From Lutimonas halocynthiae (lineage in GTDB: Bacteria; Bacteroidota; Bacteroidia; Flavobacteriales; Flavobacteriaceae), in contig NZ_JAUFQO010000002.1 of NCBI RefSeq assembly GCF_030409835.1, forward strand, positions 248,001-312,000: a stretch of 64,000 bases of DNA, read 5' to 3'. The position numbers and the translations under genes were made by a program. The notes under the pieces are model-generated. The model saw only the letters and a program-made list of their open reading frames with translations. It did not search any database and was not told the origin of the DNA. Below, in pieces: positions 1 through 64,000 of the stretch. Positions within the stretch are counted from its first letter, which is position 1, and each line of letters opens with the position of its first letter.

Positions 1-265
1 AATCCTCAAAATAATGCTGTATCGTTTTATGCATAAAGGTCTTTTTATATTCCTCCTTGCTTACAACGGGGTAGTATTGGTGGGTCTTACCAAAGGCATT
101 ATGACTTATAAAACCTTTCTCTTCCATATTTCTAATAACCGTTGAGATGGTGTTATAATGAGGTTTAGGTTCAGGCAGCTCGGCAACTACTTCCTTTACA
201 AAAGCTTGTTTAAGTTTCCATAAAACCCTCATGATCTCTTCTTCTTTGTTGGTAAGTTTCTCCAT
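1..265 (-). CDS. BlaI/MecI/CopY-family transcriptional repressor (3' end outside window)
   Basis: Reading leftward from the ATG at 263-265 gives 88 residues that run off the window edge. The protein begins MEKLTNKEEEIMRVLWKLKQ and continues with a winged-helix pattern (VKEVVAELPEP, HYNTISTVIRNMEEKGF, THQYYPVVSKEEYKK) that is diagnostic of the BlaI/MecI/CopY family: dimeric repressors released by proteolysis (BlaI/MecI) or by metal (CopY). In Bacteroidetes these genes are usually followed by an M56 (BlaR1-like) membrane peptidase, which would lie left of this window, so the partner cannot be seen. A dyad at 304-335 is a possible autoregulatory operator. The family call is firm; the target genes are unknown. 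Confidence 0.88.
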   Translation of the reverse strand, partial: MEKLTNKEEEIMRVLWKLKQAFVKEVVAELPEPKPHYNTISTVIRNMEEKGFISHNAFGKTHQYYPVVSKEEYKKTFMHKTIQHYFED

Positions 266-303
266 ATAAAAAATATTGATGTGTCAAATATAAACTAATA
301 TTA

Positions 304-335
304 TAGTTGTATAACTAAAAAAATAGTTATTTAAC
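304..335. promoter_or_regulatory. Dyad sequences upstream of the BlaI-type gene (possible operator)
   Basis: TAGTT-GTAT-AACTA (304-317) is a perfect interrupted palindrome, and GTTA-TT-TAAC (326-335) follows directly. They lie 39-70 bases upstream of the blaI-type start codon, where an autoregulatory site is expected. Assignment to this repressor is inference. Confidence 0.4.
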
Positions 336-500
336 AAAAAATTAATAAAGTCTTGTAAGTACCTTCTGGCAGGGCGATGTGATGATAATGATGTTTGAAT
401 GCTCCTTGCCTGGTTAAGTGTGAAATAAAGTAGTATTCATACGCTTACTTTTTTACTACTCTCAAATCTATGACCTATATTAGCGAAAATTTTGTTCTGA

Positions 501-1433
501 ATGAATTATCTATTCATACTTGCTGGATTCACCCTTTTAATTATGGGTGGTAACTGGCTGTTAAAGGCAGCTGTTTCTTTGTCTCTTAGATTGAAAATTC
601 CAAAAATAGTCATCGGTATGACAGTGGTTTCTTTTGCCACATCAATGCCAGAGTTGATCGTTAGCTTGAAAGCAGCTATGCATGGGCATGCAGACATAGC
701 GCTAGGTAATGTCATTGGTTCAAATATTGCTAATTTAGGTTTTGTCTTAGCCATCGTTATTATGGTTAGTACGATTAAAGTAGAAAAAAGTTTTTATATA
801 ACAGATTGGCCAGTAATGATGTTGTCATCTGTATTGCTATATGTATTTCTGGCTTTTGACGGACAAATACAAAGGTGGGAAGGCTTTGTTATGTTCATAA
901 CACTAGTTCTCATTCTGATCTATTTATTCAAATATCAAAAAGTAGCAGTTATTGACGAAATGCCAGAGGACGATGTTGAATACCCTCTTTATAAATCGCT
1001 GTTTTTTTTAGTATTAGGAGGCGTTGGACTATGGGCAGGGTCTGGACTACTTATTAAAGGATCCGTAAACCTGGCTACTGAATTTGGTGTGAGCGAAAGG
1101 ATTATTGGGATAACCATCATTTCTATCGGGACAAGTATTCCTGAACTGGCAGCATCTTTAGTAGCGATTATGCGAAAGGAAAAGGCCATTTCTTTGGGAA
1201 ACCTATTAGGGTCAAATATGTTTAATATTTTAGCGGTTCTTGGCATTACTTCTATGGTTACGCCGATTTCAGCCAACGATCAAGGCTTGATAGATTTTGA
1301 TCTCATTTGGATGCTTGTACTGTCTCTAAGTATCTTTCCCCTGGTCTTTACACCTGGAAGGATGAGATTATCCTGGGGAGAAGGATTAATTCTCTTGGGT
1401 TCATATGTTATATTTATCAGTATGGTGGTCTAA
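501..1433 (+). CDS. Calcium/sodium antiporter (CaCA superfamily, YrbG-like)
   Basis: A 310-residue inner-membrane protein of about ten membrane segments. It has the two inverted alpha-repeats of the CaCA superfamily: SFATSMPE with GNVIGSN at residues 44-75, and SIGTSIPE with GNLLGSN at 208-239. The acidic residue in each repeat binds Ca2+/Na+ in family members. A short acidic loop (EMPEDDVEYP, about 153-162) separates the halves, as in YrbG-type bacterial exchangers. Likely role is Na+-driven Ca2+ exchange across the cytoplasmic membrane. It stands alone, ends at a bidirectional terminator and faces the convergent glutamine synthetase gene. The length is normal for the family. Confidence 0.93.
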   Translation: MNYLFILAGFTLLIMGGNWLLKAAVSLSLRLKIPKIVIGMTVVSFATSMPELIVSLKAAMHGHADIALGNVIGSNIANLGFVLAIVIMVSTIKVEKSFYITDWPVMMLSSVLLYVFLAFDGQIQRWEGFVMFITLVLILIYLFKYQKVAVIDEMPEDDVEYPLYKSLFFLVLGGVGLWAGSGLLIKGSVNLATEFGVSERIIGITIISIGTSIPELAASLVAIMRKEKAISLGNLLGSNMFNILAVLGITSMVTPISANDQGLIDFDLIWMLVLSLSIFPLVFTPGRMRLSWGEGLILLGSYVIFISMVV

Positions 1434-1440
1434 AAAAAAA

Positions 1441-1461
1441 TGCCCTCTTAAAAAGAAGGCA
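1441..1461. terminator. Bidirectional intrinsic terminator between antiporter and glnA
   Basis: TGCCCTCTT (1441-1449) pairs with AAGAAGGCA (1453-1461) with one internal mismatch. An A-run lies on the left and a short T-run on the right, so it can serve both converging genes. Confidence 0.75.
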
Positions 1462-1490
1462 TTTCATATAAATCAATAAATTTTTATCAA

Positions 1491-2501
1491 TTATAATTTA
1501 GCAGATTTAACCGTTTGGATAATTCTACCGGCAATCTTATAAGGATCACCATTTGAAGCTGGTCTACGGTCTTCTAACCAACCTTTCCAACCGTTCTCAA
1601 CAGTAATAATAGGAATACGAATTGAAGCTCCTCTATCAGATACACCATAACTGAAGTCAGAAACATGAGCTGTTTCGTGCAATCCAGTTAATCTTTCATC
1701 ATTAAATGCTCCATATACGCCAATGTGCTCAGAAGTTACAGGCCTGAAAGCTTCACAAATTTTCTCATAAATTTCTTTAGAACCACATGTTCTTAAAGTA
1801 GTGTTAGAGAAGTTTGCATGCATACCAGAACCGTTCCAGTCACCTTTTACTGGTTTAGGGTGCAATTCAATATAGTAACCGTAACTTTCAGTTAGTCTGT
1901 TTAATAAGTAACGCGCAATCCAGATCTCATCTCCGGCTTTTTTAGCTCCTTGTGCAAAAAGTTGAAATTCCCATTGTCCAGGTGCAACTTCTTGATTGAT
2001 TCCTTCGAAGTTAAGTCCTGCAGCGATACAAAGATCAGCATGTTCCTCAACAAATTCTCTACCCCAAGTATATCTACCACCAACTGAGCAGTAATATTTT
2101 CCTTGTGGGCCAGGGAATCCACCTCTTGGGAATCCAAGTGGAAGATCAGTTTCAATATCCATTAAGAAATACTCTTGTTCGAATCCAAACCAGAAATCAT
2201 TATCATCATCGTCAATCTTTGCTCTTGCATTTGAAGGATGTGGTTTACCATCTGCCGTCAAAACTTCTGACATGATTAACCATCCATTATCTCTAACAGG
2301 ATCAGGATAAATAGCAACAGGTTTTAGTAAGCAATCTGAAGATCCACCTACAGCCTGTTCAGTAGACGATCCATCAAAAGACCATACTTTACAATCCTCT
2401 AATTTACCGCTAAAATCTTCTTCGACTTTAGTCTTACTTCTCAACTCCTGAGTAGGTTGGTGTCCGTCTAACCAAATGTACTCTAATTTCGCTTTGCTCA
2501 T
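1491..2501 (-). CDS. glnA: Glutamine synthetase, type II (eukaryotic-like GSII)
   Basis: A 336-residue protein that matches the short GSII family in length and motif order: FDGSSTEQA (42-50), FGFEQEYF (105-112), NQEVAPGQWEFQ (169-180), GSGMHANFS (224-232), HETAHVSDFSYGVSDRG, then RPASNGDPY near the C-terminus. These carry the metal-binding Glu and His residues and the ATP/glutamate site. It makes glutamine from glutamate, ammonia and ATP in the cytosol. It is transcribed divergently from a type III enzyme at 2673, with only 171 bases between the start codons. No adenylylation loop typical of GSI is present, so control is probably transcriptional or allosteric. Confidence 0.95.
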   Translation of the reverse strand: MSKAKLEYIWLDGHQPTQELRSKTKVEEDFSGKLEDCKVWSFDGSSTEQAVGGSSDCLLKPVAIYPDPVRDNGWLIMSEVLTADGKPHPSNARAKIDDDDNDFWFGFEQEYFLMDIETDLPLGFPRGGFPGPQGKYYCSVGGRYTWGREFVEEHADLCIAAGLNFEGINQEVAPGQWEFQLFAQGAKKAGDEIWIARYLLNRLTESYGYYIELHPKPVKGDWNGSGMHANFSNTTLRTCGSKEIYEKICEAFRPVTSEHIGVYGAFNDERLTGLHETAHVSDFSYGVSDRGASIRIPIITVENGWKGWLEDRRPASNGDPYKIAGRIIQTVKSAKL

Positions 2502-2561
2502 AAATTTCTAGATTAAATAATTTGATGACAAATATAAATATAAATGCACTACATCAAAAAT

Positions 2562-2650
2562 ATTGGGGGTAAATATGTATTCATCAGTATAATTTTTATG
2601 AATACCCAATTTTTTGAGGGGTACATTTAAAAAATCAGTATTTTTACCCC
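2562..2650. promoter_or_regulatory. Two dyads in the shared control region of the glutamine synthetase genes
   Basis: Dyad 1: ATTGGG (2562-2567) with CCCAAT (2605-2610), enclosing GTATTCAT (2577-2584) with ATGAATAC (2598-2605). Dyad 2: GGGGTA (2618-2623) with TACCCC (2645-2650), enclosing complementary A/T stretches. Both fall between the two divergent starts. They could be operators for a nitrogen regulator or leader hairpins; the sequence alone does not decide. Confidence 0.45.
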
Positions 2651-2672
2651 TTGAAAATTTAATTATTAGTGT

Positions 2673-4859
2673 ATGTCAACATTCAGATCAAGAGCTTTAC
2701 AGGAGACTTTAAATAGAAAACTTATTCCAATAGTGGAATCAAAGAACCGATCTGAGTATTTTGCCAGTAATGTTTTTAATGGAGAAAGCATGCAGCAGTA
2801 CCTTACCAAAGAAGCGTTTGAAAGTGTCATGAATTCTGTAAAACACGGCTCAAACATCGATAGGAAGATTGCTGATCAGGTAGCAAATTCTATGAAGAAT
2901 TGGGCCTTGTCTAAAGGCGTTACGCATTATACACATTGGTTTCAACCTTTAACCGGTGGAACAGCTGAAAAGCACGATGCCTTTTTCGAACTTGGACAAG
3001 ATGGGAAGGCCTTAGAAAGGTTTGGTGGAAATGAATTGGTTCAACAAGAACCTGATGCATCAAGTTTTCCTAGTGGCGGTATTAGAAATACATTTGAGGC
3101 AAGAGGTTATACAGCCTGGGATCCTACCTCTCCGGCTTTTATTTATGGTACCACTTTATGTATACCAACCATCTTTGTTGCTTATACCGGAGAAGCCTTA
3201 GACAATAAAACACCTTTATTAAGGGCGCTAAATGCCATAGATAAACAGGCCACTGCAGTTGCCAGGTACTTTGACAAGAATGTATCAAAGGTGAATGCCT
3301 TTCTCGGCTGGGAGCAAGAGTATTTTTTGATTGACAAGGCCTTGGTTTTATCAAGACCTGATCTGGTTTTGACCGGGAGAACCCTCTTGGGCCAGACCTC
3401 TGCCAAAGGACAGCAATTAGATGACCATTACTTTGGGAGCATCCCGCAAAGGGTAATGAGTTTTATGATAGAACTGGAAACCGAATGTATCAAACTTGGG
3501 ATTCCTGTAAAAACAAGGCATAATGAAGTGGCTCCAAATCAGTTTGAATTGGCTCCGATTCATGAAGAGGCAAATTTAGCAGTAGATCATAATGCTTTGT
3601 TGATGGATATCATTGGCAAAATTGCATCTAAGCATCAACTGAAGGCCTTGTTGCATGAAAAACCATTTAAAGGAATAAACGGTTCCGGAAAACATAATAA
3701 TTGGTCGTTGAGCACAGATAACGGAGTGAATCTGCTCAGTCCGGGTAAAACGCCAATGAGAAACTTACAGTTTCTTACTTTCTTTATCAACACGATAAAG
3801 GCTATTTATAAATATGAGGAGTTGATGAGGGCAGAGGTTGCTTCTGCTAGTAATGATCATAGGTTAGGGTCTAATGAGGCGCCTCCAGCAATCATGTCTG
3901 TGTTTATTGGTGAACAGTTAAGCTCAGTATTAAGTGATTTGGAAAATGTTACGGATGGTAAACTTTCTCCTGAGGAAAAAACTGATTTGAAGTTGAATGT
4001 GATCGGAAAAATTCCAGAAATCCTTTTGGATAATACAGACAGAAACAGAACTTCTCCCTTTGCATTTACTGGAAATAAGTTTGAATTCAGAGCTGTTGGA
4101 TCAATGGCGAATTGCGCTAATTCAATGACATTATTAAATACCATTGTCGCAAAACAACTTAAAGACTTTAAAGATGAGGTTGATGCCTTGATCGATAATA
4201 AATCCTTTAAAAAGGATGAGGCCATTTTTAATGTGCTAAGAGAGTATATCAAAGAGTCAAAGGACGTTTTGTTTGAAGGGAATGGTTATGGAAAGGAATG
4301 GGAGAAAGAAGCTGCCAAAAGGGGTTTAAGTAATAATAAGACTACGCCAGAAGCGATTAAGGTCAAAGTGAGTAAGAAAGCTATGGATCTATATAGTGAG
4401 ATGGATGTTATGAATGAAACTGAAATCAAGGCACGATATGAGATCGAATTGGATGCTTATTCCTTAAGAGTTCAAATTGAAGGCAGGGTATTAGGTGATA
4501 TCGCTATGAACCATGTAATTCCAACGGCAGTGAATTATCAAAACATTTTGATCAAAAATGTAAGAGGGCTCAAGGAGGTGTTTGGAAAAGAATTTGAAAG
4601 TGTAGCCAAGGAGCAAATGGATTTGATTAAAAGAATTTCAGAACACATTTCAGGTATTACCAGCAAGACCAATGCTATGGTCGATGAAAGAAAAAAAGCC
4701 AATAAAACTGATGACGAAGAGAAAAAAGCTGCATTGTATTGTAAAAAGGTAAAACCATTTTTTGAAGAAATCAGATACCATTGTGATAAATTGGAGTTAA
4801 TGATAGATGATGAATTGTGGCCATTGGTAAAGTATCGTGAAATGCTTTTCACAAGATAG
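2673..4859 (+). CDS. glnN: Glutamine synthetase, type III (GSIII)
   Basis: The 728 residues and the long N-terminal domain (SRALQETLNRKL, THYTHWFQPLTGGTAEKHDAF at 84-104) are characteristic of GSIII. Catalytic-core motifs follow: GWEQEYFL (212-219), NEVAPNQFELAP (284-295), NGSGKHNNWS (336-345) and DHRLGSNEAPPA (about 392-403). The C-terminal helical region (about 580-728) is typical of the family. The reaction is the same as for GSII, but GSIII forms double-ring dodecamers with a distinct interface. It shares a control region with the divergent type II gene, which suggests the two isozymes are balanced against each other by nitrogen status (inference). Confidence 0.96.
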   Translation: MSTFRSRALQETLNRKLIPIVESKNRSEYFASNVFNGESMQQYLTKEAFESVMNSVKHGSNIDRKIADQVANSMKNWALSKGVTHYTHWFQPLTGGTAEKHDAFFELGQDGKALERFGGNELVQQEPDASSFPSGGIRNTFEARGYTAWDPTSPAFIYGTTLCIPTIFVAYTGEALDNKTPLLRALNAIDKQATAVARYFDKNVSKVNAFLGWEQEYFLIDKALVLSRPDLVLTGRTLLGQTSAKGQQLDDHYFGSIPQRVMSFMIELETECIKLGIPVKTRHNEVAPNQFELAPIHEEANLAVDHNALLMDIIGKIASKHQLKALLHEKPFKGINGSGKHNNWSLSTDNGVNLLSPGKTPMRNLQFLTFFINTIKAIYKYEELMRAEVASASNDHRLGSNEAPPAIMSVFIGEQLSSVLSDLENVTDGKLSPEEKTDLKLNVIGKIPEILLDNTDRNRTSPFAFTGNKFEFRAVGSMANCANSMTLLNTIVAKQLKDFKDEVDALIDNKSFKKDEAIFNVLREYIKESKDVLFEGNGYGKEWEKEAAKRGLSNNKTTPEAIKVKVSKKAMDLYSEMDVMNETEIKARYEIELDAYSLRVQIEGRVLGDIAMNHVIPTAVNYQNILIKNVRGLKEVFGKEFESVAKEQMDLIKRISEHISGITSKTNAMVDERKKANKTDDEEKKAALYCKKVKPFFEEIRYHCDKLELMIDDELWPLVKYREMLFTR

Positions 4860-4921
4860 GCGTATTTTCAAACTTCTTTTTTTTGACTTTTTGACACGTA
4901 ATACAAAGGTGGTATAATTAT

Positions 4922-4937
4922 TGTAACTCCCGTTACA
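4922..4937. promoter_or_regulatory. CRP/FNR-like palindrome upstream of the rhodanese gene
   Basis: TGTAAC-TCCC-GTTACA is a perfect 6+4+6 palindrome, the usual geometry of CRP/FNR-superfamily sites. A near-consensus -7 box (GACATTTG, 4958-4965) lies downstream. If transcription starts near 4971 the dyad is centred close to -41.5, the class II activator position. The regulator is not in the window. Confidence 0.45.
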
Positions 4938-4993
4938 CATAAATAGAGGAATTTTAAGACATTTGCAGAACATAAAATAAAGAAGAAAAGCAC

Positions 4994-5305
4994 ATGGGAA
5001 TATTTAATTTATTTGGAGGTAGTACAAGTGTTGCATCAATAGAGCAGTATTTGGAAAATGGAGCAGTAGTGATTGATGTAAGAACTATTGAAGAATTTGA
5101 AGAAGGGCATGTTCAAGGGTCAAAGAATATTCCTTTGAATATAATAGGAAGTCGTATAGACGAGATTAAAAACTTAAACAAACCGGTTATTACTTGTTGC
5201 AGGAGCGGTGCCAGAAGTGGATCTGCGGCTACAATTTTAAAACAACACGGTGTAGATGCAATCAACGGTGGCCCATGGGGTAGCGTTGTGAATTGCATTA
5301 AATAA
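4994..5305 (+). CDS. Small single-domain rhodanese
   Basis: A 103-residue cytosolic protein consisting of one rhodanese domain: IDVRTIEEFEEGHVQGSKNIP (first part at 27-46) and active-site loop C-R-S-G-A-R-S beginning at Cys69, preceded by a second Cys68. The six-residue loop fits sulfurtransferases that act on sulfane sulfur such as thiosulfate or persulfides. No signal peptide is visible. It is monocistronic, preceded by a CRP/FNR-like palindrome and followed by a terminator, so it may respond to redox, oxygen or NO (inference). The physiological substrate is unknown. Confidence 0.9.
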   Translation: MGIFNLFGGSTSVASIEQYLENGAVVIDVRTIEEFEEGHVQGSKNIPLNIIGSRIDEIKNLNKPVITCCRSGARSGSAATILKQHGVDAINGGPWGSVVNCIK

Positions 5306-5331
5306 GTAGTTTTAATTAAAAATAGTTAAGG

Positions 5332-5358
5332 AAGGAAGTGTGATCACTTCCTTTTTTT
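5332..5358. terminator. Bidirectional terminator, rhodanese / GSCFA
   Basis: AAGGAAGTG (5332-5340) and CACTTCCTT (5345-5353) form a perfect 9-bp stem with a TGAT loop, followed by a run of T. The stop codon of the leftward GSCFA gene lies within the hairpin. Confidence 0.85.
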
Positions 5359-6303
5359 ATGGAATTTAATTTGAGGATGCCTTAAATGAAGCTGATCTAT
5401 TTTTTCTTCAAGAGTGATGAGGAATTTTTTATGACCCTCAGAAGCCGAATCAAAGGGGCGGTGTGCCAATGACCTTTGAATTTCATCAATTTCTGCCATC
5501 AATTTTCTGGATGATTCACTAATCCATGAATTTCCAAAAAGGTCCCAGATATAATCAACTGCCGTTTCATTGGGATGGATCATGTCACTATTATAAAACC
5601 GATAATCGCGCAGGTCATCCATCATAATTTCATAAGCTGGAAAATAAAAAACGCTAGGTTCTCTCTGTAATGCATGAATAGCGGCAAGAAGTAAGGCCTT
5701 ACTTAAGGAATTTTCGATAAAACCATCTTTGAGATGTCTCACCGGGCTAAGTGTAAAAATAAAGTTTACATCTTTGTTGACCGATCTAACATCCTTTATG
5801 ATTCCTTTTAAACTGGCCAGAATTTCTTCAGATGTCAATAAACTCTTGGTGAATTTTTTTTGAGAAATCTTATGACAATTCCCTACTGTTTGACCGTTTT
5901 CATTATATGTATAGACCCATGCGGTTCCTAAAGTAATAATAACATGAGATGCTTTTTTTAAAGCGGTGTGTGCCTCTTCAATTTGCTGATTGATGGCAAT
6001 CAAGGTCTTTTCAGGGCTTGAATGATTAAATTTACTGTGATGATTCAGACTGAGCCAGGAGTCGTTATGCTTCAAAAGTGAATCTTGCGCATAATAATTT
6101 TCAGCAATACAATCTTGAACTGCTTTTTTTATGGCAAGTGGATGAAAGAGAATGCCATACGGATTGCTAAAGCTGTCAAATTTGAAATGGTCAAATTTCG
6201 ATTCCATGTGTTCAGAAAAACAAGAACCCAGTAATACAACTTTTGATTTGTGATCAATTTGCTGTGAAGCTGGTCTGCATTTTATTTCTGTTCTGAACTT
6301 CAT
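5344..6303 (-). CDS. GSCFA-domain protein
   Basis: A 319-residue protein when started at ATG 6301-6303 (MKFRTEIKCRP). The open frame extends 20 codons further upstream to 6363, but that part (MLGVECYNQNTEV) does not look conserved. The family signature GSCFSEHM is near residue 25, followed by NPYGILFHP, ITLGTAWVY and TLSPVRH. GSCFA proteins belong to the SGNH/GDSL-like hydrolase fold and are common in Bacteroidetes; the substrate is not established. There is no signal peptide. It is leftward, upstream of and in line with the rhodanese terminator, and follows alaS in the same orientation. Confidence 0.85.
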   Translation of the reverse strand: MKFRTEIKCRPASQQIDHKSKVVLLGSCFSEHMESKFDHFKFDSFSNPYGILFHPLAIKKAVQDCIAENYYAQDSLLKHNDSWLSLNHHSKFNHSSPEKTLIAINQQIEEAHTALKKASHVIITLGTAWVYTYNENGQTVGNCHKISQKKFTKSLLTSEEILASLKGIIKDVRSVNKDVNFIFTLSPVRHLKDGFIENSLSKALLLAAIHALQREPSVFYFPAYEIMMDDLRDYRFYNSDMIHPNETAVDYIWDLFGNSWISESSRKLMAEIDEIQRSLAHRPFDSASEGHKKFLITLEEKIDQLHLRHPQIKFHKKRK

Positions 6304-6436
6304 TTTTTTTCTTAATGAATTTGAAACTTCTGTATTTTGATTATAGCACTCAACCCCTAACAACTGTCCCTTTCAGGATCAATGCTAATAAATTAAACAG
6401 GCAAATAAAAGTGTTATGGCTCTAACTAAAGACATG

Positions 6437-9052
6437 TTAATTTTCTAAAAGTTTTTCAGCAGCTTCAATAGCTGGTTTTAAACCTCCTGGGTTTTTACCT
6501 CCGGCAGTAGCAAAAAATGCCTGACCACCACCACCTCCTTGGATATGCTTACCCAGTTCACGTATGATAGTCCCGGCATTCAAGCCTTTCGCTTCAACTA
6601 GGTTTTTTGAAATATAAATGGTTAGCAATGCTTTGCCATTAAGATTAGAGCCACCTATAAAAAATAAGTCATCAAGTTCATCTGCAATTTCAAAGGCAAT
6701 ACTTTTCATTGAACCAGCATCAGTATCAAGAAGTGCCCCAATAAAGTTTACACCGTTTATTTCCTTTTTATTTTTTATTAAATCGTCTTTAAAAGAAGCA
6801 GCTTTTAACTTGTTTAGTTGCTCAATTTCTTTTTTAAGCTTTATGTTTTCTTCCTGTAGAGTAACTACTGACTTTAATATATCTGTCGTGTTTTTTAGGG
6901 CAGATTTAACTTTCCCAAAAACTTCATCCTGATCAAAATAATAATCCCTGACCGTGTCTTTGGTAATGGCCTCAATTCTTCTGATTCCCGATGCTATAGC
7001 GCTTTCAGTCATGATTTTAAAGTGCCAGATATCCCCAGTGTTTTGAACATGGGTTCCACCGCAAAGTTCAGTTGACTGGCCAAACTTAATAGTTCTTACG
7101 GTGTCGCCGTATTTTTCACCAAAAAGCATAATGGCTCCTGATTTTTTAGCTTCATCTAAAGGAACTTGCCTGTTTTCGTCCAGAGCGATATTTTCCTGAA
7201 TCCTCGCATTGACAAATTGTTCAATACTCTTTAATTCTTCAGGAGTCAATTTTGAGAAATGAGAAAAATCGAATCTCAGGTTCTTATGGTTTACTGAAGA
7301 CCCTTTTTGTTCCACATGATCGCCAAGCACAGTTCTGAGAGCCTGATGTAATAAGTGAGTCGCCGTATGGTTAGACATGGTTCTAGATCGAAACTCCTGA
7401 TCAACTACTGCCTTGAACGTTTCAGTCGGATCATCTGGCAGGCTTTTAGCAAAATGAAGGATTAGATTGTTCTCTTTCTTGGTGTCAAGAATATAGATCA
7501 CATTACCATTGCTCAATTCAAGGTAGCCTTTGTCACCAACCTGGCCACCTCCTTCAGGATAAAATGGCGTCATATTAAAGACCAGCTGATACATATCTCC
7601 ATCTTTTTTTGAAGTGACTTTTCTGTATCGCGTAATCTTTACGTCGGCCTCCATATGGTCATAGCCAATAAATTCCTGGCCTTTATCTTCTAAAAGAATA
7701 TTCCAGTCATCCGTATCAACAGCAGCGGCTGCTCTTGAACGGGATTTTTGTTTGGCCATTTCTTCTTCGAATTCCACTTCGTTAAACGTCATTCCTTTTT
7801 CACGAAGAATAAGCGAAGTAAGGTCTTTTGGAAATCCATAAGTGTCATATAATTCAAAGGCTTTTTTACCCGAAATATTTTTGTCTTTAGCATTGGCAAT
7901 GATCGTGTCAAGAAGAATCAAACCTTGGTCTAAGGTCCTTAAAAACGAATGCTCTTCTTCTTTAATCACATTGTGGATGAGGTGCTTTTGAGCCTTAATT
8001 TCAGGGAAATTATGTCCCATCTGCTTTTCAAGTACTTCAGCTAATTGATAAATAAAAGGTTCCTTTTTGTTTAGAAAAGTAAAACCGTATCGAATAGCTC
8101 TTCTCAAAATTCTTCGAATCACATATCCTGCTCCGGTATTTGAAGGAAGCTGCCCGTCTGCAATAGCGAAAGCTACAGCTCGAACATGGTCAGCAATGAC
8201 ACGAATAGCCACATCCGTTTTTTCATTTTTACCATAAACATTATCAGTGATCGTTTCAATTTCTCTTATGATTGGCATAAAAACATCCGTATCATAATTT
8301 GATTGAACTTTCTGAATGACCATACAAAGTCTCTCAAAGCCCATCCCTGTATCAATATGCTTTTCAGGAAGTGCTTCAAGTATTCCGTTTGCCTTACGAT
8401 TAAATTCTATAAAAACAAGATTCCATATTTCAATCACCAAAGGATGATCCATGTTTATCAGATCCTTTCCTGGTATTTTTTGTTTTTCTTCAGCTGACCT
8501 AATATCAATATGAATTTCACTGCTTGGTCCGCAAGGGCCTTGCGCTCCCATTTCCCAGAAATTGTCTTTTTTATTTCCTTTTAAGATTCTGTCCGCTGAA
8601 ATATGCTCCAGCCAAAAATCATAAGCTTCCTGATCAAACTCAAGATGGTCGTCTTTGTCTCCTTCGAAAACAGTTATATAAATGCTGTCTTTATCGATTT
8701 TATAGACTTCAGTCAATAATTCCCAGGCCCAGGCGATAGCTTCCTTTTTAAAATAATCACCAAAACTCCAATTCCCAAGCATTTCAAACATGGTATGGTG
8801 ATAGGTGTCCATTCCAACTTCTTCAAGGTCGTTGTGTTTCCCAGATACTCTCAAACATTTTTGGGTATCTGCGATCCTTGGTTGTGTAGGTTCTTTTTGT
8901 CCTAGAAAATATTCCTTGAATGGATTCATTCCAGCGTTGACAAACATCAGACTCGGGTCGTTTTTATTCACTAATGGAGCCGATTGAACTATTTCATGCT
9001 TTTTAGAAGCAAAGAAGTCCAAAAATTGTTTTCTGATTTCTTGTGAAGTCAT
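6437..9052 (-). CDS. alaS: Alanyl-tRNA synthetase
   Basis: An 871-residue enzyme of normal length. The class II aminoacylation domain begins at residue 1 ([20 protein letters not shown], then [16 protein letters not shown]). The editing domain carries the zinc-type motif NHTATHLLH near residue 560 and CGGTH near 665. The C-terminal DHHA1 domain ends with a glycine-rich segment, [14 protein letters not shown], near 840. It charges tRNA-Ala and removes mischarged Ser or Gly. It is divergent from the M23 peptidase gene at 9173. TAnnTTTG-like boxes occur on both strands in the 120-bp gap (for example 9150-9157 on the minus strand). Confidence 0.98.
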
Positions 9053-9172
9053 AAAATATTATTAAAAGCCCTATCTTTGGGTTAACTCAGAGATAAAAAA
9101 AAATTGTAAATTTGTTTTTTATGCAGCTGATCTAGGCTTAGTTTAGTTGCAAAAATAGTATAATTATACATT

Positions 9173-10144
9173 ATGGCGAAGGTAAAATATTATTACGATT
9201 CTGATACCTTATCCTATAGGAAAATAGAGCTTAGAAAGAGGGATAAATTCAGGAGAATGTTTGTTTTTGTCATGGCTTCTGTCGTGATGGGAGGTCTTCT
9301 CGTATTTTTAATGTACCAATTTGTAGAATCTCCAAGGCAAAAAGTGATGAAGCGTGAGTTGGAGAATATGAAACTTCACTATGAATTGCTGGAAAAGAAA
9401 ATGACTCAGGCTGAAGATGTGCTTGACGGAATCCAAAAAAGAGATAACAATATTTATAGGACTTATTTTGAAGCCAATCCAATTCCGGAGGAGCAAAGAA
9501 AAGCTGGTTTTGGGGGAGTGAATCGTTATAAATCAATTGAGGGATTTGATAATTCTCAAATGATCATTGAAGCCACCCGAGATCTGGATATCCTTTCAAA
9601 ACAACTTTATGTACAATCCAAGTCACTTGACGAGATCATTGATCTCGCTAAGGATAAGGAAGAATTATTAGCTTCAATACCGGCAATACAACCTGTAAGT
9701 AAACAAGACCTTACAAGAATGGCTTCGGGCTTTGGTTGGAGACTAGACCCGTTTACCAAAGCAAGAAAAAGGCATAAAGGGATGGACTTTACTTCCCCAA
9801 AAGGAACACCGGTTTATGCAACAGGAAACGGGAAAGTTACTCGAGCTGATGCTGGTTCATCAGGCTTTGGAAAACATGTAAGAATTGATCATGGCTTTGG
9901 ATATGTAACGCTCTATGCACACCTTTCTAAATACAATGTAAAGAGAGGACAAAAGGTGAAAAGAGGTGATCTTATTGGATATGTAGGAAGTACAGGACGG
10001 TCACAAGCACCTCATTTACACTATGAAGTTCGATATAATAAACAACAGGTTAATCCTATTAATTTTTATTACGGCGATCTTTCACCAGAAGAGTTTCAGG
10101 AAATGTTAAAAATGGCTTCGCAAGAAGGACAATCACTTGACTAA
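9173..10144 (+). CDS. M23-family peptidoglycan endopeptidase with membrane anchor and coiled coil
   Basis: 323 residues: a short cytosolic N-terminus, one membrane segment (about 29-50), a coiled coil (about 55-90), and a C-terminal LytM/M23 domain. Zinc ligands are visible as H201 and D205 (RHKGMDF), H250 (YAHL) and the HLH at 281-283. All catalytic residues are present, so it should be an active cell-wall hydrolase rather than an EnvC-type activator, acting in the periplasm. The stop codon overlaps the ATG of the MerR-type gene by one base (TAATG), so the two are translationally coupled. Confidence 0.92.
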   Translation: MAKVKYYYDSDTLSYRKIELRKRDKFRRMFVFVMASVVMGGLLVFLMYQFVESPRQKVMKRELENMKLHYELLEKKMTQAEDVLDGIQKRDNNIYRTYFEANPIPEEQRKAGFGGVNRYKSIEGFDNSQMIIEATRDLDILSKQLYVQSKSLDEIIDLAKDKEELLASIPAIQPVSKQDLTRMASGFGWRLDPFTKARKRHKGMDFTSPKGTPVYATGNGKVTRADAGSSGFGKHVRIDHGFGYVTLYAHLSKYNVKRGQKVKRGDLIGYVGSTGRSQAPHLHYEVRYNKQQVNPINFYYGDLSPEEFQEMLKMASQEGQSLD

Positions 10145-10473
10145 TGCAAATAAACTTAGCAGACAAACGATATTATAAAATAGGTGAAGTAGCAAAGGCG
10201 TTTGACGTCAATACATCATTGATCAGATTTTGGGAAAATGAATTTGAAGTTCTTAAGCCTAAAAAGAATAAAAAAGGCAACAGGTTATTCACACCTGAAG
10301 ATTTAGAAAATCTGAAAATGATTTATTTTTTGGTCAAAGAGAAGGGATTTACCCTTGAAGGAGCAAAAAAGAAGCTAAAAGAGAACCCGGAAGGAGTCTT
10401 TTCAAAGCACAAAATCATCATGAGGCTCGAAGACATCAAAAACGAACTTATTGAAATTAAAAACCAACTTTAA
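10144..10473 (+). CDS. MerR-family transcriptional regulator
   Basis: A 109-residue protein with an N-terminal MerR winged helix: YYKIGEVAKAFDVNTSLIRFWENEF (first part about 10-28), then KGNRLFTPEDLENLKMIYFL and GFTLEGAKKKL. A short C-terminal helix (MRLEDIKNELIEIKNQL) would form the dimer coiled coil. There is no effector domain and no metal-binding Cys, so it is not a metal sensor of the MerR/CueR type. It is translationally coupled to the M23 peptidase and directly precedes lemA, an arrangement I recall as common in Flavobacteriia. The target is unknown. Confidence 0.9.
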   Translation: MQINLADKRYYKIGEVAKAFDVNTSLIRFWENEFEVLKPKKNKKGNRLFTPEDLENLKMIYFLVKEKGFTLEGAKKKLKENPEGVFSKHKIIMRLEDIKNELIEIKNQL

Positions 10474-10486
10474 ATAATTAATTATC

Positions 10487-11077
10487 ATGAAAAAATGGCT
10501 TCCCTTAATAGTAATTGTTGTCATCATTATTGGAATATTCAGATGGGGTGTTGGCTTGAACAACACTATGGTAGAAAAACAAGAAACTGCCAAAACACAA
10601 TGGGCTAATGTAGAAAGTGCCTATCAAAGGAGATCAGACCTCATTCCGAATCTTGTAAATACAGTGAAAGGATATGCTGATTTTGAGAAAGAAACCTTAG
10701 AAGCTGTAATTCAGGCCAGAGCAAATGCGACAAAAACGACCATTGATCCTTCTAATATTACACCAGAACAAATGGCTGCATTTCAACAGTCACAAGGTTC
10801 TTTGTCAGGAGCGCTTAGCAAGTTAATGGTGGTTGTTGAAAAATACCCTGATCTAAAGGCCAATCAGAACTTTTTGGAATTACAGAGTCAACTTGAAGGA
10901 ACTGAGAACAGGATTAATGTTGAAAGAAATCGCTTTAACGAACAGGCTAAAGATTATAATATTTTTATCAAAAAATTCCCGGCAAGTGTGGTGGCAGGAT
11001 TTCTAAATTTTGATGCCATGGCCTTGTTCCAGGCAGCAGCAGGAAGCGAACAGGCTCCGACAGTAGATTTTAATTAG
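10487..11077 (+). CDS. lemA: LemA family protein
   Basis: A 196-residue protein with an N-terminal membrane segment (residues 5-22) followed by the LemA helical domain: WANVESAYQRRSDLIPNLVN, ETLEAVIQARANAT, YPDLKANQNFLELQSQLEGT, ENRINVERNRFNEQAKDYN. Family members are inner-membrane proteins with a helical domain facing the periplasm; their biochemical role is not settled. It ends just before a strong terminator at 11099. A TPM-domain gene follows, the usual partner of lemA. Confidence 0.94.
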   Translation: MKKWLPLIVIVVIIIGIFRWGVGLNNTMVEKQETAKTQWANVESAYQRRSDLIPNLVNTVKGYADFEKETLEAVIQARANATKTTIDPSNITPEQMAAFQQSQGSLSGALSKLMVVVEKYPDLKANQNFLELQSQLEGTENRINVERNRFNEQAKDYNIFIKKFPASVVAGFLNFDAMALFQAAAGSEQAPTVDFN

Positions 11078-11098
11078 TACTGAAATAATAATAAATGG

Positions 11099-11126
11099 AG
11101 CCAAAGCATTGCTTTGGCTTCTTTTT
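11099..11126 (+). terminator. Intrinsic terminator after lemA
   Basis: AGCCAAAGC (11099-11107), a three-base loop and GCTTTGGCT (11111-11119) form a perfect 9-bp stem followed by TCTTTTTTAT. It falls inside the longest open frame of the next gene, so the apparent start at 11095 is not credible. Confidence 0.85.
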
Positions 11127-11142
11127 TATCCAAATTGGACTT

Positions 11143-11580
11143 ATGGAAGTAGAAGCATTTTTAAGTGAAGAACAAGAAAAAGAGGTAGTTCAATCTATTA
11201 GAGAGGCTGAATCTAATACCTCAGGAGAAATCAGAGTGCATTTTGAAAAAAGCCTTGATCTGGACCCTATCAAAAGAGCTCAGGAGTTATTTTATCATCT
11301 GGGGATGGATAAAACCCAGTTTAAAAACGGGGTCTTATTTTATGTAGCTGTTGACGATCATAAGTTTGCCATCATCGGAGACGAAGGAATAGACAAGGTG
11401 GTTCCGGATGATTTTTGGGAGAGCATTAAAGATGAGGTAATCAACGAGTTTAAAAAAGGAAACCCCACCCAAGGACTGGTTCTGGGAATTCTTCATGCAG
11501 GAGAAAAACTGAAAGAATACTTCCCTTATGGAGATAAGGATGAGAATGAACTTTCTGATGAAATATCCAAGCGCCATTAA
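11143..11580 (+). CDS. TPM-domain (TLP18.3/Psb32/MOLO-1) protein
   Basis: 145 residues from the ATG at 11143 (MEVEAFLSEEQEKEVVQSIR). An upstream ATG at 11095 is in frame but would translate the lemA terminator hairpin. The TPM domain is recognisable from IREAESNTSGEIRVH, FKNGVLFYVAVDDHKFAIIGDEG and FKKGNPTQGLVLGI. There is no signal peptide or membrane anchor, so this is the cytosolic type. In many Bacteroidetes, lemA is followed by two TPM genes, one exported and one cytosolic; only the cytosolic one is present here. The function of the domain is uncertain (phosphatase activity is reported for plant relatives). Confidence 0.83.
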   Translation: MEVEAFLSEEQEKEVVQSIREAESNTSGEIRVHFEKSLDLDPIKRAQELFYHLGMDKTQFKNGVLFYVAVDDHKFAIIGDEGIDKVVPDDFWESIKDEVINEFKKGNPTQGLVLGILHAGEKLKEYFPYGDKDENELSDEISKRH

Positions 11581-11615
11581 GCGCTAATTACTTCTGTAAT
11601 CCTGAAACATTTTTG

Positions 11616-11623
11616 TATTTTTG
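11616..11623 (+). promoter_or_regulatory. Candidate -7 promoter box (TATTTTTG)
   Basis: TATTTTTG fits the Bacteroidetes -7 consensus TAnnTTTG and lies 22 bases upstream of the ATG at 11645, a normal distance in this phylum. Confidence 0.5.
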
Positions 11624-11644
11624 CATTAAATTTAATACGCTTCA

Positions 11645-12697
11645 ATGTCTATATTTCATAAACTCCAAGTGAAGGAGGTAAGAAGGGAAACCGTAGATGC
11701 CGTATCAGTGGCATTCGATATTCCTGATGAGTTGAAAAATGAATTCACATTTTTACCCGGTCAATATATTACAATACAGAAAGATCTTCAAGACAGCCTT
11801 CTAAGAAGGGCTTATTCAATCTGTTCATCCCCCGAAAGTAATGAACTAAGAGTAGCCATTAAAGAGGTTGAAAAAGGAAGGTTTTCACATTTTGCAAACA
11901 ATGATTTAAAGCAAGGAGATCATATTGATGTGGCTGGCCCGGAAGGGCGCTTTGTTCTAGAGACGAGCAGTGAGAATCAAAATGATTATTTGGCTGTTGC
12001 TGCAGGAAGTGGTATTACACCTGTAATTTCTATGATTAAGTCTGTGCTTCACAATGAGGAGAAGAGTCGATTTGCTTTGATCTATGGTAGCAAGTCAGGT
12101 GAAAAGACCATATTTAAAAAAGAGTTGGATGAGTTGGTGGAATCCTCTGGAGGAAGACTAAAAATTCAATATGTATTCAGTCAGATTATAAGCGATAAGG
12201 CTTTATTTGGAAGGATCGATTCAACTATGGTCAAAGACTTATTGAAGCATGATTTTTCAAATTGGAATTTCAGCAGTTATTTTCTTTGCGGACCAGAAGA
12301 GTTAATTGACGGAACAAAAGAAGTATTACTCAATAATGGAGTAAAGCAAGATGCCATCAATTTTGAATTATTCAGCAGTACTTCTTACAAGAAAGAAGTG
12401 ACTAAATCTTTAGATGGGAATGCTGAAATAAGCGTGATTGTAGACGGTGAAGAGACCAGTTTTGAAATGAGAATGGACGAGATGATTCTCGATGCTGCAC
12501 TGGCAAAGGGTCTTGATGCACCATACTCGTGTCAGGGAGGTGTTTGCAGTAGTTGTTTGGCAAGAGTTGTTGAAGGTTCCGCTTTTATGGAAAGAAATAC
12601 TATCTTAGATGAAGATGAAATTGAAGAAGGTTTGATTCTGACTTGTCAGGCACATCCAACATCTTCAAGCATCAAAATTGATTACGACGACGTTTAA
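11645..12697 (+). CDS. PaaE-type FAD/NAD(P)H : [2Fe-2S] oxidoreductase
   Basis: 350 residues with three modules: an FAD-binding ferredoxin-reductase barrel (RRAYSICSSP at about 54-63), an NAD(P)H-binding domain (AAGSGITP 119-126, CGPEELI 215-221), and a C-terminal plant-type [2Fe-2S] domain with C296, C301, C304 and C334. This order matches PaaE, the reductase of phenylacetyl-CoA epoxidase. No paaABCD genes are nearby, so here it probably feeds electrons to another oxygenase or desaturase encoded elsewhere. It is followed by lysE 29 bases downstream. The fold call is firm; the partner is unknown. Confidence 0.88.
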   Translation: MSIFHKLQVKEVRRETVDAVSVAFDIPDELKNEFTFLPGQYITIQKDLQDSLLRRAYSICSSPESNELRVAIKEVEKGRFSHFANNDLKQGDHIDVAGPEGRFVLETSSENQNDYLAVAAGSGITPVISMIKSVLHNEEKSRFALIYGSKSGEKTIFKKELDELVESSGGRLKIQYVFSQIISDKALFGRIDSTMVKDLLKHDFSNWNFSSYFLCGPEELIDGTKEVLLNNGVKQDAINFELFSSTSYKKEVTKSLDGNAEISVIVDGEETSFEMRMDEMILDAALAKGLDAPYSCQGGVCSSCLARVVEGSAFMERNTILDEDEIEEGLILTCQAHPTSSSIKIDYDDV

Positions 12698-12726
12698 TAT
12701 TTAGTTACAGTTTTAATTATTACCAT

Positions 12727-13404
12727 ATGATTAACGAATATGTTAATGCGGTATTATTAGGCTTCGGGTTGGCTTTTATGGTTGGGCCGGTTTTTTTTAC
12801 TTTGATAGAGACCAGCATAACCAAGGGATTTCGAGCAGCTATTACTTTTGATATTGGCGTTGTACTGGCAGATGTCATGTTTATTACTATTTCTTATTTT
12901 GGTAGTGTTACGATATTAAAGAAAATAGAGGATGATCCAAGGATTTTTATGATAGGTGGTATGGTCCTGGTAAGTTATGGGCTGTACACGATATTCTATC
13001 AAAAAACTAAAAAGATCGTTACAGACGAAGAATTAGTGGTCGTTGAATCCAATAATTATATTGGACTGTTCTTTAAAGGCTTTTTTTTAAATACCATTAA
13101 CTTTGGCGTTTTGGCATTTTGGCTCGCCATTGTGATTGCGGTGAGTTCGAATTTTCAAATGAATTCTAGCAGAGTCTTCAATTATTTCACCATTGCGATT
13201 TTCACTTTTTTAATGACCGATGTGGTTAAAATTATCGCTGCCAAACAACTTAAAGCAAAATTAACACCCGTGGTATTGAGAAAGATTCGTCACGCATTGG
13301 GTATTTTCTTTATAGTATTTGGGATTATTTTAGCAACAAAACGTTATATCCCCGAAAAGACTATGGATAGAATAGATAATGTAATTGATAAGGTAAGGTC
13401 CTAG
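12727..13404 (+). CDS. LysE/RhtB-family exporter
   Basis: A 225-residue membrane protein with about six segments and the LysE family opening, LLGFGLAFMVGPVFFTLIET (first part at about 10-29), in which G-P near the end of helix 1 is conserved. Members export amino acids such as lysine or threonine. The cytosolic loop around residues 95-110 is charged. Its 3' end overlaps that of the convergent TPR gene by four bases, with no terminator between them. Confidence 0.85.
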   Translation: MINEYVNAVLLGFGLAFMVGPVFFTLIETSITKGFRAAITFDIGVVLADVMFITISYFGSVTILKKIEDDPRIFMIGGMVLVSYGLYTIFYQKTKKIVTDEELVVVESNNYIGLFFKGFFLNTINFGVLAFWLAIVIAVSSNFQMNSSRVFNYFTIAIFTFLMTDVVKIIAAKQLKAKLTPVVLRKIRHALGIFFIVFGIILATKRYIPEKTMDRIDNVIDKVRS

Positions 13405-14270
13405 TTGTTCTGAACTTTTAGATTGTATTTGTCAGCTACTTTGTGGAACACTTCTAATTTGTCTTGATTTTTCAAATCCTTGTACATATATCCAATCTTT
13501 TTAGCAGCATCTGCTCTATAAGGCGAATTCTGAGCTGTATAGATTGTGTAGGCCCGAATTAAATTGTCAAGACCTGCTTCCTCTTGTTCTTGGGTATATA
13601 GGATAAGTCCCAGGCCATAGTAACCTTCAGGATCTTCATTGTAAATTTCTATGAATTTAGTATAATAAGTTACAGCCTCGCTATATTGTTTATTGAGGTT
13701 ATAGGTAATCGCTATATTAAGTAGTGGTAGCCTTCCTTCAGGATATATCTCAAGAGATTGTTGATAAGATGCAATGGCCTTATCATATTCTGTATTCTTT
13801 CGGTAGCTAATTCCTAAATTGTCCCAGGCAAATGCAAAGTTTGGATCTATTTCTACCGCTTTTGTGAATTTTGAGATAGCGTTTTCAATGTCTCCTTCAT
13901 TGATATAATCCATACCGTCATCATAGGCCAACTGAGCCAAGACGTTATCGGATGAAGCGTGTTTAAACTTTTTATTCTCTGTAAAAGCAAGTTCCTTGAG
14001 TGGTTTACAATGTTGTACCAAATAGTTTTCCAACATTTTATAATTCATTTCAACTGAGCCATTTTCTGAGCCAGTCTTGTCAATTTTTACCGCCTCTAAG
14101 GATTTATTAATACAATTCTGAATATTTTGGTTCTTGTCATCAGACGTAGATTCTATCTGCGAAATACACTCACAGGCATTGTTAGTGGCTGCTAGTAATT
14201 TTTCATCATTATTGTCTTGAGCATACCCAAGGCTAACAGATAATATAATTATGTATTTAAGTATTTTCAA
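13401..14270 (-). CDS. Exported tetratricopeptide-repeat protein
   Basis: 289 residues with a signal peptide (MKILKYIIILSVSLGYAQ) and at least four TPR units between residues about 120 and 260, for example DGMDYINEGDIENAISKFTK and NLGISYRKNTEYDKAIASYQ. The N-terminal part has two pairs of cysteines (CECI, NCIN) that may form disulfides in the periplasm. TPR proteins act as scaffolds; no enzymatic motif is present. The start lies 33 bases downstream of dut, so it may be the last gene of the flippase-dut-TPR transcript. Confidence 0.82.
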   Translation of the reverse strand: MKILKYIIILSVSLGYAQDNNDEKLLAATNNACECISQIESTSDDKNQNIQNCINKSLEAVKIDKTGSENGSVEMNYKMLENYLVQHCKPLKELAFTENKKFKHASSDNVLAQLAYDDGMDYINEGDIENAISKFTKAVEIDPNFAFAWDNLGISYRKNTEYDKAIASYQQSLEIYPEGRLPLLNIAITYNLNKQYSEAVTYYTKFIEIYNEDPEGYYGLGLILYTQEQEEAGLDNLIRAYTIYTAQNSPYRADAAKKIGYMYKDLKNQDKLEVFHKVADKYNLKVQNN

Positions 14271-14303
14271 AAGAAGATTGTTTTAATATGCGTTCTAAAT
14301 AGA

Positions 14304-14744
14304 TTAAATTCCGGTACTTCCAAATCCGCCTTTTCCGCGTTTGGTTTCATCTAAAACGTTCACTTCCTCCCATTTAGTATGTGCATAGCTAGCAATTATC
14401 ATTTGGGCTATTCTATCTCCGTTGTTAATTGTGAAATTATCCTTAGATAAATTGATGAGAATAACGCCAATTTCTCCTCTGTAATCAGCATCAATAGTGC
14501 CGGGAGCATTCAAAACACTAATTCCAAATTTGGCAGCCAATCCACTTCTTGGTCTAATTTGTGCTTCATACCCTGGAGGTAATGCAATAAATAATCCAGT
14601 TTTGATAATAGCTCTTTCTAAAGGCGCTAAGACTAAAGCCTCTGAAGTATTTGCCCTGAGGTCCATCCCCGCTGAGGAACTGGTTTCATAAGAGGGAGTT
14701 GGATGGCTTGATTGATTAATGATTTTAATGACTACGTTTTCCAT
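14304..14744 (-). CDS. dut: dUTP diphosphatase (trimeric dUTPase)
   Basis: 146 residues with all five dUTPase motifs in order: SSAGMDLRA (23-31), RPRSGLA (about 65-71), [16 protein letters not shown] (about 78-93), GDRIAQMI, and C-terminal [10 protein letters not shown]. It hydrolyses dUTP to dUMP and diphosphate, keeping uracil out of DNA and supplying thymidylate synthesis. The start codon overlaps the end of the flippase gene by 13 bases, so the two are co-transcribed. Confidence 0.97.
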
Positions 14745-16216
14745 ATTTGTTTTATTTCAGATTTTTGTGACCAGAAGACGGTTAATATGAATACAATAAT
14801 GATCGTTATTGATACAAGATAATTTCCTCTGAAATGAATAAATGATAAATAACTTCCTGCAATTGTAATTGACAAGGTTAAAAATATCTTTTTTAAAGAG
14901 TAGGGGATACTATAATATTTTTTGCCGTAGAAATAACTCAGTGAGGCTATAAACAGATAAGTGATCAATGTGGCCCAGGCTGAAGCCATATAACCGATAA
15001 TAGGGATGTAAATAATATTCAGGCCAATAGTGATTAGTGCACCTAGAATTGAAAAATACATGCCGTAGCGGGTTCTATCTGTAAGTTTGAACCATACTGA
15101 AAGGTTATAGTAGATGCCGAGAAATAAGTTTGCCAAAAGAATTACAGGTACAATTTCAAGCGCCTGAAAATACTCTGGTTTGCCTAAAAGTAAAATAGCA
15201 AACTGATCTATAAAGCCAACAATTATAATCATGAATAAGGCACCAAAAATGATAAACCAATTTAATATTCTTGCATAGGTTAATTTGGCATTAGCCTGTT
15301 TTGCATGATTGAAAAAAAATGGTTCAGCTCCCATTTTAAATGCCATGATATACAATGACATAAAAACACCCAATTTATAGCAGGCTGCATAAATTCCCAT
15401 TTGTTCTTTGCCAAGGTATTTAGAGAGTAGTAGTTTGTCTAGATTCTCATTTGTAACATAAGCCAGACTACTTACCATTATAGGAATACCGTAAGTCAAC
15501 ATTTTATATAATAGCTTTTTATCAAAGGATATTTTGAACTTGAAAACGATTGGGAATAACAGTAAAAACGTTACCAGGCTGGCAATAAAATTCGCTATAA
15601 AAATGTACAAGACTAAGGGGTGACTATTGAAGCTACTGGCAATAAAGTCAGGAACATAATTACCATAAGTCAGTGCATTGGGCACGTATAAAAGAAAATA
15701 TAAATTAAAGACAGCAAAAATAACCACATTAAGCACTTTGTAAAAAGTGAATTTTATTGGTCTGTTGCTTACCCTTAGATACGCAAATGGAATAACCACT
15801 AAGGTGTCAAAAGTAGTTACTAGAATCAATATCTGCAGTGGTAAGGGGTTTGAAAAACCTAAATGAGCACTCAAACTTCCACTAAAGATAAAGGCAGCTA
15901 ACATAAATAATAATGTAGTGACCAGTAAACTCAGAAAAGCAGTTGAAATCACTTTTCCTTTTTCTTTTTCCTTGGTAAAGAACCTGAAGAAGGCAGTTTC
16001 CATTCCATAAGTTAGCAAAGCATTTAGATATGCTGCATAGACAAAATAAATGGTGGTTTCAGCATAGCCTTCAGCAACAAGTGTGTTAGTGTGTAACTTT
16101 ACAAGTATGATTGTAATTGCCCTGGGTAAAACGGCAGCGATCCCGTAAATGATAGTATCTCGAAAAAACCGTTTTAATGTGCTCAATTTGCTAATGAATA
16201 AATAATCTCCAAACAA
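14732..16216 (-). CDS. Polysaccharide/lipid flippase (MATE/Wzx-like, MOP superfamily)
   Basis: A 494-residue protein with 12-14 hydrophobic segments and an oligosaccharide-flippase arrangement ([17 protein letters not shown] near the start; [12 protein letters not shown] mid-protein). The first ATG is at 16214-16216. A TTG at 16184-16186 (L-S-T-L-K-R-F) is an alternative start that better fits homologs as I know them. Probable role is translocation of a lipid-linked glycan across the inner membrane for capsule, O-antigen or exopolysaccharide. No glycosyltransferases are adjacent. It overlaps dut downstream. Confidence 0.86.
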
Positions 16217-16270
16217 AAATAAAATTTATGGTATACAAACGACTATTTATGTGAAAAATCTTTTGACATA

Positions 16271-16304
16271 AAAAAAAGCCCTTGCAGATGCAAGGGCTTT
16301 TTTT
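16271..16304. terminator. Strong terminator after rpmA
   Basis: AAAGCCCTTGCA and TGCAAGGGCTTT form a perfect stem around a GA loop, with A- and T-runs on the two sides. It ends the leftward rplU-rpmA operon and could also act in the other direction. Confidence 0.9.
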
Positions 16305-16321
16305 TATGAATTAACTATGAA

Positions 16322-16582
16322 TTAAGCTTCTATAGGATCAATTGAAACATATGATCTATTATCTTTTTTCTTAGTAAATTTTACAATTCCATTCACTTGA
16401 GCATGTAAAGTATGGTCTTTTCCCATATATACATTTTCTCCTGGATGATGTTTTGTACCTCTCTGACGAACTAAAATGTTTCCAGCGATTGCGCCTTGAC
16501 CACCAAAGATTTTAACACCTAATCGTTTCGATTCTGATTCTCTACCGTTCTTAGAACTACCTACACCTTTTTTATGAGCCAT
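16322..16582 (-). CDS. rpmA: 50S ribosomal protein L27 (bL27)
   Basis: An 86-residue protein beginning [20 protein letters not shown], with LGVKIFGGQ and [15 protein letters not shown] motifs typical of bL27. The N-terminus starts directly at the mature MAHKKG sequence, so there is no Firmicutes-type cleavable extension. The N-terminal tail reaches the peptidyl-transferase centre in other bacteria. It lies 24 bases downstream of rplU in the usual operon order and before a strong terminator. Confidence 0.98.
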
Positions 16583-16606
16583 GATCTAATATTTTTTCTA
16601 GGTTAA

Positions 16607-17113
16607 TTATTTTTTAGGGCTATCTTCCTTTTTTGCAGCTGGTTTTTTAGCTGCAGCTTTTGGAGCCGCCTTTTTTGGAGCTGCCTTAGCAGGTGCCTTT
16701 GCTTCTGTTGTTGCTGTTTTTTTAGCAGGAGCTGCTTTTTTAGCTACTACTTTTTTCTCAGCTTTTGGTTCTTCAGTTTTGGCAGCGGCTTTTTTAGCTG
16801 GAGCTTTAGTTGAAATACCTTCTATCTGGATTTCAGAAAGATACTGGCGATGGCCATTTTTCTTTTTAAAACCTTTTCTACGTTTCTTTTTGAAAACGAT
16901 TACTTTATCACCTTTAAGGTGACTTAAGACCTTTGCAGTTACTACTGCATTTTCTATAACCGGGGCGCCGATGGTAACTTTGCCGTCGTCTAGTAAAAGA
17001 ACTTTGTCAAAAGAAACTTTTGATCCTTCCTTCTCTTCTAAGCGATGAACAAAAACCTTTTGGTCTTTAGCAACTTTAAATTGCTGCCCTGCTATCTCTA
17101 CAATTGCATACAT
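16607..17113 (-). CDS. rplU: 50S ribosomal protein L21 (bL21) with Lys/Ala-rich tail
   Basis: A 168-residue protein. Residues 1-103 are a normal bL21 domain ([20 protein letters not shown], ending [10 protein letters not shown]). Residues about 104-168 form a low-complexity tail of Lys, Ala, Pro and Thr with repeated AAPKKAA-like units. Ordinary bL21 is about 103 residues. Similar tails occur in other Bacteroidetes and probably contact rRNA or the ribosome surface. It is the first gene of the rplU-rpmA operon. Confidence 0.97.
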
Positions 17114-17251
17114 GGATTTATGTTTTTGCTTTTAATATAATTATTGCCTTTCTCTTTAGGCGGGTGCAAATATACATCTTTTTATTAAATGGGAAAAACT
17201 TTTTAAAAGCATTATTTGCTTAAGAATCCGTGTGATAGCTCAATCGAAGAA

Positions 17252-18121
17252 TTATTTTCCTTTATTGGTCAAATAAACTCCAAAAAGTATTAGAAAACCA
17301 GCTAGAATCTGGCCTAAGTGAAGTCGTTCTCCATCTATAACGCCCCAAATAATGGCCACTATTGGGATGATATATGTGACTGAGCTTGAAAAAATGGGCG
17401 AAGAGATTTGAATTAATTTAGTGAATAAGGTTTTTGCCATGGCTGTTCCAAATACTGAAAGAAGCACTAAATACCATAGCGATGATTCAGCTCCTTTTAT
17501 ATATGAAATTTCGAAAAAATCTGTCCACCACAAGATGATTAATGCCGGGATAAAGATGATAATAAAATTACCCGTTACAATAGTGAGGGCATTTAGATCA
17601 TCCAGATGTTTTTTAAGAATATTGACATTAAAAGCATACCCAATAGAAGCAATAACTACGAATAATGCATACATGTAATTCTGGCCAGGATTGAGTTCTG
17701 CTCCTTTGAGAATGAGAAATAATGCACCAATCAATCCAATGATCACTCCAATGTATTGTTTTCTCAGAAAACTAAAACCGAAAAAAAATGTACCAACAAG
17801 CAAGGTATTGAGCGGTGTAAGTGAATTAAGAATCGATACGATTGAACTATCGATACTTTGCACTGCGAAAGAAAAAAGGAAGGCAGGGAAGAAAGTCCCC
17901 AGCAAGGCTGTTATAGTTATATAATACCATTGCTTTTTAGTGACTTTAGTAATGTTTTTAAATCCGACTAAAAACAGTGACAGTCCTGTGAATATAATTC
18001 TCAGTGCACCAACTTGAATTGGATCAAGATGAATCAGCGCTTTTTTTAATAATATGAAAGAACTGCCCCATACAAGTGATAATATAATGAGAAGTAACCA
18101 TCTCGCTTGTTTGTTATTCAT
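17252..18121 (-). CDS. EamA/DMT-superfamily permease
   Basis: 289 residues with ten predicted membrane segments arranged as two EamA repeats. The first begins RWLLLIILSLVWGSSFILLK; the second starts around residue 145 (YMYALFVVIASIGYAFNV). The WGSSF motif in helix 1 and the conserved Gly/Pro pattern in helices 3-4 are typical of drug/metabolite transporters. The substrate cannot be read from sequence. It is a single gene, divergent from the lipoprotein cluster that starts at 18204. Confidence 0.87.
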   Translation of the reverse strand: MNNKQARWLLLIILSLVWGSSFILLKKALIHLDPIQVGALRIIFTGLSLFLVGFKNITKVTKKQWYYITITALLGTFFPAFLFSFAVQSIDSSIVSILNSLTPLNTLLVGTFFFGFSFLRKQYIGVIIGLIGALFLILKGAELNPGQNYMYALFVVIASIGYAFNVNILKKHLDDLNALTIVTGNFIIIFIPALIILWWTDFFEISYIKGAESSLWYLVLLSVFGTAMAKTLFTKLIQISSPIFSSSVTYIIPIVAIIWGVIDGERLHLGQILAGFLILFGVYLTNKGK

Positions 18122-18203
18122 AATCTTGAACCTTATTTCTGATAGGCTAATCGTTGATGAAAAATTATGCTTATTTTTGCCTTAAACTTATAAAGTTACA
18201 CTT

Positions 18204-18596
18204 GTGAAAGTACATATTAAATTTATTTCACTTGCGATATTCATGTTGTTTTTTATATCCTGTGATTCGAAAAAATCTGAAAAACCAAGTAAAATAGAAT
18301 CCTCTGAGCAGGAGGTGGTGGCAGAAGACCTGCATCAGGTTCAGGTAGCAATTAAGGGAATGACCTGTGAAATTGGTTGCGCAAGATTAATTCAGTCAAA
18401 ATTGTATAAAGCTGATGGTATAAGCTATGCAAATATATCTTTTGCAGACAGCTCAGGTGTTATAAGTTTTGATCAAAACAGAATAAGTGAAGATGAGATT
18501 AAACAAATCATAGAGCGAACGGCAGGTGGTGACATATATTCTGTGGCTTCCATTGAAGAAGTAGAGCTCTCTGATGAGAAACTTGAAACACAATAG
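18204..18596 (+). CDS. HMA-like domain lipoprotein
   Basis: 130 residues from a GTG start (18204). A lipoprotein signal ends at Cys20 (LFFISC), then comes a charged linker, then an HMA-like ferredoxin fold at about 45-115 (VAIKGMTCEIGCARLI). The metal motif is C55-x3-C59 instead of the canonical CxxC, so metal geometry may differ or binding may be lost. It is probably a periplasmic metal-binding or sensing lipoprotein. It is the first of four consecutive rightward small lipoprotein genes. Confidence 0.75.
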   Translation: MKVHIKFISLAIFMLFFISCDSKKSEKPSKIESSEQEVVAEDLHQVQVAIKGMTCEIGCARLIQSKLYKADGISYANISFADSSGVISFDQNRISEDEIKQIIERTAGGDIYSVASIEEVELSDEKLETQ

Positions 18597-18676
18597 CATA
18601 AACATTTTTAACTTTGCATTTCAGAGCTAAATGTTCTTACTTTGCAAAATATACTTAACCCTAAAACTATAAAATT

Positions 18677-19423
18677 ATGAAATTAATGAAATTACTTTTT
18701 ACTGTGATGCTGGTGAGCGCTATCGCATTTTCATGCAAATCAGATAAAAAGGAAGCAGCAGTAGATGCAGTTGAAGAAGCTGCAGAAGATACAGGTGAGG
18801 CAGTTGAAGAAGCTGCTGATGCTGTTGAGGAAGGCGCAGAAGCAACAAGTGAAGAGGCTACTGAAGCGGCTGAAACGGCAGGTGAAGCTGTTGATGAAGC
18901 TGTTGAAGAAGTAACAGAGTCAGCACCTGCTGAAAAGAAAATCACGGTTGTTTTTCCTAAAGACACAAAACTACAAGGAGAAGTTAAGGAAGCTATCAAG
19001 CATTTTGTAGATGGAAACCCTGAATTAGAAGCACATTTTCATTCTGCTTACGGATTTGCGGTTTTTCCAGAAATTACTAAAGCTGGTCTTGGTATAGGAG
19101 GAGCAGGTGGAAAAGGTTTGGTTTTTGATGACAAGACTGTCATTGGAGAATCTAAGTTAGCCCAAGCTACTTTTGGATTGCAAGCAGGAGGTCAACAATA
19201 CATGGAGGTTATTTTCTTTGAAGACCAACCAGCATTAGACAGATTCACTGCTGGAAAAGTTAAATTTTCAGGACAGGCTTCTGCAGTTGCATTAAAAGAT
19301 GGTGCTTCTGTTGATATTGATTATCAAGATGGTGTTGCAATTTTCACAAAAACGATTGGTGGATTAATGGCTGAGGCTTCTGTTGGAGGACAAAGCTTCA
19401 AGTACAAGCCAGGAATTAACTAG
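18677..19423 (+). CDS. Lipoprotein with acidic Ala/Glu linker and SYLF (YSC84-like) domain
   Basis: 248 residues. The signal ends at lipobox Cys20 (VSAIAFSC). Residues about 25-92 are an Ala/Glu/Val/Asp-rich low-complexity stretch built from EEAADAVEEGAE-like units. Residues about 95-248 form a SYLF domain: HFHSAYGFAVFPEITKAGLG, GIGGAGGKGLVF, FGLQAGGQQYMEVIFF, GGLMAEASVGGQSF. SYLF domains bind phospholipids in eukaryotes; bacterial members are envelope proteins of unknown role. The linker probably spans periplasm between anchor and domain. A terminator follows. Confidence 0.85.
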   Translation: MKLMKLLFTVMLVSAIAFSCKSDKKEAAVDAVEEAAEDTGEAVEEAADAVEEGAEATSEEATEAAETAGEAVDEAVEEVTESAPAEKKITVVFPKDTKLQGEVKEAIKHFVDGNPELEAHFHSAYGFAVFPEITKAGLGIGGAGGKGLVFDDKTVIGESKLAQATFGLQAGGQQYMEVIFFEDQPALDRFTAGKVKFSGQASAVALKDGASVDIDYQDGVAIFTKTIGGLMAEASVGGQSFKYKPGIN

Positions 19424-19444
19424 AATCTTGGAAACATATAAATT

Positions 19445-19471
19445 AAAAGAGCACTTAGGTGCTCTTTTTTT
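19445..19471 (+). terminator. Terminator after SYLF lipoprotein
   Basis: AAAAGAGCAC (19445-19454) and GTGCTCTTTT (19459-19468) form the stem with a TTAG loop, followed by more T. Confidence 0.88.
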
Positions 19472-19562
19472 ATGGTCAAATGTATTTTTTGCATTGAATA
19501 TTAGCTTTTTAAAAGATAAAGTATTTATTTTGCCTAAGAAGTTAACTAAATCTTAATACAAA

Positions 19563-20246
19563 ATGAAAATAGTAAAATTATTGTTAGTATTTACCTTGGT
19601 AAGTACGATTGCCGTTTCTTGTAAAGAATCAAAAAAAGAAGAAGTTCAAGATGATGCAGTTGAAATGACAGAAGATGCAACTGATAGTGGTATGGAAGCT
19701 ACAGAAGATGCAGCTGCAAGTACTGAAGAAGAATCATCTCATGATGCTGCCGCAGGAGCTGCCGCTACTGGAGCCGCTGGAGCCGCTGCCGCTTCATCAG
19801 ATGGGGAAGGTAATATGGAAGCTGTAGAAGCAGTTGAGGCAGAAGCTAAAGAACTTGAGCCAGTTGTTGTGCCTGAAGGAGTCATTGCCGAAGAACTTGC
19901 TGATACACCTGTTATTTACCCAGGATGTACTGGAACTGTTGAAGAAATCAGAGCTTGTAATAAGGAAAGTTTTATTGCTTACTTGAGAAGCGAATTCAAA
20001 CATGATAATGTAGCTAGTGAAGCTGGAATTAAAAGAGGTGATTACCAAATAGGAGTAGTAATGCACGTAAATAAAGCTGGGAGAGTTTTTTCTTTAAGAG
20101 TTACCGCTCCACATGAAGCCTTACAAAATGAAATGATAAGAGTTGTGAACAGTACACCTAAAGTGGTGCCGGCAACTGAAGCCGGGCAACCAGTAGGTGT
20201 TAGCTTAAAGTTCAATGTTGATTTTCGTGTAGAGGCAACTCAATAA
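19563..20246 (+). CDS. Lipoprotein with acidic linker and TonB C-terminal-like domain
   Basis: 227 residues with lipobox Cys20 (VSTIAVSC) and an Ala/Glu/Asp linker with a Gly/Ala tract (AAAGAAATGAAGAAAA, about 60-80). The C-terminal domain (about 115-227) resembles the TonB_C fold seen in Bacteroidetes: PVIYPGCTGT, FKHDNVASEAG, VVMHVNKAGRVFSLRVTAPH, ALQNEMIRVVNSTPKVVPAT. With an outer- or inner-membrane lipid anchor instead of a TonB transmembrane helix it cannot be a standard energy transducer. It may bind TonB-dependent receptors or be a structural relative. It has its own terminator. Confidence 0.78.
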   Translation: MKIVKLLLVFTLVSTIAVSCKESKKEEVQDDAVEMTEDATDSGMEATEDAAASTEEESSHDAAAGAAATGAAGAAAASSDGEGNMEAVEAVEAEAKELEPVVVPEGVIAEELADTPVIYPGCTGTVEEIRACNKESFIAYLRSEFKHDNVASEAGIKRGDYQIGVVMHVNKAGRVFSLRVTAPHEALQNEMIRVVNSTPKVVPATEAGQPVGVSLKFNVDFRVEATQ

Positions 20247-20267
20247 AATAGAACATTTTTAATGCAT

Positions 20268-20299
20268 AAAAAAACCTGGATAATCTTCAGGTTTTTTTT
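20268..20299 (+). terminator. Terminator after TonB-like lipoprotein
   Basis: AAAAAACCTG pairs with CAGGTTTTTT around a nine-base loop and runs into eight T. Confidence 0.82.
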
Positions 20300-20392
20300 G
20301 TTTATTTTTATTGATACAGCACTACTTCAGAATTTCTTCATATTTGTTCCGTTATATTGCACCCTTAAATATTTAACTTAAAATTAACAACT

Positions 20393-20701
20393 ATGAAATT
20401 GATCAAAGGAATTTTTGTAATAGCAGTTGTAAGTGCTCTTACATTTTCATGTGACCAAGCGAAAAAAGAAGTAGCTACTGACGCAACTGATGCTGTAGAG
20501 GCTGTAGAAGCTGCAGGTGAAGCAACAGCTGAGGCTGTAGAAGAAGGTGCTGATGCTGTTGAGCAGGCTGTAGATTCAGTTGCTGCTGATGCAGAAAAAG
20601 CTGTAGATTCGGCTAAAGTTATGGCTGACGGTGCTGTAAAAAAATGTGAAGGAAAATGTGCTAAAGATGGTAAATCTTGTGACAAAAGCTGCAAGGCCTA
20701 A
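20393..20701 (+). CDS. Small acidic lipoprotein with Cys-rich C-terminus
   Basis: 102 residues with lipobox Cys20 (VSALTFSC). The middle is a repeated Ala/Glu/Val/Asp pattern (AVEAVEAAGEATAEAVEEGA) and probably helical. The last 20 residues contain four cysteines spaced C-x3-C-x6-C-x3-C among lysines, which could bind a metal or form disulfides. The leader and linker closely resemble the two genes before it, but the folded C-terminal domain is replaced by this short tail. The function is unknown. A terminator follows. Confidence 0.7.
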   Translation: MKLIKGIFVIAVVSALTFSCDQAKKEVATDATDAVEAVEAAGEATAEAVEEGADAVEQAVDSVAADAEKAVDSAKVMADGAVKKCEGKCAKDGKSCDKSCKA

Positions 20702-20724
20702 CATCCAATACTTCATAAATTATT

Positions 20725-20754
20725 AAAAAGCTACCCTTGAGGTAGCTTTTTTTT
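20725..20754. terminator. Bidirectional terminator overlapping the end of ctaA
   Basis: AAAAAGCTACC and GGTAGCTTTTT form a stem around CTTGA, flanked by A- and T-runs. The stop codon of leftward ctaA (20731-20733) is inside the stem. Confidence 0.87.
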
Positions 20755-21813
20755 GCTCCAAATTGAAATTTTATTACGCAATGAATAGTAAAGAAACAGT
20801 AGGCTGATAAGATATAAAACACCTACAAGTTGATGCAAGGTTCCGTAAACTAATGGAATACCCGTTTTGATTTTTAGCAGTGTCATGATTCCTAAAAATA
20901 CCTGAAATACAACTAGTAAGTATGAAACTGTTAGCCATTTAATGGCACCTGTATGAACATGATTTCGTTTTTTATGATAAAAATAGACGGTCAAAATTAA
21001 AATAATATAGGCCAGCATTCTATGAATAAATTGAACCAGGGCAGGAGCGAAGGCAAATCGATCATAGTTTGTTAGGTTGTGCAGGGTCCAATTAGAGCTG
21101 TCTAATAATACTGCAGGAATAAAGGCGCCATTCATCGAAGGCCAGCTTGAATAATATAAGCCTGCTCTCATACCTGCCATTAAGCCTGCAATAATTAATT
21201 GGATCGTTGTTAAAACCAATAGAATCAAAACAAATTTGGTGTGCCCTTTTTTTGGTTTGTTTTCCATCAAATAAACATCGGCAATACATTTTACCATCGC
21301 GCCAATTGTGAGAATAGCCAGCATGAAATGCAAAGTTAACTTGTAAGCATTAACCCATGGTCTTTCTACAAGACCGCTCATCACCATAATCCATCCGGCA
21401 GAAGCTGTCAAGGCTGTTAAGAAGACTACTAGAGCCAGCCTCTTAATTAAAAAGAAATCAATTTGCTTTCGAATAACAAATATGATAAAAGGAATTAAAA
21501 AGATCACTCCAAGAGTTCGAACCCATAGACGATGAAAGAATTCCCAGAAGTAAATGAATTTGAATTGTTTGAGTGTAAAATCAGAATTGATCTTATGAAA
21601 TTGTGGGGTTTGTTTATAAAGCTCAAAGACTTCTGCCCATTGCTGTTTGTTCATTGGTGGAATAACACCCGTAATGATATCCCAACTTGTTATGGATAAT
21701 CCAGAACCGGTGAGCCTGGTAATTCCGCCTAGAATCACTTGGCCAATAAGCATGATGAGCCCGGTTAATAACCAGAATCTTATTGTTTTTGTATAGAGGT
21801 ATTGTTTCTTCAA
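20731..21813 (-). CDS. ctaA: Heme A synthase (COX15/CtaA family)
   Basis: A 360-residue membrane protein with eight predicted segments in two four-helix halves. Conserved features are GGITRLTGSGLSI near residue 25, FHRLWVRTLG (about 93-102), LTLHFMLA, FIHRMLAY and LHQLVG, which place the paired heme-ligand histidines. It oxidises the C8 methyl of heme O to give heme A for cytochrome aa3-type oxidases. The length and extended N-terminal loop fit the type 2 (COX15-like) group. It is downstream of gldD in the same direction with a 17-base gap. Confidence 0.95.
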   Translation of the reverse strand: MKKQYLYTKTIRFWLLTGLIMLIGQVILGGITRLTGSGLSITSWDIITGVIPPMNKQQWAEVFELYKQTPQFHKINSDFTLKQFKFIYFWEFFHRLWVRTLGVIFLIPFIIFVIRKQIDFFLIKRLALVVFLTALTASAGWIMVMSGLVERPWVNAYKLTLHFMLAILTIGAMVKCIADVYLMENKPKKGHTKFVLILLVLTTIQLIIAGLMAGMRAGLYYSSWPSMNGAFIPAVLLDSSNWTLHNLTNYDRFAFAPALVQFIHRMLAYIILILTVYFYHKKRNHVHTGAIKWLTVSYLLVVFQVFLGIMTLLKIKTGIPLVYGTLHQLVGVLYLISLLFLYYSLRNKISIWSKKKLPQG

Positions 21814-21830
21814 CTAACGATTATTATAAG

Positions 21831-22403
21831 TTAATTTTTCCATTGCAAAGATTCAATCATTCTGATAATGTCTTTCTGCAGGTAATTTATAGCGGGTTTA
21901 ATTGAATCATAATTAGGTTGTACATTGAAATATACAGCTCCGGTTATAAAATGACTACTGCTATCAGTCACATGGAACTGAATAGGTGAAGCCGCATTAC
22001 CTGAGACCTCAAAAATTGAACCATAAACTTTATGCTCTTTATTAGCATATGGAATTGAACTGATTCCATCTGCTTTAATCGTGTGATTGAATGTCAGTTT
22101 CTCCGCTTCAAGAAATAATTCTTTTAAGTTATTATCAACGGGGCGGTATGTCATATTAATAGAGGCTTTCAACTTAGCGTAATCAATATTCACCCAGCAT
22201 TTGTCATTCAACTTGACTTTCGTTTCGTCAGAAGCATCAAATGCATAAGGACAATCGGTATTGATTGGTGTATAAGTGGGGCTGGGATACTCAAGTCTGA
22301 GCTGGGCCTTTGGTTTCGGGAGTACTTCTTCTTTACATGAGTTCATGGTCATAGACCATATCAAAGCGAAACAAGTTATTTTAAACAAACGTATTCTCAT
22401 CAT
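21831..22403 (-). CDS. gldD: Gliding motility lipoprotein GldD
   Basis: 190 residues with a lipoprotein signal ending MTMNSC (Cys23), followed by the GldD body: PKPKAQLRLEYPSPTY, CPYAFDASDETKV, WVNIDYAKLKASINMTYRPV, VYGSIFEVSGNAASPIQFHV, HFITGAVYF. GldD is required for gliding in Flavobacterium and belongs with the T9SS/gliding apparatus; its exact role is not known. Its ATG overlaps the gldE stop by one base, so the pair is translationally coupled. Confidence 0.95.
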   Translation of the reverse strand: MMRIRLFKITCFALIWSMTMNSCKEEVLPKPKAQLRLEYPSPTYTPINTDCPYAFDASDETKVKLNDKCWVNIDYAKLKASINMTYRPVDNNLKELFLEAEKLTFNHTIKADGISSIPYANKEHKVYGSIFEVSGNAASPIQFHVTDSSSHFITGAVYFNVQPNYDSIKPAINYLQKDIIRMIESLQWKN

Positions 22404-23704
22404 TATTTTTTCTTCATTGGCAGGTTTACTTTAACCTGTTTGATTCTTTTTTTGTCAATAGCCTCGATAATAAAATTGTAATTCTTGAATGAGACCTTGT
22501 CATTTTTTTTAGGGAATTTCCCGGTTATTTCTAAAATAAATCCAGCCAAAGTTTCCGCTTCGAATTTATGTTCTTCAAATATAGATTCCTCTATTTGTAA
22601 AACCTTATAAAAATCCTTTAAAGTGATTTTTCCTTCAAAAACATAATTCAGATCATCGAGTTTAGAATAAGAAAGATCGTTTTGATCGAATTCATCGGAA
22701 ATATCTCCAACGATCTCTTCAACAATGTCTTCAAGGGTAATCAGGCCAGAAGTACCACCGTATTCATCTACAACAATGGCCATATGGTTTTTCATATCTT
22801 GAAACTCCTTTAACAAATCATCTAGTTTTTTGTTCTCGGGCACAAAAAAAGCTTCTCTAATAATCTTTTTCCATTGAAAAGTTTTTTTATTTATGTGTGG
22901 GATTAAATCTTTCGTGTATAGTATACCTATTATATTATCAATATTCTCTTTGTAAACAGGAATCCTGGAATGTCCCTTTTGAATAATTTTTTCAGTAACT
23001 TCAATGAATTCCTCATCCGATGCGATAGCAAAAATATCCATTCTTGGACACATGATCTGAGACGTATCAGTGTTTCCAAAATTCACAATTCCTTGTAAAA
23101 TCTTTTTCTCCTCTTTTGTTGTAGCGCCTTTTGATGTCAATTCCAAAGCTTGAGACAAGACCTCTACAGAAAAATCAGTTTGTTTTTTACTTAATTTTCT
23201 TTCGACAATTTTTGTAAGACTCAACAATGGTTTGCTCAAAAAAGAAAGCATCGAATTTAAGAAAATCATGGGCTTTGCCATAAATGAAGCAAAGCCATAT
23301 GCATTTCTGCTTGCGTAAATTTTAGGTAAAACTTCTCCGAATAACAGAATTAAAAAAGTTACCAGAACGATCTCTATCAAAAACTTCAATAAAGTTGAAG
23401 AAAGGTTGCTAAACAGATAGTCACCAACATAAGTGAAAAGCAATATAAATAGTATGTTGACAAAGTTGTTGGCGATTAGAATTGTAGCCAATAATTTCTT
23501 GGGTCCTTCTAATAATTGGTTGACTTGCTTCAGATTTAAATTTGACTCATCTTCAAGATCAGCCTTTGTCAACGAAAAAAAAGCAACTTCAGTTCCAGAA
23601 ATCAATCCGGAAATACAAAGAAGGATAACTAGCGAGACAATACCAATTGTAGTTTGCCATCCTAATTCAATTGCCATAAAAATACTTGAGGGTTCAGGGT
23701 CCAA
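22403..23704 (-). CDS. gldE: Gliding-associated CNNM/CBS membrane protein GldE
   Basis: 433 residues: an N-terminal CNNM (DUF21) membrane domain (about 15-195, starting [20 protein letters not shown]), a pair of CBS domains (about 210-335, with [19 protein letters not shown] and [20 protein letters not shown]), and a C-terminal CorC_HlyC domain (about 350-430). The architecture matches CorC/HlyC magnesium-efflux-like proteins, and position directly before gldD identifies it as GldE. It is thought to support GldD. It lies downstream of ssb and mutY in one leftward cluster. Confidence 0.94.
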
Positions 23705-23737
23705 TTAATAATGTTTTAATTCATGCTAATTTTAAAA

Positions 23738-24172
23738 CTAAAACGGCAGATCATCTGCTGTTCCTCCGATTGGTTGTGCCCCAGTCGATTTAGTCTCATT
23801 TGGTTCTTGACCAGCGGGGCCTGGATTATTCAAATCTTTTTTTGTGGTAAGAAATGTCATTTCTAAAGCGTGGATCTCAGTAGTGTATCTTTTCACACCT
23901 TCTTGTTCCCATTGCCTTGTCTTGATTTTTCCTTCAACAAAAACACGATCGCCTTTACTTAAATATTTTTCACAAAGTTCAGCCAATTTATTTCTGACCA
24001 CAACATTATGCCATTCTGTAGTAGTAACTTTTTCGCCAGTTTGCCTATTGCTAAATGACTCATTCGTAGCAACCGGAAACCTGCCTATACAATTTCCTCC
24101 TTCAAAATAATGCATTTTTACCTCGTCGCCTAAATGCCCAATCAACATTACCTTATTTAATGAATTTGCCAT
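23738..24172 (-). CDS. ssb: Single-stranded DNA-binding protein
   Basis: 144 residues: an OB fold at about 1-108 (LNKVMLIGHLGDEVKMHYFE, TEWHNVVVRNKLAELCEKYL, GDRVFVEGKIKTRQW), a Pro/Gly/Glu-rich linker, and the acidic tip DDLPF that docks repair partners. It binds ssDNA as a tetramer in replication and repair. It sits between mutY and gldE, an order I recall as conserved in Flavobacterium. Confidence 0.96.
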   Translation of the reverse strand: MANSLNKVMLIGHLGDEVKMHYFEGGNCIGRFPVATNESFSNRQTGEKVTTTEWHNVVVRNKLAELCEKYLSKGDRVFVEGKIKTRQWEQEGVKRYTTEIHALEMTFLTTKKDLNNPGPAGQEPNETKSTGAQPIGGTADDLPF

Positions 24173-24216
24173 AATTATTTATTAGTAATCAAAGATAGTC
24201 AAATTGCTAGAATCCA

Positions 24217-25290
24217 TTAATTGGGGCTATGATATTTATCAACAAAATTCTGAAGCAAGACAGGTAAGGCATGCTCTTTCAAATCATGCCAGGCGGTAAG
24301 ATTATTTAATTTTTCTTCAGGCTCGACGATCCAGAATGAAGCATATAAGGTCTGGTGTGTCAATTTATGAATTATTGGTTTTTGATTGTACTTTTTAAGG
24401 GTGAATGGGCCGCTGATTGATAGCTCATCAAAAATAAATTTTTCAAACGCCAGCTCATCAAAAATATCATCTTTAGTTTCATGAACCGGAAACTCAAACA
24501 AATTTTGCCAAATGTCTTTATGCTCTCTCTTTCTAATAACTGTTGAATCACCTTCATGATCTACTACTAAATAATTAAAATAGCGTTTCCGGATCTTTAG
24601 TTTTTTAATTTTCAAAGGAAGTTGATCTATCATCTTATGTTGCAAAGCATAGCATGACCCATTAAAAATACAAGTCTCACATTTTGGATTTTTTGGCAAA
24701 CAGACCAGCGCACCAAATTCCATTAAAGCCTGATTGTGGGTCCCAGGATCATGATGATCAAGTAATTTCTCTGCCAATGATTTAAATTCTGTGATGCCCT
24801 GCCTTTCATTTATGGCAGTCTTAATTCCAAATATTCTTGACAAGACCCTGTAAACGTTTCCGTCGACTACGGCATGTGGTTTATTAAATGCGATGGAGGC
24901 AATTGCTGAGGCAGTATAGTCTCCAATTCCTTTCAATTTTATAAGTTCATCATAAGTCTCAGGAAACTGACCATTATAATCATTGGAAATTATCTTGGCT
25001 GTACTGTGAAGATTTCTCGCTCGAGAATAATAACCGAGCCCTTGCCATAATTTTAAAATATGTGTTTCATCGGCCTCCGCAAGAGCAAAAATATCGTTGA
25101 ATTCGTCAATGAATTTTTCATAGTATGAGGTGCCTTGTGCAACACGCGTCTGTTGCAAAATGATTTCGGATAACCAGATGTAAAATGGATTCCTAGATTT
25201 TCTCCAAGGTAAATCACGTTGATTATTTAAATACCACATTATTAATGTGTTAGAAAAGTTTGATTTTTCCCTCATTTTGCAATAGTACAA
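24217..25290 (-). CDS. mutY: A/G-specific adenine glycosylase
   Basis: 357 residues from the first ATG, or 352 from the second (MREKSNF). Catalytic Glu42 is in SEIILQQTRV, the helix-hairpin-helix is LKGIGDYTASAIA (119-131), and catalytic Asp143 is in VVDGNVYRVL. The [4Fe-4S] cluster ligands are C197, C204, C207 and C213 (C-x6-C-x2-C-x5-C). The C-terminal NUDIX-like domain (about 235-350) recognises 8-oxoG. It removes adenine mispaired with 8-oxoguanine. It is the first gene of the mutY-ssb-gldE-gldD cluster and divergent from HU. Confidence 0.96.
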   Translation of the reverse strand: MYYCKMREKSNFSNTLIMWYLNNQRDLPWRKSRNPFYIWLSEIILQQTRVAQGTSYYEKFIDEFNDIFALAEADETHILKLWQGLGYYSRARNLHSTAKIISNDYNGQFPETYDELIKLKGIGDYTASAIASIAFNKPHAVVDGNVYRVLSRIFGIKTAINERQGITEFKSLAEKLLDHHDPGTHNQALMEFGALVCLPKNPKCETCIFNGSCYALQHKMIDQLPLKIKKLKIRKRYFNYLVVDHEGDSTVIRKREHKDIWQNLFEFPVHETKDDIFDELAFEKFIFDELSISGPFTLKKYNQKPIIHKLTHQTLYASFWIVEPEEKLNNLTAWHDLKEHALPVLLQNFVDKYHSPN

Positions 25291-25346
25291 TTTTTTTATC
25301 TAATTAAATTTTAATCATTTAGCTTTCCGAAATTGATTTATTGTAT

Positions 25347-25354
25347 TATATTTG
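25347..25354 (+). promoter_or_regulatory. Candidate -7 box for the HU gene (TATATTTG)
   Basis: TATATTTG matches TAnnTTTG and lies 43 bases upstream of the HU start codon. Confidence 0.55.
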
Positions 25355-25396
25355 CCGACTCAAATGAGGAAATAAATAACGTATAAATAGTTTAAA

Positions 25397-25687
25397 ATGA
25401 CAAAAGCAGAGATCGTAGCTAACATTTCAGAAAATTCTGGTATTGAAAAAGCAGATGTTTTAAGAGTAGTTGAGGATTTTATGGTAGAGGTTAAAGATTC
25501 ACTGAACCAGGGGAATAATGTTTATTTAAGAGGATTTGGAAGTTTTATCGTGAAAGAAAGAGCTGAAAAAACAGGAAGAAATATTTCTAAGAATACAACA
25601 ATAAAAATACCTGCACATAACATTCCAGCTTTCAAACCTGCAAAAGTTTTTGTAGAAAGCGTTAAAAAAAGTGTTGCAGTAAAATAA
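25397..25687 (+). CDS. HU/IHF-family DNA-binding protein
   Basis: A 96-residue protein: TKAEIVANISENSGIEKADV, then the dimer core GNNVYLRGFGSFIVKERAEK, then the DNA-binding arm GRNISKNTTIKIPAHNIPAF with the tip proline, and FKPAKVF near the end. It bends DNA and organises the nucleoid as a dimer. HU is divergent from mutY and is followed 25 bases later by a tiny basic protein gene. Confidence 0.96.
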   Translation: MTKAEIVANISENSGIEKADVLRVVEDFMVEVKDSLNQGNNVYLRGFGSFIVKERAEKTGRNISKNTTIKIPAHNIPAFKPAKVFVESVKKSVAVK

Positions 25688-25712
25688 TAAAAATCATATA
25701 ATTCAGTTTATT

Positions 25713-25805
25713 ATGCCAAGTGGTAAAAAAAGAAAACGCAGCAAAATTTCGACGCACAAGCGTAAGAAAAGAAGCAGACAAAATAGACATAAGAAGAAAA
25801 AATAA
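25713..25805 (+). CDS. 30-residue highly basic protein, possible small ribosomal protein
   Basis: The frame ATG 25713 to TAA 25803-25805 encodes 30 residues: MPSGKKRKRSKI followed by STHKRKKRSRQ and NRHKKKK. More than half are Lys or Arg. The pattern K-(I/M)-x-x-H-K-x-x-K-R resembles AURKAIP1/COX24-type peptides (mS38 of mitochondrial ribosomes, bS22 of mycobacteria). Conserved placement between HU and rng and an own perfect terminator support a real gene. I recall near-identical peptides at this position in other Bacteroidetes. Ribosome association is inference from composition and motif. Confidence 0.75.
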   Translation: MPSGKKRKRSKISTHKRKKRSRQNRHKKKK

Positions 25806-25835
25806 CAAATAGGTGAGCAATCACCTATTTGTTTT
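25804..25835 (+). terminator. Strong terminator after the small basic gene
   Basis: AACAAATAGGTGA (25804-25816) and TCACCTATTTGTT (25821-25833) form a perfect 13-bp stem with a GCAA tetraloop, followed by T residues. The stop codon is the first part of the stem. Confidence 0.92.
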
Positions 25836-25980
25836 AACTTTTCAGTTTAGTAAGTTCATTGACATAAAATTTGCTCAGGCAAATACGAGGTTATCAAGAA
25901 TAACCAAACACATTTATTAATCAATCTATCTGTATTAAGATTATAATGATCGCTATAGATGGATGTAAATATATAACAGA

Positions 25981-27519
25981 GTGAAAACAGAATTAATAAT
26001 TAGATCGAATTCCTCTGATATAGATTTTGCCTTATTAAAAGACGGAAAACTTGTTGAGTTACACAATGAAACTTTGGATAATAATTTCTCAGTTGGAGAT
26101 ATATTTTTATCAAAAGTTAAAAAAACTTTATCGGGACTAAATGCATCATTTGTAAATGTAGGAAGTGAAAAAGATGCCTTCTTACATTATCATGATTTAG
26201 GACCACAATTAGCATCTTTAAAAAAATTCACACAGCAAGTAAGTACAGGAAAAAGAAAGGATTACACTTTAAAGAATTTCCAAATCGAGAAAGATATCGA
26301 TAAACATGGAAAAATTGATGATGCAATAAAATCGGGTCAGAATATGCTAGTGCAGGTTGTTAAAGAACCAATTTCTACCAAAGGCCCACGAATAAGCTCT
26401 GAATTATCTATTGCAGGGCGATATTTGGTTTTAGTACCATTCTCTGATCGTGTATCAGTATCCCAGAAAATTACAAATAATAAAGAAAAGGAGCGCTTAA
26501 AAAGGCTGGCACAGAGTATTAAACCAAAAGGATTTGGCGTTATACTAAGAACTGTGGCACAAGGAATAAAAGTTGCAGAACTAGATGCTGATTTGCAGTA
26601 TTCGGTTCAGCGATGGGTCAATATGTGCAAACAAATACCCAATGCACAAGCTCCTCAAAAAGTATTATCTGAATTAAACAGGGCTTCATCAATCCTTAGA
26701 GATGTATTTGATGAATCGTTTACTAGTATTATTACGAACGATGTATCCTTGCACCAAGAAATTATTGACTATTTAGAAAGAATTGCACCAGAGAAAAAAT
26801 CAATTGCTAAGCACTATAAATCAAGAGTGCCAATCTTTGATTATTACGGAATTGAAAAGCAGATTAAATCAGCTTTTGGTAAAACCGTTTCGATGCGTAA
26901 AGGAGCTTATTTGGTGATAGAACACACCGAAGCTTTGCATGTTATTGATGTAAATTCAGGTAATAGGTCAAATAAAGCGAATTCTCAGGCAGATACTGCT
27001 CTAGAAGTTAATATGATTGCAGCATCGGAGATTGCAAGACAACTCCAGTTGCGAGATATGGGAGGGATAATTGTAGTTGATTTCATAGATATGCACCTTG
27101 CAGATCACAGAAAGAAACTTTACGATCATCTCAGAAAAGAGATGAGTAGTTCGCGTACCAAGCATAAAGTGTTACCACCTAGTAAATTTGGACTTATTCA
27201 GATTACTCGCCAAAGAGTGAGACCTGAAAGGAACATCAAAACTAAGGAAGATAACCCTAATAAGAATGGAGAAGTAGAGGCACCAATTCTTTTGATAGAA
27301 AGAATAGAAACTCAGTTGACTAAGATAATGGAAGAAGATCGATCAGGAATAGCGTTACATACGCATTCATTCGTGGCTTCCCATCTTTCAAAAGGTTTTA
27401 ATTCAGTTCAAATGAAATGGTTCTTAAAATATAGAAAGTGGATCAAGATTGTTCCACGAGATGCATTTCCATACTTGAAATATCAATTTGTCGATCAGAA
27501 CGACAAGATAATAAGGTAA
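25981..27519 (+). CDS. rng: Ribonuclease E/G family endoribonuclease
   Basis: 512 residues from a GTG start. Order: N-terminal S1 RNA-binding domain (about 35-125; VGDIFLSKVKKTLSGLNASF, VNVGSEKDAFLHYHD), the RNase E/G core with catalytic Asp in HVIDVNSGNRS and GGIIVVDFIDMHLADHR, and a C-terminal small domain. The CPxC zinc-link cysteines of E. coli RNase E are absent in the expected region, which appears usual for Bacteroidetes members. It processes rRNA and starts mRNA decay. Clear terminators on both sides make it a monocistronic unit. Confidence 0.95.
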   Translation: MKTELIIRSNSSDIDFALLKDGKLVELHNETLDNNFSVGDIFLSKVKKTLSGLNASFVNVGSEKDAFLHYHDLGPQLASLKKFTQQVSTGKRKDYTLKNFQIEKDIDKHGKIDDAIKSGQNMLVQVVKEPISTKGPRISSELSIAGRYLVLVPFSDRVSVSQKITNNKEKERLKRLAQSIKPKGFGVILRTVAQGIKVAELDADLQYSVQRWVNMCKQIPNAQAPQKVLSELNRASSILRDVFDESFTSIITNDVSLHQEIIDYLERIAPEKKSIAKHYKSRVPIFDYYGIEKQIKSAFGKTVSMRKGAYLVIEHTEALHVIDVNSGNRSNKANSQADTALEVNMIAASEIARQLQLRDMGGIIVVDFIDMHLADHRKKLYDHLRKEMSSSRTKHKVLPPSKFGLIQITRQRVRPERNIKTKEDNPNKNGEVEAPILLIERIETQLTKIMEEDRSGIALHTHSFVASHLSKGFNSVQMKWFLKYRKWIKIVPRDAFPYLKYQFVDQNDKIIR

Positions 27520-27530
27520 GTATATATCAT

Positions 27531-27560
27531 AAAGCCCCGCAAAAGCGGGGCTTTTTTTTT
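27531..27560. terminator. Terminator after rng
   Basis: AAAGCCCCGC and GCGGGGCTTT form a perfect 10-bp stem around AAAA, followed by a run of T. It separates rng from the convergent T9SS gene. Confidence 0.95.
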
Positions 27561-27564
27561 GGCC

Positions 27565-30500
27565 CTACATCAGTATTTTTGAAATGAATTTCCTGGAATC
27601 ACTTAGCTGTACTTTTAGAATATAAATTGCCCTTCTAGGCAAACCATGCGAATTAACTTCAACTATGGTCTTATTTGAATTGATATCTCTCAGTTTACGA
27701 CCATTCAAGTCAAATATTTCGAGTCGACTAATAGTGTCCATTTTATTGGTATTCACCTTAAGAACATTATCCATTAGATTCCATTTTATTTTTGTTAGTT
27801 CGGGTTTAGATGTTTCTTCTTGAAGATCACTAAAATCAAGTTCAAACCTGTTCTCTATAGGGCCTGATTCAGTAGATTCAAAATCATAAGGCCCAAGTTT
27901 GAGGTCATGCCTTATTCCTAATAATTTATCGGTCAGCATTATCTTAGAGTTTGATATGCTTCCAGCAATATGATCTATGCTTATTTGTAGCTTACCCCTC
28001 TCAGAGTTATTCGATATCAATCCTAATTGAATAGTTTCATCACTTTGAAAAGGAGGTAAACCCTGAATACCAAGTCGATGCTGCGCGAGCATGGAATAGA
28101 GATTAAGATTATGATCGTTCAAAAATCGGGTTCCATCAAATTTTTTGTCATATCCTGTAGTTGCTCCATTGATAAAGCCGATTAATATCTGGCTAAAGGC
28201 CCCTTTACTATCAGTTAGATTGATCCATATTTTATTTTCTTGTTTGTTCTCGTTTCTTACAGGTCTGAAAAATGTTGCACTGTCATTGGCAGTTCTCATG
28301 GCATTATTCAAGTGTAAAAGGCCTTCCTTTTGTGCTTCAACAAAAAAACCTTGACAGCTACCTATATATTTTGTTGGTTCCTGACCTTCGCCATGCGCTT
28401 TTACCCCTCCGATTCCAACCGTATACATGGCGTAGTCACTTGAGGTATAGTGCTGATCACCAAGAGATCCGTCTGTGACAGCCTTTGTAGCATGTGTCCA
28501 GAAATAGAAGGTGCCATGTAGTAAATCTTTATTCATCGGATGATTCAGTAAAGCTTCCGCATTTATGGCTGATGGATAAGGGTTGCCAATAAAATTCCAG
28601 GCCCGTTGCTCAGTTGCAGTTTGGCTTTGTTTTAGGATCGGAATCTGTATAGCCCCTGAATTCACTTCTCCTTCAAAAACGACTTCTTGATGCTTTAAAA
28701 ATGGGACGGTGCTAGGAGCCATGGAAGTATAGCCCCTCCCTACTTCCATTTCTCCTGAAACACCTACCCAAGCATCGTTATTATCGTCAATGTTATCATT
28801 GTTTATATCTTCATAATCAAGGGTTGAAAGGATGAAAAATGAGTCTTGAGGAGACTGCTCAAATACAGTTTCTAATCTTGCATTTTTAACTGGGCTAGAC
28901 CAATAAGTATAGTCTAAAGGATTAAGCGCCGTTGTTGTTTTATGAATTCTGAGTATTCCATTATTTTCAATATTACCTGAGTCTTCTATCATTAGAAGTG
29001 AACCTTCATTTTCTACCTCCAGGATGCCATCCAAAAGGAGATTTTTTTTTATCTGTACTTTTTTATTTGCGTTGATAATTAAACTGGCATCACCCAGAAT
29101 ATGCAAGGAGCAGGCCTCTATATTTCCCTGCATATTTGTTGTATAATTAGCTGCAATAATGGCTTGTCTATTGATGTCTGGAATTCCATTTGACCATGCA
29201 CCTTGATTCCAGGTTGTGGAACCTGAATTATGAAGGCCCAACCGCTCATTAGAACCAGCACTGGCAAAGTCGATTTCATCGATGGAATACGCTATCCAAT
29301 CATTTTCATTAAAACCTGTATTGGGAGTAGCCGCAGAACAGCCATATTTTCTTACCAAACTAAGGTTACTTCCCCAATCTCCTGATCTACCTACTACATC
29401 GGTTCGGTCAGCCCAGCATGATGTTTCTCCTGAGGTCGAAATAATGAGGATGTCATCACCGGTGAAACCACAAACTGCTGATTTTAGCTCAGAACCATCA
29501 AGAGCGTAGTCCGGCGCAGTTACATTTAGTGTTGCACAAAATTTTATAGTTTGATTTGGCTCAAGAGCTGGAATAAGCACTTTTCTATAAGGTTTTAATC
29601 CGACAGGCTCCTTTGTGTCATCATTTCGATACAGTGCCAGGTAATAGCCGTTTTCTGGGCTTCTTTGGTTAGTAGAATTCGTGATTTCTATCCATTTGTT
29701 ATTGGCATTGCCTTCATAATATTGAGAGATGATTAATGGATGGTTTGTAGGGCCAGTTCCTTCCCCTTGAATGACAAAACTAAATGGGTTTTCAGAAGGA
29801 TCATTATTTAAAATTTCTATCCTAGCTATATGAAGAGAAGGGGAGTCTGGTGTGTAAAATAGTTTTAGACTAAGGCTATCTTTTGGCTGTATTGAGAATG
29901 TTTTGTGAAAATCATGTGAGAATTTCGAAGCAGACTCACCAGATATTAGAATGTCTTTGATATCTAATTTACTCGTCCCCGTATTTCTTATAGTAAAAGA
30001 TCTGCTAATCAAAGTGTCTTTTGAAGCAGGCCAGTTCCCAAAATAGGTATTGTTAATTAAAGACGTTTTTTCGCTCCCGTCGGGTATAATTTGTGTTAAA
30101 CCTGTGACTTCGATTTCCGGAAGGTCTCCTTCACATTGGCTGGCATGAAGATTCAGATTGGCGGTATTCTCAAGGCCGTAGACATCCCATTCATTGAGGT
30201 CAAACTGATTATTGGGATTTTGGATTAAACTTTTCCTTCGAAGACAGAGATCCTTTGCAAAGGAATCTGATGTTCCAATTTTGCCTATTAACTCGATGAT
30301 TTTATCAGCCTTTTGCAAGGCTATCTTATCATCGCCGTTATAATCCATCACTGAATTGTTGGTGCTCAAATCGGCTTCAATACCTAGTATTTCATTTTGA
30401 TCGTCTATTAGAAACGTTTTATACGGAGCAATCTCACCCGATAGTTGTAGTTCCGAAGCTTCGGTATTGCTACCCGTGAATTTCAAAAGTTTGTATAAAC

Positions 30501-31170
30501 TAAGGTCAACTGTTTCGTTCGTAGGATTGTAAAGTTCAATATAATTGTTTCGATGACTCGAAGAAGATAGTCCTTCAACATATTCTGAAATCATAAGCTC
30601 TTTACAAGGTGCAATGGCTTCACCCGTGACTAAGAAATTATCAAGGCCAGCTGTATCAGATCCATTTTGTTTTATGCTGATTCTGAGTTTGAGCTCGGTT
30701 ACTTGATTGGGAATTGACATCGAAACTGTCAACCATGAATCGGTACTAAAATCATTTTGACCTTCGATAAACACTATTTCTTCTTGACTAATTCCATCAA
30801 GCCAGAGTTGGTATTTCATGTCATCGCCATTGTCAAAGCCTATTACCTGAACTTGAAATGAAAGTTGTACGTCTCTTAAAGTCGAAATGTCAATGGTTTT
30901 AAAATCCAGATATTCAAAGTCAGATGAACCGCAGTTTCCGTTGAGGTCTTGAATTCCCCAGAATGATTCCCCTTCAGCCGGTAATATACTATCAAGTGTA
31001 TTGCGATAGTTCCAGGTATCATCTCCATTGGTGCATGGAGGGGTGGATAAGTTTTCAATTGCCCAGTTATCTCCTGAGGTTTCAAAACCTTGTTTATAAA
31101 CCACAGAAGTTTGCGAATAGATTTGAATCAGATAGAAGAGCAGATAAAGGCATAAATAGTATCTCAGCAT
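27565..31170 (-). CDS. Large secreted protein with lamin-tail domains and type A T9SS sorting domain
   Basis: 1201 residues from ATG 31168-31170 (MLRYYLCLYLLFYLIQIYSQ, a signal peptide ending in S-Q). The open frame runs 15 codons further up, but that part would precede the signal peptide. Visible parts: an N-terminal carbohydrate/MAM-like beta domain, a lamin-tail domain (ELMISEYVEG, NNYIELYNPTNETVDLSLYK), an ASH/HYDIN-like Ig segment (SRSFTIRNTGTSKLDIKDIL), a second lamin-tail-like unit (PLIISQYYEGNANNKWIEI), and a C-terminal type A sorting signal (LEIFDLNGRKLRDI ... YILKVQL ... FISKIL). It is exported by the T9SS and then attached to or released from the cell surface. Its ligand is unknown. 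Confidence 0.88.
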   Translation of the reverse strand: MLRYYLCLYLLFYLIQIYSQTSVVYKQGFETSGDNWAIENLSTPPCTNGDDTWNYRNTLDSILPAEGESFWGIQDLNGNCGSSDFEYLDFKTIDISTLRDVQLSFQVQVIGFDNGDDMKYQLWLDGISQEEIVFIEGQNDFSTDSWLTVSMSIPNQVTELKLRISIKQNGSDTAGLDNFLVTGEAIAPCKELMISEYVEGLSSSSHRNNYIELYNPTNETVDLSLYKLLKFTGSNTEASELQLSGEIAPYKTFLIDDQNEILGIEADLSTNNSVMDYNGDDKIALQKADKIIELIGKIGTSDSFAKDLCLRRKSLIQNPNNQFDLNEWDVYGLENTANLNLHASQCEGDLPEIEVTGLTQIIPDGSEKTSLINNTYFGNWPASKDTLISRSFTIRNTGTSKLDIKDILISGESASKFSHDFHKTFSIQPKDSLSLKLFYTPDSPSLHIARIEILNNDPSENPFSFVIQGEGTGPTNHPLIISQYYEGNANNKWIEITNSTNQRSPENGYYLALYRNDDTKEPVGLKPYRKVLIPALEPNQTIKFCATLNVTAPDYALDGSELKSAVCGFTGDDILIISTSGETSCWADRTDVVGRSGDWGSNLSLVRKYGCSAATPNTGFNENDWIAYSIDEIDFASAGSNERLGLHNSGSTTWNQGAWSNGIPDINRQAIIAANYTTNMQGNIEACSLHILGDASLIINANKKVQIKKNLLLDGILEVENEGSLLMIEDSGNIENNGILRIHKTTTALNPLDYTYWSSPVKNARLETVFEQSPQDSFFILSTLDYEDINNDNIDDNNDAWVGVSGEMEVGRGYTSMAPSTVPFLKHQEVVFEGEVNSGAIQIPILKQSQTATEQRAWNFIGNPYPSAINAEALLNHPMNKDLLHGTFYFWTHATKAVTDGSLGDQHYTSSDYAMYTVGIGGVKAHGEGQEPTKYIGSCQGFFVEAQKEGLLHLNNAMRTANDSATFFRPVRNENKQENKIWINLTDSKGAFSQILIGFINGATTGYDKKFDGTRFLNDHNLNLYSMLAQHRLGIQGLPPFQSDETIQLGLISNNSERGKLQISIDHIAGSISNSKIMLTDKLLGIRHDLKLGPYDFESTESGPIENRFELDFSDLQEETSKPELTKIKWNLMDNVLKVNTNKMDTISRLEIFDLNGRKLRDINSNKTIVEVNSHGLPRRAIYILKVQLSDSRKFISKILM

Positions 31171-31239
31171 GTTTAAGCAGATTAGTCTTGGAAAAAATAT
31201 TTGATGAGAGTACATTTGGGATGCTATTTATTTTATTAC

Positions 31240-31728
31240 ATGCAACAAAAAAAGTCAACATATACACTTGAAGAGGCAAAACGCTCGATGGAACGATATT
31301 GCGTTTACCAGGATCGTTGTCATCAGGAGATTGAAAAGAAATTAAGGCAAATGAATATGATTCCGCAGGCATGTGATTTAATATTGTTGCATTTGATGGA
31401 ACATGATTTTTTGAATGAGGAAAGATTTTCCAGGAGTTTTGCTCGCGGGAAGTTCAGGATTAAACAATGGGGGCGAAGACGCATTGAGATGGAATTGAAA
31501 CAAAGGGATATTTCTGCCTATAATATTAAAGCAGGTTTGAGCGAGATATCTCAAGAGGAATATGAAAAGGTTTTTGAAGAAGTGAGCAAAAAACGTTTCG
31601 ACAGTGTTCGTGAACCAAACGTTTTTAAAAAACGTAAAAAAGTAGCAGATTTTCTTTTGAGAAAGGGGTTTGAAAGTAATAAAGTATATGAAGTTTTAAG
31701 AGAATTAGAAAAGGAAAATAATTCGTGA
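31240..31728 (+). CDS. recX: Regulatory protein RecX
   Basis: 162 residues from ATG 31240 (MQQKKSTYTLEEAKRSMERY). The open frame extends to a TTG/ATG pair at 31201-31206, but those residues fall outside the family. RecX three-helix repeats are visible: CVYQDRCHQEIEKKLRQM, FLNEERFSRSFARGKF with RIKQWGRRRIEMELKQ, and KRKKVADFLLRKGFESNKVY. RecX limits RecA filament growth. recA is not adjacent here. It is divergent from the T9SS cargo gene. Confidence 0.9.
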   Translation: MQQKKSTYTLEEAKRSMERYCVYQDRCHQEIEKKLRQMNMIPQACDLILLHLMEHDFLNEERFSRSFARGKFRIKQWGRRRIEMELKQRDISAYNIKAGLSEISQEEYEKVFEEVSKKRFDSVREPNVFKKRKKVADFLLRKGFESNKVYEVLRELEKENNS

Positions 31729-31758
31729 TATGAAAGAAAATAGCCTGATTGTTTTTAG

Positions 31759-31766
31759 TATATTTG
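31759..31766 (+). promoter_or_regulatory. Candidate -7 box for the YqeY-like gene (TATATTTG)
   Basis: TATATTTG fits TAnnTTTG and lies 21 bases upstream of the ATG at 31787. Confidence 0.5.
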
Positions 31767-31786
31767 TTCCCCTAAAATTTTAGATT

Positions 31787-32233
31787 ATGAGTGTACAAAG
31801 TCAAGTAATGGAGCAGATGAAAGCAGCTATGAAATCGAAAGATACAGTAGCGCTGGAATCATTGAGAGCATTGAAATCAGCATTCCTAATGGCCAATACC
31901 AGTGGCAGCAATGTTGAACTAAGTGAAGAGGACGAAATCAAGATAGTCCAAAAATTAGTGAAGCAAAGAAAAGACAGTGCAGCCATATTTCAAGAACAAG
32001 ACAGAAATGACCTTGCTGATCCAGAAATAGCTCAAGCTAAGGTTTTAGAACAATTTCTTCCTGCCCAAATGGGAGAGGAAGAATTAAAAACAGCCATTGA
32101 AGCCATCATTAGTCAAACTGGAGCAAGCACTATGAAGGATATGGGTAAGGTTATGGGAATGGCCTCAAAACAACTTGGCGGAAAGGCTGATGGAAAAGCA
32201 ATATCAATGGTTGTTAAACAATTATTGAGTTAA
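31787..32233 (+). CDS. GatB/YqeY-domain protein
   Basis: 148 residues, a full-length YqeY protein: QVMEQMKAAMKSKDTVALES, LRALKSAFLMAN, DEIKIVQKLVKQRKDSAAIF, LEQFLPAQMGEEELKTAIEA, MKDMGKVMGMASKQLGGKAD. The domain is related to the tRNA-binding tail of GatB, but it stands alone and its role is not established. It is followed after 29 bases by the degenerate tRNA locus. Confidence 0.93.
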   Translation: MSVQSQVMEQMKAAMKSKDTVALESLRALKSAFLMANTSGSNVELSEEDEIKIVQKLVKQRKDSAAIFQEQDRNDLADPEIAQAKVLEQFLPAQMGEEELKTAIEAIISQTGASTMKDMGKVMGMASKQLGGKADGKAISMVVKQLLS

Positions 32234-32271
32234 ATATTAAAAAACATTACGAATAATATTATGGCCCCGTG

Positions 32272-32291
32272 CCCGCCTGCCGGCAGGCAGG
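32272..32291. repeat. 20-bp palindromic element, copy 1
   Basis: CCCGCCTGCCGGCAGGCAGG, one mismatch (position 3) from the perfect palindrome of copy 2. It is inserted between the acceptor-strand and D-arm sequences of the tRNA remnant. Confidence 0.85.
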
Positions 32292-32314
32292 GCGCAATTG
32301 AATAGCGCATCAGA

Positions 32315-32334
32315 CCTGCCTGCCGGCAGGCAGG
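32315..32334. repeat. 20-bp palindromic element, copy 2
   Basis: CCTGCCTGCCGGCAGGCAGG is a perfect palindrome, inserted between the 5' anticodon stem and the anticodon loop of the tRNA remnant. Its GC content is far above that of the surroundings. Confidence 0.9.
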
Positions 32335-32354
32335 TTTCGGTTTAAGGATTAAAG

Positions 32355-32621
32355 ATGATATTTACATATGTGCTTTACAGCGAAGAGTTTGACAGAACCT
32401 ATACTGGAATGACAAAAGATGTTGAGAAGAGGTTAAAGCAACATAATAAAAAAGAGAATAAATCAACAAAAGCATATGTTCCATGGAGATTAGTACATTT
32501 GGAACAGTTTAATAGCAGAATAGAAGCACGAAAAAGAGAAAAATATTTAAAATCAGGAATCGGCAGAGAATTTATAAAATCCATTCTTGATGAAAATTGG
32601 CCCCGTGGCGCAACTGAATAG
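32355..32621 (+). CDS. GIY-YIG nuclease-family protein ending inside tRNA-Arg
   Basis: An 88-residue single-domain GIY-YIG protein (UPF0213-like): TYVLYSEEFDRTYTGMTKDV supplies the two-Tyr core, with KRLKQHN (Arg) and SRIEARKREKYLKS (catalytic-type Glu) following. The last residues W-P-R-G-A-T-E and the TAG stop are encoded by bases 1-23 of the tRNA-Arg gene, so the coding sequence overlaps the tRNA by 23 bases. A degenerate copy of the same tRNA 5' half lies just upstream. This layout suggests the gene inserted at the tRNA with partial duplication of the target. Small GIY-YIG genes next to tRNAs are frequent in Bacteroidetes; activity and target are unknown. Confidence 0.85.
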   Translation: MIFTYVLYSEEFDRTYTGMTKDVEKRLKQHNKKENKSTKAYVPWRLVHLEQFNSRIEARKREKYLKSGIGREFIKSILDENWPRGATE

Positions 32622-32672
32622 CGCATCAGATTTCGGCTCTGAGGGTTACAGGTTTGAATCCTGTCGGGGTCA
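32599..32672 (+). tRNA. tRNA-Arg (anticodon TCG)
   Basis: A 74-nt cloverleaf: acceptor GGCCCCG / CGGGGTC with discriminator A, D-arm GCGC / GCGC, anticodon stem TCAGA / TCTGA with loop TTTCGGC (anticodon TCG, reading CGA), and T-arm ACAGG / CCTGT with loop TTTGAAT. CCA is not encoded. It is the integration site of the element to the right, and its 3' end from 32650 belongs to the crossover repeat. Confidence 0.95.
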
Positions 32673-32673
32673 C
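32650..32673 (+). repeat. attL core repeat (24 bp, tRNA 3' end)
   Basis: AGGTTTGAATCCTGTCGGGG followed by TCAC, identical to 54111-54134. It includes the T-loop, the 3' T-stem and the 3' acceptor strand of tRNA-Arg, so the tRNA remains intact after insertion. Confidence 0.93.
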
Positions 32674-32696
32674 TTTTAAAACTCCCAATGAGTTTG

Positions 32697-32730
32697 AAAA
32701 CCGTGCAAATCCTATGATTTACACGGTTTT
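32697..32730 (+). terminator. Hairpin terminator inside the left end of the element
   Basis: AAAACCGTGCAAATC (32697-32711) and GATTTACACGGTTTT (32716-32730) pair over 15 positions with one mismatch and a CTAT loop. It probably ends tRNA-Arg transcription now that the original terminator is displaced. Confidence 0.8.
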
Positions 32731-32784
32731 ATTGTTTTCGGACTTTCATATTAAATGATGTTATTTGATATTAAAAGGTCACAG

Positions 32785-32824
32785 ATCGTCAACATTTTTT
32801 AAGACTGTCAACAATGTTGACGAT
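32785..32824. promoter_or_regulatory. Inverted repeats with GTCAACA units, possible integrase arm or integrase-promoter sites
   Basis: ATCGTCAACATT (32785-32796) and AATGTTGACGAT (32813-32824) are perfect inverted 12-mers, with a further GTCAACA at 32807-32813 between them. They lie between attL and the integrase start. TCGTCAACAT recurs at the right end (54052-54061), which fits arm-type binding sites for integrase or an excision factor. Confidence 0.55.
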
Positions 32825-32905
32825 TTAGTGTATTTTTATTTACGATTCTCAGTATTGTGAATTGACTTTCGTCTAAATGAATGTTTAATTTAAAAGACGA
32901 AAATA

Positions 32906-34156
32906 ATGCGTACTTCATCAACATTTTCTATCCTATTTTGGATATACAGCACACGTGTCAAGAACAATCAAACTAGTATTTACGCCAGAGTTACGGTAAA
33001 CGGAAAAAGAGCAAACATTAGCTTAAAACATAAAGTAGATGTTCGAACTTGGGATGCTAAAAGACAAAGGGCTAAAGGTAATGGGGAAATTTCAAGAGCT
33101 CTCAACCAATATTTAGACCAGGTTCACTCTCAGCTTTTTCAATGTTTCAAAAACCTTAAGTTAAGCGGAAAACTAATTACCGCCGAGTTAATTAAAGCCC
33201 AATATTTAGAAGATGGAGATAACTCTAAGACCCTTCAAGATCTTCTGGAATACCACACAAAAAAGACTGAAACAACCTTAGCTATTGGCACGCTAAGAAA
33301 TTTTGGGGTAACTCAAGGTTATATAAGTAAGTATGTTAGTAATGTGCTGAACACATCGGATGTTTACTTAAAGGAATTGGATTATAAATTTATTTGCGAT
33401 TTCGAAAGTTTCCTCCACAGCTATTGGCCAAAAGGTCATCCTAAGGCTATGAGCAATAACACTGTAATGAAACATATTCAAAGGTTTCGGAAAATAGTAA
33501 CTCTGGGGTATCATATAGAGTGGATGGAAAGAGATCCTTTTTCTCGATGGAAACCTACCTATGAAAAAAGAGAAAGACCCTATTTAACAGATAATGAGCT
33601 TTCAAATATCGAAACTTACTATTTTCCTATTGAACGTTTAGAAAGAGTTAGAGACCTGTTTGTATTTAGTTGTTATACGGGTATAGCCTATTCTGATATA
33701 ATGAACCTCAATAGAGATAATATTTTAAAGGGAATAGATGGTAACGATTGGATATTTACCAATCGACAAAAAACCAAATCACCTGTAAAAGTGCCTCTTC
33801 TGCAGAAGGCACAAGAGCTTCTTAATAAGTATAAGAATCACCCAATGACACAAATATCTGGAACATTATTTCCTGTGATTACCAATGAAAAAGTAAATTT
33901 ATATCTTAAAGAAATTGCAGAAGCGGTTGGATTGAAAAAGAACCTGACTTTTCATATGGCTCGACACACCTTTGCCACAACGGTCACTTTAAGTAATGGA
34001 GTGCCTATAGAGACAGTTTCAAAACTTTTAGGGCATTCAAAAATTGCTTCAACACAGATATATGCTCGTGTAATAGAAAGAAAAGTGAGTGAAGATATGC
34101 AACTTTTGAAAATGAAACTTGAAACCGATACTGTGTCATTGAACAAAGTAAACTAA
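32906..34156 (+). CDS. int: Tyrosine recombinase / integrase (Bacteroidetes, IntDOT-like)
   Basis: 416 residues: an N-terminal Arm-DNA-binding region (about 10-90), a SAM-like core-binding domain (about 105-210), and a catalytic domain (about 225-400). Visible catalytic residues are K289 region (NRQKTKSP), H350 and R353 (FHMARH), H377 (LLGHS) and nucleophile Y386 (STQIYAR). The canonical first Arg is replaced by Ala261 (CYTGIAYSD). An Arg at 249 lies 12 residues earlier, the same spacing as R247/S259 in IntDOT, where the upstream Arg is thought to compensate. It catalyses integration into and excision from tRNA-Arg. It lies directly inside the left end, as usual. Confidence 0.94.
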   Translation: MRTSSTFSILFWIYSTRVKNNQTSIYARVTVNGKRANISLKHKVDVRTWDAKRQRAKGNGEISRALNQYLDQVHSQLFQCFKNLKLSGKLITAELIKAQYLEDGDNSKTLQDLLEYHTKKTETTLAIGTLRNFGVTQGYISKYVSNVLNTSDVYLKELDYKFICDFESFLHSYWPKGHPKAMSNNTVMKHIQRFRKIVTLGYHIEWMERDPFSRWKPTYEKRERPYLTDNELSNIETYYFPIERLERVRDLFVFSCYTGIAYSDIMNLNRDNILKGIDGNDWIFTNRQKTKSPVKVPLLQKAQELLNKYKNHPMTQISGTLFPVITNEKVNLYLKEIAEAVGLKKNLTFHMARHTFATTVTLSNGVPIETVSKLLGHSKIASTQIYARVIERKVSEDMQLLKMKLETDTVSLNKVN

Positions 34157-34264
34157 CACAACTAAGCCTTTAAAATTTATTTAATACTTATCTGACAGCT
34201 CTTTTTTGGAATCAAGTTTTTACAAATTATTTATATGGCCAGAAAATGGCCTGCAAGACATAGT

Positions 34265-34867
34265 TTAAATTTTCTGGAAATCATTTTTCGAAAACTTTAG
34301 TGCAGCCATTTTCCAATCGTTGATTTTTGATCCATTTTCAATTTGATAGTTTTTGGATTTTAAGAATGCATGAAATTTGATTCCTTCAATTTCTGGCCAT
34401 CCATTTTTATTAAAAAAATTAATCACAACCTGTTCATTTTTTGGCTTGGTCAGTTTATATAGTTTTTTATTGTTTTTAGTTTTAAAGAAGGTACCAATTT
34501 TTGGCGTGGTTTTGGGACTCTGCTGACCAGATTCTGGTAAGGTAGGATACACGGCTTGTTCAATGCTTGTACCATATTTGGACATGTTGATTCTTGAACC
34601 TCTTTTCGGACTGAAGGACGGATGGTACTCCAGATAACCCCAATTATGTAGATCTCGGATATGGTTGTGATAGGTCGTCTTTGATTTGAACTTTGCCATA
34701 TCCATGATCTCATTTCGGTTGATCATGAACATCTTTTTAAAGAACGATCTGTTCCATTTCTGGAAAAGCGCCATGTATAGGGCAATGTGCCCTTGCCTAA
34801 TATGCTCATCGTTATTAAAGCTCTCCAATACGGTGTTTAAATGAACGATATAGTTGACCTTATCCAT
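34265..34867 (-). CDS. Putative DNA-binding protein paired with the mobilization gene
   Basis: 200 residues, unrecognised at family level. Residues 20-105 look like a winged-helix region: GHIALYMALFQKWNRSFFKK, MINRNEIMDMAKFKSKTTYH, NHIRDLHNWGYLEYHPSFSP. This resembles replication-initiator or DnaD-like N-termini. The middle is low-complexity (Pro/Thr/Lys), and the C-terminus (VINFFNKNGWPEIEGIKFHA) is compact and resembles tails in DnaD-like proteins. It starts within the stop codon of the BfmA-type gene (TAATG), so the two are coupled. A role in regulating or starting replication of the element is inference. Confidence 0.65.
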   Translation of the reverse strand: MDKVNYIVHLNTVLESFNNDEHIRQGHIALYMALFQKWNRSFFKKMFMINRNEIMDMAKFKSKTTYHNHIRDLHNWGYLEYHPSFSPKRGSRINMSKYGTSIEQAVYPTLPESGQQSPKTTPKIGTFFKTKNNKKLYKLTKPKNEQVVINFFNKNGWPEIEGIKFHAFLKSKNYQIENGSKINDWKMAALKFSKNDFQKI

Positions 34868-35301
34868 TAGTTCTCAGGCTTGTCATGATTGCATCGTTTT
34901 CCCCTGAATTTAACTTGAGGGTTTGATTGTAGCTCACGATTGTCAAATCGTTTCTTTTCTAAAAGAAGAGGTTTTTCTTTTTTTGGATCATTCTGTTCAA
35001 AAAGGGAATAGAGCATTGCCGCTGTAGGCTTAGTCTGTGTTTTTTCAATATCTTTCATAATTGCAATCATTCCATTCATTCGTTTTTTGATCAGGATAGA
35101 AATTCTATTTTCTAAGGTTTCCATTCGAGGCCCTAAACACTCAGTTGGGGAAATTCCGTTTTCTTTAAAAAAATCCAGCATTAAGAGCAAAGTCATCGAT
35201 TGAGATTTCGAGAGCATTTTACTAAATCTTCTAAACTCATTAGCCACAGACCTCTTAATTTTTAGTGTCTCAAATACTTCTTTTTCAAATCCTTTATCCA
35301 T
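34867..35301 (-). CDS. BfmA/BtgA-family mobilization protein
   Basis: 144 residues. The N-terminal half (FETLKIKRSVANEFRRFSKM, then LSKSQSMTLLLMLDFFKENG) is the ribbon-helix-helix-like region typical of BfmA/BtgA proteins of mobilizable Bacteroides elements. The C-terminal half is Lys/Arg-rich. In Bfm/Btg systems this protein binds oriT and is followed by a relaxase (BfmC/BtgB). Here no relaxase follows; the downstream gene is a winged-helix-like protein. The repeat-rich gap upstream (35302-35733) is the natural place for oriT. Confidence 0.8.
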   Translation of the reverse strand: MDKGFEKEVFETLKIKRSVANEFRRFSKMLSKSQSMTLLLMLDFFKENGISPTECLGPRMETLENRISILIKKRMNGMIAIMKDIEKTQTKPTAAMLYSLFEQNDPKKEKPLLLEKKRFDNRELQSNPQVKFRGKRCNHDKPEN

Positions 35302-35733
35302 GTTTTTAGTAATTAAAATGCCTGATTACGGCGGTTCTTGAATGTTTTTAGTAATAAATTGTGTTTATAGCTAAATTTCAAAAAGCCTAGAAAACACGCT
35401 AAGCCTTATAAACACTAGGTTTATAGTAAAATCGAATAAAAGTAACATAGCGTAGCGTGTTACCCTCTTGCTTTTCATTTTAATCTCGCTTCGCGAGAAA
35501 AAAACATCAAACAAATAGGAAACCTATTTGCCTTATTACAATGATAAATTCCAATTAATGGTTGATTGAAAAGTTTAGCTTATAGCGAAAGTCTGTTTAT
35601 AAAAAAAGCTAAACTTGATATAGAAAGTCAATATCTGTATGATAAAAATACTATTAAATATTGATATAATAATCCGAAAAATAGATTTGTTGGCATTAAA
35701 AAACCATGTAATATCAAAACAAATCAAACTGTA
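35302..35733. other. Non-coding region dense in inverted repeats, candidate oriT
   Basis: Between bfmA-type and radC-type genes I find no credible ORF but several hairpins: TAACATAGCGTAGCGTGTTA (35443-35462, with direct TAGCG repeats), TCTCGC-TTC-GCGAGA (35484-35498), CAAATAGG-AAA-CCTATTTG (35512-35530), and AAGTTTAGCTT (35571-35581) with AAGCTAAACTT (35606-35616). Clustered inverted repeats next to a BfmA-type gene fit an origin of transfer. Terminators for the flanking leftward genes could explain some of them. Confidence 0.5.
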
Positions 35734-36180
35734 TTATATAATACCATCGTCAGCAAAACTGAAATATTCTTGGCTTGGAGTAATGATCAAATGATCTAGA
35801 AGTTTGATATCTAATAATTCGGAAGCTTGTTTAATTTTAGAGGTCAATCTTTTGTCGGAATCACTTGGTTTTAAGTTTCCAGAGGGGTGATTATGAGCTA
35901 AAATGATGGCAGTGGAAAGGGACTTTAGCACAACTGCGAATATGATTCTAATATCTACTAAAGTACCTGTAATTCCACCGGAAGAAATTTCATATATTCC
36001 TTTAACTATATTGGAATTATTGAGTAGCATAATTTTAAAGGACTCATGAAGTTCAATCGTATCATTATCCCAGGTTTCAAATAGGATCTTTGCCGCATCA
36101 GATGAAGCACTAATTTTAGTAAGATTCGAGGAGGTAACTCTGTTTTTGTAACTAATCTTTATTTCACTAACACAACCCAT
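35734..36180 (-). CDS. RadC-like JAB/JAMM-domain protein
   Basis: 148 residues, only the C-terminal RadC domain; the N-terminal helix-hairpin-helix of full RadC is missing. The JAMM metal motif is intact: H96-N-H98-P-S100-G and D109 (PSDSD). Ending is LLDHLIITPSQEYFSFADDG. Such short RadC proteins are very common on mobile elements; an antirestriction or DNA-processing role has been proposed but the function is not settled. Its promoter side contains a large nested hairpin at 36228-36285. Confidence 0.9.
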   Translation of the reverse strand: MGCVSEIKISYKNRVTSSNLTKISASSDAAKILFETWDNDTIELHESFKIMLLNNSNIVKGIYEISSGGITGTLVDIRIIFAVVLKSLSTAIILAHNHPSGNLKPSDSDKRLTSKIKQASELLDIKLLDHLIITPSQEYFSFADDGII

Positions 36181-36227
36181 AAATATTATTTGTTAAATAG
36201 TTAAACTTTTTTGATACAAATTCAAAA

Positions 36228-36285
36228 GGGATGTTAACTTTCCATTTAACCAAATTTTATATTTGGTGTATGGAAATTACATCCC
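36228..36285. repeat. Nested inverted repeat upstream of the RadC-like gene
   Basis: GGGATGTTAACTTTCCA (36228-36244) is largely complementary to TGGAAATTACATCCC (36271-36285). Inside it is the perfect dyad CCAAAT-TTTAT-ATTTGG (36250-36266). The remaining 36286-36561 stretch holds only very short frames and I see nothing else in it. Confidence 0.5.
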
Positions 36286-36561
36286 AATTTTGTCATCAAA
36301 AAAGTAAACTATGAATAATCTAAGGTACTTTTTAGATAAAGAGTTAACTAAGATCTAAGAAGTCGTTTCAGGAAGAATAATTATAATCAAATTTGGCAAT
36401 AGACCGATCATTATTTGTTTACAATGTTATTATGATTGAGATTGTTGAGAAGAGTAAAAGCACTTTTTTTGCAAATAATGGATATACATGTCAAAGCCTT
36501 TAACCTTTCCTAATAGTAAATCATGTGATGTTGTAAATTCTGGAGTACGATAATACAAGTT

Positions 36562-36966
36562 ATGCTGCTCAACCCAAACCAAATTGCACAAGATTATGGG
36601 GAAGCATAACTAGAAAATGGATTAATTGAGATAATCAAATATGGTACTAAGGTTTTGTCAAACCAGATTTCAATTAAAAAAGTGAAAGAAACGGATACAT
36701 CATATGTTTATTTAAAGGCTCTGGGTACAATTCTCTACGCAATGAAGGGAAAACGCATATTTGATCGCTTTGGTTTTAATCTTCCAGAAGAAAAAAAACA
36801 TGAGCGAACTCCTACGAAACTATTAACAAAATATAAAGAATGGGAATATAACATTGAAGCGTCAAACTGGATGAACAACTCAACAGGAGAAATGTTGAGT
36901 GACTATAAAATATCATCAAATTTAGAGGCTATTCTAAGCGAAAACATTAATATTACTCATAATTAA
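36562..36966 (+). pseudogene. Unknown gene interrupted by an in-frame stop
   Basis: From ATG 36562 the frame reads MLLNPNQIAQDYGEA, then TAA at 36607-36609, then continues open as LENGLIEIIKYGTKVLSNQI and on to 36966. The downstream part is 103 residues if started at TTG 36655, with features such as KALGTILYAMKGKRIFDRFG and TKLLTKYKEWEYNIEAS. The continuity in one frame across a single stop suggests a nonsense mutation in a gene of about 134 residues, or a shorter gene with a non-ATG start. I do not recognise the family. It sits between the mobility module and the metal-efflux block. Confidence 0.5.
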
Positions 36967-37011
36967 ATGGTTAAACTTCCGTTAAACATTATAGATAGTT
37001 ACAAAAATTTA

Positions 37012-37019
37012 TACCTTTG
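37012..37019 (+). promoter_or_regulatory. Candidate -7 box for Cus-like block (TACCTTTG)
   Basis: TACCTTTG matches TAnnTTTG exactly, nine bases before the start codon of the first gene of the block, implying a very short leader. Confidence 0.6.
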
Positions 37020-37027
37020 CATTTAGA

Positions 37028-37441
37028 ATGAAAAAAGTTTTCCATAAAATAATGTCTTTGTTAATGGCTTTTGTAGTGTTATTTTCTACAATGTCATTCA
37101 CTGTTAATATGCATTATTGTGGTGATGCTTTGGCAGAAACTGCTATTTTCCATAAAGCAGAAGGCTGTGGAATGGAAATGGACCAACCATCATCCGAAGG
37201 TTGTGACATTGCAAAAAAGAATTGTTGTAGTGATGAACAATTAGTAATTAATGGTCAGGACGAACTTCAATTACAAGTTGACAAGATTTCTTTTGAGCAA
37301 CAAATATTTATAGCTTCATTTGTTTATACTTATCTTAACCTTTTTGAAGGCTTAGAAAATAATGTATCTTCTTACGAAGAATATAGGCCGCCACTCGTCA
37401 TAAGACAACTCTACAAGATTGACGAGACTTATCTAATTTGA
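37028..37441 (+). CDS. HYC_CC_PP-family exported protein
   Basis: 137 residues with an N-terminal hydrophobic signal (about 6-25). The name-giving motifs are visible: H29-Y30-C31 (NMHYCGD), the double Cys at 66-67 (KNCCSDE) and the double Pro near the end (YRPPLV). Extra Met and Cys (EGCGMEMDQ) suggest metal binding. These small proteins are recurrently encoded ahead of CusA-type pumps in Bacteroidetes, consistent with the pump gene starting 107 bases downstream. A periplasmic metal-sensing or chaperone role is inference. It is probably the first gene of the Cus-like block. Confidence 0.82.
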   Translation: MKKVFHKIMSLLMAFVVLFSTMSFTVNMHYCGDALAETAIFHKAEGCGMEMDQPSSEGCDIAKKNCCSDEQLVINGQDELQLQVDKISFEQQIFIASFVYTYLNLFEGLENNVSSYEEYRPPLVIRQLYKIDETYLI

Positions 37442-37548
37442 TTTTTAAACTTTAGACTATGTTATCCAATAACTTCATGTTGTTAGGATAATTTGCCGTA
37501 TTCAGTGTTTTCTTAACACTAATGTCTAACTGTTTAATAATCAAAATA

Positions 37549-40500
37549 ATGCTAAATAAAAGCATAAAATTTCTTATAGAAAACAAACTCGTTGCTGTAT
37601 TAATGCTTGTTCTATTCATAGGATGGGGAACCGTTAATGCTCCTTTTAATTGGAATACTGGATTTTTACCAAGTAACCCAGTTGCCGTTGATGCTATACC
37701 AGATATTGGTGAAAATCAACAAATTGTATTTACTAAATGGGATGGTCGTTCACCACAAGATATAGAAGACCAAATAACATACCCATTAACTACATCCTTA
37801 TTAGGGATTCCTGGAGTAAAAACCATTCGTAGTTCTTCTATGTTTGGCTTTTCAAGTATCTATATTATTTTTGAAGAAGACATAGAATTTTACTGGAGCA
37901 GAAGTCGTATTCTCGAAAAACTCAATTCCTTACCAAGTGGTTTACTACCCGAAGGAGTTAATCCTGCTTTAGGTCCAGATGCCACAGGATTAGGGCAAAT
38001 ATTTTGGTACAATTTAGAAGGTCGTGATGAAAACGGTAACGTTACTGGTGGCTGGGATTTACAAGAGTTGCGCAGTATTCAAGACTACTATGTAAAATAT
38101 GCCCTATCCTCTGCAAGTGGTGTGTCTGAAGTTGCTTCAATAGGTGGTTATGTCCAAGAATACCAAGTGGATGTAAATCCAGAATTAATGCGTCAATACA
38201 ATATTGGATTACATCATGTTGTAAAAGCCGTCAAGGAGAGTAACAAAGATATTGGTGCACAAACCATTGAAATCAATAATGCAGAATACTTAGTCCGTGG
38301 TTTAGGCTATGTGAAGTCTATTGAAGATATAGAAAATGCAGTAGTCACTTCCGAAGATTATACATCAATCAAAATAAAAGATATTGGAAAAGTCTCATTA
38401 GGTCCAGCAACTAGACGGGGATTATTGGATAAAGAAGGTGCGGAAGTTGTTGGAGCTGTTGTGGTAGCAAGATATGGGGCTAATCCAATGGAAGTCATCA
38501 ATAACGTAAAAGAGAAAATTAATGAGTTAAGTGCTGGTTTGCCCTCAAAAGTGTTAGCGGATGGCAGGACATCACAAGTGACAATAGTGCCCTTTTATGA
38601 TAGAACAGAATTAATTCAAGAAACATTAGGCACACTTAACGAAGCATTGACTTTAGAAATCCTCATAACCATTCTGGTCATTATCATTATGGTCTTTAAT
38701 CTTCGAGCTTCAGTATTAATTTCTGGCTTATTGCCTGTGGCGGTTTTAATGGTTTTTATCGCAATGAAACTCTTTGGTGTGGATGCAAACATAGTAGCGC
38801 TATCTGGTATTGCTATTGCTATTGGTACCATGGTCGATGTAGGGGTGATACTATCAGAAAATATTATAAGGCATTTGGATGAAGATAATGGTTCACAATC
38901 TATTAATACAGTAGTTTATAACGCAACAGCTGAGGTGTCTGGTGCAATCGTAACCGCAGTAATGACCACTATTATTAGTTTCATTCCCGTATTTACAATG
39001 ATTGGTGCAGAAGGAAAACTATTCAGACCATTAGCCTTTACGAAAACTTTCGCGTTAACAGCGTCTATTATTGTGGCCTTATTCTTAATACCACCGTTTG
39101 CCGCTATTTTATTCAGAAAGAAAAGCATTAATACCAATTTTAAATATGTTTTAAATGGGGTTTTAATAGCATTAGGTATTGCAGCAATAATTTATGGTTA
39201 TTGGTTAGGGTTAATATTGGTAGGTTTTGGAATCGTTGCACTTATTAAGCAACAAGAGATACTCTCAGAAAAACAAGCTAATCTTATCAATATAATCATT
39301 TCAGTATCGGCTATAGTATTCTTGTTAGCCGAATATTGGAGACCGTTAGGGGTTGACAAAAGTATCTTCTGGAATCTCATTTTTGTAAGTGTAATTTGCT
39401 TTGGCTTATTAGGCGTTTTCTCATTATTTATAAAAAACTACACACGTATTTTAAGGTGGTGTTTAGATAACAAACTGTTGTTTTTATCCCTACCAACAGC
39501 TATTGTAATAGCAGGGTTTTTCATTATGAAGAACACAGGTAAAGAGTTTATGCCATCATTAAATGAAGGCTCATTTCTCTTAATGCCAACCTCAATGCCA
39601 CATTCTGGTGTAGAAGAAAATAAGCGTGTATTGCAGCAATTAGATATGGCTGTTGCCAGTATTCCAGAGATTGAAACCGTTGTAGGAAAAGCAGGTCGTA
39701 CAGAATCCGCTTTAGACCCAGCACCAATGTCAATGTATGAAAATATGATTCAGTATAAACCCGAATATATGCTGAATGGTAACGGAAAACGCCAACACTA
39801 CAAAGTAAATGATGAAGGCTTATTTGAACTAAAGGATGGTCGTTTTATTTCGAATCCTAATAATTCCGAAAATGTCAGCTTTAGCACAGTTAAAAGGTCT
39901 CTATTAATTGAAGATAATGATGGTGAGTACTATCGCAACTGGAGACCAGAAATACAATCACCAGATGATATTTGGAATGAAATAATAAGGGTTACAAAAT
40001 TACCAGGTGTAACATCCGCACCAAAGCTACAACCCATTGAAACCCGATTAGTGATGCTTCAAACTGGAATGCGTGCACCAATGGGAATTAAGGTAAAAGG
40101 CCAAGACTTAAAGCAAATTGAAGCGTTTGGGGTGCGATTAGAAAACATCATTAAGCGTGCCGAAGGTGTTAAAAAGGAAGCCGTATTCGCTGACAGAATT
40201 GTTGGTAAACCATATTTACTTATTGATATAGACAGAGATAAAATAGCTCGATATGGTATTTCTATACAGGATGTACAAGACGTGTTAAAAATCGCTGTTG
40301 GTGGTATGGTATTAACACAAACAGTTGAAGGTCGTGAGCGATATGGTGTTCGAGTACGATACCCAAGAGAATTGCGAGCAAACCCAACAGACTTACAACA
40401 GATTTATGTGCCAGTTGAAAAAGGTAGTCCGATTCCTTTAAGTGAATTGGCAACCATTCGTTACGAACAAGGCCCACAAGTCATTAAAAGTGAAGATACT

Positions 40501-41256
40501 TTTTTAGTAGGTTATGTATTGTTTGATAAATTGGATGGATTTGCGGAAGTAAGTGTTGTTGAAAACGCACAAGCACTTATTCAAGAAAAAATAAATTCTG
40601 GTGAATTGATAGTTCCAAAAGGAATCAATTATGCCTTCACAGGAACCTACGAAAATCAATTAAGAGCAGAAAAAACATTATCAGTTGTCGTACCATTGGC
40701 ATTGGCAATTATCTTTTTAATACTGTATTTCCAATTTCGCTCAGTGGGAACATCATTAATGGTCTTCACAGGAATAGCTGTGGCTTTTGCTGGAGGCTTT
40801 ATTATGATTTGGCTCTATGGTCAAGATTGGTTTTTAAACTTCAACTTCTTTGGGGAAAATATGCGAGACTTGTTCCAGATGCACCCAATTAATTTAAGTG
40901 TAGCTGTTTGGGTTGGATTTATTGCACTCTTCGGAATTGCAACAGATGATGGTGTAGTAATGGCAACCTATTTAACTCAAACTTTTGACAGGAATACACC
41001 AGAAAACAGGAAAGAAATAAGAGCATCAATAGTAGAAGCGGGTGAAAAACGAATCAGACCATGTTTAATGACTACAGCGACCACAATTTTGGCATTGTTA
41101 CCAGTACTAACCTCAACAGGACGAGGAAGCGATATTATGATACCTATGGCAATACCGAGTTTTGGTGGAATGCTCATAGCCTTAATAACCTTATTTGTGG
41201 TACCAGTATTATTTAGCTGGAAAGCGGAGATTCAACTTAAAAGAACTACAAAATGA
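37549..41256 (+). CDS. CusA/CzcA-family heavy-metal RND efflux pump with large insertions
   Basis: 1235 residues from ATG 37549 (MLNKSIKFLIENKLVAVLML); the frame is open nine codons further up. The RND layout is clear: VDAIPDIGENQQIVFTKW after helix 1, VALSGIAIAIGTMVDVGVIL in helix 4, and ATDDGVVMATYL in helix 10. Typical CusA has about 1045 residues. The surplus comes from an insert with extra hydrophobic helices (about 530-640, LNGVLIALGIAAIIYGYWLG) and a loop around 750-810. The DPAPMSMYENM segment matches the CusA region after the periplasmic methionines, so Cu(I)/Ag(I) is the best guess. It overlaps the TolC gene by four bases. Confidence 0.93.
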   Translation: MLNKSIKFLIENKLVAVLMLVLFIGWGTVNAPFNWNTGFLPSNPVAVDAIPDIGENQQIVFTKWDGRSPQDIEDQITYPLTTSLLGIPGVKTIRSSSMFGFSSIYIIFEEDIEFYWSRSRILEKLNSLPSGLLPEGVNPALGPDATGLGQIFWYNLEGRDENGNVTGGWDLQELRSIQDYYVKYALSSASGVSEVASIGGYVQEYQVDVNPELMRQYNIGLHHVVKAVKESNKDIGAQTIEINNAEYLVRGLGYVKSIEDIENAVVTSEDYTSIKIKDIGKVSLGPATRRGLLDKEGAEVVGAVVVARYGANPMEVINNVKEKINELSAGLPSKVLADGRTSQVTIVPFYDRTELIQETLGTLNEALTLEILITILVIIIMVFNLRASVLISGLLPVAVLMVFIAMKLFGVDANIVALSGIAIAIGTMVDVGVILSENIIRHLDEDNGSQSINTVVYNATAEVSGAIVTAVMTTIISFIPVFTMIGAEGKLFRPLAFTKTFALTASIIVALFLIPPFAAILFRKKSINTNFKYVLNGVLIALGIAAIIYGYWLGLILVGFGIVALIKQQEILSEKQANLINIIISVSAIVFLLAEYWRPLGVDKSIFWNLIFVSVICFGLLGVFSLFIKNYTRILRWCLDNKLLFLSLPTAIVIAGFFIMKNTGKEFMPSLNEGSFLLMPTSMPHSGVEENKRVLQQLDMAVASIPEIETVVGKAGRTESALDPAPMSMYENMIQYKPEYMLNGNGKRQHYKVNDEGLFELKDGRFISNPNNSENVSFSTVKRSLLIEDNDGEYYRNWRPEIQSPDDIWNEIIRVTKLPGVTSAPKLQPIETRLVMLQTGMRAPMGIKVKGQDLKQIEAFGVRLENIIKRAEGVKKEAVFADRIVGKPYLLIDIDRDKIARYGISIQDVQDVLKIAVGGMVLTQTVEGRERYGVRVRYPRELRANPTDLQQIYVPVEKGSPIPLSELATIRYEQGPQVIKSEDTFLVGYVLFDKLDGFAEVSVVENAQALIQEKINSGELIVPKGINYAFTGTYENQLRAEKTLSVVVPLALAIIFLILYFQFRSVGTSLMVFTGIAVAFAGGFIMIWLYGQDWFLNFNFFGENMRDLFQMHPINLSVAVWVGFIALFGIATDDGVVMATYLTQTFDRNTPENRKEIRASIVEAGEKRIRPCLMTTATTILALLPVLTSTGRGSDIMIPMAIPSFGGMLIALITLFVVPVLFSWKAEIQLKRTTK

Positions 41257-42488
41257 AACAGATAAAATCATACATAAAAACAGTCTTTATACTTGGTTCT
41301 ATATTCTTTGTTCTCAAAGGAAATGCACAACAATTAGAATCACTTATTGCTGTAGCCCTGACAAACAATCCAGAAATTCAAAAATTTGAGTTGAAATATG
41401 AAAGAGCTTCGGAACAGGTAAACGAGGTCAATAATATTCCCAATACCGCATTTGCTGTCGGGTATTTTGTAAGTGAACCAGAAACACGAACAGGTGCGCA
41501 AAAGTTTAAAATATCGGCTAATCAAATGTTGCCATGGTTTGGTACAATTACTTCAAGAGAAAAATATGTGAATTCACTAGCTGAAGCTAAATACGAAGAC
41601 ATTGTTATTGCCAAACGAAAACTAATGTCTTCAGTATCGCAATCCTATTATAATTTATATACAAATGAAGCAAAACAAGAAGTGTTGAGCGAGAATATAA
41701 AACTATTGGAAACCTATGAAACATTGGCACTAACATCGGTTGAGGTTGGTAAAGCATCTGCTGTAGATGTATTGCGATTGCAAATGCGTCAGAACGAAAT
41801 GCAACAATTAAAAGATGTTTTAAAGCAACAATTTTTAGCAGAACAAACAAACTTTAATAATCTATTGAATAGAGCAAATGATGTAACGGTTAATGTAGTA
41901 GACGGTTTAACTATACCATCAGAAGATTTTGAAATCAATTCTGAAAAATTAGCATTACATCCCGAATTATTGAAATATGACAAGCTCTACCTATCAGTGG
42001 AACAATCTGAATTGCTAAACCAAAAAGAAAGCAGCCCTATGATTGGTTTTGGGTTAGATTATATCAATGTAGAGAAACGTCCAGATATGGATTTTAGTGA
42101 CAATGGTAAAGATATTTTGATGCCAATGGTTTCATTAACAATACCAATTTTCAACAAAAAATATAAATCGCAAACAAAACAAAACAAGTTGCAGGAACAA
42201 GAAATATTGGCGCAAAAACAAGAGCGTTTAAATACGTTAGAAACGATTTTGGATAAGGCAATAAACGATAGAATTTCTTCAAGAATAAGTTATTCTACCC
42301 AAACTAAAAACTTAAAGCAAGCAATTGACGCAGAAGAAATAATATTCAAAAGCTATGAAACGGGGACCATTGATTTTAATGATGTTCTGGATATTCAGGA
42401 ACTACAATTAAAGTTCCAAATGAACCAAATAGAATCAGTGAAAACCTACTATGTACAAACAACAATCATCAATTATTTAAGTAACTAA
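41253..42488 (+). CDS. TolC-family outer-membrane efflux protein (CusC-like)
   Basis: 411 residues with a signal peptide ending in GNAQQ and the two OEP repeats: LESLIAVALTNNPEIQKFEL with YNLYTNEAKQEVLSEN, then LYLSVEQSELLNQKESSPMI and GTIDFNDVLDIQELQLKFQM. Long coiled-coil helices between them form the periplasmic tunnel of the trimer. The start codon overlaps the cusA-type stop (ATGA), so the two are translationally coupled and this is the outer-membrane partner of that pump. Confidence 0.92.
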   Translation: MKQIKSYIKTVFILGSIFFVLKGNAQQLESLIAVALTNNPEIQKFELKYERASEQVNEVNNIPNTAFAVGYFVSEPETRTGAQKFKISANQMLPWFGTITSREKYVNSLAEAKYEDIVIAKRKLMSSVSQSYYNLYTNEAKQEVLSENIKLLETYETLALTSVEVGKASAVDVLRLQMRQNEMQQLKDVLKQQFLAEQTNFNNLLNRANDVTVNVVDGLTIPSEDFEINSEKLALHPELLKYDKLYLSVEQSELLNQKESSPMIGFGLDYINVEKRPDMDFSDNGKDILMPMVSLTIPIFNKKYKSQTKQNKLQEQEILAQKQERLNTLETILDKAINDRISSRISYSTQTKNLKQAIDAEEIIFKSYETGTIDFNDVLDIQELQLKFQMNQIESVKTYYVQTTIINYLSN

Positions 42489-42516
42489 AAACAAGTATAA
42501 ATTAAAATTAAAAACA

Positions 42517-42606
42517 ATGAAGAAATTACGATTAACAACAATTATGGTTATGGTTTTTTAAAGCCTATCTGCAACGTCTTGTAAAGACGCTAAAAAAGAA
42601 AAATAA
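42517..42606 (+). pseudogene. Vestigial lipoprotein leader with nonsense codon
   Basis: ATG 42517 opens MKKLRLTTIMVMVF, then TAA (42559-42561), then the same frame continues SLSATSCKDAKKEK and stops at 42604. Ignoring the first stop gives a standard lipoprotein signal with Cys22 followed by a Lys/Glu linker, but no body follows. The untranslated leader (AAACAAGTATAAAT) also precedes the HMA lipoprotein at 45047, so this is probably a remnant of a related gene after internal deletion and point mutation. Confidence 0.65.
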
Positions 42607-42656
42607 GTGTAACAGTAGGAGCCGAATAACTCTGCTCCTGCATAAAATTAAAAAAA

Positions 42657-43184
42657 ATGAACAAAATTAAATTAATTACAGTGGTTGCTATTTTAGCTCT
42701 CTTTTCCTTCGCTGCTTGTGACAATTCAGATTTACCATCTGATAAACGAATTGAAGGAACTTATGTAGGTACAGTTTCTAATGTTTTAGGTAAAACTTCT
42801 TTGAATACCAAAGGTGATGCTATTGCTGAAATTACAAAGATTGGAAATCAAATGATTCAGGTACATCTGTACAATTCCGAATTAGATTCGACTTTTATGT
42901 TGAATTATTATGAAGATATGGATAGAATCAATGTATGTTTCACTGGTGAAGACTTTGAAGAAATGTATGGTCATATGCTTGGTCAAGGACATATAAATGG
43001 AGGCATGATGAATGATATTGGAAATAATGAAACTGAATGGATGCATCACCTAAATGACGAACATCAGGAAGGGGATAAACATTTCGGAGGTTTCAATATG
43101 TTAAATGAAACTTTTGAATATCATTTTAACCAAAGGGAAGAAGGAGAAATACACAATTATATATTTAGTGGAATGAGACAATAA
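42657..43184 (+). CDS. Unknown Met/His-rich lipoprotein in the Cus-like block
   Basis: 175 residues with a lipoprotein signal ending FSFAAC (Cys21). The body looks like a small beta-barrel (IEGTYVGTVSNVLGKTSL, GDAIAEITKIGNQMIQVHLY), followed by a stretch unusually rich in Met, His, Asp and Glu (EEMYGHMLGQGHINGGMM, then EWMHHLNDEHQEGDKHF). That composition fits periplasmic Cu/Ag binding. I do not recognise a named family. It is encoded 11 bases before the membrane fusion protein, so it is probably co-transcribed and may deliver or buffer the pump substrate. Confidence 0.65.
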   Translation: MNKIKLITVVAILALFSFAACDNSDLPSDKRIEGTYVGTVSNVLGKTSLNTKGDAIAEITKIGNQMIQVHLYNSELDSTFMLNYYEDMDRINVCFTGEDFEEMYGHMLGQGHINGGMMNDIGNNETEWMHHLNDEHQEGDKHFGGFNMLNETFEYHFNQREEGEIHNYIFSGMRQ

Positions 43185-43195
43185 AGATTATAATT

Positions 43196-44968
43196 ATGAA
43201 AAAATACGCAATTTACATAGGAATATTGGTCATAGGGCTACTCTTAGGGTGGGTCATTTTTGGCGATTCACCTAATAAAGAAACGGAGCATAATCATAAT
43301 GAAGTCGTAGAAACTAATCAAATGTGGACGTGCTCTATGCATCCACAAATTATGCAACCAGAACCAGGCGATTGTCCCATTTGTGGTATGGATTTAATTC
43401 CTGCTGATGGTGGAAGTGATGTATTGTTGGCGGACCAATTCAAACTGACTGAAAATGCAATGGCCTTAGCCAATATTCAAACAACCATTGTGAGTAAAGG
43501 AAATGTAGAAGGCAATACCATAAAATTATCTGGTAAAATTGCTGAAAACGAAGAAGCCAATGCAGTTCAGGTCAGTTACTTTGCTGGTAGAATTGAACGG
43601 TTGGATGTGAGTTTTACAGGCGAAGAAGTTCGTAAAGGACAGCTTTTGGCAACCATTTATTCGCCAGAACTGTATGCAGCACAACAAGAATTGATTACAG
43701 CAGGGTCTTTAAAAGAATCGCAACCTGATTTATACAAAGCAGTTCGTAACAAATTGAAGCTATGGAAGCTATCTGAAATTCAAATCAATCAGATTGAAGA
43801 AACGGGAAAAGTGCAAGAAAATTTTCCTCTCTATGCAACCGTTTCAGGAACAGTTACAGAAAAGTTGGTAGAGCAAGGGGATTACATCAAACAAGGTCAA
43901 CCCTTATTAAATATTGCGAACCTCAACACGGTTTGGGGAAATTTTGATGTCTATGAAAATCAGATTAATCGTTTTAAAAAAGGACAGGAAGTGTTGATAA
44001 CAACCAATGCCTATCCTAACAAGGAATTTAAAGGTAAAGTTGATTTCATAGACCCAATTCTAAACACCAAAACAAGAACCGTAACCTTGCGTGTGGTTCT
44101 AAACAATATGGATGATAGGTTTAAACCAGGAATGTTTGTAATCGCAAATATTGAAGGTTCTACAAGTAACAATGACGAAGTATTAACAATTCCTGTAACT
44201 GCTGTTTTATGGACAGGTGAGCGTTCTGTAGTTTATCTTAAATCAAATCCAGACCAACCCGTTTTTGAAATGCGTGAAATTAAAATAGGCAATCAAATAG
44301 GGAATGAATACGAAGTTTTAGAAGGCTTAATTGTTGGAAATGAAATTGTAACTAACGGAACCTTTACCGTAGATGCAGCAGCACAATTACAAGGTAAAAA
44401 GTCTATGATGAATAAGGAAGGAGGGAAAGTAGTGACAGGTCATGAAGGACATTTGGGAATGGATAACAATTCAGTCAATAAAGAAAATGACCATACCAAT
44501 ATGAATGAACGTTTGATAGTATCAGAGAAATTTCAAGAGCAACTAAAAGCGGTTTTGCATGAGTATATCAATTTAAAAGATGATTTAGTAAACGAAGATT
44601 CAAAAGGTACTTCGGAAAGCGCAACCACTTTACTTAATAATTTGAGCAAGGTAGATATGAAATTGTTATCGGATATTAAGGCTCATAGCCATTGGATGTC
44701 ATTAGAAAAAGAAATAAAATCATCTGCAACATCCATTTCTAAAACGTCAGGTATAAAAATACAAAGAGAATATTTCAAGCATTTGTCATCACACTTAATC
44801 AATGCAGTTCAATTGTTTGGTGTCAATGAAAAAGTCTATGTAGAATTTTGCCCCATGGCAGATAACAACAAGGGTGCATATTGGTTGAGTGAAGAAGAAA
44901 AAGTCATCAATCCATATTTTGGCGAGGCAATGCTAACCTGTGGTGAAGTAAAACAAGTAATAGAATAA
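43196..44968 (+). CDS. CusB-type membrane fusion protein with metal-binding and DUF3347 domains
   Basis: 590 residues, longer than ordinary CusB (about 410). An N-terminal membrane segment (4-23) leads to a heavy-metal-binding domain with C46, H49, C60 and C63 (TCSMHP, CPICGMDLIP). Then comes the adaptor body (about 75-400; barrel-sandwich GRIERLDVSFTGEEVRKGQL, hairpin, YATVSGTVTEKLVEQGDYIK) and a C-terminal DUF3347 domain (about 430-590; LKAVLHEYINLKDDLV, YFKHLSSHLINAVQLFG, EFCPMADNNKGAYWLS). It links the RND pump to TolC and very likely passes metal to the pump. Confidence 0.92.
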   Translation: MKKYAIYIGILVIGLLLGWVIFGDSPNKETEHNHNEVVETNQMWTCSMHPQIMQPEPGDCPICGMDLIPADGGSDVLLADQFKLTENAMALANIQTTIVSKGNVEGNTIKLSGKIAENEEANAVQVSYFAGRIERLDVSFTGEEVRKGQLLATIYSPELYAAQQELITAGSLKESQPDLYKAVRNKLKLWKLSEIQINQIEETGKVQENFPLYATVSGTVTEKLVEQGDYIKQGQPLLNIANLNTVWGNFDVYENQINRFKKGQEVLITTNAYPNKEFKGKVDFIDPILNTKTRTVTLRVVLNNMDDRFKPGMFVIANIEGSTSNNDEVLTIPVTAVLWTGERSVVYLKSNPDQPVFEMREIKIGNQIGNEYEVLEGLIVGNEIVTNGTFTVDAAAQLQGKKSMMNKEGGKVVTGHEGHLGMDNNSVNKENDHTNMNERLIVSEKFQEQLKAVLHEYINLKDDLVNEDSKGTSESATTLLNNLSKVDMKLLSDIKAHSHWMSLEKEIKSSATSISKTSGIKIQREYFKHLSSHLINAVQLFGVNEKVYVEFCPMADNNKGAYWLSEEEKVINPYFGEAMLTCGEVKQVIE

Positions 44969-45046
44969 ATAAAAACAAGTATAAATATTAAATTTTAAAC
45001 AATGAATTTTTCAAAGATAAATCAAGAACACAAAAACAAAAATGTA

Positions 45047-45490
45047 ATGGACGTGAGTAAAAAAGTAATTTTAAGTGTAGCTGTAATTGCAGCAATTAGT
45101 TTAACAAGTTGCAAAAACGAAACTAAAAAAGAAACAGAAAGTACAACTACTGAAATGTCTAAAGAAATGGCTATGACAGAATTATCTTTTGGCGTTAGAG
45201 GTAACTGCGGAATGTGCAAAAAGACAATTGAAAAAGCTGCTAAAAGTGTTGAAGGAGTGTCGGAAGCCAATTGGGATGTCGATAAAAAGAAAATTGATGT
45301 GTCTTTTGATGATACTAAAACCGATGCAATGGCAATTCATACTGCTATTGCCGAATCAGGATATGATACTGAAAAAGTTTCTGGTGATGAAGAAGCCTAC
45401 AAAAATTTAGCAAGTTGTTGCCAATATGACCATGAGATGAAAATGAATCGATCTGAAGAAAAAGATAACCATTCAAACCATGATCACTGA
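45047..45490 (+). CDS. HMA-domain lipoprotein (periplasmic metal chaperone)
   Basis: 147 residues from ATG 45047, where a lipoprotein signal begins and ends at Cys22 (ISLTSC). An upstream in-frame ATG at 45002 would add 15 residues ahead of the signal and is less likely. The HMA fold (about 43-110) carries the classical CxxC site (GNCGMCKKTIE). The C-terminal tail has CC and many His/Asp (CCQYDHEMK, HSNHDH), giving more metal ligands. It is the last gene of the Cus-like block, ahead of a terminator at 45552, and probably hands metal to the CusB-like adaptor. Confidence 0.85.
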   Translation: MDVSKKVILSVAVIAAISLTSCKNETKKETESTTTEMSKEMAMTELSFGVRGNCGMCKKTIEKAAKSVEGVSEANWDVDKKKIDVSFDDTKTDAMAIHTAIAESGYDTEKVSGDEEAYKNLASCCQYDHEMKMNRSEEKDNHSNHDH

Positions 45491-45551
45491 TGTAACTTAT
45501 TAAACGATCAATAGAAAAATAATTGTCAAATATTGTTTATTTGAAAAAACT

Positions 45552-45580
45552 AACCCGGGTGAATTTAATTCGGGTTTTTA
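45552..45580 (+). terminator. Terminator closing the Cus-like block
   Basis: AACCCG (45552-45557) pairs with CGGGTT, with inner GAATT / AATTC, followed by TTTTTA. The rest of 45581-45782 is AT-rich spacer in which I see no gene. Confidence 0.7.
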
Positions 45581-45782
45581 AATGATTAATTTTTGACAAA
45601 AGGGTCATCATAATATCATTTATAACCCTACCCTATCAAACCCTTAATCTAATTCACCTAAAACCTTCTGTATTAGACATAAATAACAATAGGATTTATG
45701 ATACAATTTAAAAATAACTTCAATATGGATACTAAATAGTTTTAGAATGACTTTTCGCACAACCATTGCATTAATAAATTTT

Positions 45783-45790
45783 TATATTTG
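45783..45790 (+). promoter_or_regulatory. Candidate -7 box for Czc-like block (TATATTTG)
   Basis: TATATTTG matches TAnnTTTG four bases upstream of the GTG start, similar to the arrangement at the head of the Cus-like block. Confidence 0.55.
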
Positions 45791-45794
45791 TTGA

Positions 45795-46106
45795 GTGAAA
45801 ATTCTAACATTCATATTAGCAATTATTATACTGATTCTATCAGTAAAACCATGTTCTGACGGTCTAAATCTCGAGGACCAAAATCCAACGGAAATTAGTA
45901 GCAATCACAACCATCAGGAAGACAGTGACGATTCTTGTCCAGTAACTTGCATTTGTAACTGTTGCGGGATGTCAATTACCTACGAGCCTTTGGGCTCTTT
46001 TAATCTCACAACTAACTCAAAAATTTCTACAGAAATATTTTCTTCATATCAATCTCTGTATAGATTTGATTATCATTCCAATATTTGGCAACCGCCACAA
46101 GTTTAA
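45795..46106 (+). CDS. DUF6660-family small Cys/His-rich exported protein
   Basis: 103 residues from a GTG start. The N-terminal hydrophobic segment (2-18) ends in KPC, so it may be a lipoprotein or a simple signal peptide. The centre has His and Cys (SNHNHQEDSDDSC, then CICNCCGM with C48, C52, C54, C56, C57), suited to metal binding. The C-terminus is W-Q-P-P-Q. Proteins of this kind usually precede CzcA-type pumps in Bacteroidetes, as here (next gene 117 bases downstream). The function is unknown. Confidence 0.75.
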   Translation: MKILTFILAIIILILSVKPCSDGLNLEDQNPTEISSNHNHQEDSDDSCPVTCICNCCGMSITYEPLGSFNLTTNSKISTEIFSSYQSLYRFDYHSNIWQPPQV

Positions 46107-46223
46107 TTCAGATTTTATAGGATAATTACATCCTTTTATGAACCTAAATTGGTTCTTATTACTTCGTTTACACCTATTAGATTGGTGTTTATCGAATAGT
46201 TTAACTGAATTAACACATTATTT

Positions 46224-49200
46224 ATGATTAATAATATCATTGATTTTTCAATCAATAACAAATTCATTATTGGTTTGCTTACGCTCACCATTTTAGGAAC
46301 AGGTATTTGGAGTATGACCAAAGTGCCAATTGATGCTGTACCTGATATTACAAACAATCAAGTACAAGTCATTACACAAGCACCTAATTTAGGAACAGAA
46401 GATATTGAACAAATAATAACTTATCCCATAGAGGTTGCGATGAGTAACCTACCAAATGTTCAAGAAATACGCTCAATTTCTCGTTTTGGGTTATCAGTAG
46501 TTACTATTGTTTTTGACGATGATATGGGAACCTACCTTCCTCGTCAATTAGTAGGAGAAAAACTCAACGACATCAAAGAGCAAATTCCCAATGGGTTCGG
46601 AGAACCTTCAATGGGTCCTATTTCATCTGGTTTAGGAGAGATATACCAATACACACTTAAAGTTAAGCCTGAATTTAAAGACAAGTATTCGGTCACAGAT
46701 TTGCGTACAATGCAAGATTGGATAGTTCAACGTCAAATGGCTATGGTGGAAGGTGTTGTTGAAGTTAATGCTATTGGTGGAAAAATTAAACAATACGAAG
46801 TAGCAGTTGACCCAAACGAATTAAAGGCGATAGGATTAACAATTACAGACATATTTAATGCACTTGAAGTCAATAATCAAAATACAGGTGGTGCATATAT
46901 AGAAAAGAATCATCAAGCCAATTTTATTCGTGGTGAAGGATTGGTGCGTAGTTTAGCGGATATAAAAAAAATACTAGTAAAAAATACTAACAATATTCCA
47001 ATTACTATAGGAGACATAGCTACGGTACAATTTGGTTCTGCTATTCGTTATGGTGCTTTAACTCAAGATGGAGAAGGAGAAGTTGTAGGTGGTTTAGTAA
47101 TGATGCTTAAAGGGGCAAATTCTAATGAGGTTATAGACAATGTTAAGGAAAGAATGGCTCAAATTGAAAAGTCGTTGCCTGAAGGTGTTATTGTTGAACC
47201 TTTATTAGACCGAAGCAAGTTAATTGGAGAAACAACATCAACGGTAGCTACTAATCTCATTGAAGGAGCATTAATTGTCATTTTTGTTCTTATTTTCTTA
47301 TTGGGTAATTGGAGAGGTGGTCTTATAGTAGCATCCACTATTCCCTTATCCTTATTGTTTGCATTTATTCTTATGAATGCCTTTGACGTTTGGGCTAATC
47401 TAATGAGTTTGGGAGCAATAGATTTTGGAATTATTGTCGATGGAGCAGTAATTATTGTTGAAAGTACTGTTTTCCTTATATCATCTCAGGTATTAAAAAA
47501 GAAGATTCTAACTGCAAAAGAACGGGATGGAGTTGTAGCAGAAGCTTCAAAAAAAATGATGAATGCTGCATTTTTCGGTCAGCTTATTATCCTCATTGTT
47601 TTTCTTCCTATTTTGGCATTACAAGGCATTGAAGGGAAGATGTTCAAACCCATGGCATTAACCTTTATTTTCGCTATGATTGGTGCAATGGTACTCTGCC
47701 TTACCTATGTGCCCATGATGTCAGCATTAATTTTAAGAGCGCCAAAGTCATCAAAAAAATCTTATGGAGATAGATTCGTACATTGGGTAGAAAATAAATA
47801 CCAACCGCTGTTGGTTAAAGCCTTGCAAAAAGGAAAACTAATAGTTGGTATAGCAGTTATTATATTCGGAATTACAGCCTTTATGTTTACAAGAATGGGT
47901 GGCGAGTTTATTCCTCAGCTCGATGAAGGCGATATTGCATTTCACGCAATTTTAAAACCAGGTAGTTCACTTTCTGAAACCATTGAAACAACCACTAAAA
48001 TTGAAAGAATAGTAAAAGCAAAATTTCCAGAGGTAGAAAAAATTGTTAGTCGTATAGGTGTAGCCGAAATACCAACAGACCCAATGCCCATGGACCTTGC
48101 AGATATTTTTGTAATTCTTAAACCTAAAAGCGAATGGACTTCAGTAGCATCTAAAGATGAATTAATTGATAAAATGAAAGAAGCGGTAGAAATCATTCCT
48201 GGTGTTAATTATGAATTTACCCAACCTATCGAAATGCGCTTTAATGAATTACTCGAAGGTGTTAGAGAAGATATAGCAATAAAGCTCTATGGTGAAGATA
48301 TAAATGTGCTATCTCAAAAAGCAGAGGAAATAACAAAAATTATTGCAGGTACAGAAGGAATTGGCGATATGAAAGCTGAAGCTACTACAGGATTACCGCA
48401 AATGACCATTACTTATGACAGAAGTAAATTAGCACAATATGGAGTTAATATAAACACATTAAACCAAATAGTTCAATCAGCTTTTGCAGGTGGAAAAGCA
48501 GGTACAATTTTTGAAGGCGAAAAAAGATTTGATTTAGTGGTAAGGTTGAATTCTAACAATCGAAGCGATATATCAGATGTTCAAAATTTGTTCATCAATT
48601 TACCTTCAGGAGCTCAAATTCCACTTCGTGAATTAGCTGAGATAACCTACAAAGCCGGTCCAATGCAAATAAGTAGAGACAATACCAATAGAAGAACCTA
48701 TGTCGGGGTCAATGTAAGAGGAAGAGATGTGAAATCACTAGTAACCGAAATAAAATCAAAATTAGATGCTAAACTTGAATTACCATCTGGTTATTTTATT
48801 CGTTATGGTGGTGCATTTGAAAATTTAGAACGTGCCAGTGGTCGATTAAAAACTGTTGTACCTATTGCTTTGCTTCTCATCTTCGTACTAATATACTTCG
48901 CTCTAAAATCATTACCACAAACCCTAATGATTTACATAGCTATTCCCATGGCGACCATTGGTGGTGTCGTGGCATTGTGGTTACGTGATATGCCATTTAG
49001 CATATCAGCTGGCGTAGGTTTTATTGTTCTGTTTGGGGTTGCTGTTTTAAATGGACTAGTAATGATCAGTGGTTTAAACGAATTAAAAGATGAAGGTGTA
49101 ACCAATCTAAAAGACAGAATCACAGAAGGTACAAAAAGAAGAATTAGACCAATTATGTTAACAGCATTTACAGACATATTTGGTTTCTTGCCAATGGCAG

Positions 49201-50555
49201 TTTCAGCATCAGCTGGTGCGGAGGTTCAACGTCCATTGGCAACTGTAGTTATTGGTGGACTGTTAACTTCTACACTGCTTACCTTGTTTGTTTTACCAAT
49301 TTTATACCATTGGGTAGAAAGCAAATCATTTAAGTTTAAACCAAATAAGAGAATCATTACTGCCACTGCCGTTTTCGTTTTGCTACTTGGTTTTTCCTCA
49401 CAGAGCAATGCACAAGAGATAAATGATTCACTTCCCAAAATAACATTGGAAGAAGCTGTAAAGCTATCAAAAACCAATTACCCTCTTTTAAAACAAAAAC
49501 AATTAGAAATTAAAAAACAGGAACAAATAAAATCCACTTCATTCGATGCTGGAACAACCCAATTATTTTATGCTGGAGAAGAAATCAATGATGAAATAGG
49601 GATTTATACCATAGGTATTGGACAATCAAACATAGATATATTTGGTATTGGTGCAAAAAAACGATTACAAGAGCAACGTATACAATTAGCACAAAAAGCA
49701 TATCAATTATCAGAACTTGAACTGGAATTGGAAGTCAAAAAAGCCTGGGCTTACTGCTACCAGATGAAAAGAAAATACCAACTGTATAAAGAGCTGGATT
49801 CCATTTATTCAAACTTTGAACAAGCTGTGGCTTTAAATTTTGAGGTCGAAGCTATTTCCAAATTAGAATATTCGGCAGCCAAAAATCAGGCCTTACAAGT
49901 TCAAAGTAAAAAGGCTCAAGCGTATAGCGATTATGTGATTGCTTTGCAACAATTTAATTTGTGGTTGGTCTCAGATGAGCTTTTTTCAGTTTCTGATGAT
50001 TATAAAGATGAATTGGAAATTAATAATGATACACTTAAAATTGAAGAACACCCGTTGTATAGCATATCACAGAATTTGATAGATGAAGCAGAAGCGAATT
50101 ACAAAGCTGCACGAGTAAAAAATACACCCAAATTCAACCTTCAAGGTGGATTGCAAGAAGTAAACGGAAATTCTGGATTTTACACATATCAAGCAGGTAT
50201 TTCAATTCCATTTCTATCTGGCACGAATAAAGCTCAAATAAGAACGGCTAGAATTGATAGGGAGATTGTAGAAACAAGTCTACTTTTCAAAAATCAAGAA
50301 GTTCAATCGAGATTTATTCAGGCTAAAGAAAAGTATAAGAAATGGAAGGTAACATGGGAGTTCTATAAAAATGAAGTGCTCTTAGTAGCCAAAGAACAAA
50401 AAATGGGAGCTTTATTAGCTTATAAAGAAGGTGAAATAGATTATACCACTTTTACACAACTTATAAAAGAAGCCATTCAATCTGAATTGGAATCCCAAAC
50501 CGCATTAATCAACTATTTAGAAAGCACATTTCAATTACAATATTTTAATCAATAA
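46224..50555 (+). CDS. CzcA-family RND pump fused to a TolC-like outer-membrane domain
   Basis: 1443 residues. Residues 1 to about 1030 are a complete heavy-metal RND pump (VPIDAVPDITNNQVQVITQA, helix-4 LGAIDFGIIVDGAVIIVEST, GEFIPQLDEGDIAF). Residues about 1042-1062 form a hydrophobic segment ending SNAQ that looks like a former signal peptide. Residues about 1063-1443 are a TolC-like OEP domain (KITLEEAVKLSKTNYPLLKQ ... LEYSAAKNQALQVQ ... GEIDYTTFTQL). The former signal now serves as a 13th membrane helix, which puts the TolC part in the periplasm. Probable substrates are Zn/Co/Cd. It is co-transcribed with CzcB five bases downstream. Confidence 0.93.
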   Translation: MINNIIDFSINNKFIIGLLTLTILGTGIWSMTKVPIDAVPDITNNQVQVITQAPNLGTEDIEQIITYPIEVAMSNLPNVQEIRSISRFGLSVVTIVFDDDMGTYLPRQLVGEKLNDIKEQIPNGFGEPSMGPISSGLGEIYQYTLKVKPEFKDKYSVTDLRTMQDWIVQRQMAMVEGVVEVNAIGGKIKQYEVAVDPNELKAIGLTITDIFNALEVNNQNTGGAYIEKNHQANFIRGEGLVRSLADIKKILVKNTNNIPITIGDIATVQFGSAIRYGALTQDGEGEVVGGLVMMLKGANSNEVIDNVKERMAQIEKSLPEGVIVEPLLDRSKLIGETTSTVATNLIEGALIVIFVLIFLLGNWRGGLIVASTIPLSLLFAFILMNAFDVWANLMSLGAIDFGIIVDGAVIIVESTVFLISSQVLKKKILTAKERDGVVAEASKKMMNAAFFGQLIILIVFLPILALQGIEGKMFKPMALTFIFAMIGAMVLCLTYVPMMSALILRAPKSSKKSYGDRFVHWVENKYQPLLVKALQKGKLIVGIAVIIFGITAFMFTRMGGEFIPQLDEGDIAFHAILKPGSSLSETIETTTKIERIVKAKFPEVEKIVSRIGVAEIPTDPMPMDLADIFVILKPKSEWTSVASKDELIDKMKEAVEIIPGVNYEFTQPIEMRFNELLEGVREDIAIKLYGEDINVLSQKAEEITKIIAGTEGIGDMKAEATTGLPQMTITYDRSKLAQYGVNINTLNQIVQSAFAGGKAGTIFEGEKRFDLVVRLNSNNRSDISDVQNLFINLPSGAQIPLRELAEITYKAGPMQISRDNTNRRTYVGVNVRGRDVKSLVTEIKSKLDAKLELPSGYFIRYGGAFENLERASGRLKTVVPIALLLIFVLIYFALKSLPQTLMIYIAIPMATIGGVVALWLRDMPFSISAGVGFIVLFGVAVLNGLVMISGLNELKDEGVTNLKDRITEGTKRRIRPIMLTAFTDIFGFLPMAVSASAGAEVQRPLATVVIGGLLTSTLLTLFVLPILYHWVESKSFKFKPNKRIITATAVFVLLLGFSSQSNAQEINDSLPKITLEEAVKLSKTNYPLLKQKQLEIKKQEQIKSTSFDAGTTQLFYAGEEINDEIGIYTIGIGQSNIDIFGIGAKKRLQEQRIQLAQKAYQLSELELELEVKKAWAYCYQMKRKYQLYKELDSIYSNFEQAVALNFEVEAISKLEYSAAKNQALQVQSKKAQAYSDYVIALQQFNLWLVSDELFSVSDDYKDELEINNDTLKIEEHPLYSISQNLIDEAEANYKAARVKNTPKFNLQGGLQEVNGNSGFYTYQAGISIPFLSGTNKAQIRTARIDREIVETSLLFKNQEVQSRFIQAKEKYKKWKVTWEFYKNEVLLVAKEQKMGALLAYKEGEIDYTTFTQLIKEAIQSELESQTALINYLESTFQLQYFNQ

Positions 50556-50559
50556 GACA

Positions 50560-51765
50560 ATGAAAAATATAACATATAAGTTTCTAGCATTATTAATAGC
50601 GTCAACTTTAGTAACTGCTTGTGGTGATAAAGAAAAGCCCAACGAGAATAATGGTTATTCCCGTAATGAAGAAGCTAAAACTGAATTAAAAGAAGAAAAC
50701 CATGAGGGTGCAGAAGTTATGCTTTCTCAGCAACAGTTTGAGACACTTAAAATGAAAATTGATACACTGGCTTTTCGTAATATAAGTAGTTATGTAGAAG
50801 CTAACGGTACATTAGAAGTACCACCGCAAAACGAAGCGGCAATTACTTCTGTAGTTGGAGCTAATGTAGTATCTATTAAGGTAATTGAAGGCGATAAAAT
50901 CAATAAAGGTCAAGTAGTAGCTTATCTTTCACACCCCAATATTATAAAACTTCAAACCGATTATTTAAATGCTTACAGCAACAGTAATTTTTTGAAAATG
51001 AATTATGAGCGCCAACAAAAGCTGTATGATGCAGGCGTTGGTTCAGGTGCTAATTTTCAGAGAGCAAAGGCAGAGTACGAGGCATCAAAAGCATTAGTAA
51101 ATGGTCTGGATGCTCAATTAAAAATATTGAATGTCAATACAACATCTATTCTGAATGGTTCTATTGCTCAAAACATTGCCTTGCGAAGTCCGATAGAAGG
51201 TTTTGTGCAAAAAGTTGAAGTAAAAATAGGCCAATATGTAGAGCCACAGACAGAGTTATTCGAAATTGTAAATACGCATCACGTTCATGCAGATTTAATG
51301 GTATTTGAAAAAGATGTATATTACGTTAAGAAGGGTCAAAAGGTAAGCTTTACAGTACAATCTATACCTGACACAGAACTTACAGCAGAAATTTATTCCG
51401 TAGGTAAAACATTTGAGGATAACCCAAAAGCTGTTCATATTCACGCTGAGATAGAAAATAAAAAAGGTAACTTAATTCCTGGGATGTATATTCAAGGTAA
51501 AATACAAATTGAAAGTACTAAAGTAAGAGCATTGCCAGAAAGTGCTATCATAAAAGAAGGGGGTAAGTATTATATTTTTACAGTAGATAAAGAGGATGAC
51601 AAGTGGAGCTTTAAACCTATTGAAGTGATTACTGGGGAAAAAGATGATAATTGGATTTCAATTCAAATTACTGAAGAAATAGAGGCAAACAAAAAATTCG
51701 CTTATAACAATGCCTATTATCTTATGGCAGAAATGAAAAAAGGTGAAGCAGAACATGAACATTAA
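50560..51765 (+). CDS. CzcB-type RND periplasmic adaptor lipoprotein
   Basis: 401 residues with a lipoprotein signal ending TLVTAC (Cys21), an acidic/His linker, then the adaptor fold: SYVEANGTLEVPPQNEAAIT, VVSIKVIEGDKINKGQVVAY, a helical hairpin (about 140-190), a lipoyl half (ALRSPIEGFVQKVEVKIGQY), and beta-barrel and membrane-proximal domains. The end, KGEAEHEH, is a short metal-binding tail. It connects the pump/TolC fusion across the periplasm. It starts five bases after the fusion and ends two bases before the fur-type gene. Confidence 0.92.
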   Translation: MKNITYKFLALLIASTLVTACGDKEKPNENNGYSRNEEAKTELKEENHEGAEVMLSQQQFETLKMKIDTLAFRNISSYVEANGTLEVPPQNEAAITSVVGANVVSIKVIEGDKINKGQVVAYLSHPNIIKLQTDYLNAYSNSNFLKMNYERQQKLYDAGVGSGANFQRAKAEYEASKALVNGLDAQLKILNVNTTSILNGSIAQNIALRSPIEGFVQKVEVKIGQYVEPQTELFEIVNTHHVHADLMVFEKDVYYVKKGQKVSFTVQSIPDTELTAEIYSVGKTFEDNPKAVHIHAEIENKKGNLIPGMYIQGKIQIESTKVRALPESAIIKEGGKYYIFTVDKEDDKWSFKPIEVITGEKDDNWISIQITEEIEANKKFAYNNAYYLMAEMKKGEAEHEH

Positions 51766-51767
51766 TT

Positions 51768-52181
51768 ATGGAAACAATCGAACAGGTATTAGAGTCAAAG
51801 AATATACGGGTTACTGCAATGCGCTTATTGATTTATAAGTTTCTTGTGGAAAATCAGGTGGCTGCAACATTAACCGATATTGAGAACACTTTTGAAAAGG
51901 CAGATAGAACAACTTTGTATAGGACTATTAAAACATTTGTGGAGAAGGATATTGTACACCAAATAGACGATGGGACTGGTATAGTAAAATATGCTTTGTG
52001 TGAACAGGATTGTAGCTGCGAAATTGAAACTGATTTGCACTTACATTTTCATTGCAATAATTGTAATGAAACCATTTGTCTAACAGAACACAAAATTCCG
52101 AAAATAAAAGTGCCAGACGGCTTTGTTTCAGAAAACGTAAACTTAGTAGTTAAAGGAATTTGCGATAAATGTAGTGGATAA
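51768..52181 (+). CDS. Fur-family metalloregulator
   Basis: 137 residues: a winged helix (NIRVTAMRLLIYKFLVENQV, ADRTTLYRTIKTFVEKDIVH) and a dimer/metal domain with H91, H93, H95, C96, C99, C104 (HLHFHCNNCNETICL) and C132, C135 (CDKC). The two CxxC pairs make the structural zinc site. It is encoded two bases after czcB, so it is transcribed with the pump it probably controls. A Zur-like or other metal-responsive repressor is likely; which metal is sensed cannot be read off. The small size and lack of extra ligands argue against classical Fe-Fur. Confidence 0.88.
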   Translation: METIEQVLESKNIRVTAMRLLIYKFLVENQVAATLTDIENTFEKADRTTLYRTIKTFVEKDIVHQIDDGTGIVKYALCEQDCSCEIETDLHLHFHCNNCNETICLTEHKIPKIKVPDGFVSENVNLVVKGICDKCSG

Positions 52182-52247
52182 CAATGCACTTCCAATGCAT
52201 CTATTTTTTACGTTTTTTTGCTTGTAAGAAAATGTAACTAAAAAGCG

Positions 52248-52832
52248 ATGAAATTATTTATATACCTGTTAATATATTTTTTATTAGTATTTATAATAAG
52301 GTCAATTTGGTTAAAGCTAAAGACTGGAGTAAACCCTATAGCTTTTAATAAAACAGATGATGCTCACGGCTATAACGGTAAGGTATTTACGGTAATATCT
52401 TTTTTGGAGCTATTCATTGTTGGTATTTATGCTTTTAAAATTGAATGGTACAAGTATTTACTTCCTTTTTGGTATCTAGAAAATGACACTTTATCTAAAG
52501 TAGGTTGGGGATTTTTAATTCTATCTCTAATTGTAGTTTGGATCGCTCAATCACAAATGGCTAATTCGTGGAGAATTGGAATTGATGAAAAGAATAAGAC
52601 AAAACTTGTAACTAAAGGATTATTTTCTATTTCCAGAAACCCAGTATTTCTTGGAATTATGATTGCTAATATTGGATTGTTTTTGGTCATTCCAAATGCT
52701 TTTACACTTTTGATAACCTCATTGTCGATAATAAGCATAAATACACAAATCAGATTAGAAGAAAAATATTTAGGGCGAGAGTTTGGTAATGATTATTTAG
52801 AGTATGTGAAAAAAGTAAGGCGTTGGATATAG
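52248..52832 (+). CDS. Isoprenylcysteine/phospholipid methyltransferase-like membrane protein
   Basis: 194 residues with about five membrane segments. The C-terminal half has the ICMT/PEMT-type signature: LVTKGLFSISRNPVFLGIMI followed by IRLEEKYLGREFGNDYLEYV and terminal KVRRWI. In known members this region binds S-adenosylmethionine. Relatives are common next to Czc-type genes in proteobacteria and Bacteroidetes, where the role is undefined. It lies 66 bases after the fur-type gene in the same direction. Confidence 0.8.
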   Translation: MKLFIYLLIYFLLVFIIRSIWLKLKTGVNPIAFNKTDDAHGYNGKVFTVISFLELFIVGIYAFKIEWYKYLLPFWYLENDTLSKVGWGFLILSLIVVWIAQSQMANSWRIGIDEKNKTKLVTKGLFSISRNPVFLGIMIANIGLFLVIPNAFTLLITSLSIISINTQIRLEEKYLGREFGNDYLEYVKKVRRWI

Positions 52833-52869
52833 GCGCTTTTTTATTTGAAAAAAAATTCTGTTAATCATT

Positions 52870-53664
52870 ATGCAAAAAACAATCTTTAATATAACTAAAA
52901 TGGACTGTCCATCAGAGGAAAATCTTATCCGAATGAAACTAGACGGAATTCCAAATATTGCGAATTTGGATTTTGATATTCCCAATCGAATATTGACCGT
53001 TTTTCATAGGGGAGAAATTGAACAAATTGAAAAGTCTATAATCGAACTGAATCTAGGAGGTAAAAAAATATCAACTGAACAGACGGAACTAACAAGTTTT
53101 GATGAAAACTTAAATCAAAAAAAATTACTTTGGACAGTTCTAGCTATTAATTTCGCATTCTTCCTTATTGAAATGACAACAGGGTTAATCTCAAAATCAA
53201 TGGGGCTCGTTGCTGACAGTTTGGATATGTTAGCAGACAGTTTTGTTTATGGAATTAGCTTATTTGCAGTTGGAGGAACTTTGACAAGAAAAAAAAGGAT
53301 AGCAAAGCTTGCTGGATATTTTCAAATAACACTTGCAATTATTGGATTTATAGAAGTGCTAAGGAGGTTTTTTGGAACAGAAAGATTGCCTGACTTTTCA
53401 ACTATGATAATCGTATCCATTTTTGCACTAATCGCAAATGGTATTTGTTTGTATTTGCTCCAAAAATCAAATAGCAAAGAAGAAGCTCATATGAAAGCGA
53501 GTATGATATTTACTTCTAATGATGTTATTATTAACTTGGGAGTCATCGCAGCAGGTCTTTTGGTAAATTGGCTGAACTCAAATAAGCCCGATCTTATAAT
53601 CGGAACAATAGTCTTTGCATTGGTCATTCAAGGAGCTATAAGAATATTAAAATTGTCTAAATAA
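52870..53664 (+). CDS. CDF-type cation transporter with degenerate HMA domain
   Basis: 264 residues: an HMA-like N-terminus (2-70; FNITKMDCPSEENLIRMKL) in which the second Cys of CxxC is Glu (C-P-S-E), then six membrane segments of CDF type (about 78-262). Site-A residues are unusual: helix 2 reads ADSLDMLADS, a D-x2-D in place of HxxxD or DxxxD, and helix 5 reads FTSNDVIIN, where the usual His is Phe. The C-terminal cytosolic domain is missing. Metal specificity is therefore uncertain, but export of Zn, Co or Cd fits the locus. It is the last gene of the element. Confidence 0.82.
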   Translation: MQKTIFNITKMDCPSEENLIRMKLDGIPNIANLDFDIPNRILTVFHRGEIEQIEKSIIELNLGGKKISTEQTELTSFDENLNQKKLLWTVLAINFAFFLIEMTTGLISKSMGLVADSLDMLADSFVYGISLFAVGGTLTRKKRIAKLAGYFQITLAIIGFIEVLRRFFGTERLPDFSTMIIVSIFALIANGICLYLLQKSNSKEEAHMKASMIFTSNDVIINLGVIAAGLLVNWLNSNKPDLIIGTIVFALVIQGAIRILKLSK

Positions 53665-53783
53665 TTTAGTTAGAAACTTTACTTAAACCCATAAACTCAT
53701 TAATTTTCCACACATCTGTACCTTAATAAGATATTTAATTGAATATCAGACGTTATTACTTTCTGTTATAAGTGACAAACTAC

Positions 53784-53907
53784 CTACAACATCTGGTATA
53801 ACCAATAGGTCTAATCATCCTCTGAAAAGAAAATGAAATTAAACAACAAACCAATTAATTAAAACAAACCAACGTGGGTGAGCTAATGCTTATGCCAGAT
53901 GTTGTAG
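53784..53907. repeat. Long-spaced inverted repeat near the right end of the element
   Basis: CTACAACATCTGGTATAA (53784-53801) is the inverse complement of TTATGCCAGATGTTGTAG (53890-53907) with one mismatch. The 88 bases between contain two AACAAACCAA repeats but no gene. Together they form a 124-bp foldback, which could be a cassette recombination-type site, a MITE or a long terminator. Confidence 0.6.
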
Positions 53908-54006
53908 CATATTATGCCCCGTCCTGAATAAAGGCTACATTTTTAAGGAAGGCTAGTAAACGAGAGATTCATGGATCTAAAAAATTAAAATTCATATATT
54001 TGTATA

Positions 54007-54061
54007 GACGAATTAAAAAACTATAATTTGAGTATTTTTAGAGTTCACAATTCGTCAACAT
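54007..54061. promoter_or_regulatory. Right-end inverted repeat with TCGTCAACAT, candidate arm-type site
   Basis: GACGAATT (54007-54014) and AATTCGTC (54049-54056) are inverted. The second leads into TCGTCAACAT (54052-54061), the same ten bases found at 32786-32795 beside attL. It lies 50 bases inside attR. Confidence 0.5.
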
Positions 54062-54110
54062 GAAACATAGAATTTAGCACATACCTTACAAATAGGCAAA
54101 CAACCGAATT

Positions 54111-54134
54111 AGGTTTGAATCCTGTCGGGGTCAC
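54111..54134 (+). repeat. attR core repeat (24 bp)
   Basis: Identical to 32650-32673. The sequence upstream shows no tRNA homology, while the sequence downstream holds the displaced tRNA terminator, so this is the chromosomal remainder of the split tRNA-Arg 3' end. Confidence 0.93.
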
Positions 54135-54147
54135 AAATGAAAGAAAA

Positions 54148-54172
54148 CCTCTCGCATAGCGAGGGGTTTTTT
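54148..54172 (+). terminator. Original tRNA-Arg terminator, displaced by the insertion
   Basis: CCTCTCGC and GCGAGGGG form an 8-bp stem (one T-G pair) with an ATA loop and six T. It begins 14 bases after attR, the distance expected for the unoccupied tRNA gene. Confidence 0.85.
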
Positions 54173-54214
54173 ATTTGGAGAGACCGTTGAAAATTCATTT
54201 TCAAAAGGACTCGA

Positions 54215-54370
54215 CAAATAAAAAACACAATCAGGCCTAAGCCTGATCAGGGTTTTCTTTCTCAGAACGGAGTTTTTTCAGGATCAACGCAGTTAATCCT
54301 GGTTTTTCGTGTAAGAATTTTTCAAATAAAAAACACAATCAGGCCTCAGCCTTATGTGAGTTTTCTTTCT
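54215..54370. repeat. 48-bp direct repeat pair containing hairpins
   Basis: 54215-54262 and 54323-54370 both begin CAAATAAAAAACACAATCAG and end TTTTCTTTCT; they differ mainly in the centre (CTAAGCCTGATCAGG against CTCAGCCTTATGTGAG). Copy 1 contains ATCAGGC-TTAG-GCCTGAT read leftward, followed by a T-rich tract, like a leftward terminator. A third hairpin (CAGGAT / ATCCTG) lies between them. They may be duplicated terminators. Confidence 0.65.
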
Positions 54371-54735
54371 GAACATGAAGCTTAGTCTGGATGCTGAAAG
54401 CAATTCTTTCGCGGCCCAACTTCTAAGTAATTTCGATCAATATTCGCATTCTAAAGGTGTCCAAATCGGACGCATTATTTAAAACTTTTTATGGACACCA
54501 GAAATTATGCATCATATTGTGCTTAAATGATTTACGCATCTTTTTATTGTCATTTATTTCGGGTATTATTAGTATAGAATCTTGAAGATTAGTCAATCAA
54601 AAGATGTGACAGATTATATGTGACAAGTTTATCCTGTTGTAATCAGTTAAGATTTTATCATAATACTGACTATCATCAGGGAGTTTATCACAAATTTTGC
54701 GGGAGAATGCGATTGTAAACACTTTCTATAAGATC
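54371..54735. other. Non-coding gap before the LuxR-type gene
   Basis: I see no ORF of note. The only pattern is ATGTGACA twice at 54604-54611 and 54618-54625, 14 bases apart. The region is AT-rich and the leftward regulator gene ends at its right side. Confidence 0.5.
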
Positions 54736-55530
54736 TCAAAGTAGCCCCTGGGACATTAATTCAAAAATAACATCTGAAATATGGTTTTTTTTGTATTTCT
54801 CCAAAATGTTTCTTCGATGCGTGTTTACTGTATGCAGACTCAGAAACAGATTTTCTGCTACCTCAGAACTTGTCAGTCCGGTTGCTACTAGTTTTAATAT
54901 CTCAAATTCACGCGCTGTTAATTGATGCCCATAACTTAGCAATTCTTCATCAGGAAACCTGAACAGTGAAATGTCATTTCCTACATAGTAATGAAAACTG
55001 TCTTTTTTTATCGGGTAAGTATCAATATTGGTATTCACCTGCATATAGTATACAGTTTTATGTGGTGTGGGGCTATAAAACATATAACATTGAAAAAGGT
55101 GATCAGCATAACTTTGATCGGGTTTTTGCATTCGAATATTTGTCGATAATAAGGCAGAACCTTTATGTGCAAGAAGTAGGTCTTTATCAAGATCCAATAA
55201 TTTGGAACGTCCCATTCCAAATCGTTCAAGATCATCAGGATGCACCCTGTTCAACATTTCCAAAGGTGTATTGGTGGCCGGATCTACTCCCAGCATTTCC
55301 ATACTTTGTTTACTTGTATAGATAATCTCAATTTTAGTAAGATCCATCATGATGAGCATCTGATCATTCTCAGTCATCTTTTCCCCTAATTTTTGTATCA
55401 GCGGATCTTCTTCATTTATGTTTAGAAAGCCGGAAGGCAGATAGGATTCAATAAAGTCGTGATAAATACTATAATTATAAGATGTTGCCAAATTACCGAA
55501 GACAAGGGGCTTATGGTTTTTTTTCGACAT
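54736..55530 (-). CDS. PAS-LuxR transcriptional regulator
   Basis: 264 residues. Residues about 48-170 look like a PAS fold (MMDLTKIEIIYTSKQSMEML, LNRVHPDDLERFGMGRSKLL, a beta-rich end KTVYYMQVNTNIDTYPIK). Residues about 203-262 are a LuxR/GerE helix-turn-helix (LTAREFEILKLVATGLTSSE, LHTVNTHRRNILEKY). There is no receiver domain, so it probably senses a small ligand or redox signal directly. It is divergent from the accessory gene run starting at 55669 with 138 bases between, which makes it the natural candidate regulator of that run (inference). Confidence 0.87.
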   Translation of the reverse strand: MSKKNHKPLVFGNLATSYNYSIYHDFIESYLPSGFLNINEEDPLIQKLGEKMTENDQMLIMMDLTKIEIIYTSKQSMEMLGVDPATNTPLEMLNRVHPDDLERFGMGRSKLLDLDKDLLLAHKGSALLSTNIRMQKPDQSYADHLFQCYMFYSPTPHKTVYYMQVNTNIDTYPIKKDSFHYYVGNDISLFRFPDEELLSYGHQLTAREFEILKLVATGLTSSEVAENLFLSLHTVNTHRRNILEKYKKNHISDVIFELMSQGLL

Positions 55531-55668
55531 ATGTTATATGAATCTATATAATTGAAAAGACATGTAAATATAGAAAAAATACCAACAAATGAGTATTGTG
55601 TTTTTTTGTTTATGCAGGTAACTTTGAATCGATAGATCAGATAACCCTTTTAAATTGATCTTAAGATT

Positions 55669-56205
55669 ATGGCAGAATTAACAGCAAATTTATTTCGAAA
55701 TTATTTTGGTGGAAGCTGGTTGGCTAAAATTTCAAGAAACGGTGAATATTTGCGTGACATAGAGTTTAATTGGCCCGAAGCATTTGGAAAGTATTCATCA
55801 TTTGGGACTGAAGAAGGCTTAAAAGTTCCACCTGGAGGAGGTTTTCACGATGATACGATGAAGGTGACTGTGTCGGGATGGCGTCAGGATGTCAAGAGAT
55901 GGTACATTTCCTGGTTCAATGAGTTTGGTGGTTACGGAGAAGTGCAATGGACTTCTCAACAGATAGTGAATGGCATAAATATTCTTTATGGGTTTGGCCA
56001 TGAGTGCAAGCAAGAAAGCGATGACCTAACCAATCATATTATTTTATGTGAAATGACAGATCAGAATAATTTCAAATATACAATTCGCAGTTTCAAGAAA
56101 GGATTAATCCAAATTATGGCGAAGCGCACACGGACTGCAGAAGAACTTAAGATCCTTATGAAGGATGAAGTTAAGGAGGTCATTCCATTTACTGATTTAT
56201 TATAA
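55669..56205 (+). CDS. Unknown cytosolic protein
   Basis: 178 residues without signal peptide or membrane segment. Trp- and Gly-rich beta strands dominate (FGGSWLAKISRNGEYLRDIE, DTMKVTVSGWRQDVKRWYIS, WFNEFGGYGEVQWTSQQIVN), suggesting a lipocalin-like or other small barrel that binds a ligand. The C-terminus is helical (RTAEELKILMKDEVKEV). I do not recognise the family. It is the first gene opposite the PAS-LuxR regulator and 39 bases upstream of an outer-membrane protein gene. Confidence 0.72.
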   Translation: MAELTANLFRNYFGGSWLAKISRNGEYLRDIEFNWPEAFGKYSSFGTEEGLKVPPGGGFHDDTMKVTVSGWRQDVKRWYISWFNEFGGYGEVQWTSQQIVNGINILYGFGHECKQESDDLTNHIILCEMTDQNNFKYTIRSFKKGLIQIMAKRTRTAEELKILMKDEVKEVIPFTDLL

Positions 56206-56244
56206 AGCCCACTCTAAATTATATAAATGCTATTTAAAATTAGT

Positions 56245-57135
56245 ATGAAAGATTCCATATATAAACAAGTATTAACCTTTGTATTCATATTTTGCCTCAA
56301 TTTACAAGCTTTTGGGCTGAGTCATTCTATGGGGGTAATACCAATTGATACGCTAAAGAGTAAAGCCGACAAAAAATTGGATAGACAAAATGAGAGGGAT
56401 ATTTTTAAAAGCAACAATAAAAGGTTTAAGATTAGTTTTGACTATGTACATGCAACACTGGATACTGAAATATCATTTGAATTACCCGAAGGAAATTTAC
56501 ACTCCGTCATAAGTCTTGAAAATGATCTGGGTCTGCCCTCTAACAGTTACTTTTTTACGGGCTCATTTTTATATAGAATTACACCTAGTAGTGGTCTATA
56601 TGCACAGTATTATGGAATCAACAGGAAGGAGAATACCCAAACAAAAAGGGATTTAATTTTTAAAGGTGAAATCATCCCTGCCGGAACCGATATAGAAGCG
56701 CATTTCAACACTCAGGTCATAAGTACAGGTTATTTGTATTCTGTGTTAAAAAATCCAGATGCACATTTAGGGTTTTATTTCAATATTTACTTAATGTTTC
56801 TGGAAACAGCTGTACAATCAGCATATGGGTATCAGGATTTAAACGTTGAGCTTGTAGCTCCGCTACCAAATTTTGGAATACTAGCTTCTTTCAAACTGAA
56901 TAAATGGCTTTATTTCAACGGAAATATAGGCTTCTTCGCATTAAAGTTAGAAGACTTTGGTGGCTCTCTACACAATCTTGATATTGCCTTTATGGCCAAG
57001 CCCGTTGATTGGTTAGGTATTGATCTTAGTTATCAGGTTTTTGATGTTATGGTCGAATTTCCATCAGATGATATCAACACCAAAATTGATTATAATTTTA
57101 GAGGACCTTCCATCGGGTTATCGTTCTTTTTTTAA
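56245..57135 (+). CDS. Outer-membrane beta-barrel protein, unknown
   Basis: 296 residues from ATG 56245 (MKDSIYKQVLTFVFIFCLNL, signal peptide); an ATG six codons earlier is in frame. After a charged linker (KADKKLDRQNERDIFK) come amphipathic strands with alternating aromatics, and the last residues GPSIGLSFFF end in Phe as outer-membrane barrels do for BAM recognition. Predicted 10-12 strands. It may be a porin or channel for the substrate of the locus. Confidence 0.75.
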   Translation: MKDSIYKQVLTFVFIFCLNLQAFGLSHSMGVIPIDTLKSKADKKLDRQNERDIFKSNNKRFKISFDYVHATLDTEISFELPEGNLHSVISLENDLGLPSNSYFFTGSFLYRITPSSGLYAQYYGINRKENTQTKRDLIFKGEIIPAGTDIEAHFNTQVISTGYLYSVLKNPDAHLGFYFNIYLMFLETAVQSAYGYQDLNVELVAPLPNFGILASFKLNKWLYFNGNIGFFALKLEDFGGSLHNLDIAFMAKPVDWLGIDLSYQVFDVMVEFPSDDINTKIDYNFRGPSIGLSFFF

Positions 57136-57168
57136 AAATTACTGATTAGAATTAAAATATATAGGCAA

Positions 57169-57352
57169 ATGGATATTTCTTTTAAAAAGGTTGAGAATGG
57201 TAAAATCATTCTTATTAATGAAGATTTAAAGCCCGGGAATTGGCAAGAAAAATCAGATTGGATACCTGCTTGTCTGGTTTATATTTATTGGATTAGCAGC
57301 TGGGCTACTTGTCTTTTTTTATAGAAAGGGATGGTTTGATTATTGGCATTGA
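57169..57352 (+). pseudogene. Small single-helix membrane protein gene with a +1 frameshift
   Basis: From ATG 57169 the frame reads MDISFKKVENGKIILINEDL, then K-P and an early stop. Shifting one base near 57235-57250 gives the continuation GIGKKNQIGYLLVWFIF, then IGLAAGLLVFFYRKGWFDYWH, stopping at 57350-57352: a convincing membrane helix with a charged end. The total length of 184 bases is one more than a multiple of three, as expected for a single inserted base in a 60-residue gene. It may be a sequencing error, a recent mutation or a recoding site. Confidence 0.6.
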
Positions 57353-57395
57353 GTAAAATTTATCGAAATAATGAAGTTTATCGTCAAAATTAATT

Positions 57396-58118
57396 ATGGT
57401 TTTTAACTCCAGACTACTAAAGCTCATTTTTATTTTCTTTCTGATTTTTTCCGTACGGAAATCAATGGCCCAGGAATCAGGTCAAATTTGGTTTGAGTAC
57501 AAACCCGCTTATTCTTTTTCCAAGGGATATAAGCTTGGCATGAGGGCTTCTTTGAGAACAAATTTAGAGGATCCACGTTGGCGCACTTTTGAAGTACGAT
57601 TTATGCCTGAGAAAAAATTGAATTTGCATTTCGACATTCTAGCTTCCTTGCAATTTTTGGAAACATTGCAATACAAGGGTTTGACAACTTCTGAAATTAG
57701 ATTTAGTGCTGGAGGTCGGTACCATTTTCTTCCGGGTAAAAGAATAAAATCAGGAGTAATGGCACGGATAGAGTTTAGGAATATTTATAAAAAGGAGGCT
57801 ATGGAATGGACCTATGCCACAAGACCAAGGTTACAATTTTTTGCGTCCATGCCCTTAAACGAAAAAAGTATGTCGCCAGATCATGTTTGGTATATAACTT
57901 CTTTTGTAGAATTCTTTTATCAAAATGAAGATGATGTGCAAGAAAGATATGCCAACAGATACTGGATTCGTCTGGGATTAGGCTATAAAATAAATAAAAA
58001 AATACAATTAGAATTGCTTTATAACCGTCAGGATTCTAAGAATACTATCACTGATGGTTATGAGGATTTGTCAAAAGAAAATATTCTAGTCTTTTCGTTT
58101 AAGCATAAACTCCATTAA
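57396..58118 (+). CDS. DUF2490-family outer-membrane protein
   Basis: 240 residues with a signal peptide ending KSMAQ. The body matches DUF2490: GQIWFEYKPAYSFSKGYKLG, WRTFEVRFMPEKKLNLHF, SEIRFSAGGRYHF, MEWTYATRPRLQFFASM, and the C-terminal strand ILVFSFKHKLH. It is probably a small outer-membrane barrel of unknown role. It lies 43 bases after the frameshifted small membrane gene. Confidence 0.8.
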   Translation: MVFNSRLLKLIFIFFLIFSVRKSMAQESGQIWFEYKPAYSFSKGYKLGMRASLRTNLEDPRWRTFEVRFMPEKKLNLHFDILASLQFLETLQYKGLTTSEIRFSAGGRYHFLPGKRIKSGVMARIEFRNIYKKEAMEWTYATRPRLQFFASMPLNEKSMSPDHVWYITSFVEFFYQNEDDVQERYANRYWIRLGLGYKINKKIQLELLYNRQDSKNTITDGYEDLSKENILVFSFKHKLH

Positions 58119-58259
58119 TCCCCAAATATGGAAATTAAATATACTTATTTATGAGTATTTCATAGGCAAACTAGACTTCGTAATTTTGGGTAAGTCAATT
58201 AGTTCAAATCGAAAAAATGATTAATTGGAATAATGAATATTTTAAAAAAAAATACAACC

Positions 58260-59639
58260 ATGGCAAAAAAAACAACTCTAAAACCAGATAATAGTAAGAA
58301 CCTGGAATCAGGACTTGGGGATCTAGCAAAATTAGTTCTTGGGAAACTGGATGAACATGGCTTGACCATGGAACAGGCCGTATCCGCTATGCAAGCTGCA
58401 GGTACCGAAGTAGCAGCAGAGAAAGCTGCAAAACCTCCCAAAAAAGCACCTGCCAAAAAAGCCAAACCAAAGAGTACAGCGGTGATAAACGTCGTTGATG
58501 GCCAAAAATTGAGCACTGTGGCACTGGACTGGAAACAAGTGTGGTACACCAATTGTCCTATGGTATCGGCCAACAATGTTGACCAGGAGTTGGGATGGTG
58601 TCGCCAGGAATTTAAAAATATGGGAATAGAGTATGATTATATGCGTCATACACGCGATAACGACTTCTACCCACATTACAGACACAACCTTAAAAACCTC
58701 ATTCGGTTTGGTGGCCTCTATCCGCCAATAGCTGTACATGCTGATCTTAGCAAAACGGTGTTGTTAGGAGCAACATGGGTTTATGAGGGTGGTTGTATGG
58801 CTGTGCGTATTGATGATAAAATATCTCAAATGAAGGATTTGAAAGGCAAAAAAATTGGCCTTTCAAAAAGTATGAATACCCTTAAAAACGACTGGTGGCG
58901 AATACAAGAGCACATGGGTATCTTGAGTATGCTGGAATTAAACAACATGACAAAGGACGATGTGGAGATTGTAGAATTCCCTTATCCGGATGACTGGTAC
59001 AACGACCCAAAAATGTTGGCGCCAATGAATAATCCAACTGATTTATGGGCAGCAAGGGATCACAAGCACGACCTAGCATTTCGCCCATTAGAAACGGCAT
59101 TATTGGAAGGGAAAGTTGATGCTATTTATACGCAGAGTAAGGTTTTCCAACATCTCCAGGAAGATACCGGTAAGATCAAAATGATTGAAGACTTGTCAAG
59201 GTATCCGGACTGGACCAAACAAGTTGCAAACACACCAGCTATTATTACCTGTACCAAAGAAATGGCTGATAAACACCCTGAACTCGTTGTCGCTTATATG
59301 AAAGCTATGGTCAAAGTAGGACATTGGGCCAATCAGCACAAGCCTGCTGCATCCGCGATACTAGACCATCAGACTTTCTACCGCGACGCGCAAGATACTT
59401 ACAGAGGCATTAAAGATGTTGACATGGTACCTAGTTTGAACGCAACGAATATGAAGGCCATTAAAATTGGCAAGGACTTCATGCTGGAACACGGCTATAT
59501 CAAGAATGACTTTGATGTGGATAAATGGGCAAGACCTGAATTCCTCCAGCAAGGCGTTCATGCGTGGATGGAAGAAGAGTATGCTAAAAAAAGCTGGGGC
59601 AGACTTAAAGAAGGTGCAGTTTTAAACAAGAAGGCATAA
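58260..59639 (+). CDS. DszB-family sulfinate desulfinase homolog with N-terminal extension
   Basis: 459 residues from ATG 58260 (an in-frame ATG at 58233 adds nine). From residue about 95 it aligns along its length with DszB (2'-hydroxybiphenyl-2-sulfinate desulfinase), which has an SBP-like fold. Y-T-N-C99-P matches Y-S-N-C27-P; H139 and R149 in HYRHNLKNLIRFGG match H60 and R70 in HFTYDQPAYTRFGG with identical spacing. KGKKIGLSKS, EGKVDAIYT and WARPEFLQ also correspond. The catalytic Cys-His-Arg set is thus complete, so it should release sulfite from a sulfinate. Residues 1-90 are an extra helical segment and a Lys/Ala/Pro linker. No signal peptide and no ABC permease or ATPase nearby argue against a transporter protein. 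Confidence 0.82.
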   Translation: MAKKTTLKPDNSKNLESGLGDLAKLVLGKLDEHGLTMEQAVSAMQAAGTEVAAEKAAKPPKKAPAKKAKPKSTAVINVVDGQKLSTVALDWKQVWYTNCPMVSANNVDQELGWCRQEFKNMGIEYDYMRHTRDNDFYPHYRHNLKNLIRFGGLYPPIAVHADLSKTVLLGATWVYEGGCMAVRIDDKISQMKDLKGKKIGLSKSMNTLKNDWWRIQEHMGILSMLELNNMTKDDVEIVEFPYPDDWYNDPKMLAPMNNPTDLWAARDHKHDLAFRPLETALLEGKVDAIYTQSKVFQHLQEDTGKIKMIEDLSRYPDWTKQVANTPAIITCTKEMADKHPELVVAYMKAMVKVGHWANQHKPAASAILDHQTFYRDAQDTYRGIKDVDMVPSLNATNMKAIKIGKDFMLEHGYIKNDFDVDKWARPEFLQQGVHAWMEEEYAKKSWGRLKEGAVLNKKA

Positions 59640-59690
59640 GGTTAGGCTAAATAAATAACGTTTTATTTAAAACCATAAATAACAGTTTTG

Positions 59691-59727
59691 ACGCCAAACT
59701 GTGCAGTTTGCAGTTTGGCGTTCTTTT
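59691..59727 (+). terminator. Terminator after the DszB-like gene
   Basis: ACGCCAAACTG (59691-59701) and CAGTTTGGCGT (59711-59721) form a perfect 11-bp stem with a nine-base loop and a T-rich tail. Confidence 0.85.
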
Positions 59728-59777
59728 ACCAAAACTCATTTCGTCTGAACTATTTATAAAGATAAAAAACGAAACAC

Positions 59778-60374
59778 ATGAAAAAGATTGAAAACACCAT
59801 TAAAAAAGTGTTCATGCCTTTGGCCTTACTTTTGGTTTTTGGACAGTTGGTTTTTGGCCAAGAAACAAAATCTGAACTTCCTGAACGTAAACAAACTACA
59901 CTTGGACTTTATGTCACCTCAGCCGAGGCTTATGAAATGTGGAAAGCAAATCCAGAAAAGGTGACGATACTTGATATACGTACACCAGAAGAATATTTAT
60001 TCATCGGTCATGCAGCTATGGCATGGAATATTCCGGCATTTGACCAATCCTATGAATGGGATTCTGAAAAGCAAGGATTTCCCATGACACCTAATCCTGG
60101 TTTTGTTGGAATAATTAAGGATAAATTTCAAGCTGATGACATACTTTTAATTACTTGCCGCTCTGGTGACCGGAGCGCAATGGCTGTCAATGAGTTGGCA
60201 AAGATTGGATACAAGCAAGCTTATACGATTACCGATGGTTTTGAGGGGGGTATTGTAGCTGATGAAACTAGCGTCTTTGTAGGTCAGAGAATGGTAAATG
60301 GATGGAAAAATTCAGGCTTACCATATACCTATCAAATAGACCCCAATTTAATGCCTTTGATAAAAGAAAAGTAA
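59778..60374 (+). CDS. Exported rhodanese
   Basis: 198 residues: a signal peptide (about 1-27, ending VFGQ), then a rhodanese domain with ILDIRTPEEYLFIGHAAMAW (64-83), active-site loop C127-R-S-G-D-R-S, and a C-terminal segment NGWKNSGLPYTYQIDPNLM. The catalytic Cys is present, so periplasmic sulfurtransfer is likely. It is paralogous to the cytosolic protein at 61906, with the same motif order including the unusual 'GQR...NGWKNSGLP' tail. It starts the second transcript after the DszB-like gene. Confidence 0.88.
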   Translation: MKKIENTIKKVFMPLALLLVFGQLVFGQETKSELPERKQTTLGLYVTSAEAYEMWKANPEKVTILDIRTPEEYLFIGHAAMAWNIPAFDQSYEWDSEKQGFPMTPNPGFVGIIKDKFQADDILLITCRSGDRSAMAVNELAKIGYKQAYTITDGFEGGIVADETSVFVGQRMVNGWKNSGLPYTYQIDPNLMPLIKEK

Positions 60375-60387
60375 ATTAATAAGAATT

Positions 60388-61188
60388 ATGAAAATCAAGA
60401 ATTTAAGTAAATCATTTTTTTTGGGAATTTTATTATCGGTTTTGATTTCTGGAAACTTGATCGCCCAGGAAAGCTCATCTGACGCTTCTAAAAATACCAA
60501 ATGGGCTTTTTTGGTTGAACCCTATTTAATGTTTCCACAGATGAATGGAAGTGTAGGACTGGGAATTGTACCTGATGTATCTGTTGATGCGAGTGCAAAC
60601 GATATTTTCAGCAATTTGAAAATGGGTTTTATGCTAAACCTCGAAGCTACCAATGGCAAATGGACCATTGGATCTGATGTGTTGTATATGAGTCTTGCCC
60701 AAAATGTAGCGTCCAAACATGATATAATAAATGGCGAGGTAACTGCTAAACAACTGGGTTGGGAAGTGTCAGGAATGTATAAAGTAACCCCATGGCTTGA
60801 TCTGGGATTAGGAGGATTGGTTAATTCAGTCAAGGCAGGATTCGATATTAATAGGGAGGAAATAATTGGTGAAGATCCTCAAATTATAAATCAACAAAGG
60901 TCAGGAACAGAAACCTGGCTTGATCCAATGATTATCGCCAGGATAAAAAGCCAGGCAGGGAAAAAATTTATTTATCAGTTTCGAGGAGAAATTGGAGGAT
61001 TTGGAATTGGATCCGACCTAGCATGGCAAATACAGGCTTATGCAGGTTACCGATTTTCTAAGCTATTTGAAATGACCGGTGGATATAGAATTATTAGTCT
61101 GGATTATGAAAATGGTGAAGGATTAGACAGATTTATGTATGATGTGGATACTTCTGGACCGGTAATTAGATTTGGTTTTAATTTTTAA
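60388..61188 (+). CDS. Outer-membrane beta-barrel protein
   Basis: 266 residues with a signal peptide ending LIAQE and an eight-strand-like barrel pattern (WAFLVEPYLMFPQMNGSVGL, WTIGSDVLYMSLAQNV, FEMTGGYRIISLDYENGEG), finishing in GPVIRFGFNF with terminal Phe. It is close to the general OmpW/outer-membrane-barrel class; a specific family is not evident. It starts 13 bases after the exported rhodanese and is probably co-transcribed. Confidence 0.78.
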   Translation: MKIKNLSKSFFLGILLSVLISGNLIAQESSSDASKNTKWAFLVEPYLMFPQMNGSVGLGIVPDVSVDASANDIFSNLKMGFMLNLEATNGKWTIGSDVLYMSLAQNVASKHDIINGEVTAKQLGWEVSGMYKVTPWLDLGLGGLVNSVKAGFDINREEIIGEDPQIINQQRSGTETWLDPMIIARIKSQAGKKFIYQFRGEIGGFGIGSDLAWQIQAYAGYRFSKLFEMTGGYRIISLDYENGEGLDRFMYDVDTSGPVIRFGFNF

Positions 61189-61270
61189 AACATAAAATTT
61201 AAAAAACAATGAGATAATTTTAAAAACTTGATTTAAAGACTTTTACAGCAAATTTCCTTTTTAGAATATT

Positions 61271-61705
61271 ATGTGGTCAAATCTTTTTATTGGTTGTATT
61301 CTCATTGTTTTTAGCGTTATCGTTCATGCCTGTGCAACCCGTTTTGTGATGTTTTTGGTAAGAAAAAAAAGAGCTAATCCTGAGGTTTATAATTCTAAGG
61401 AGTTCTGGACTTCGATAGTTGTACTAATAATGTTTATGGCATCTTTTATTGAGGCTCTTGCATGGGCATTTATTTACTTTTACCTAGAGACTATAAACAG
61501 TTTAGAAGAATCTTTATATTTCTCAATAGTTACTTTCACAACTTTAGGATACGGTGATGTAGTTTTATCAAATTCATTTAGGCTTTTGGCCTCTTTGGAA
61601 GCTGCAAACGGAATTATAATTTTTGGATGGTCAACAGCTATCATTATAACAGTGGTACAAAATTATTTTTTGAACCCCGATATTGATAAGGATATAAAAC
61701 AATAG
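61271..61705 (+). CDS. Potassium channel-like ion channel protein
   Basis: 144 residues with three membrane segments (about 3-29, 48-72, 108-130). The pore loop has the potassium selectivity filter T-L-G-Y-G-D (residues 91-96) preceded by SLYFSIVTFT. There is no RCK or cyclic-nucleotide domain. It would form a tetrameric K+-selective inner-membrane pore. Its role near sulfur genes is unclear; membrane-potential or pH balance are possible. Confidence 0.85.
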   Translation: MWSNLFIGCILIVFSVIVHACATRFVMFLVRKKRANPEVYNSKEFWTSIVVLIMFMASFIEALAWAFIYFYLETINSLEESLYFSIVTFTTLGYGDVVLSNSFRLLASLEAANGIIIFGWSTAIIITVVQNYFLNPDIDKDIKQ

Positions 61706-61905
61706 AAATGAATTGGGTGGATGAAAAAAGATACTTTACTGCTATTTAGGAATTTGTTCCAATATGAATAGTTTTTCTGTTTCGCGACATACATCTAATA
61801 TTATCATAAAATATACCTAATAGTCAATATTTACAATGGATTAACTCTTCGTAAACTTAGTATTTCAAATTAAAATAAAACGATTGCTACAACTAGATAA
61901 ACGTT

Positions 61906-62409
61906 ATGAAACTACCAAAAGAAAAACAGACTAGCCTGGGCTTATATGTTACTTCAACAGAAGCCTATGAAATTTGGAAAGACTCACCTAAGAAAGTAAA
62001 GGTTCTGGATGTGAGAACCCTCGATGAATATATCAATATAGGCCATGCGAAAATGGCTTGGAATATACCTGGGTTTTTACAGACCTATAATTGGGATGCT
62101 GAGAAAAATTGTTTTTCATTCAAAATGAATGATGATTTTATAAAACATGTGCAAGAAGTATGTAAACCAGAGGACATTATTTTGGTTACCTGCAGGTCAG
62201 GGGGGCGCAGTGCCTTTGTGGTTAATTTACTGGATAAACTGGGTTATAAATTCGCATACAATATTACGGATGGTTTTGAAGGAGACACGGTAACCGATCC
62301 GGAAAGTTTGTATCAGGGTCAAAGGTTAAAAAATGGCTGGAAGAATTCTGGGCTACCATGGACCTTTAAGGTGGACCCAAAACTGATGAGAGTTCCAACC
62401 CATAGATAA
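61906..62409 (+). CDS. Cytosolic rhodanese, paralog of the exported one
   Basis: 167 residues without a signal peptide. It has VLDVRTLDEYINIGHAKMAW (33-52), active-site loop C96-R-S-G-G-R-S and the tail NGWKNSGLPWTFKVDPKLMR. It aligns with the protein at 59778 from residue 5 to the end (about half the visible positions identical by eye), so the pair arose by duplication and was split between periplasm and cytosol. Likely role is sulfane-sulfur transfer in the cytosol, perhaps linked to sulfite handling. Confidence 0.88.
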   Translation: MKLPKEKQTSLGLYVTSTEAYEIWKDSPKKVKVLDVRTLDEYINIGHAKMAWNIPGFLQTYNWDAEKNCFSFKMNDDFIKHVQEVCKPEDIILVTCRSGGRSAFVVNLLDKLGYKFAYNITDGFEGDTVTDPESLYQGQRLKNGWKNSGLPWTFKVDPKLMRVPTHR

Positions 62410-62469
62410 GAGAAGATTCAAATAAACTAAATAAGTGGGAATATATTTAATCAGGAAGGGTAATATATC

Positions 62470-63333
62470 ATGGGAATAGAAGAAATTTATAAAATAGTGG
62501 TGATGATTTTCACCGTTTCGAATCTTGCTGCCATGGGGCTCGAGATTAACAAAAATGAAGCTATCAAGGCGATTAAAAACCCAAGATTTGTTATACTAAT
62601 TATCGTATGGGGTTGGATCGTTGGCCCTGCTATTGCATGGGGAATAACTAGGATTATTCCTTTATCAGATGCTCATGCGGCTGGATTGTTATTGATTAGT
62701 TTGGCGCCTACAGCACCGTTTTTCCCATTAATGGTAACAAAAGCGCGTGGAGATATGTCATCTGCAGGAGCTTTTATACTGGTTGCTACTATTGGAACCG
62801 TTGTGTTTTTACCTTTAATGGTTCCTTTCTTGATAAAAGGTTTAGTGGTAAGTGTTTGGGGACTAGCTAAACCACTTCTTTTGATGGTGCTTTTACCCTT
62901 AGTTGTTGGTTTTTCGATTAAAGTATATAAAGAACCAATTGCGTTAAAAATTGGCCCTGTAATCAAGAAAACAGGCACCTTATTTTTGCTGATTACTGCA
63001 GTGATGACATTTTGGTTGTATTGGGAAGAAATGCTTAGTGCCATAGGTAGTTTTGCTGTTGGTGCACAGGTCCTGTTCTTCGCCTTGATCACGTTTCTGT
63101 CTTATAAAATTCCATTTGGCCTTAAAAAGACACAAAGAAGTGGAATGGCTTTGGGTATGTGTACGCGTAATATAGCTGCCGTATTTGTGGCCTATTTCAG
63201 TATTACAAACCCTGATCCCGGGGTTTTTGTAATGATCATTTTAGTGGTGCCGTTGGCACTTATTGTGGCGCTTATTGCCGCGAAAATATTTGCCAGGGAT
63301 GTTGAAACGGATAAGACATTAAAACATGTCTAA
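62470..63333 (+). CDS. BASS-family (bile acid:Na+ symporter-like) permease
   Basis: 287 residues with 8-9 membrane segments, typical of the BASS/SLC10 family: NLAAMGLEINKNEAIKAIKN, AGLLLISLAPTAPFFPLM, SGMALGMCTRNIAAVFVAYF with the Thr-Arg-Asn-x-Ala motif of the Na+ site. Substrates of the family are organic anions, including sulfonated bile acids and pantoate or pyruvate. Import or export of an organosulfur anion is an inference from the neighbours. It lies 60 bases after the cytosolic rhodanese. Confidence 0.82.
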   Translation: MGIEEIYKIVVMIFTVSNLAAMGLEINKNEAIKAIKNPRFVILIIVWGWIVGPAIAWGITRIIPLSDAHAAGLLLISLAPTAPFFPLMVTKARGDMSSAGAFILVATIGTVVFLPLMVPFLIKGLVVSVWGLAKPLLLMVLLPLVVGFSIKVYKEPIALKIGPVIKKTGTLFLLITAVMTFWLYWEEMLSAIGSFAVGAQVLFFALITFLSYKIPFGLKKTQRSGMALGMCTRNIAAVFVAYFSITNPDPGVFVMIILVVPLALIVALIAAKIFARDVETDKTLKHV

Positions 63334-63363
63334 AACATAAAAAAGACGCTAAACAGCATACAG

Positions 63364-64000
63364 ATGAAAAATCAAATTTTCAATAATTCAATATATGACA
63401 CCACAATAAGGTTACTTATTATGCTATTGATCATTGTTTGGTGCCTTTTGATCTTATATCCATTTACAAGTGTTTTATTGTGGAGCCTTATATTTGCCAT
63501 GGCTTTGTATCCGCTTCATACCAAAATAGCTAAAAAGCTTGGCGGAAAACCGAAACTTGCTTCAGCACTAATCGTTATTTTGGCACTGGCCATTATCTTT
63601 ATTCCGTCCTGGTTTTTGATCGACAAGTTGGTTTCGGAAGTCCAATCAGCTAAAATCGAATTAACGACAAATGGTTTTACCCTTCCTGCTCCCAAGGAGA
63701 ATGTAAGGGAATGGCCTGTGGTGGGTGAACAAGTGTATGAGTTCTGGAAAGGTGCTTCTGAAAATCTTGGACAAACCGCGGATAAGTATCATGACCAATT
63801 AGCAGATAAAGGGAAAAAATTAGCAAAAGGGGTTTTGGGTGCGCTAAGTGCCCTAATTCAAATATTAATATCCTTTATTATTGCAGCTGTCCTATTGGTT
63901 TTTGGGGAAGCCGGTGAGGGCATTCGAAAATTTTTTAGAAAATTGGCTGGGTCAAGAGGAGATGAATTTGCTGATATAACCATGATGACAGTAAGCAGCG
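63364..64000 (+). CDS. AI-2E family permease (5' part, runs off the window)
   Basis: 212 codons are visible from ATG 63364. The opening (LLIMLLIIVWCLLILYPFTS, LWSLIFAMALYPLHTKIAKK) and the pattern of LGGKPKLASALIVILALAII, a long periplasmic segment (about 85-150) and a returning hydrophobic stretch match the AI-2E/PerM/YdiK permease family. Members export varied solutes, including Na+ or autoinducer-2. It starts 30 bases after the BASS permease, so it is probably in the same transcript. Confidence 0.83.
   Translation, partial: MKNQIFNNSIYDTTIRLLIMLLIIVWCLLILYPFTSVLLWSLIFAMALYPLHTKIAKKLGGKPKLASALIVILALAIIFIPSWFLIDKLVSEVQSAKIELTTNGFTLPAPKENVREWPVVGEQVYEFWKGASENLGQTADKYHDQLADKGKKLAKGVLGALSALIQILISFIIAAVLLVFGEAGEGIRKFFRKLAGSRGDEFADITMMTVSS

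Follow-up and report, generated by a model that had tools for sequence, protein, structure and literature searches.

What reaction is carried out by the 459-residue protein encoded on the forward strand at 58260..59639 of the window, i.e., the 64,000-nucleotide stretch of a Lutimonas halocynthiae contig analyzed here, and which genes accompany it? The original prediction, made from the DNA letters, was a DszB-type desulfinase in a Bacteroidetes, with a complete Cys-His-Arg active site and an added N-terminal domain. That reading was partly supported: it was right in kind and too narrow in scope. The protein is probably a cytosolic, cofactor-free sulfinate desulfinase that belongs to the DszB superfamily, forms part of a clade of its own, and would hand sulfite to rhodanese and persulfide-reductase neighbors. 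The interest lies in the spread and the neighborhood of this clade rather than in the triad. What is new here is the neighborhood; a search of open-licence PMC full text returned no paper on the clade or the module by title or abstract, among the matches listed.

Conservation of the DszB active-site residues

A phmmer search of the PDB aligned residues 94-433 with residues 22-361 of DszB (2de2; E = 1.1e-10), in agreement with the predicted alignment from the catalytic Cys onward; SsuA (3uif) was the next family (E = 0.033). C27, H60, and R70 of DszB correspond, as had been proposed, to C99, the proposed proton donor (forward-strand codon 58554..58556), H139 (58674..58676), and R149 (58704..58706), with the same 10-residue spacing from His to Arg. 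The R149-F-G-G152 stretch (58704..58715) matches DszB R70-x-G-G73, which places G152 at G73, and T97 falls at S25. Excerpts of a computational study of DszB model its active site with C27, S25, H60, R70, and G73 and describe RXGG as a motif conserved among DszB homologs (PMC6100217). All five residues are kept in the window protein, S25 as T97. In the same excerpts, H60Q lowers DszB activity only about 17-fold, and the His is therefore weak evidence.

C99, T97, H139, R149, and G152 are invariant in 24/24 ortholog rows, which excludes chance similarity to DszB. Over a broader set of 36 DszB-type rows (the 24 orthologs, nine plasmid paralogs, the intermediate protein L043, and two DszB; L004, L024, and L025, with broken or fragmentary frames, were left out of residue counts), C, P, R, G, and G occur in every row and H in 35, being replaced by D in one Sphingobium plasmid copy. 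G151 is absolutely conserved, as are C99, R149, and G152. C, H, and R are all absent from the aligned E. coli SsuA and TauA.

The segment of DszB at about 136-155, W155 included, has no counterpart in any of the 24 ortholog rows, and the two proteins therefore do not necessarily have the aromatic pocket in common. In the window clade, DszB residues F61, Y63, and Q65 are replaced by Y, H, and L, respectively. Together, the missing segment and these replacements indicate that the substrate is probably not 2'-hydroxybiphenyl-2-sulfinate. N143, H268, K269, and D271 never vary within the clade and are not common to DszB, with the alignment unsure at 268-271.

Placement relative to DszB and the binding proteins

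Comparison of DszB with the SsuA/NMT1 families, suggested in the original prediction as a check, came out ahead for the DszB type. Profile-profile comparison gave E values of 2.1e-38 to eight DszB-type plasmid proteins and 8.2e-19 to two DszB versus 2.8e-10 to five SsuA/TauA-type proteins, and the clade profile had DszB as its sole PDB match at E <0.01. DszB also took Foldseek ranks 1 to 3 (E = 2.4e-15 to 6.7e-15), followed by SsuA 3uif (1.2e-12), Thi5 (4.5e-11), and 9jp7 (1.7e-5); the gap between DszB and SsuA is modest, and the fold is common to both. The query for this search was an AlphaFold model with a mean pLDDT of 64.7, below 50 at residues 42-100 and 127-159, which contain C99, H139, and R149.

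In a tree rooted with five binding proteins, the 36 DszB-type rows split off at 100/99, with support of 100/99 for the window clade plus L043 and of 100/100 for the window clade, which has a long stem and a shallow crown. The program flagged long branches that come together, including those of the binding proteins and of DszB, and an unusual letter composition in eight rows. Residues, profiles, Foldseek, and the rooted tree all favor a DszB-type protein rather than a binding protein. Since the clades are separate in the tree, the window protein represents a sister line of DszB, not DszB. We thus rejected a DszB ortholog on the tree and on the missing segment; instead of such an ortholog in a Bacteroidetes, the tree depicts one member of a distinct clade that spans many phyla.

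Gene start and N-terminal extension

A second in-frame ATG lies at 58233, nine codons upstream of 58260. The downstream start is favored because the nearest relative, L002, from a Marinilabiliales metagenome-assembled genome (MAG; Bacteroidota), also has a start with MAK at the matching position. From there, 98 residues precede the catalytic Cys, versus 26 in DszB. The extension (58260..58532, forward strand) comprises two predicted helices (residues 14-32 and 37-55) and a Lys/Ala/Pro linker, mostly at low pLDDT in the AlphaFold model. The two-helix part occurs in the window protein and L002 only, among the aligned ortholog rows. Start codons of the other orthologs permit about 20-70 residues before the Cys, and L022 carries a separate Lys-rich stretch of its own there. 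The predicted additional domain is thus present, linker included, and the extension is genuine but lineage specific; with its helical part in two rows, it does not define the family, and we rejected it as a family feature. Between the window gene and L002, dN/dS is 0.04-0.07 in the core and 0.17-0.19 in the extension. The low core ratio means that the gene is under selection, and the extension is likewise under purifying selection.

A hydropathy scan, which is not a signal-peptide program, gave a highest 15-residue N-terminal mean of 0.58 versus 2.06 for E. coli SsuA; no signal peptide is evident, as the original prediction had it. One Gemmatimonadota ortholog (L006 2423-3709) has a twin-arginine-like signal that makes export possible, so not every member of the clade need be cytosolic.

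Gene neighborhood in the window

Upstream of the gene lie a LuxR-type regulator (54736..55530, reverse strand) with a PAS-like region whose PAS match is under the cutoff, a candidate regulator of the cluster with a related ORF upstream in L002; a probable outer-membrane protein of no Pfam family (56227..57135, forward; 28% identity over 152 amino acids to a protein at L019); and a DUF2490 outer-membrane protein (57396..58118, forward), a weak relative of which (23%) stands beside the second module described below. Downstream, all on the forward strand, follow a long-form rhodanese with a CRSGDRS loop and a hydrophobic N terminus, probably a Sec signal (59778..60374); an outer-membrane beta-barrel-like protein with a weak Pfam match under the cutoff (60388..61188); an ion channel; a second long-form rhodanese, with a CRSGGRS loop and no hydrophobic N terminus (61906..62409); and a BASS/SBF-family transporter (62470..63333) that is 62% identical to a copy near the Halieaceae ortholog L018. 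The beta-barrel is 45% identical to the copy in the second module and 42% identical to one beside a rhodanese in the genome of L002.

A Pfam scan of the ten proteins of 54736-63330 yielded no ABC-transporter family over the cutoff, which bears out the predicted lack of ABC partners, and no dszC among these neighbors. The absence of dszA also held: the bacterial-luciferase family of DszA-type proteins (PF00296) had no match at E = 0.001 in the genome of the window, and the control search found it in 10/14 genomes. Without a DszA-type partner, nothing known in this genome would make a sulfinate.

Gene neighborhood across loci

With HMMs built from neighbor clusters, we searched the six-frame ORFs of 25 loci (L002-L023, L026, L027, and the window) and those of 19 controls, which were 17-kb stretches taken from six carrier genomes. 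A rhodanese domain was found in 22/25 loci versus 0/19 controls, SulP in 9/25 versus 1/19, BASS/SBF in 7/25 versus 0/19, and a CoA-disulfide-reductase/rhodanese fusion in 9/25 versus 0/19 (the L014 copy is cut by the contig end); training of the HMMs on the case loci somewhat favors this contrast. Among the other markers, response regulators occurred in two controls and crotonase in one. The rhodanese is a stand-alone protein in 14 loci (the window, L003-L005, L008-L014, L021, L023, and L026) and is present only as the fusion or a fragment thereof in eight (L007, L015-L020, and L027), L027 having in addition a matching 92-amino-acid frame. No rhodanese domain was found in L002, L006, and L022, all on contigs of <4 kb. 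The subfamily of the second window rhodanese occurs in 12/24 carrier genomes or records, the other 12 being without it, and, among 60 relatives, in the genome of the window only. In L007, the fusion is reduced to a 151-amino-acid frame with the rhodanese end (7328-7783); the close relative L009 has a 573-amino-acid protein. This rhodanese/SulP/BASS/CoA-disulfide-reductase neighborhood, unmentioned in the original prediction, is the best clue to the role of the protein.

On a plasmid of Rhizobium leguminosarum ATCC 14479 (L026 5457-14768), the gene stands between two 2-hydroxyacyl-CoA-dehydratase/double-cubane-type proteins and two activases, a set that is unexpected in a rhizobium, with BASS, two rhodaneses, and SulP downstream. 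A DUF2092 protein is encoded near this ortholog, and the L023 ortholog has a related ORF nearby. The Rhizobium plasmid pRL22b1 carries, away from its ortholog, DUF2092, the fusion, a long-form rhodanese, and a carboxymuconolactone-decarboxylase-like gene (L068 4167-10113).

A second sulfur module in the same genome

Another contig of the genome encodes a second module (L063 934-13442; L069 13282-16228), which centers on a glycyl radical enzyme with a radical-SAM activase nearby. It also contains the beta-barrel, a rhodanese of the window subfamily, the fusion, BASS, SulP, and a phosphofructokinase-like gene; a PAS histidine kinase and response regulators lie upstream. Its fusion is 68-74% identical to long matches near the clade gene in other phyla, and its SulP matches those of L020 and L026 at 71-73% identity but the others at only 26-34%. 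The activase scored best with the 3-sulfopropanediol dehydratase activase model (353.6, under the cutoff of 430). In the glycyl radical enzyme, C-x-G takes the place of the C-x-E found in four relatives, and we therefore did not adopt a C-S lyase identity for it; tblastn found no match to it in the stretches of the other loci.

Distribution and probable horizontal spread

Among genome contigs, 27 stretches matched a pattern and 24 encode relatives, with 61-88% identity in the best segment; across rows labeled with ten phyla, identity to the window protein is 60-88%. The majority come from MAGs, for which taxonomic labels may be erroneous, and L002 is the Bacteroidota entry among the ten labels in the tree. 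Named records with the gene include Kaistia dalseonensis, Chelatococcus asaccharovorans, Humibacillus, and two Synechococcus strains, and the gene is also present on two R. leguminosarum and two Rhizobium johnstonii plasmids. The gene is absent from the 59 other relatives of the genome of the window (60 searched) and from the 344 other genomes of the phylum (345 searched), its own genome being the sole carrier in both. Counting the central genome, samples centered on other carriers gave 1/350 for L009 (phylum; E = 1e-25), 2/347 for Kaistia (order; E = 1e-60), the second being the divergent L040/L043, and 1/121 for Synechococcus (family; E = 1e-60). One small family has the gene in 2/6 genomes. 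The gene is rare yet highly similar between hosts, and its tree intermingles phyla, all of which points to a recent horizontal spread.

Broken or fragmented copies occur in Synechococcus WH 5701 (L025 7983-10396), L024, and L004; the hosts include a Chitinophagaceae MAG and a Thermoleophilia MAG, and gene decay or assembly errors would account for them.

Proposed function and alternatives

The desulfinase identity rests on homology, and we infer the reaction, the sulfite product, and the roles of the neighbors, as well as the horizontal spread. By analogy to the mechanism computed for DszB, as described in excerpts of PMC6100217, R149, the G152 backbone, and H139 would bind the sulfinate by its SO2- group, and the sulfur-bearing carbon would receive a proton from the C99 thiol. 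SO2 would then leave and appear as sulfite. The rhodanese and the CoA-disulfide-reductase/rhodanese of the persulfide reductase type, where present, would join this sulfite with sulfane sulfur or reduce it. The window rhodanese at 59778..60374 is proposed to handle sulfite or sulfane sulfur, and the SulP and BASS transporters presumably move sulfur oxyanions or the organic anion.

The strongest alternative, which we regard as unlikely, keeps the fold and the residues and has them break a bond other than C-SO2, e.g., by release of sulfite from an S-S compound. The substrate could then be thiosulfate, an S-sulfonate, or a product of persulfide oxidation, and the protein would work with the rhodanese and the persulfide-reductase-type protein in inorganic sulfur metabolism. 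The commonest neighbors indeed belong to families whose substrates are sulfane sulfur rather than organic compounds, and the genome of the window lacks the DszA-type partner. High conservation of the clade on its long stem, loss of the DszB segment at about 136-155, and the clade-specific N143, H268, K269, and D271 (the last three in an unsure part of the alignment) also speak for this alternative. However, characterized relatives with the C-H-R-x-G-G set act on C-sulfinates, and several loci argue for an organic substrate. The order in L009 is fusion, clade gene, ferredoxin-nitroreductase, enoyl-CoA hydratase, rhodanese, and BASS/SBF; in L007, too, the ferredoxin-nitroreductase fusion and then the crotonase/enoyl-CoA hydratase directly follow the clade gene. 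The L002 gene is likewise followed by the ferredoxin-nitroreductase, and a separate contig of the same genome (L067), which also has the hydratase, makes it consistent with the L009 order; a crotonase/enoyl-CoA hydratase adjoins the gene in L005 as well. The L009 ferredoxin-nitroreductase had no match in the genome of the window, in a search run with no positive control.

It is improbable that the protein is a noncatalytic cytosolic binding or sensor protein derived from periplasmic proteins of the SsuA/NMT1 type. The two types do have a fold in common, and the broad Pfam fold family NMT1 (PF09084) scores 35.3 bits, over its cutoff of 20.5, a match that tells fold, not function; SsuA_fam is the best NCBIfam model (62.3 bits), although under its cutoff of 163.5. 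Against such a role stand the absolute conservation of C99, R149, G151, and G152, the lack of C, H, and R in E. coli SsuA and TauA, and the grouping with DszB-type proteins by profile and tree. An SsuA/TauA-like binding protein was therefore rejected on residues, profile, and tree, together with the lack of an evident signal peptide and of ABC partners adjoining the window gene. The original prediction warned that such genes are easily misannotated as transporter components, and four plasmid orthologs do carry the label "ABC transporter substrate-binding protein."

Another enzyme of this fold, either a Thi5-like pyrimidine synthase or a decarboxylase resembling 4,5-dihydroxyphthalate decarboxylase, is very improbable: both types appear in the Foldseek list (Thi5 and 9jp7), electrophilic protonation of carbon would also suit decarboxylation, and a benzoyl-CoA-reductase-related pair lies beside the L026 copy, but the clade profile finds only DszB in the PDB (E <0.01), the DszB residue set is kept, and Pfam and NCBIfam models recognized no thiamine or aromatic-acid gene among the neighbors in the window.

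Implications of a possible mobile desulfinase

If the protein is a sulfinate desulfinase, as we favor, a whole clade now labeled as transporter binding proteins would consist of enzymes that break down organosulfur compounds in the environment, and sulfinates would have a wider role as a currency than has been assumed. A bolder reading, which we consider less likely than not, makes cofactor-free desulfination a horizontally mobile trait rather than a rarity of fuel-desulfurizing actinobacteria, with one strongly conserved enzyme acting on a small, common, natural sulfinate or S-sulfinate-like compound. In this reading, the trait would travel as a cross-phylum module of rhodanese, persulfide-reductase-type protein, and anion transporters with a swappable catalytic head, for which the glycyl radical enzyme would be an example. 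Identity of 60-88% in distant hosts suggests one constrained substrate, and hence one assay could explain the family. The neighborhood predicts sulfite release followed by formation of thiosulfate or sulfide. Excerpts of PMC12168087 describe DszB as slow and product inhibited; the clade offers putative desulfinases from outside fuel pathways for biocatalysis.

Comparison with known systems

SsuA, TauA, and NMT1-type proteins resemble the window protein in overall fold, with weak local sequence similarity; SsuA and TauA are periplasmic and have ABC partners, unlike the window protein.

L043/L040 (order of Kaistia; G1039) is sister to the window clade at 100/99 and keeps C, H, and RxGG. The clade profile gives it 271 bits, whereas full-length members reach at least 680, and its neighbors are a reductive-dehalogenase/QueG-like protein and SsuA/SsuC-type genes; rhodanese, SulP, BASS, and the fusion are all absent. 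At L043 7860-10373, the sister protein is followed by one that is weakly similar to reductive dehalogenases and to QueG.

The closest clade by profile comparison comprises the DszB-type plasmid proteins of rhizobia, Sphingobium, Streptomyces, Variovorax, and Paracoccus (nine rows; 21-28% identity), 8/9 with the same residue set and one Sphingobium copy with D for H. They are annotated as "ABC transporter substrate-binding protein," "monooxygenase," or "hypothetical protein." Near 5/6 of the loci inspected are ABC-transporter genes, flavin mono-oxygenases, or acyl-CoA-dehydrogenase-like genes; the sixth, L033, has mainly hypothetical neighbors, and at L030 a sulfurtransferase lies two genes on. 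Two phage-collection records labeled "Acinetobacter phage" (CAKLQF020000010.1 and CAKLQH020000050.1), perhaps bacterial contigs, also contain genes of the DszB type, which have 27% identity and a desulfinase annotation. Viral contigs scanned with query A1, one DszB-type protein, and Mycobacterium intracellulare DszB held no relative.

DszB itself (2de2/2de3) is the 2'-hydroxybiphenyl-2-sulfinate desulfinase of dszABC and the 4S pathway. A DszB peptide that PMC4839641 ascribes to Chelatococcus sp. is identical at every residue to the Rhodococcus DszB chain and does not occur in the clade protein of Chelatococcus asaccharovorans. Unlike DszB, the window protein belongs to a separate, long-stemmed clade, is missing the segment at about 136-155, has Y/H/L for F61/Y63/Q65, has no DszA-type partner, stands among rhodanese, SulP, and BASS neighbors, and bears an N-terminal extension that it shares with one other row. 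Like DszB, which is its best PDB match, it has the same fold, the C-H-R-x-G-G set with the His-to-Arg spacing, and a Ser/Thr two residues before the Cys; the two sequences are about 25% identical along most of their length.
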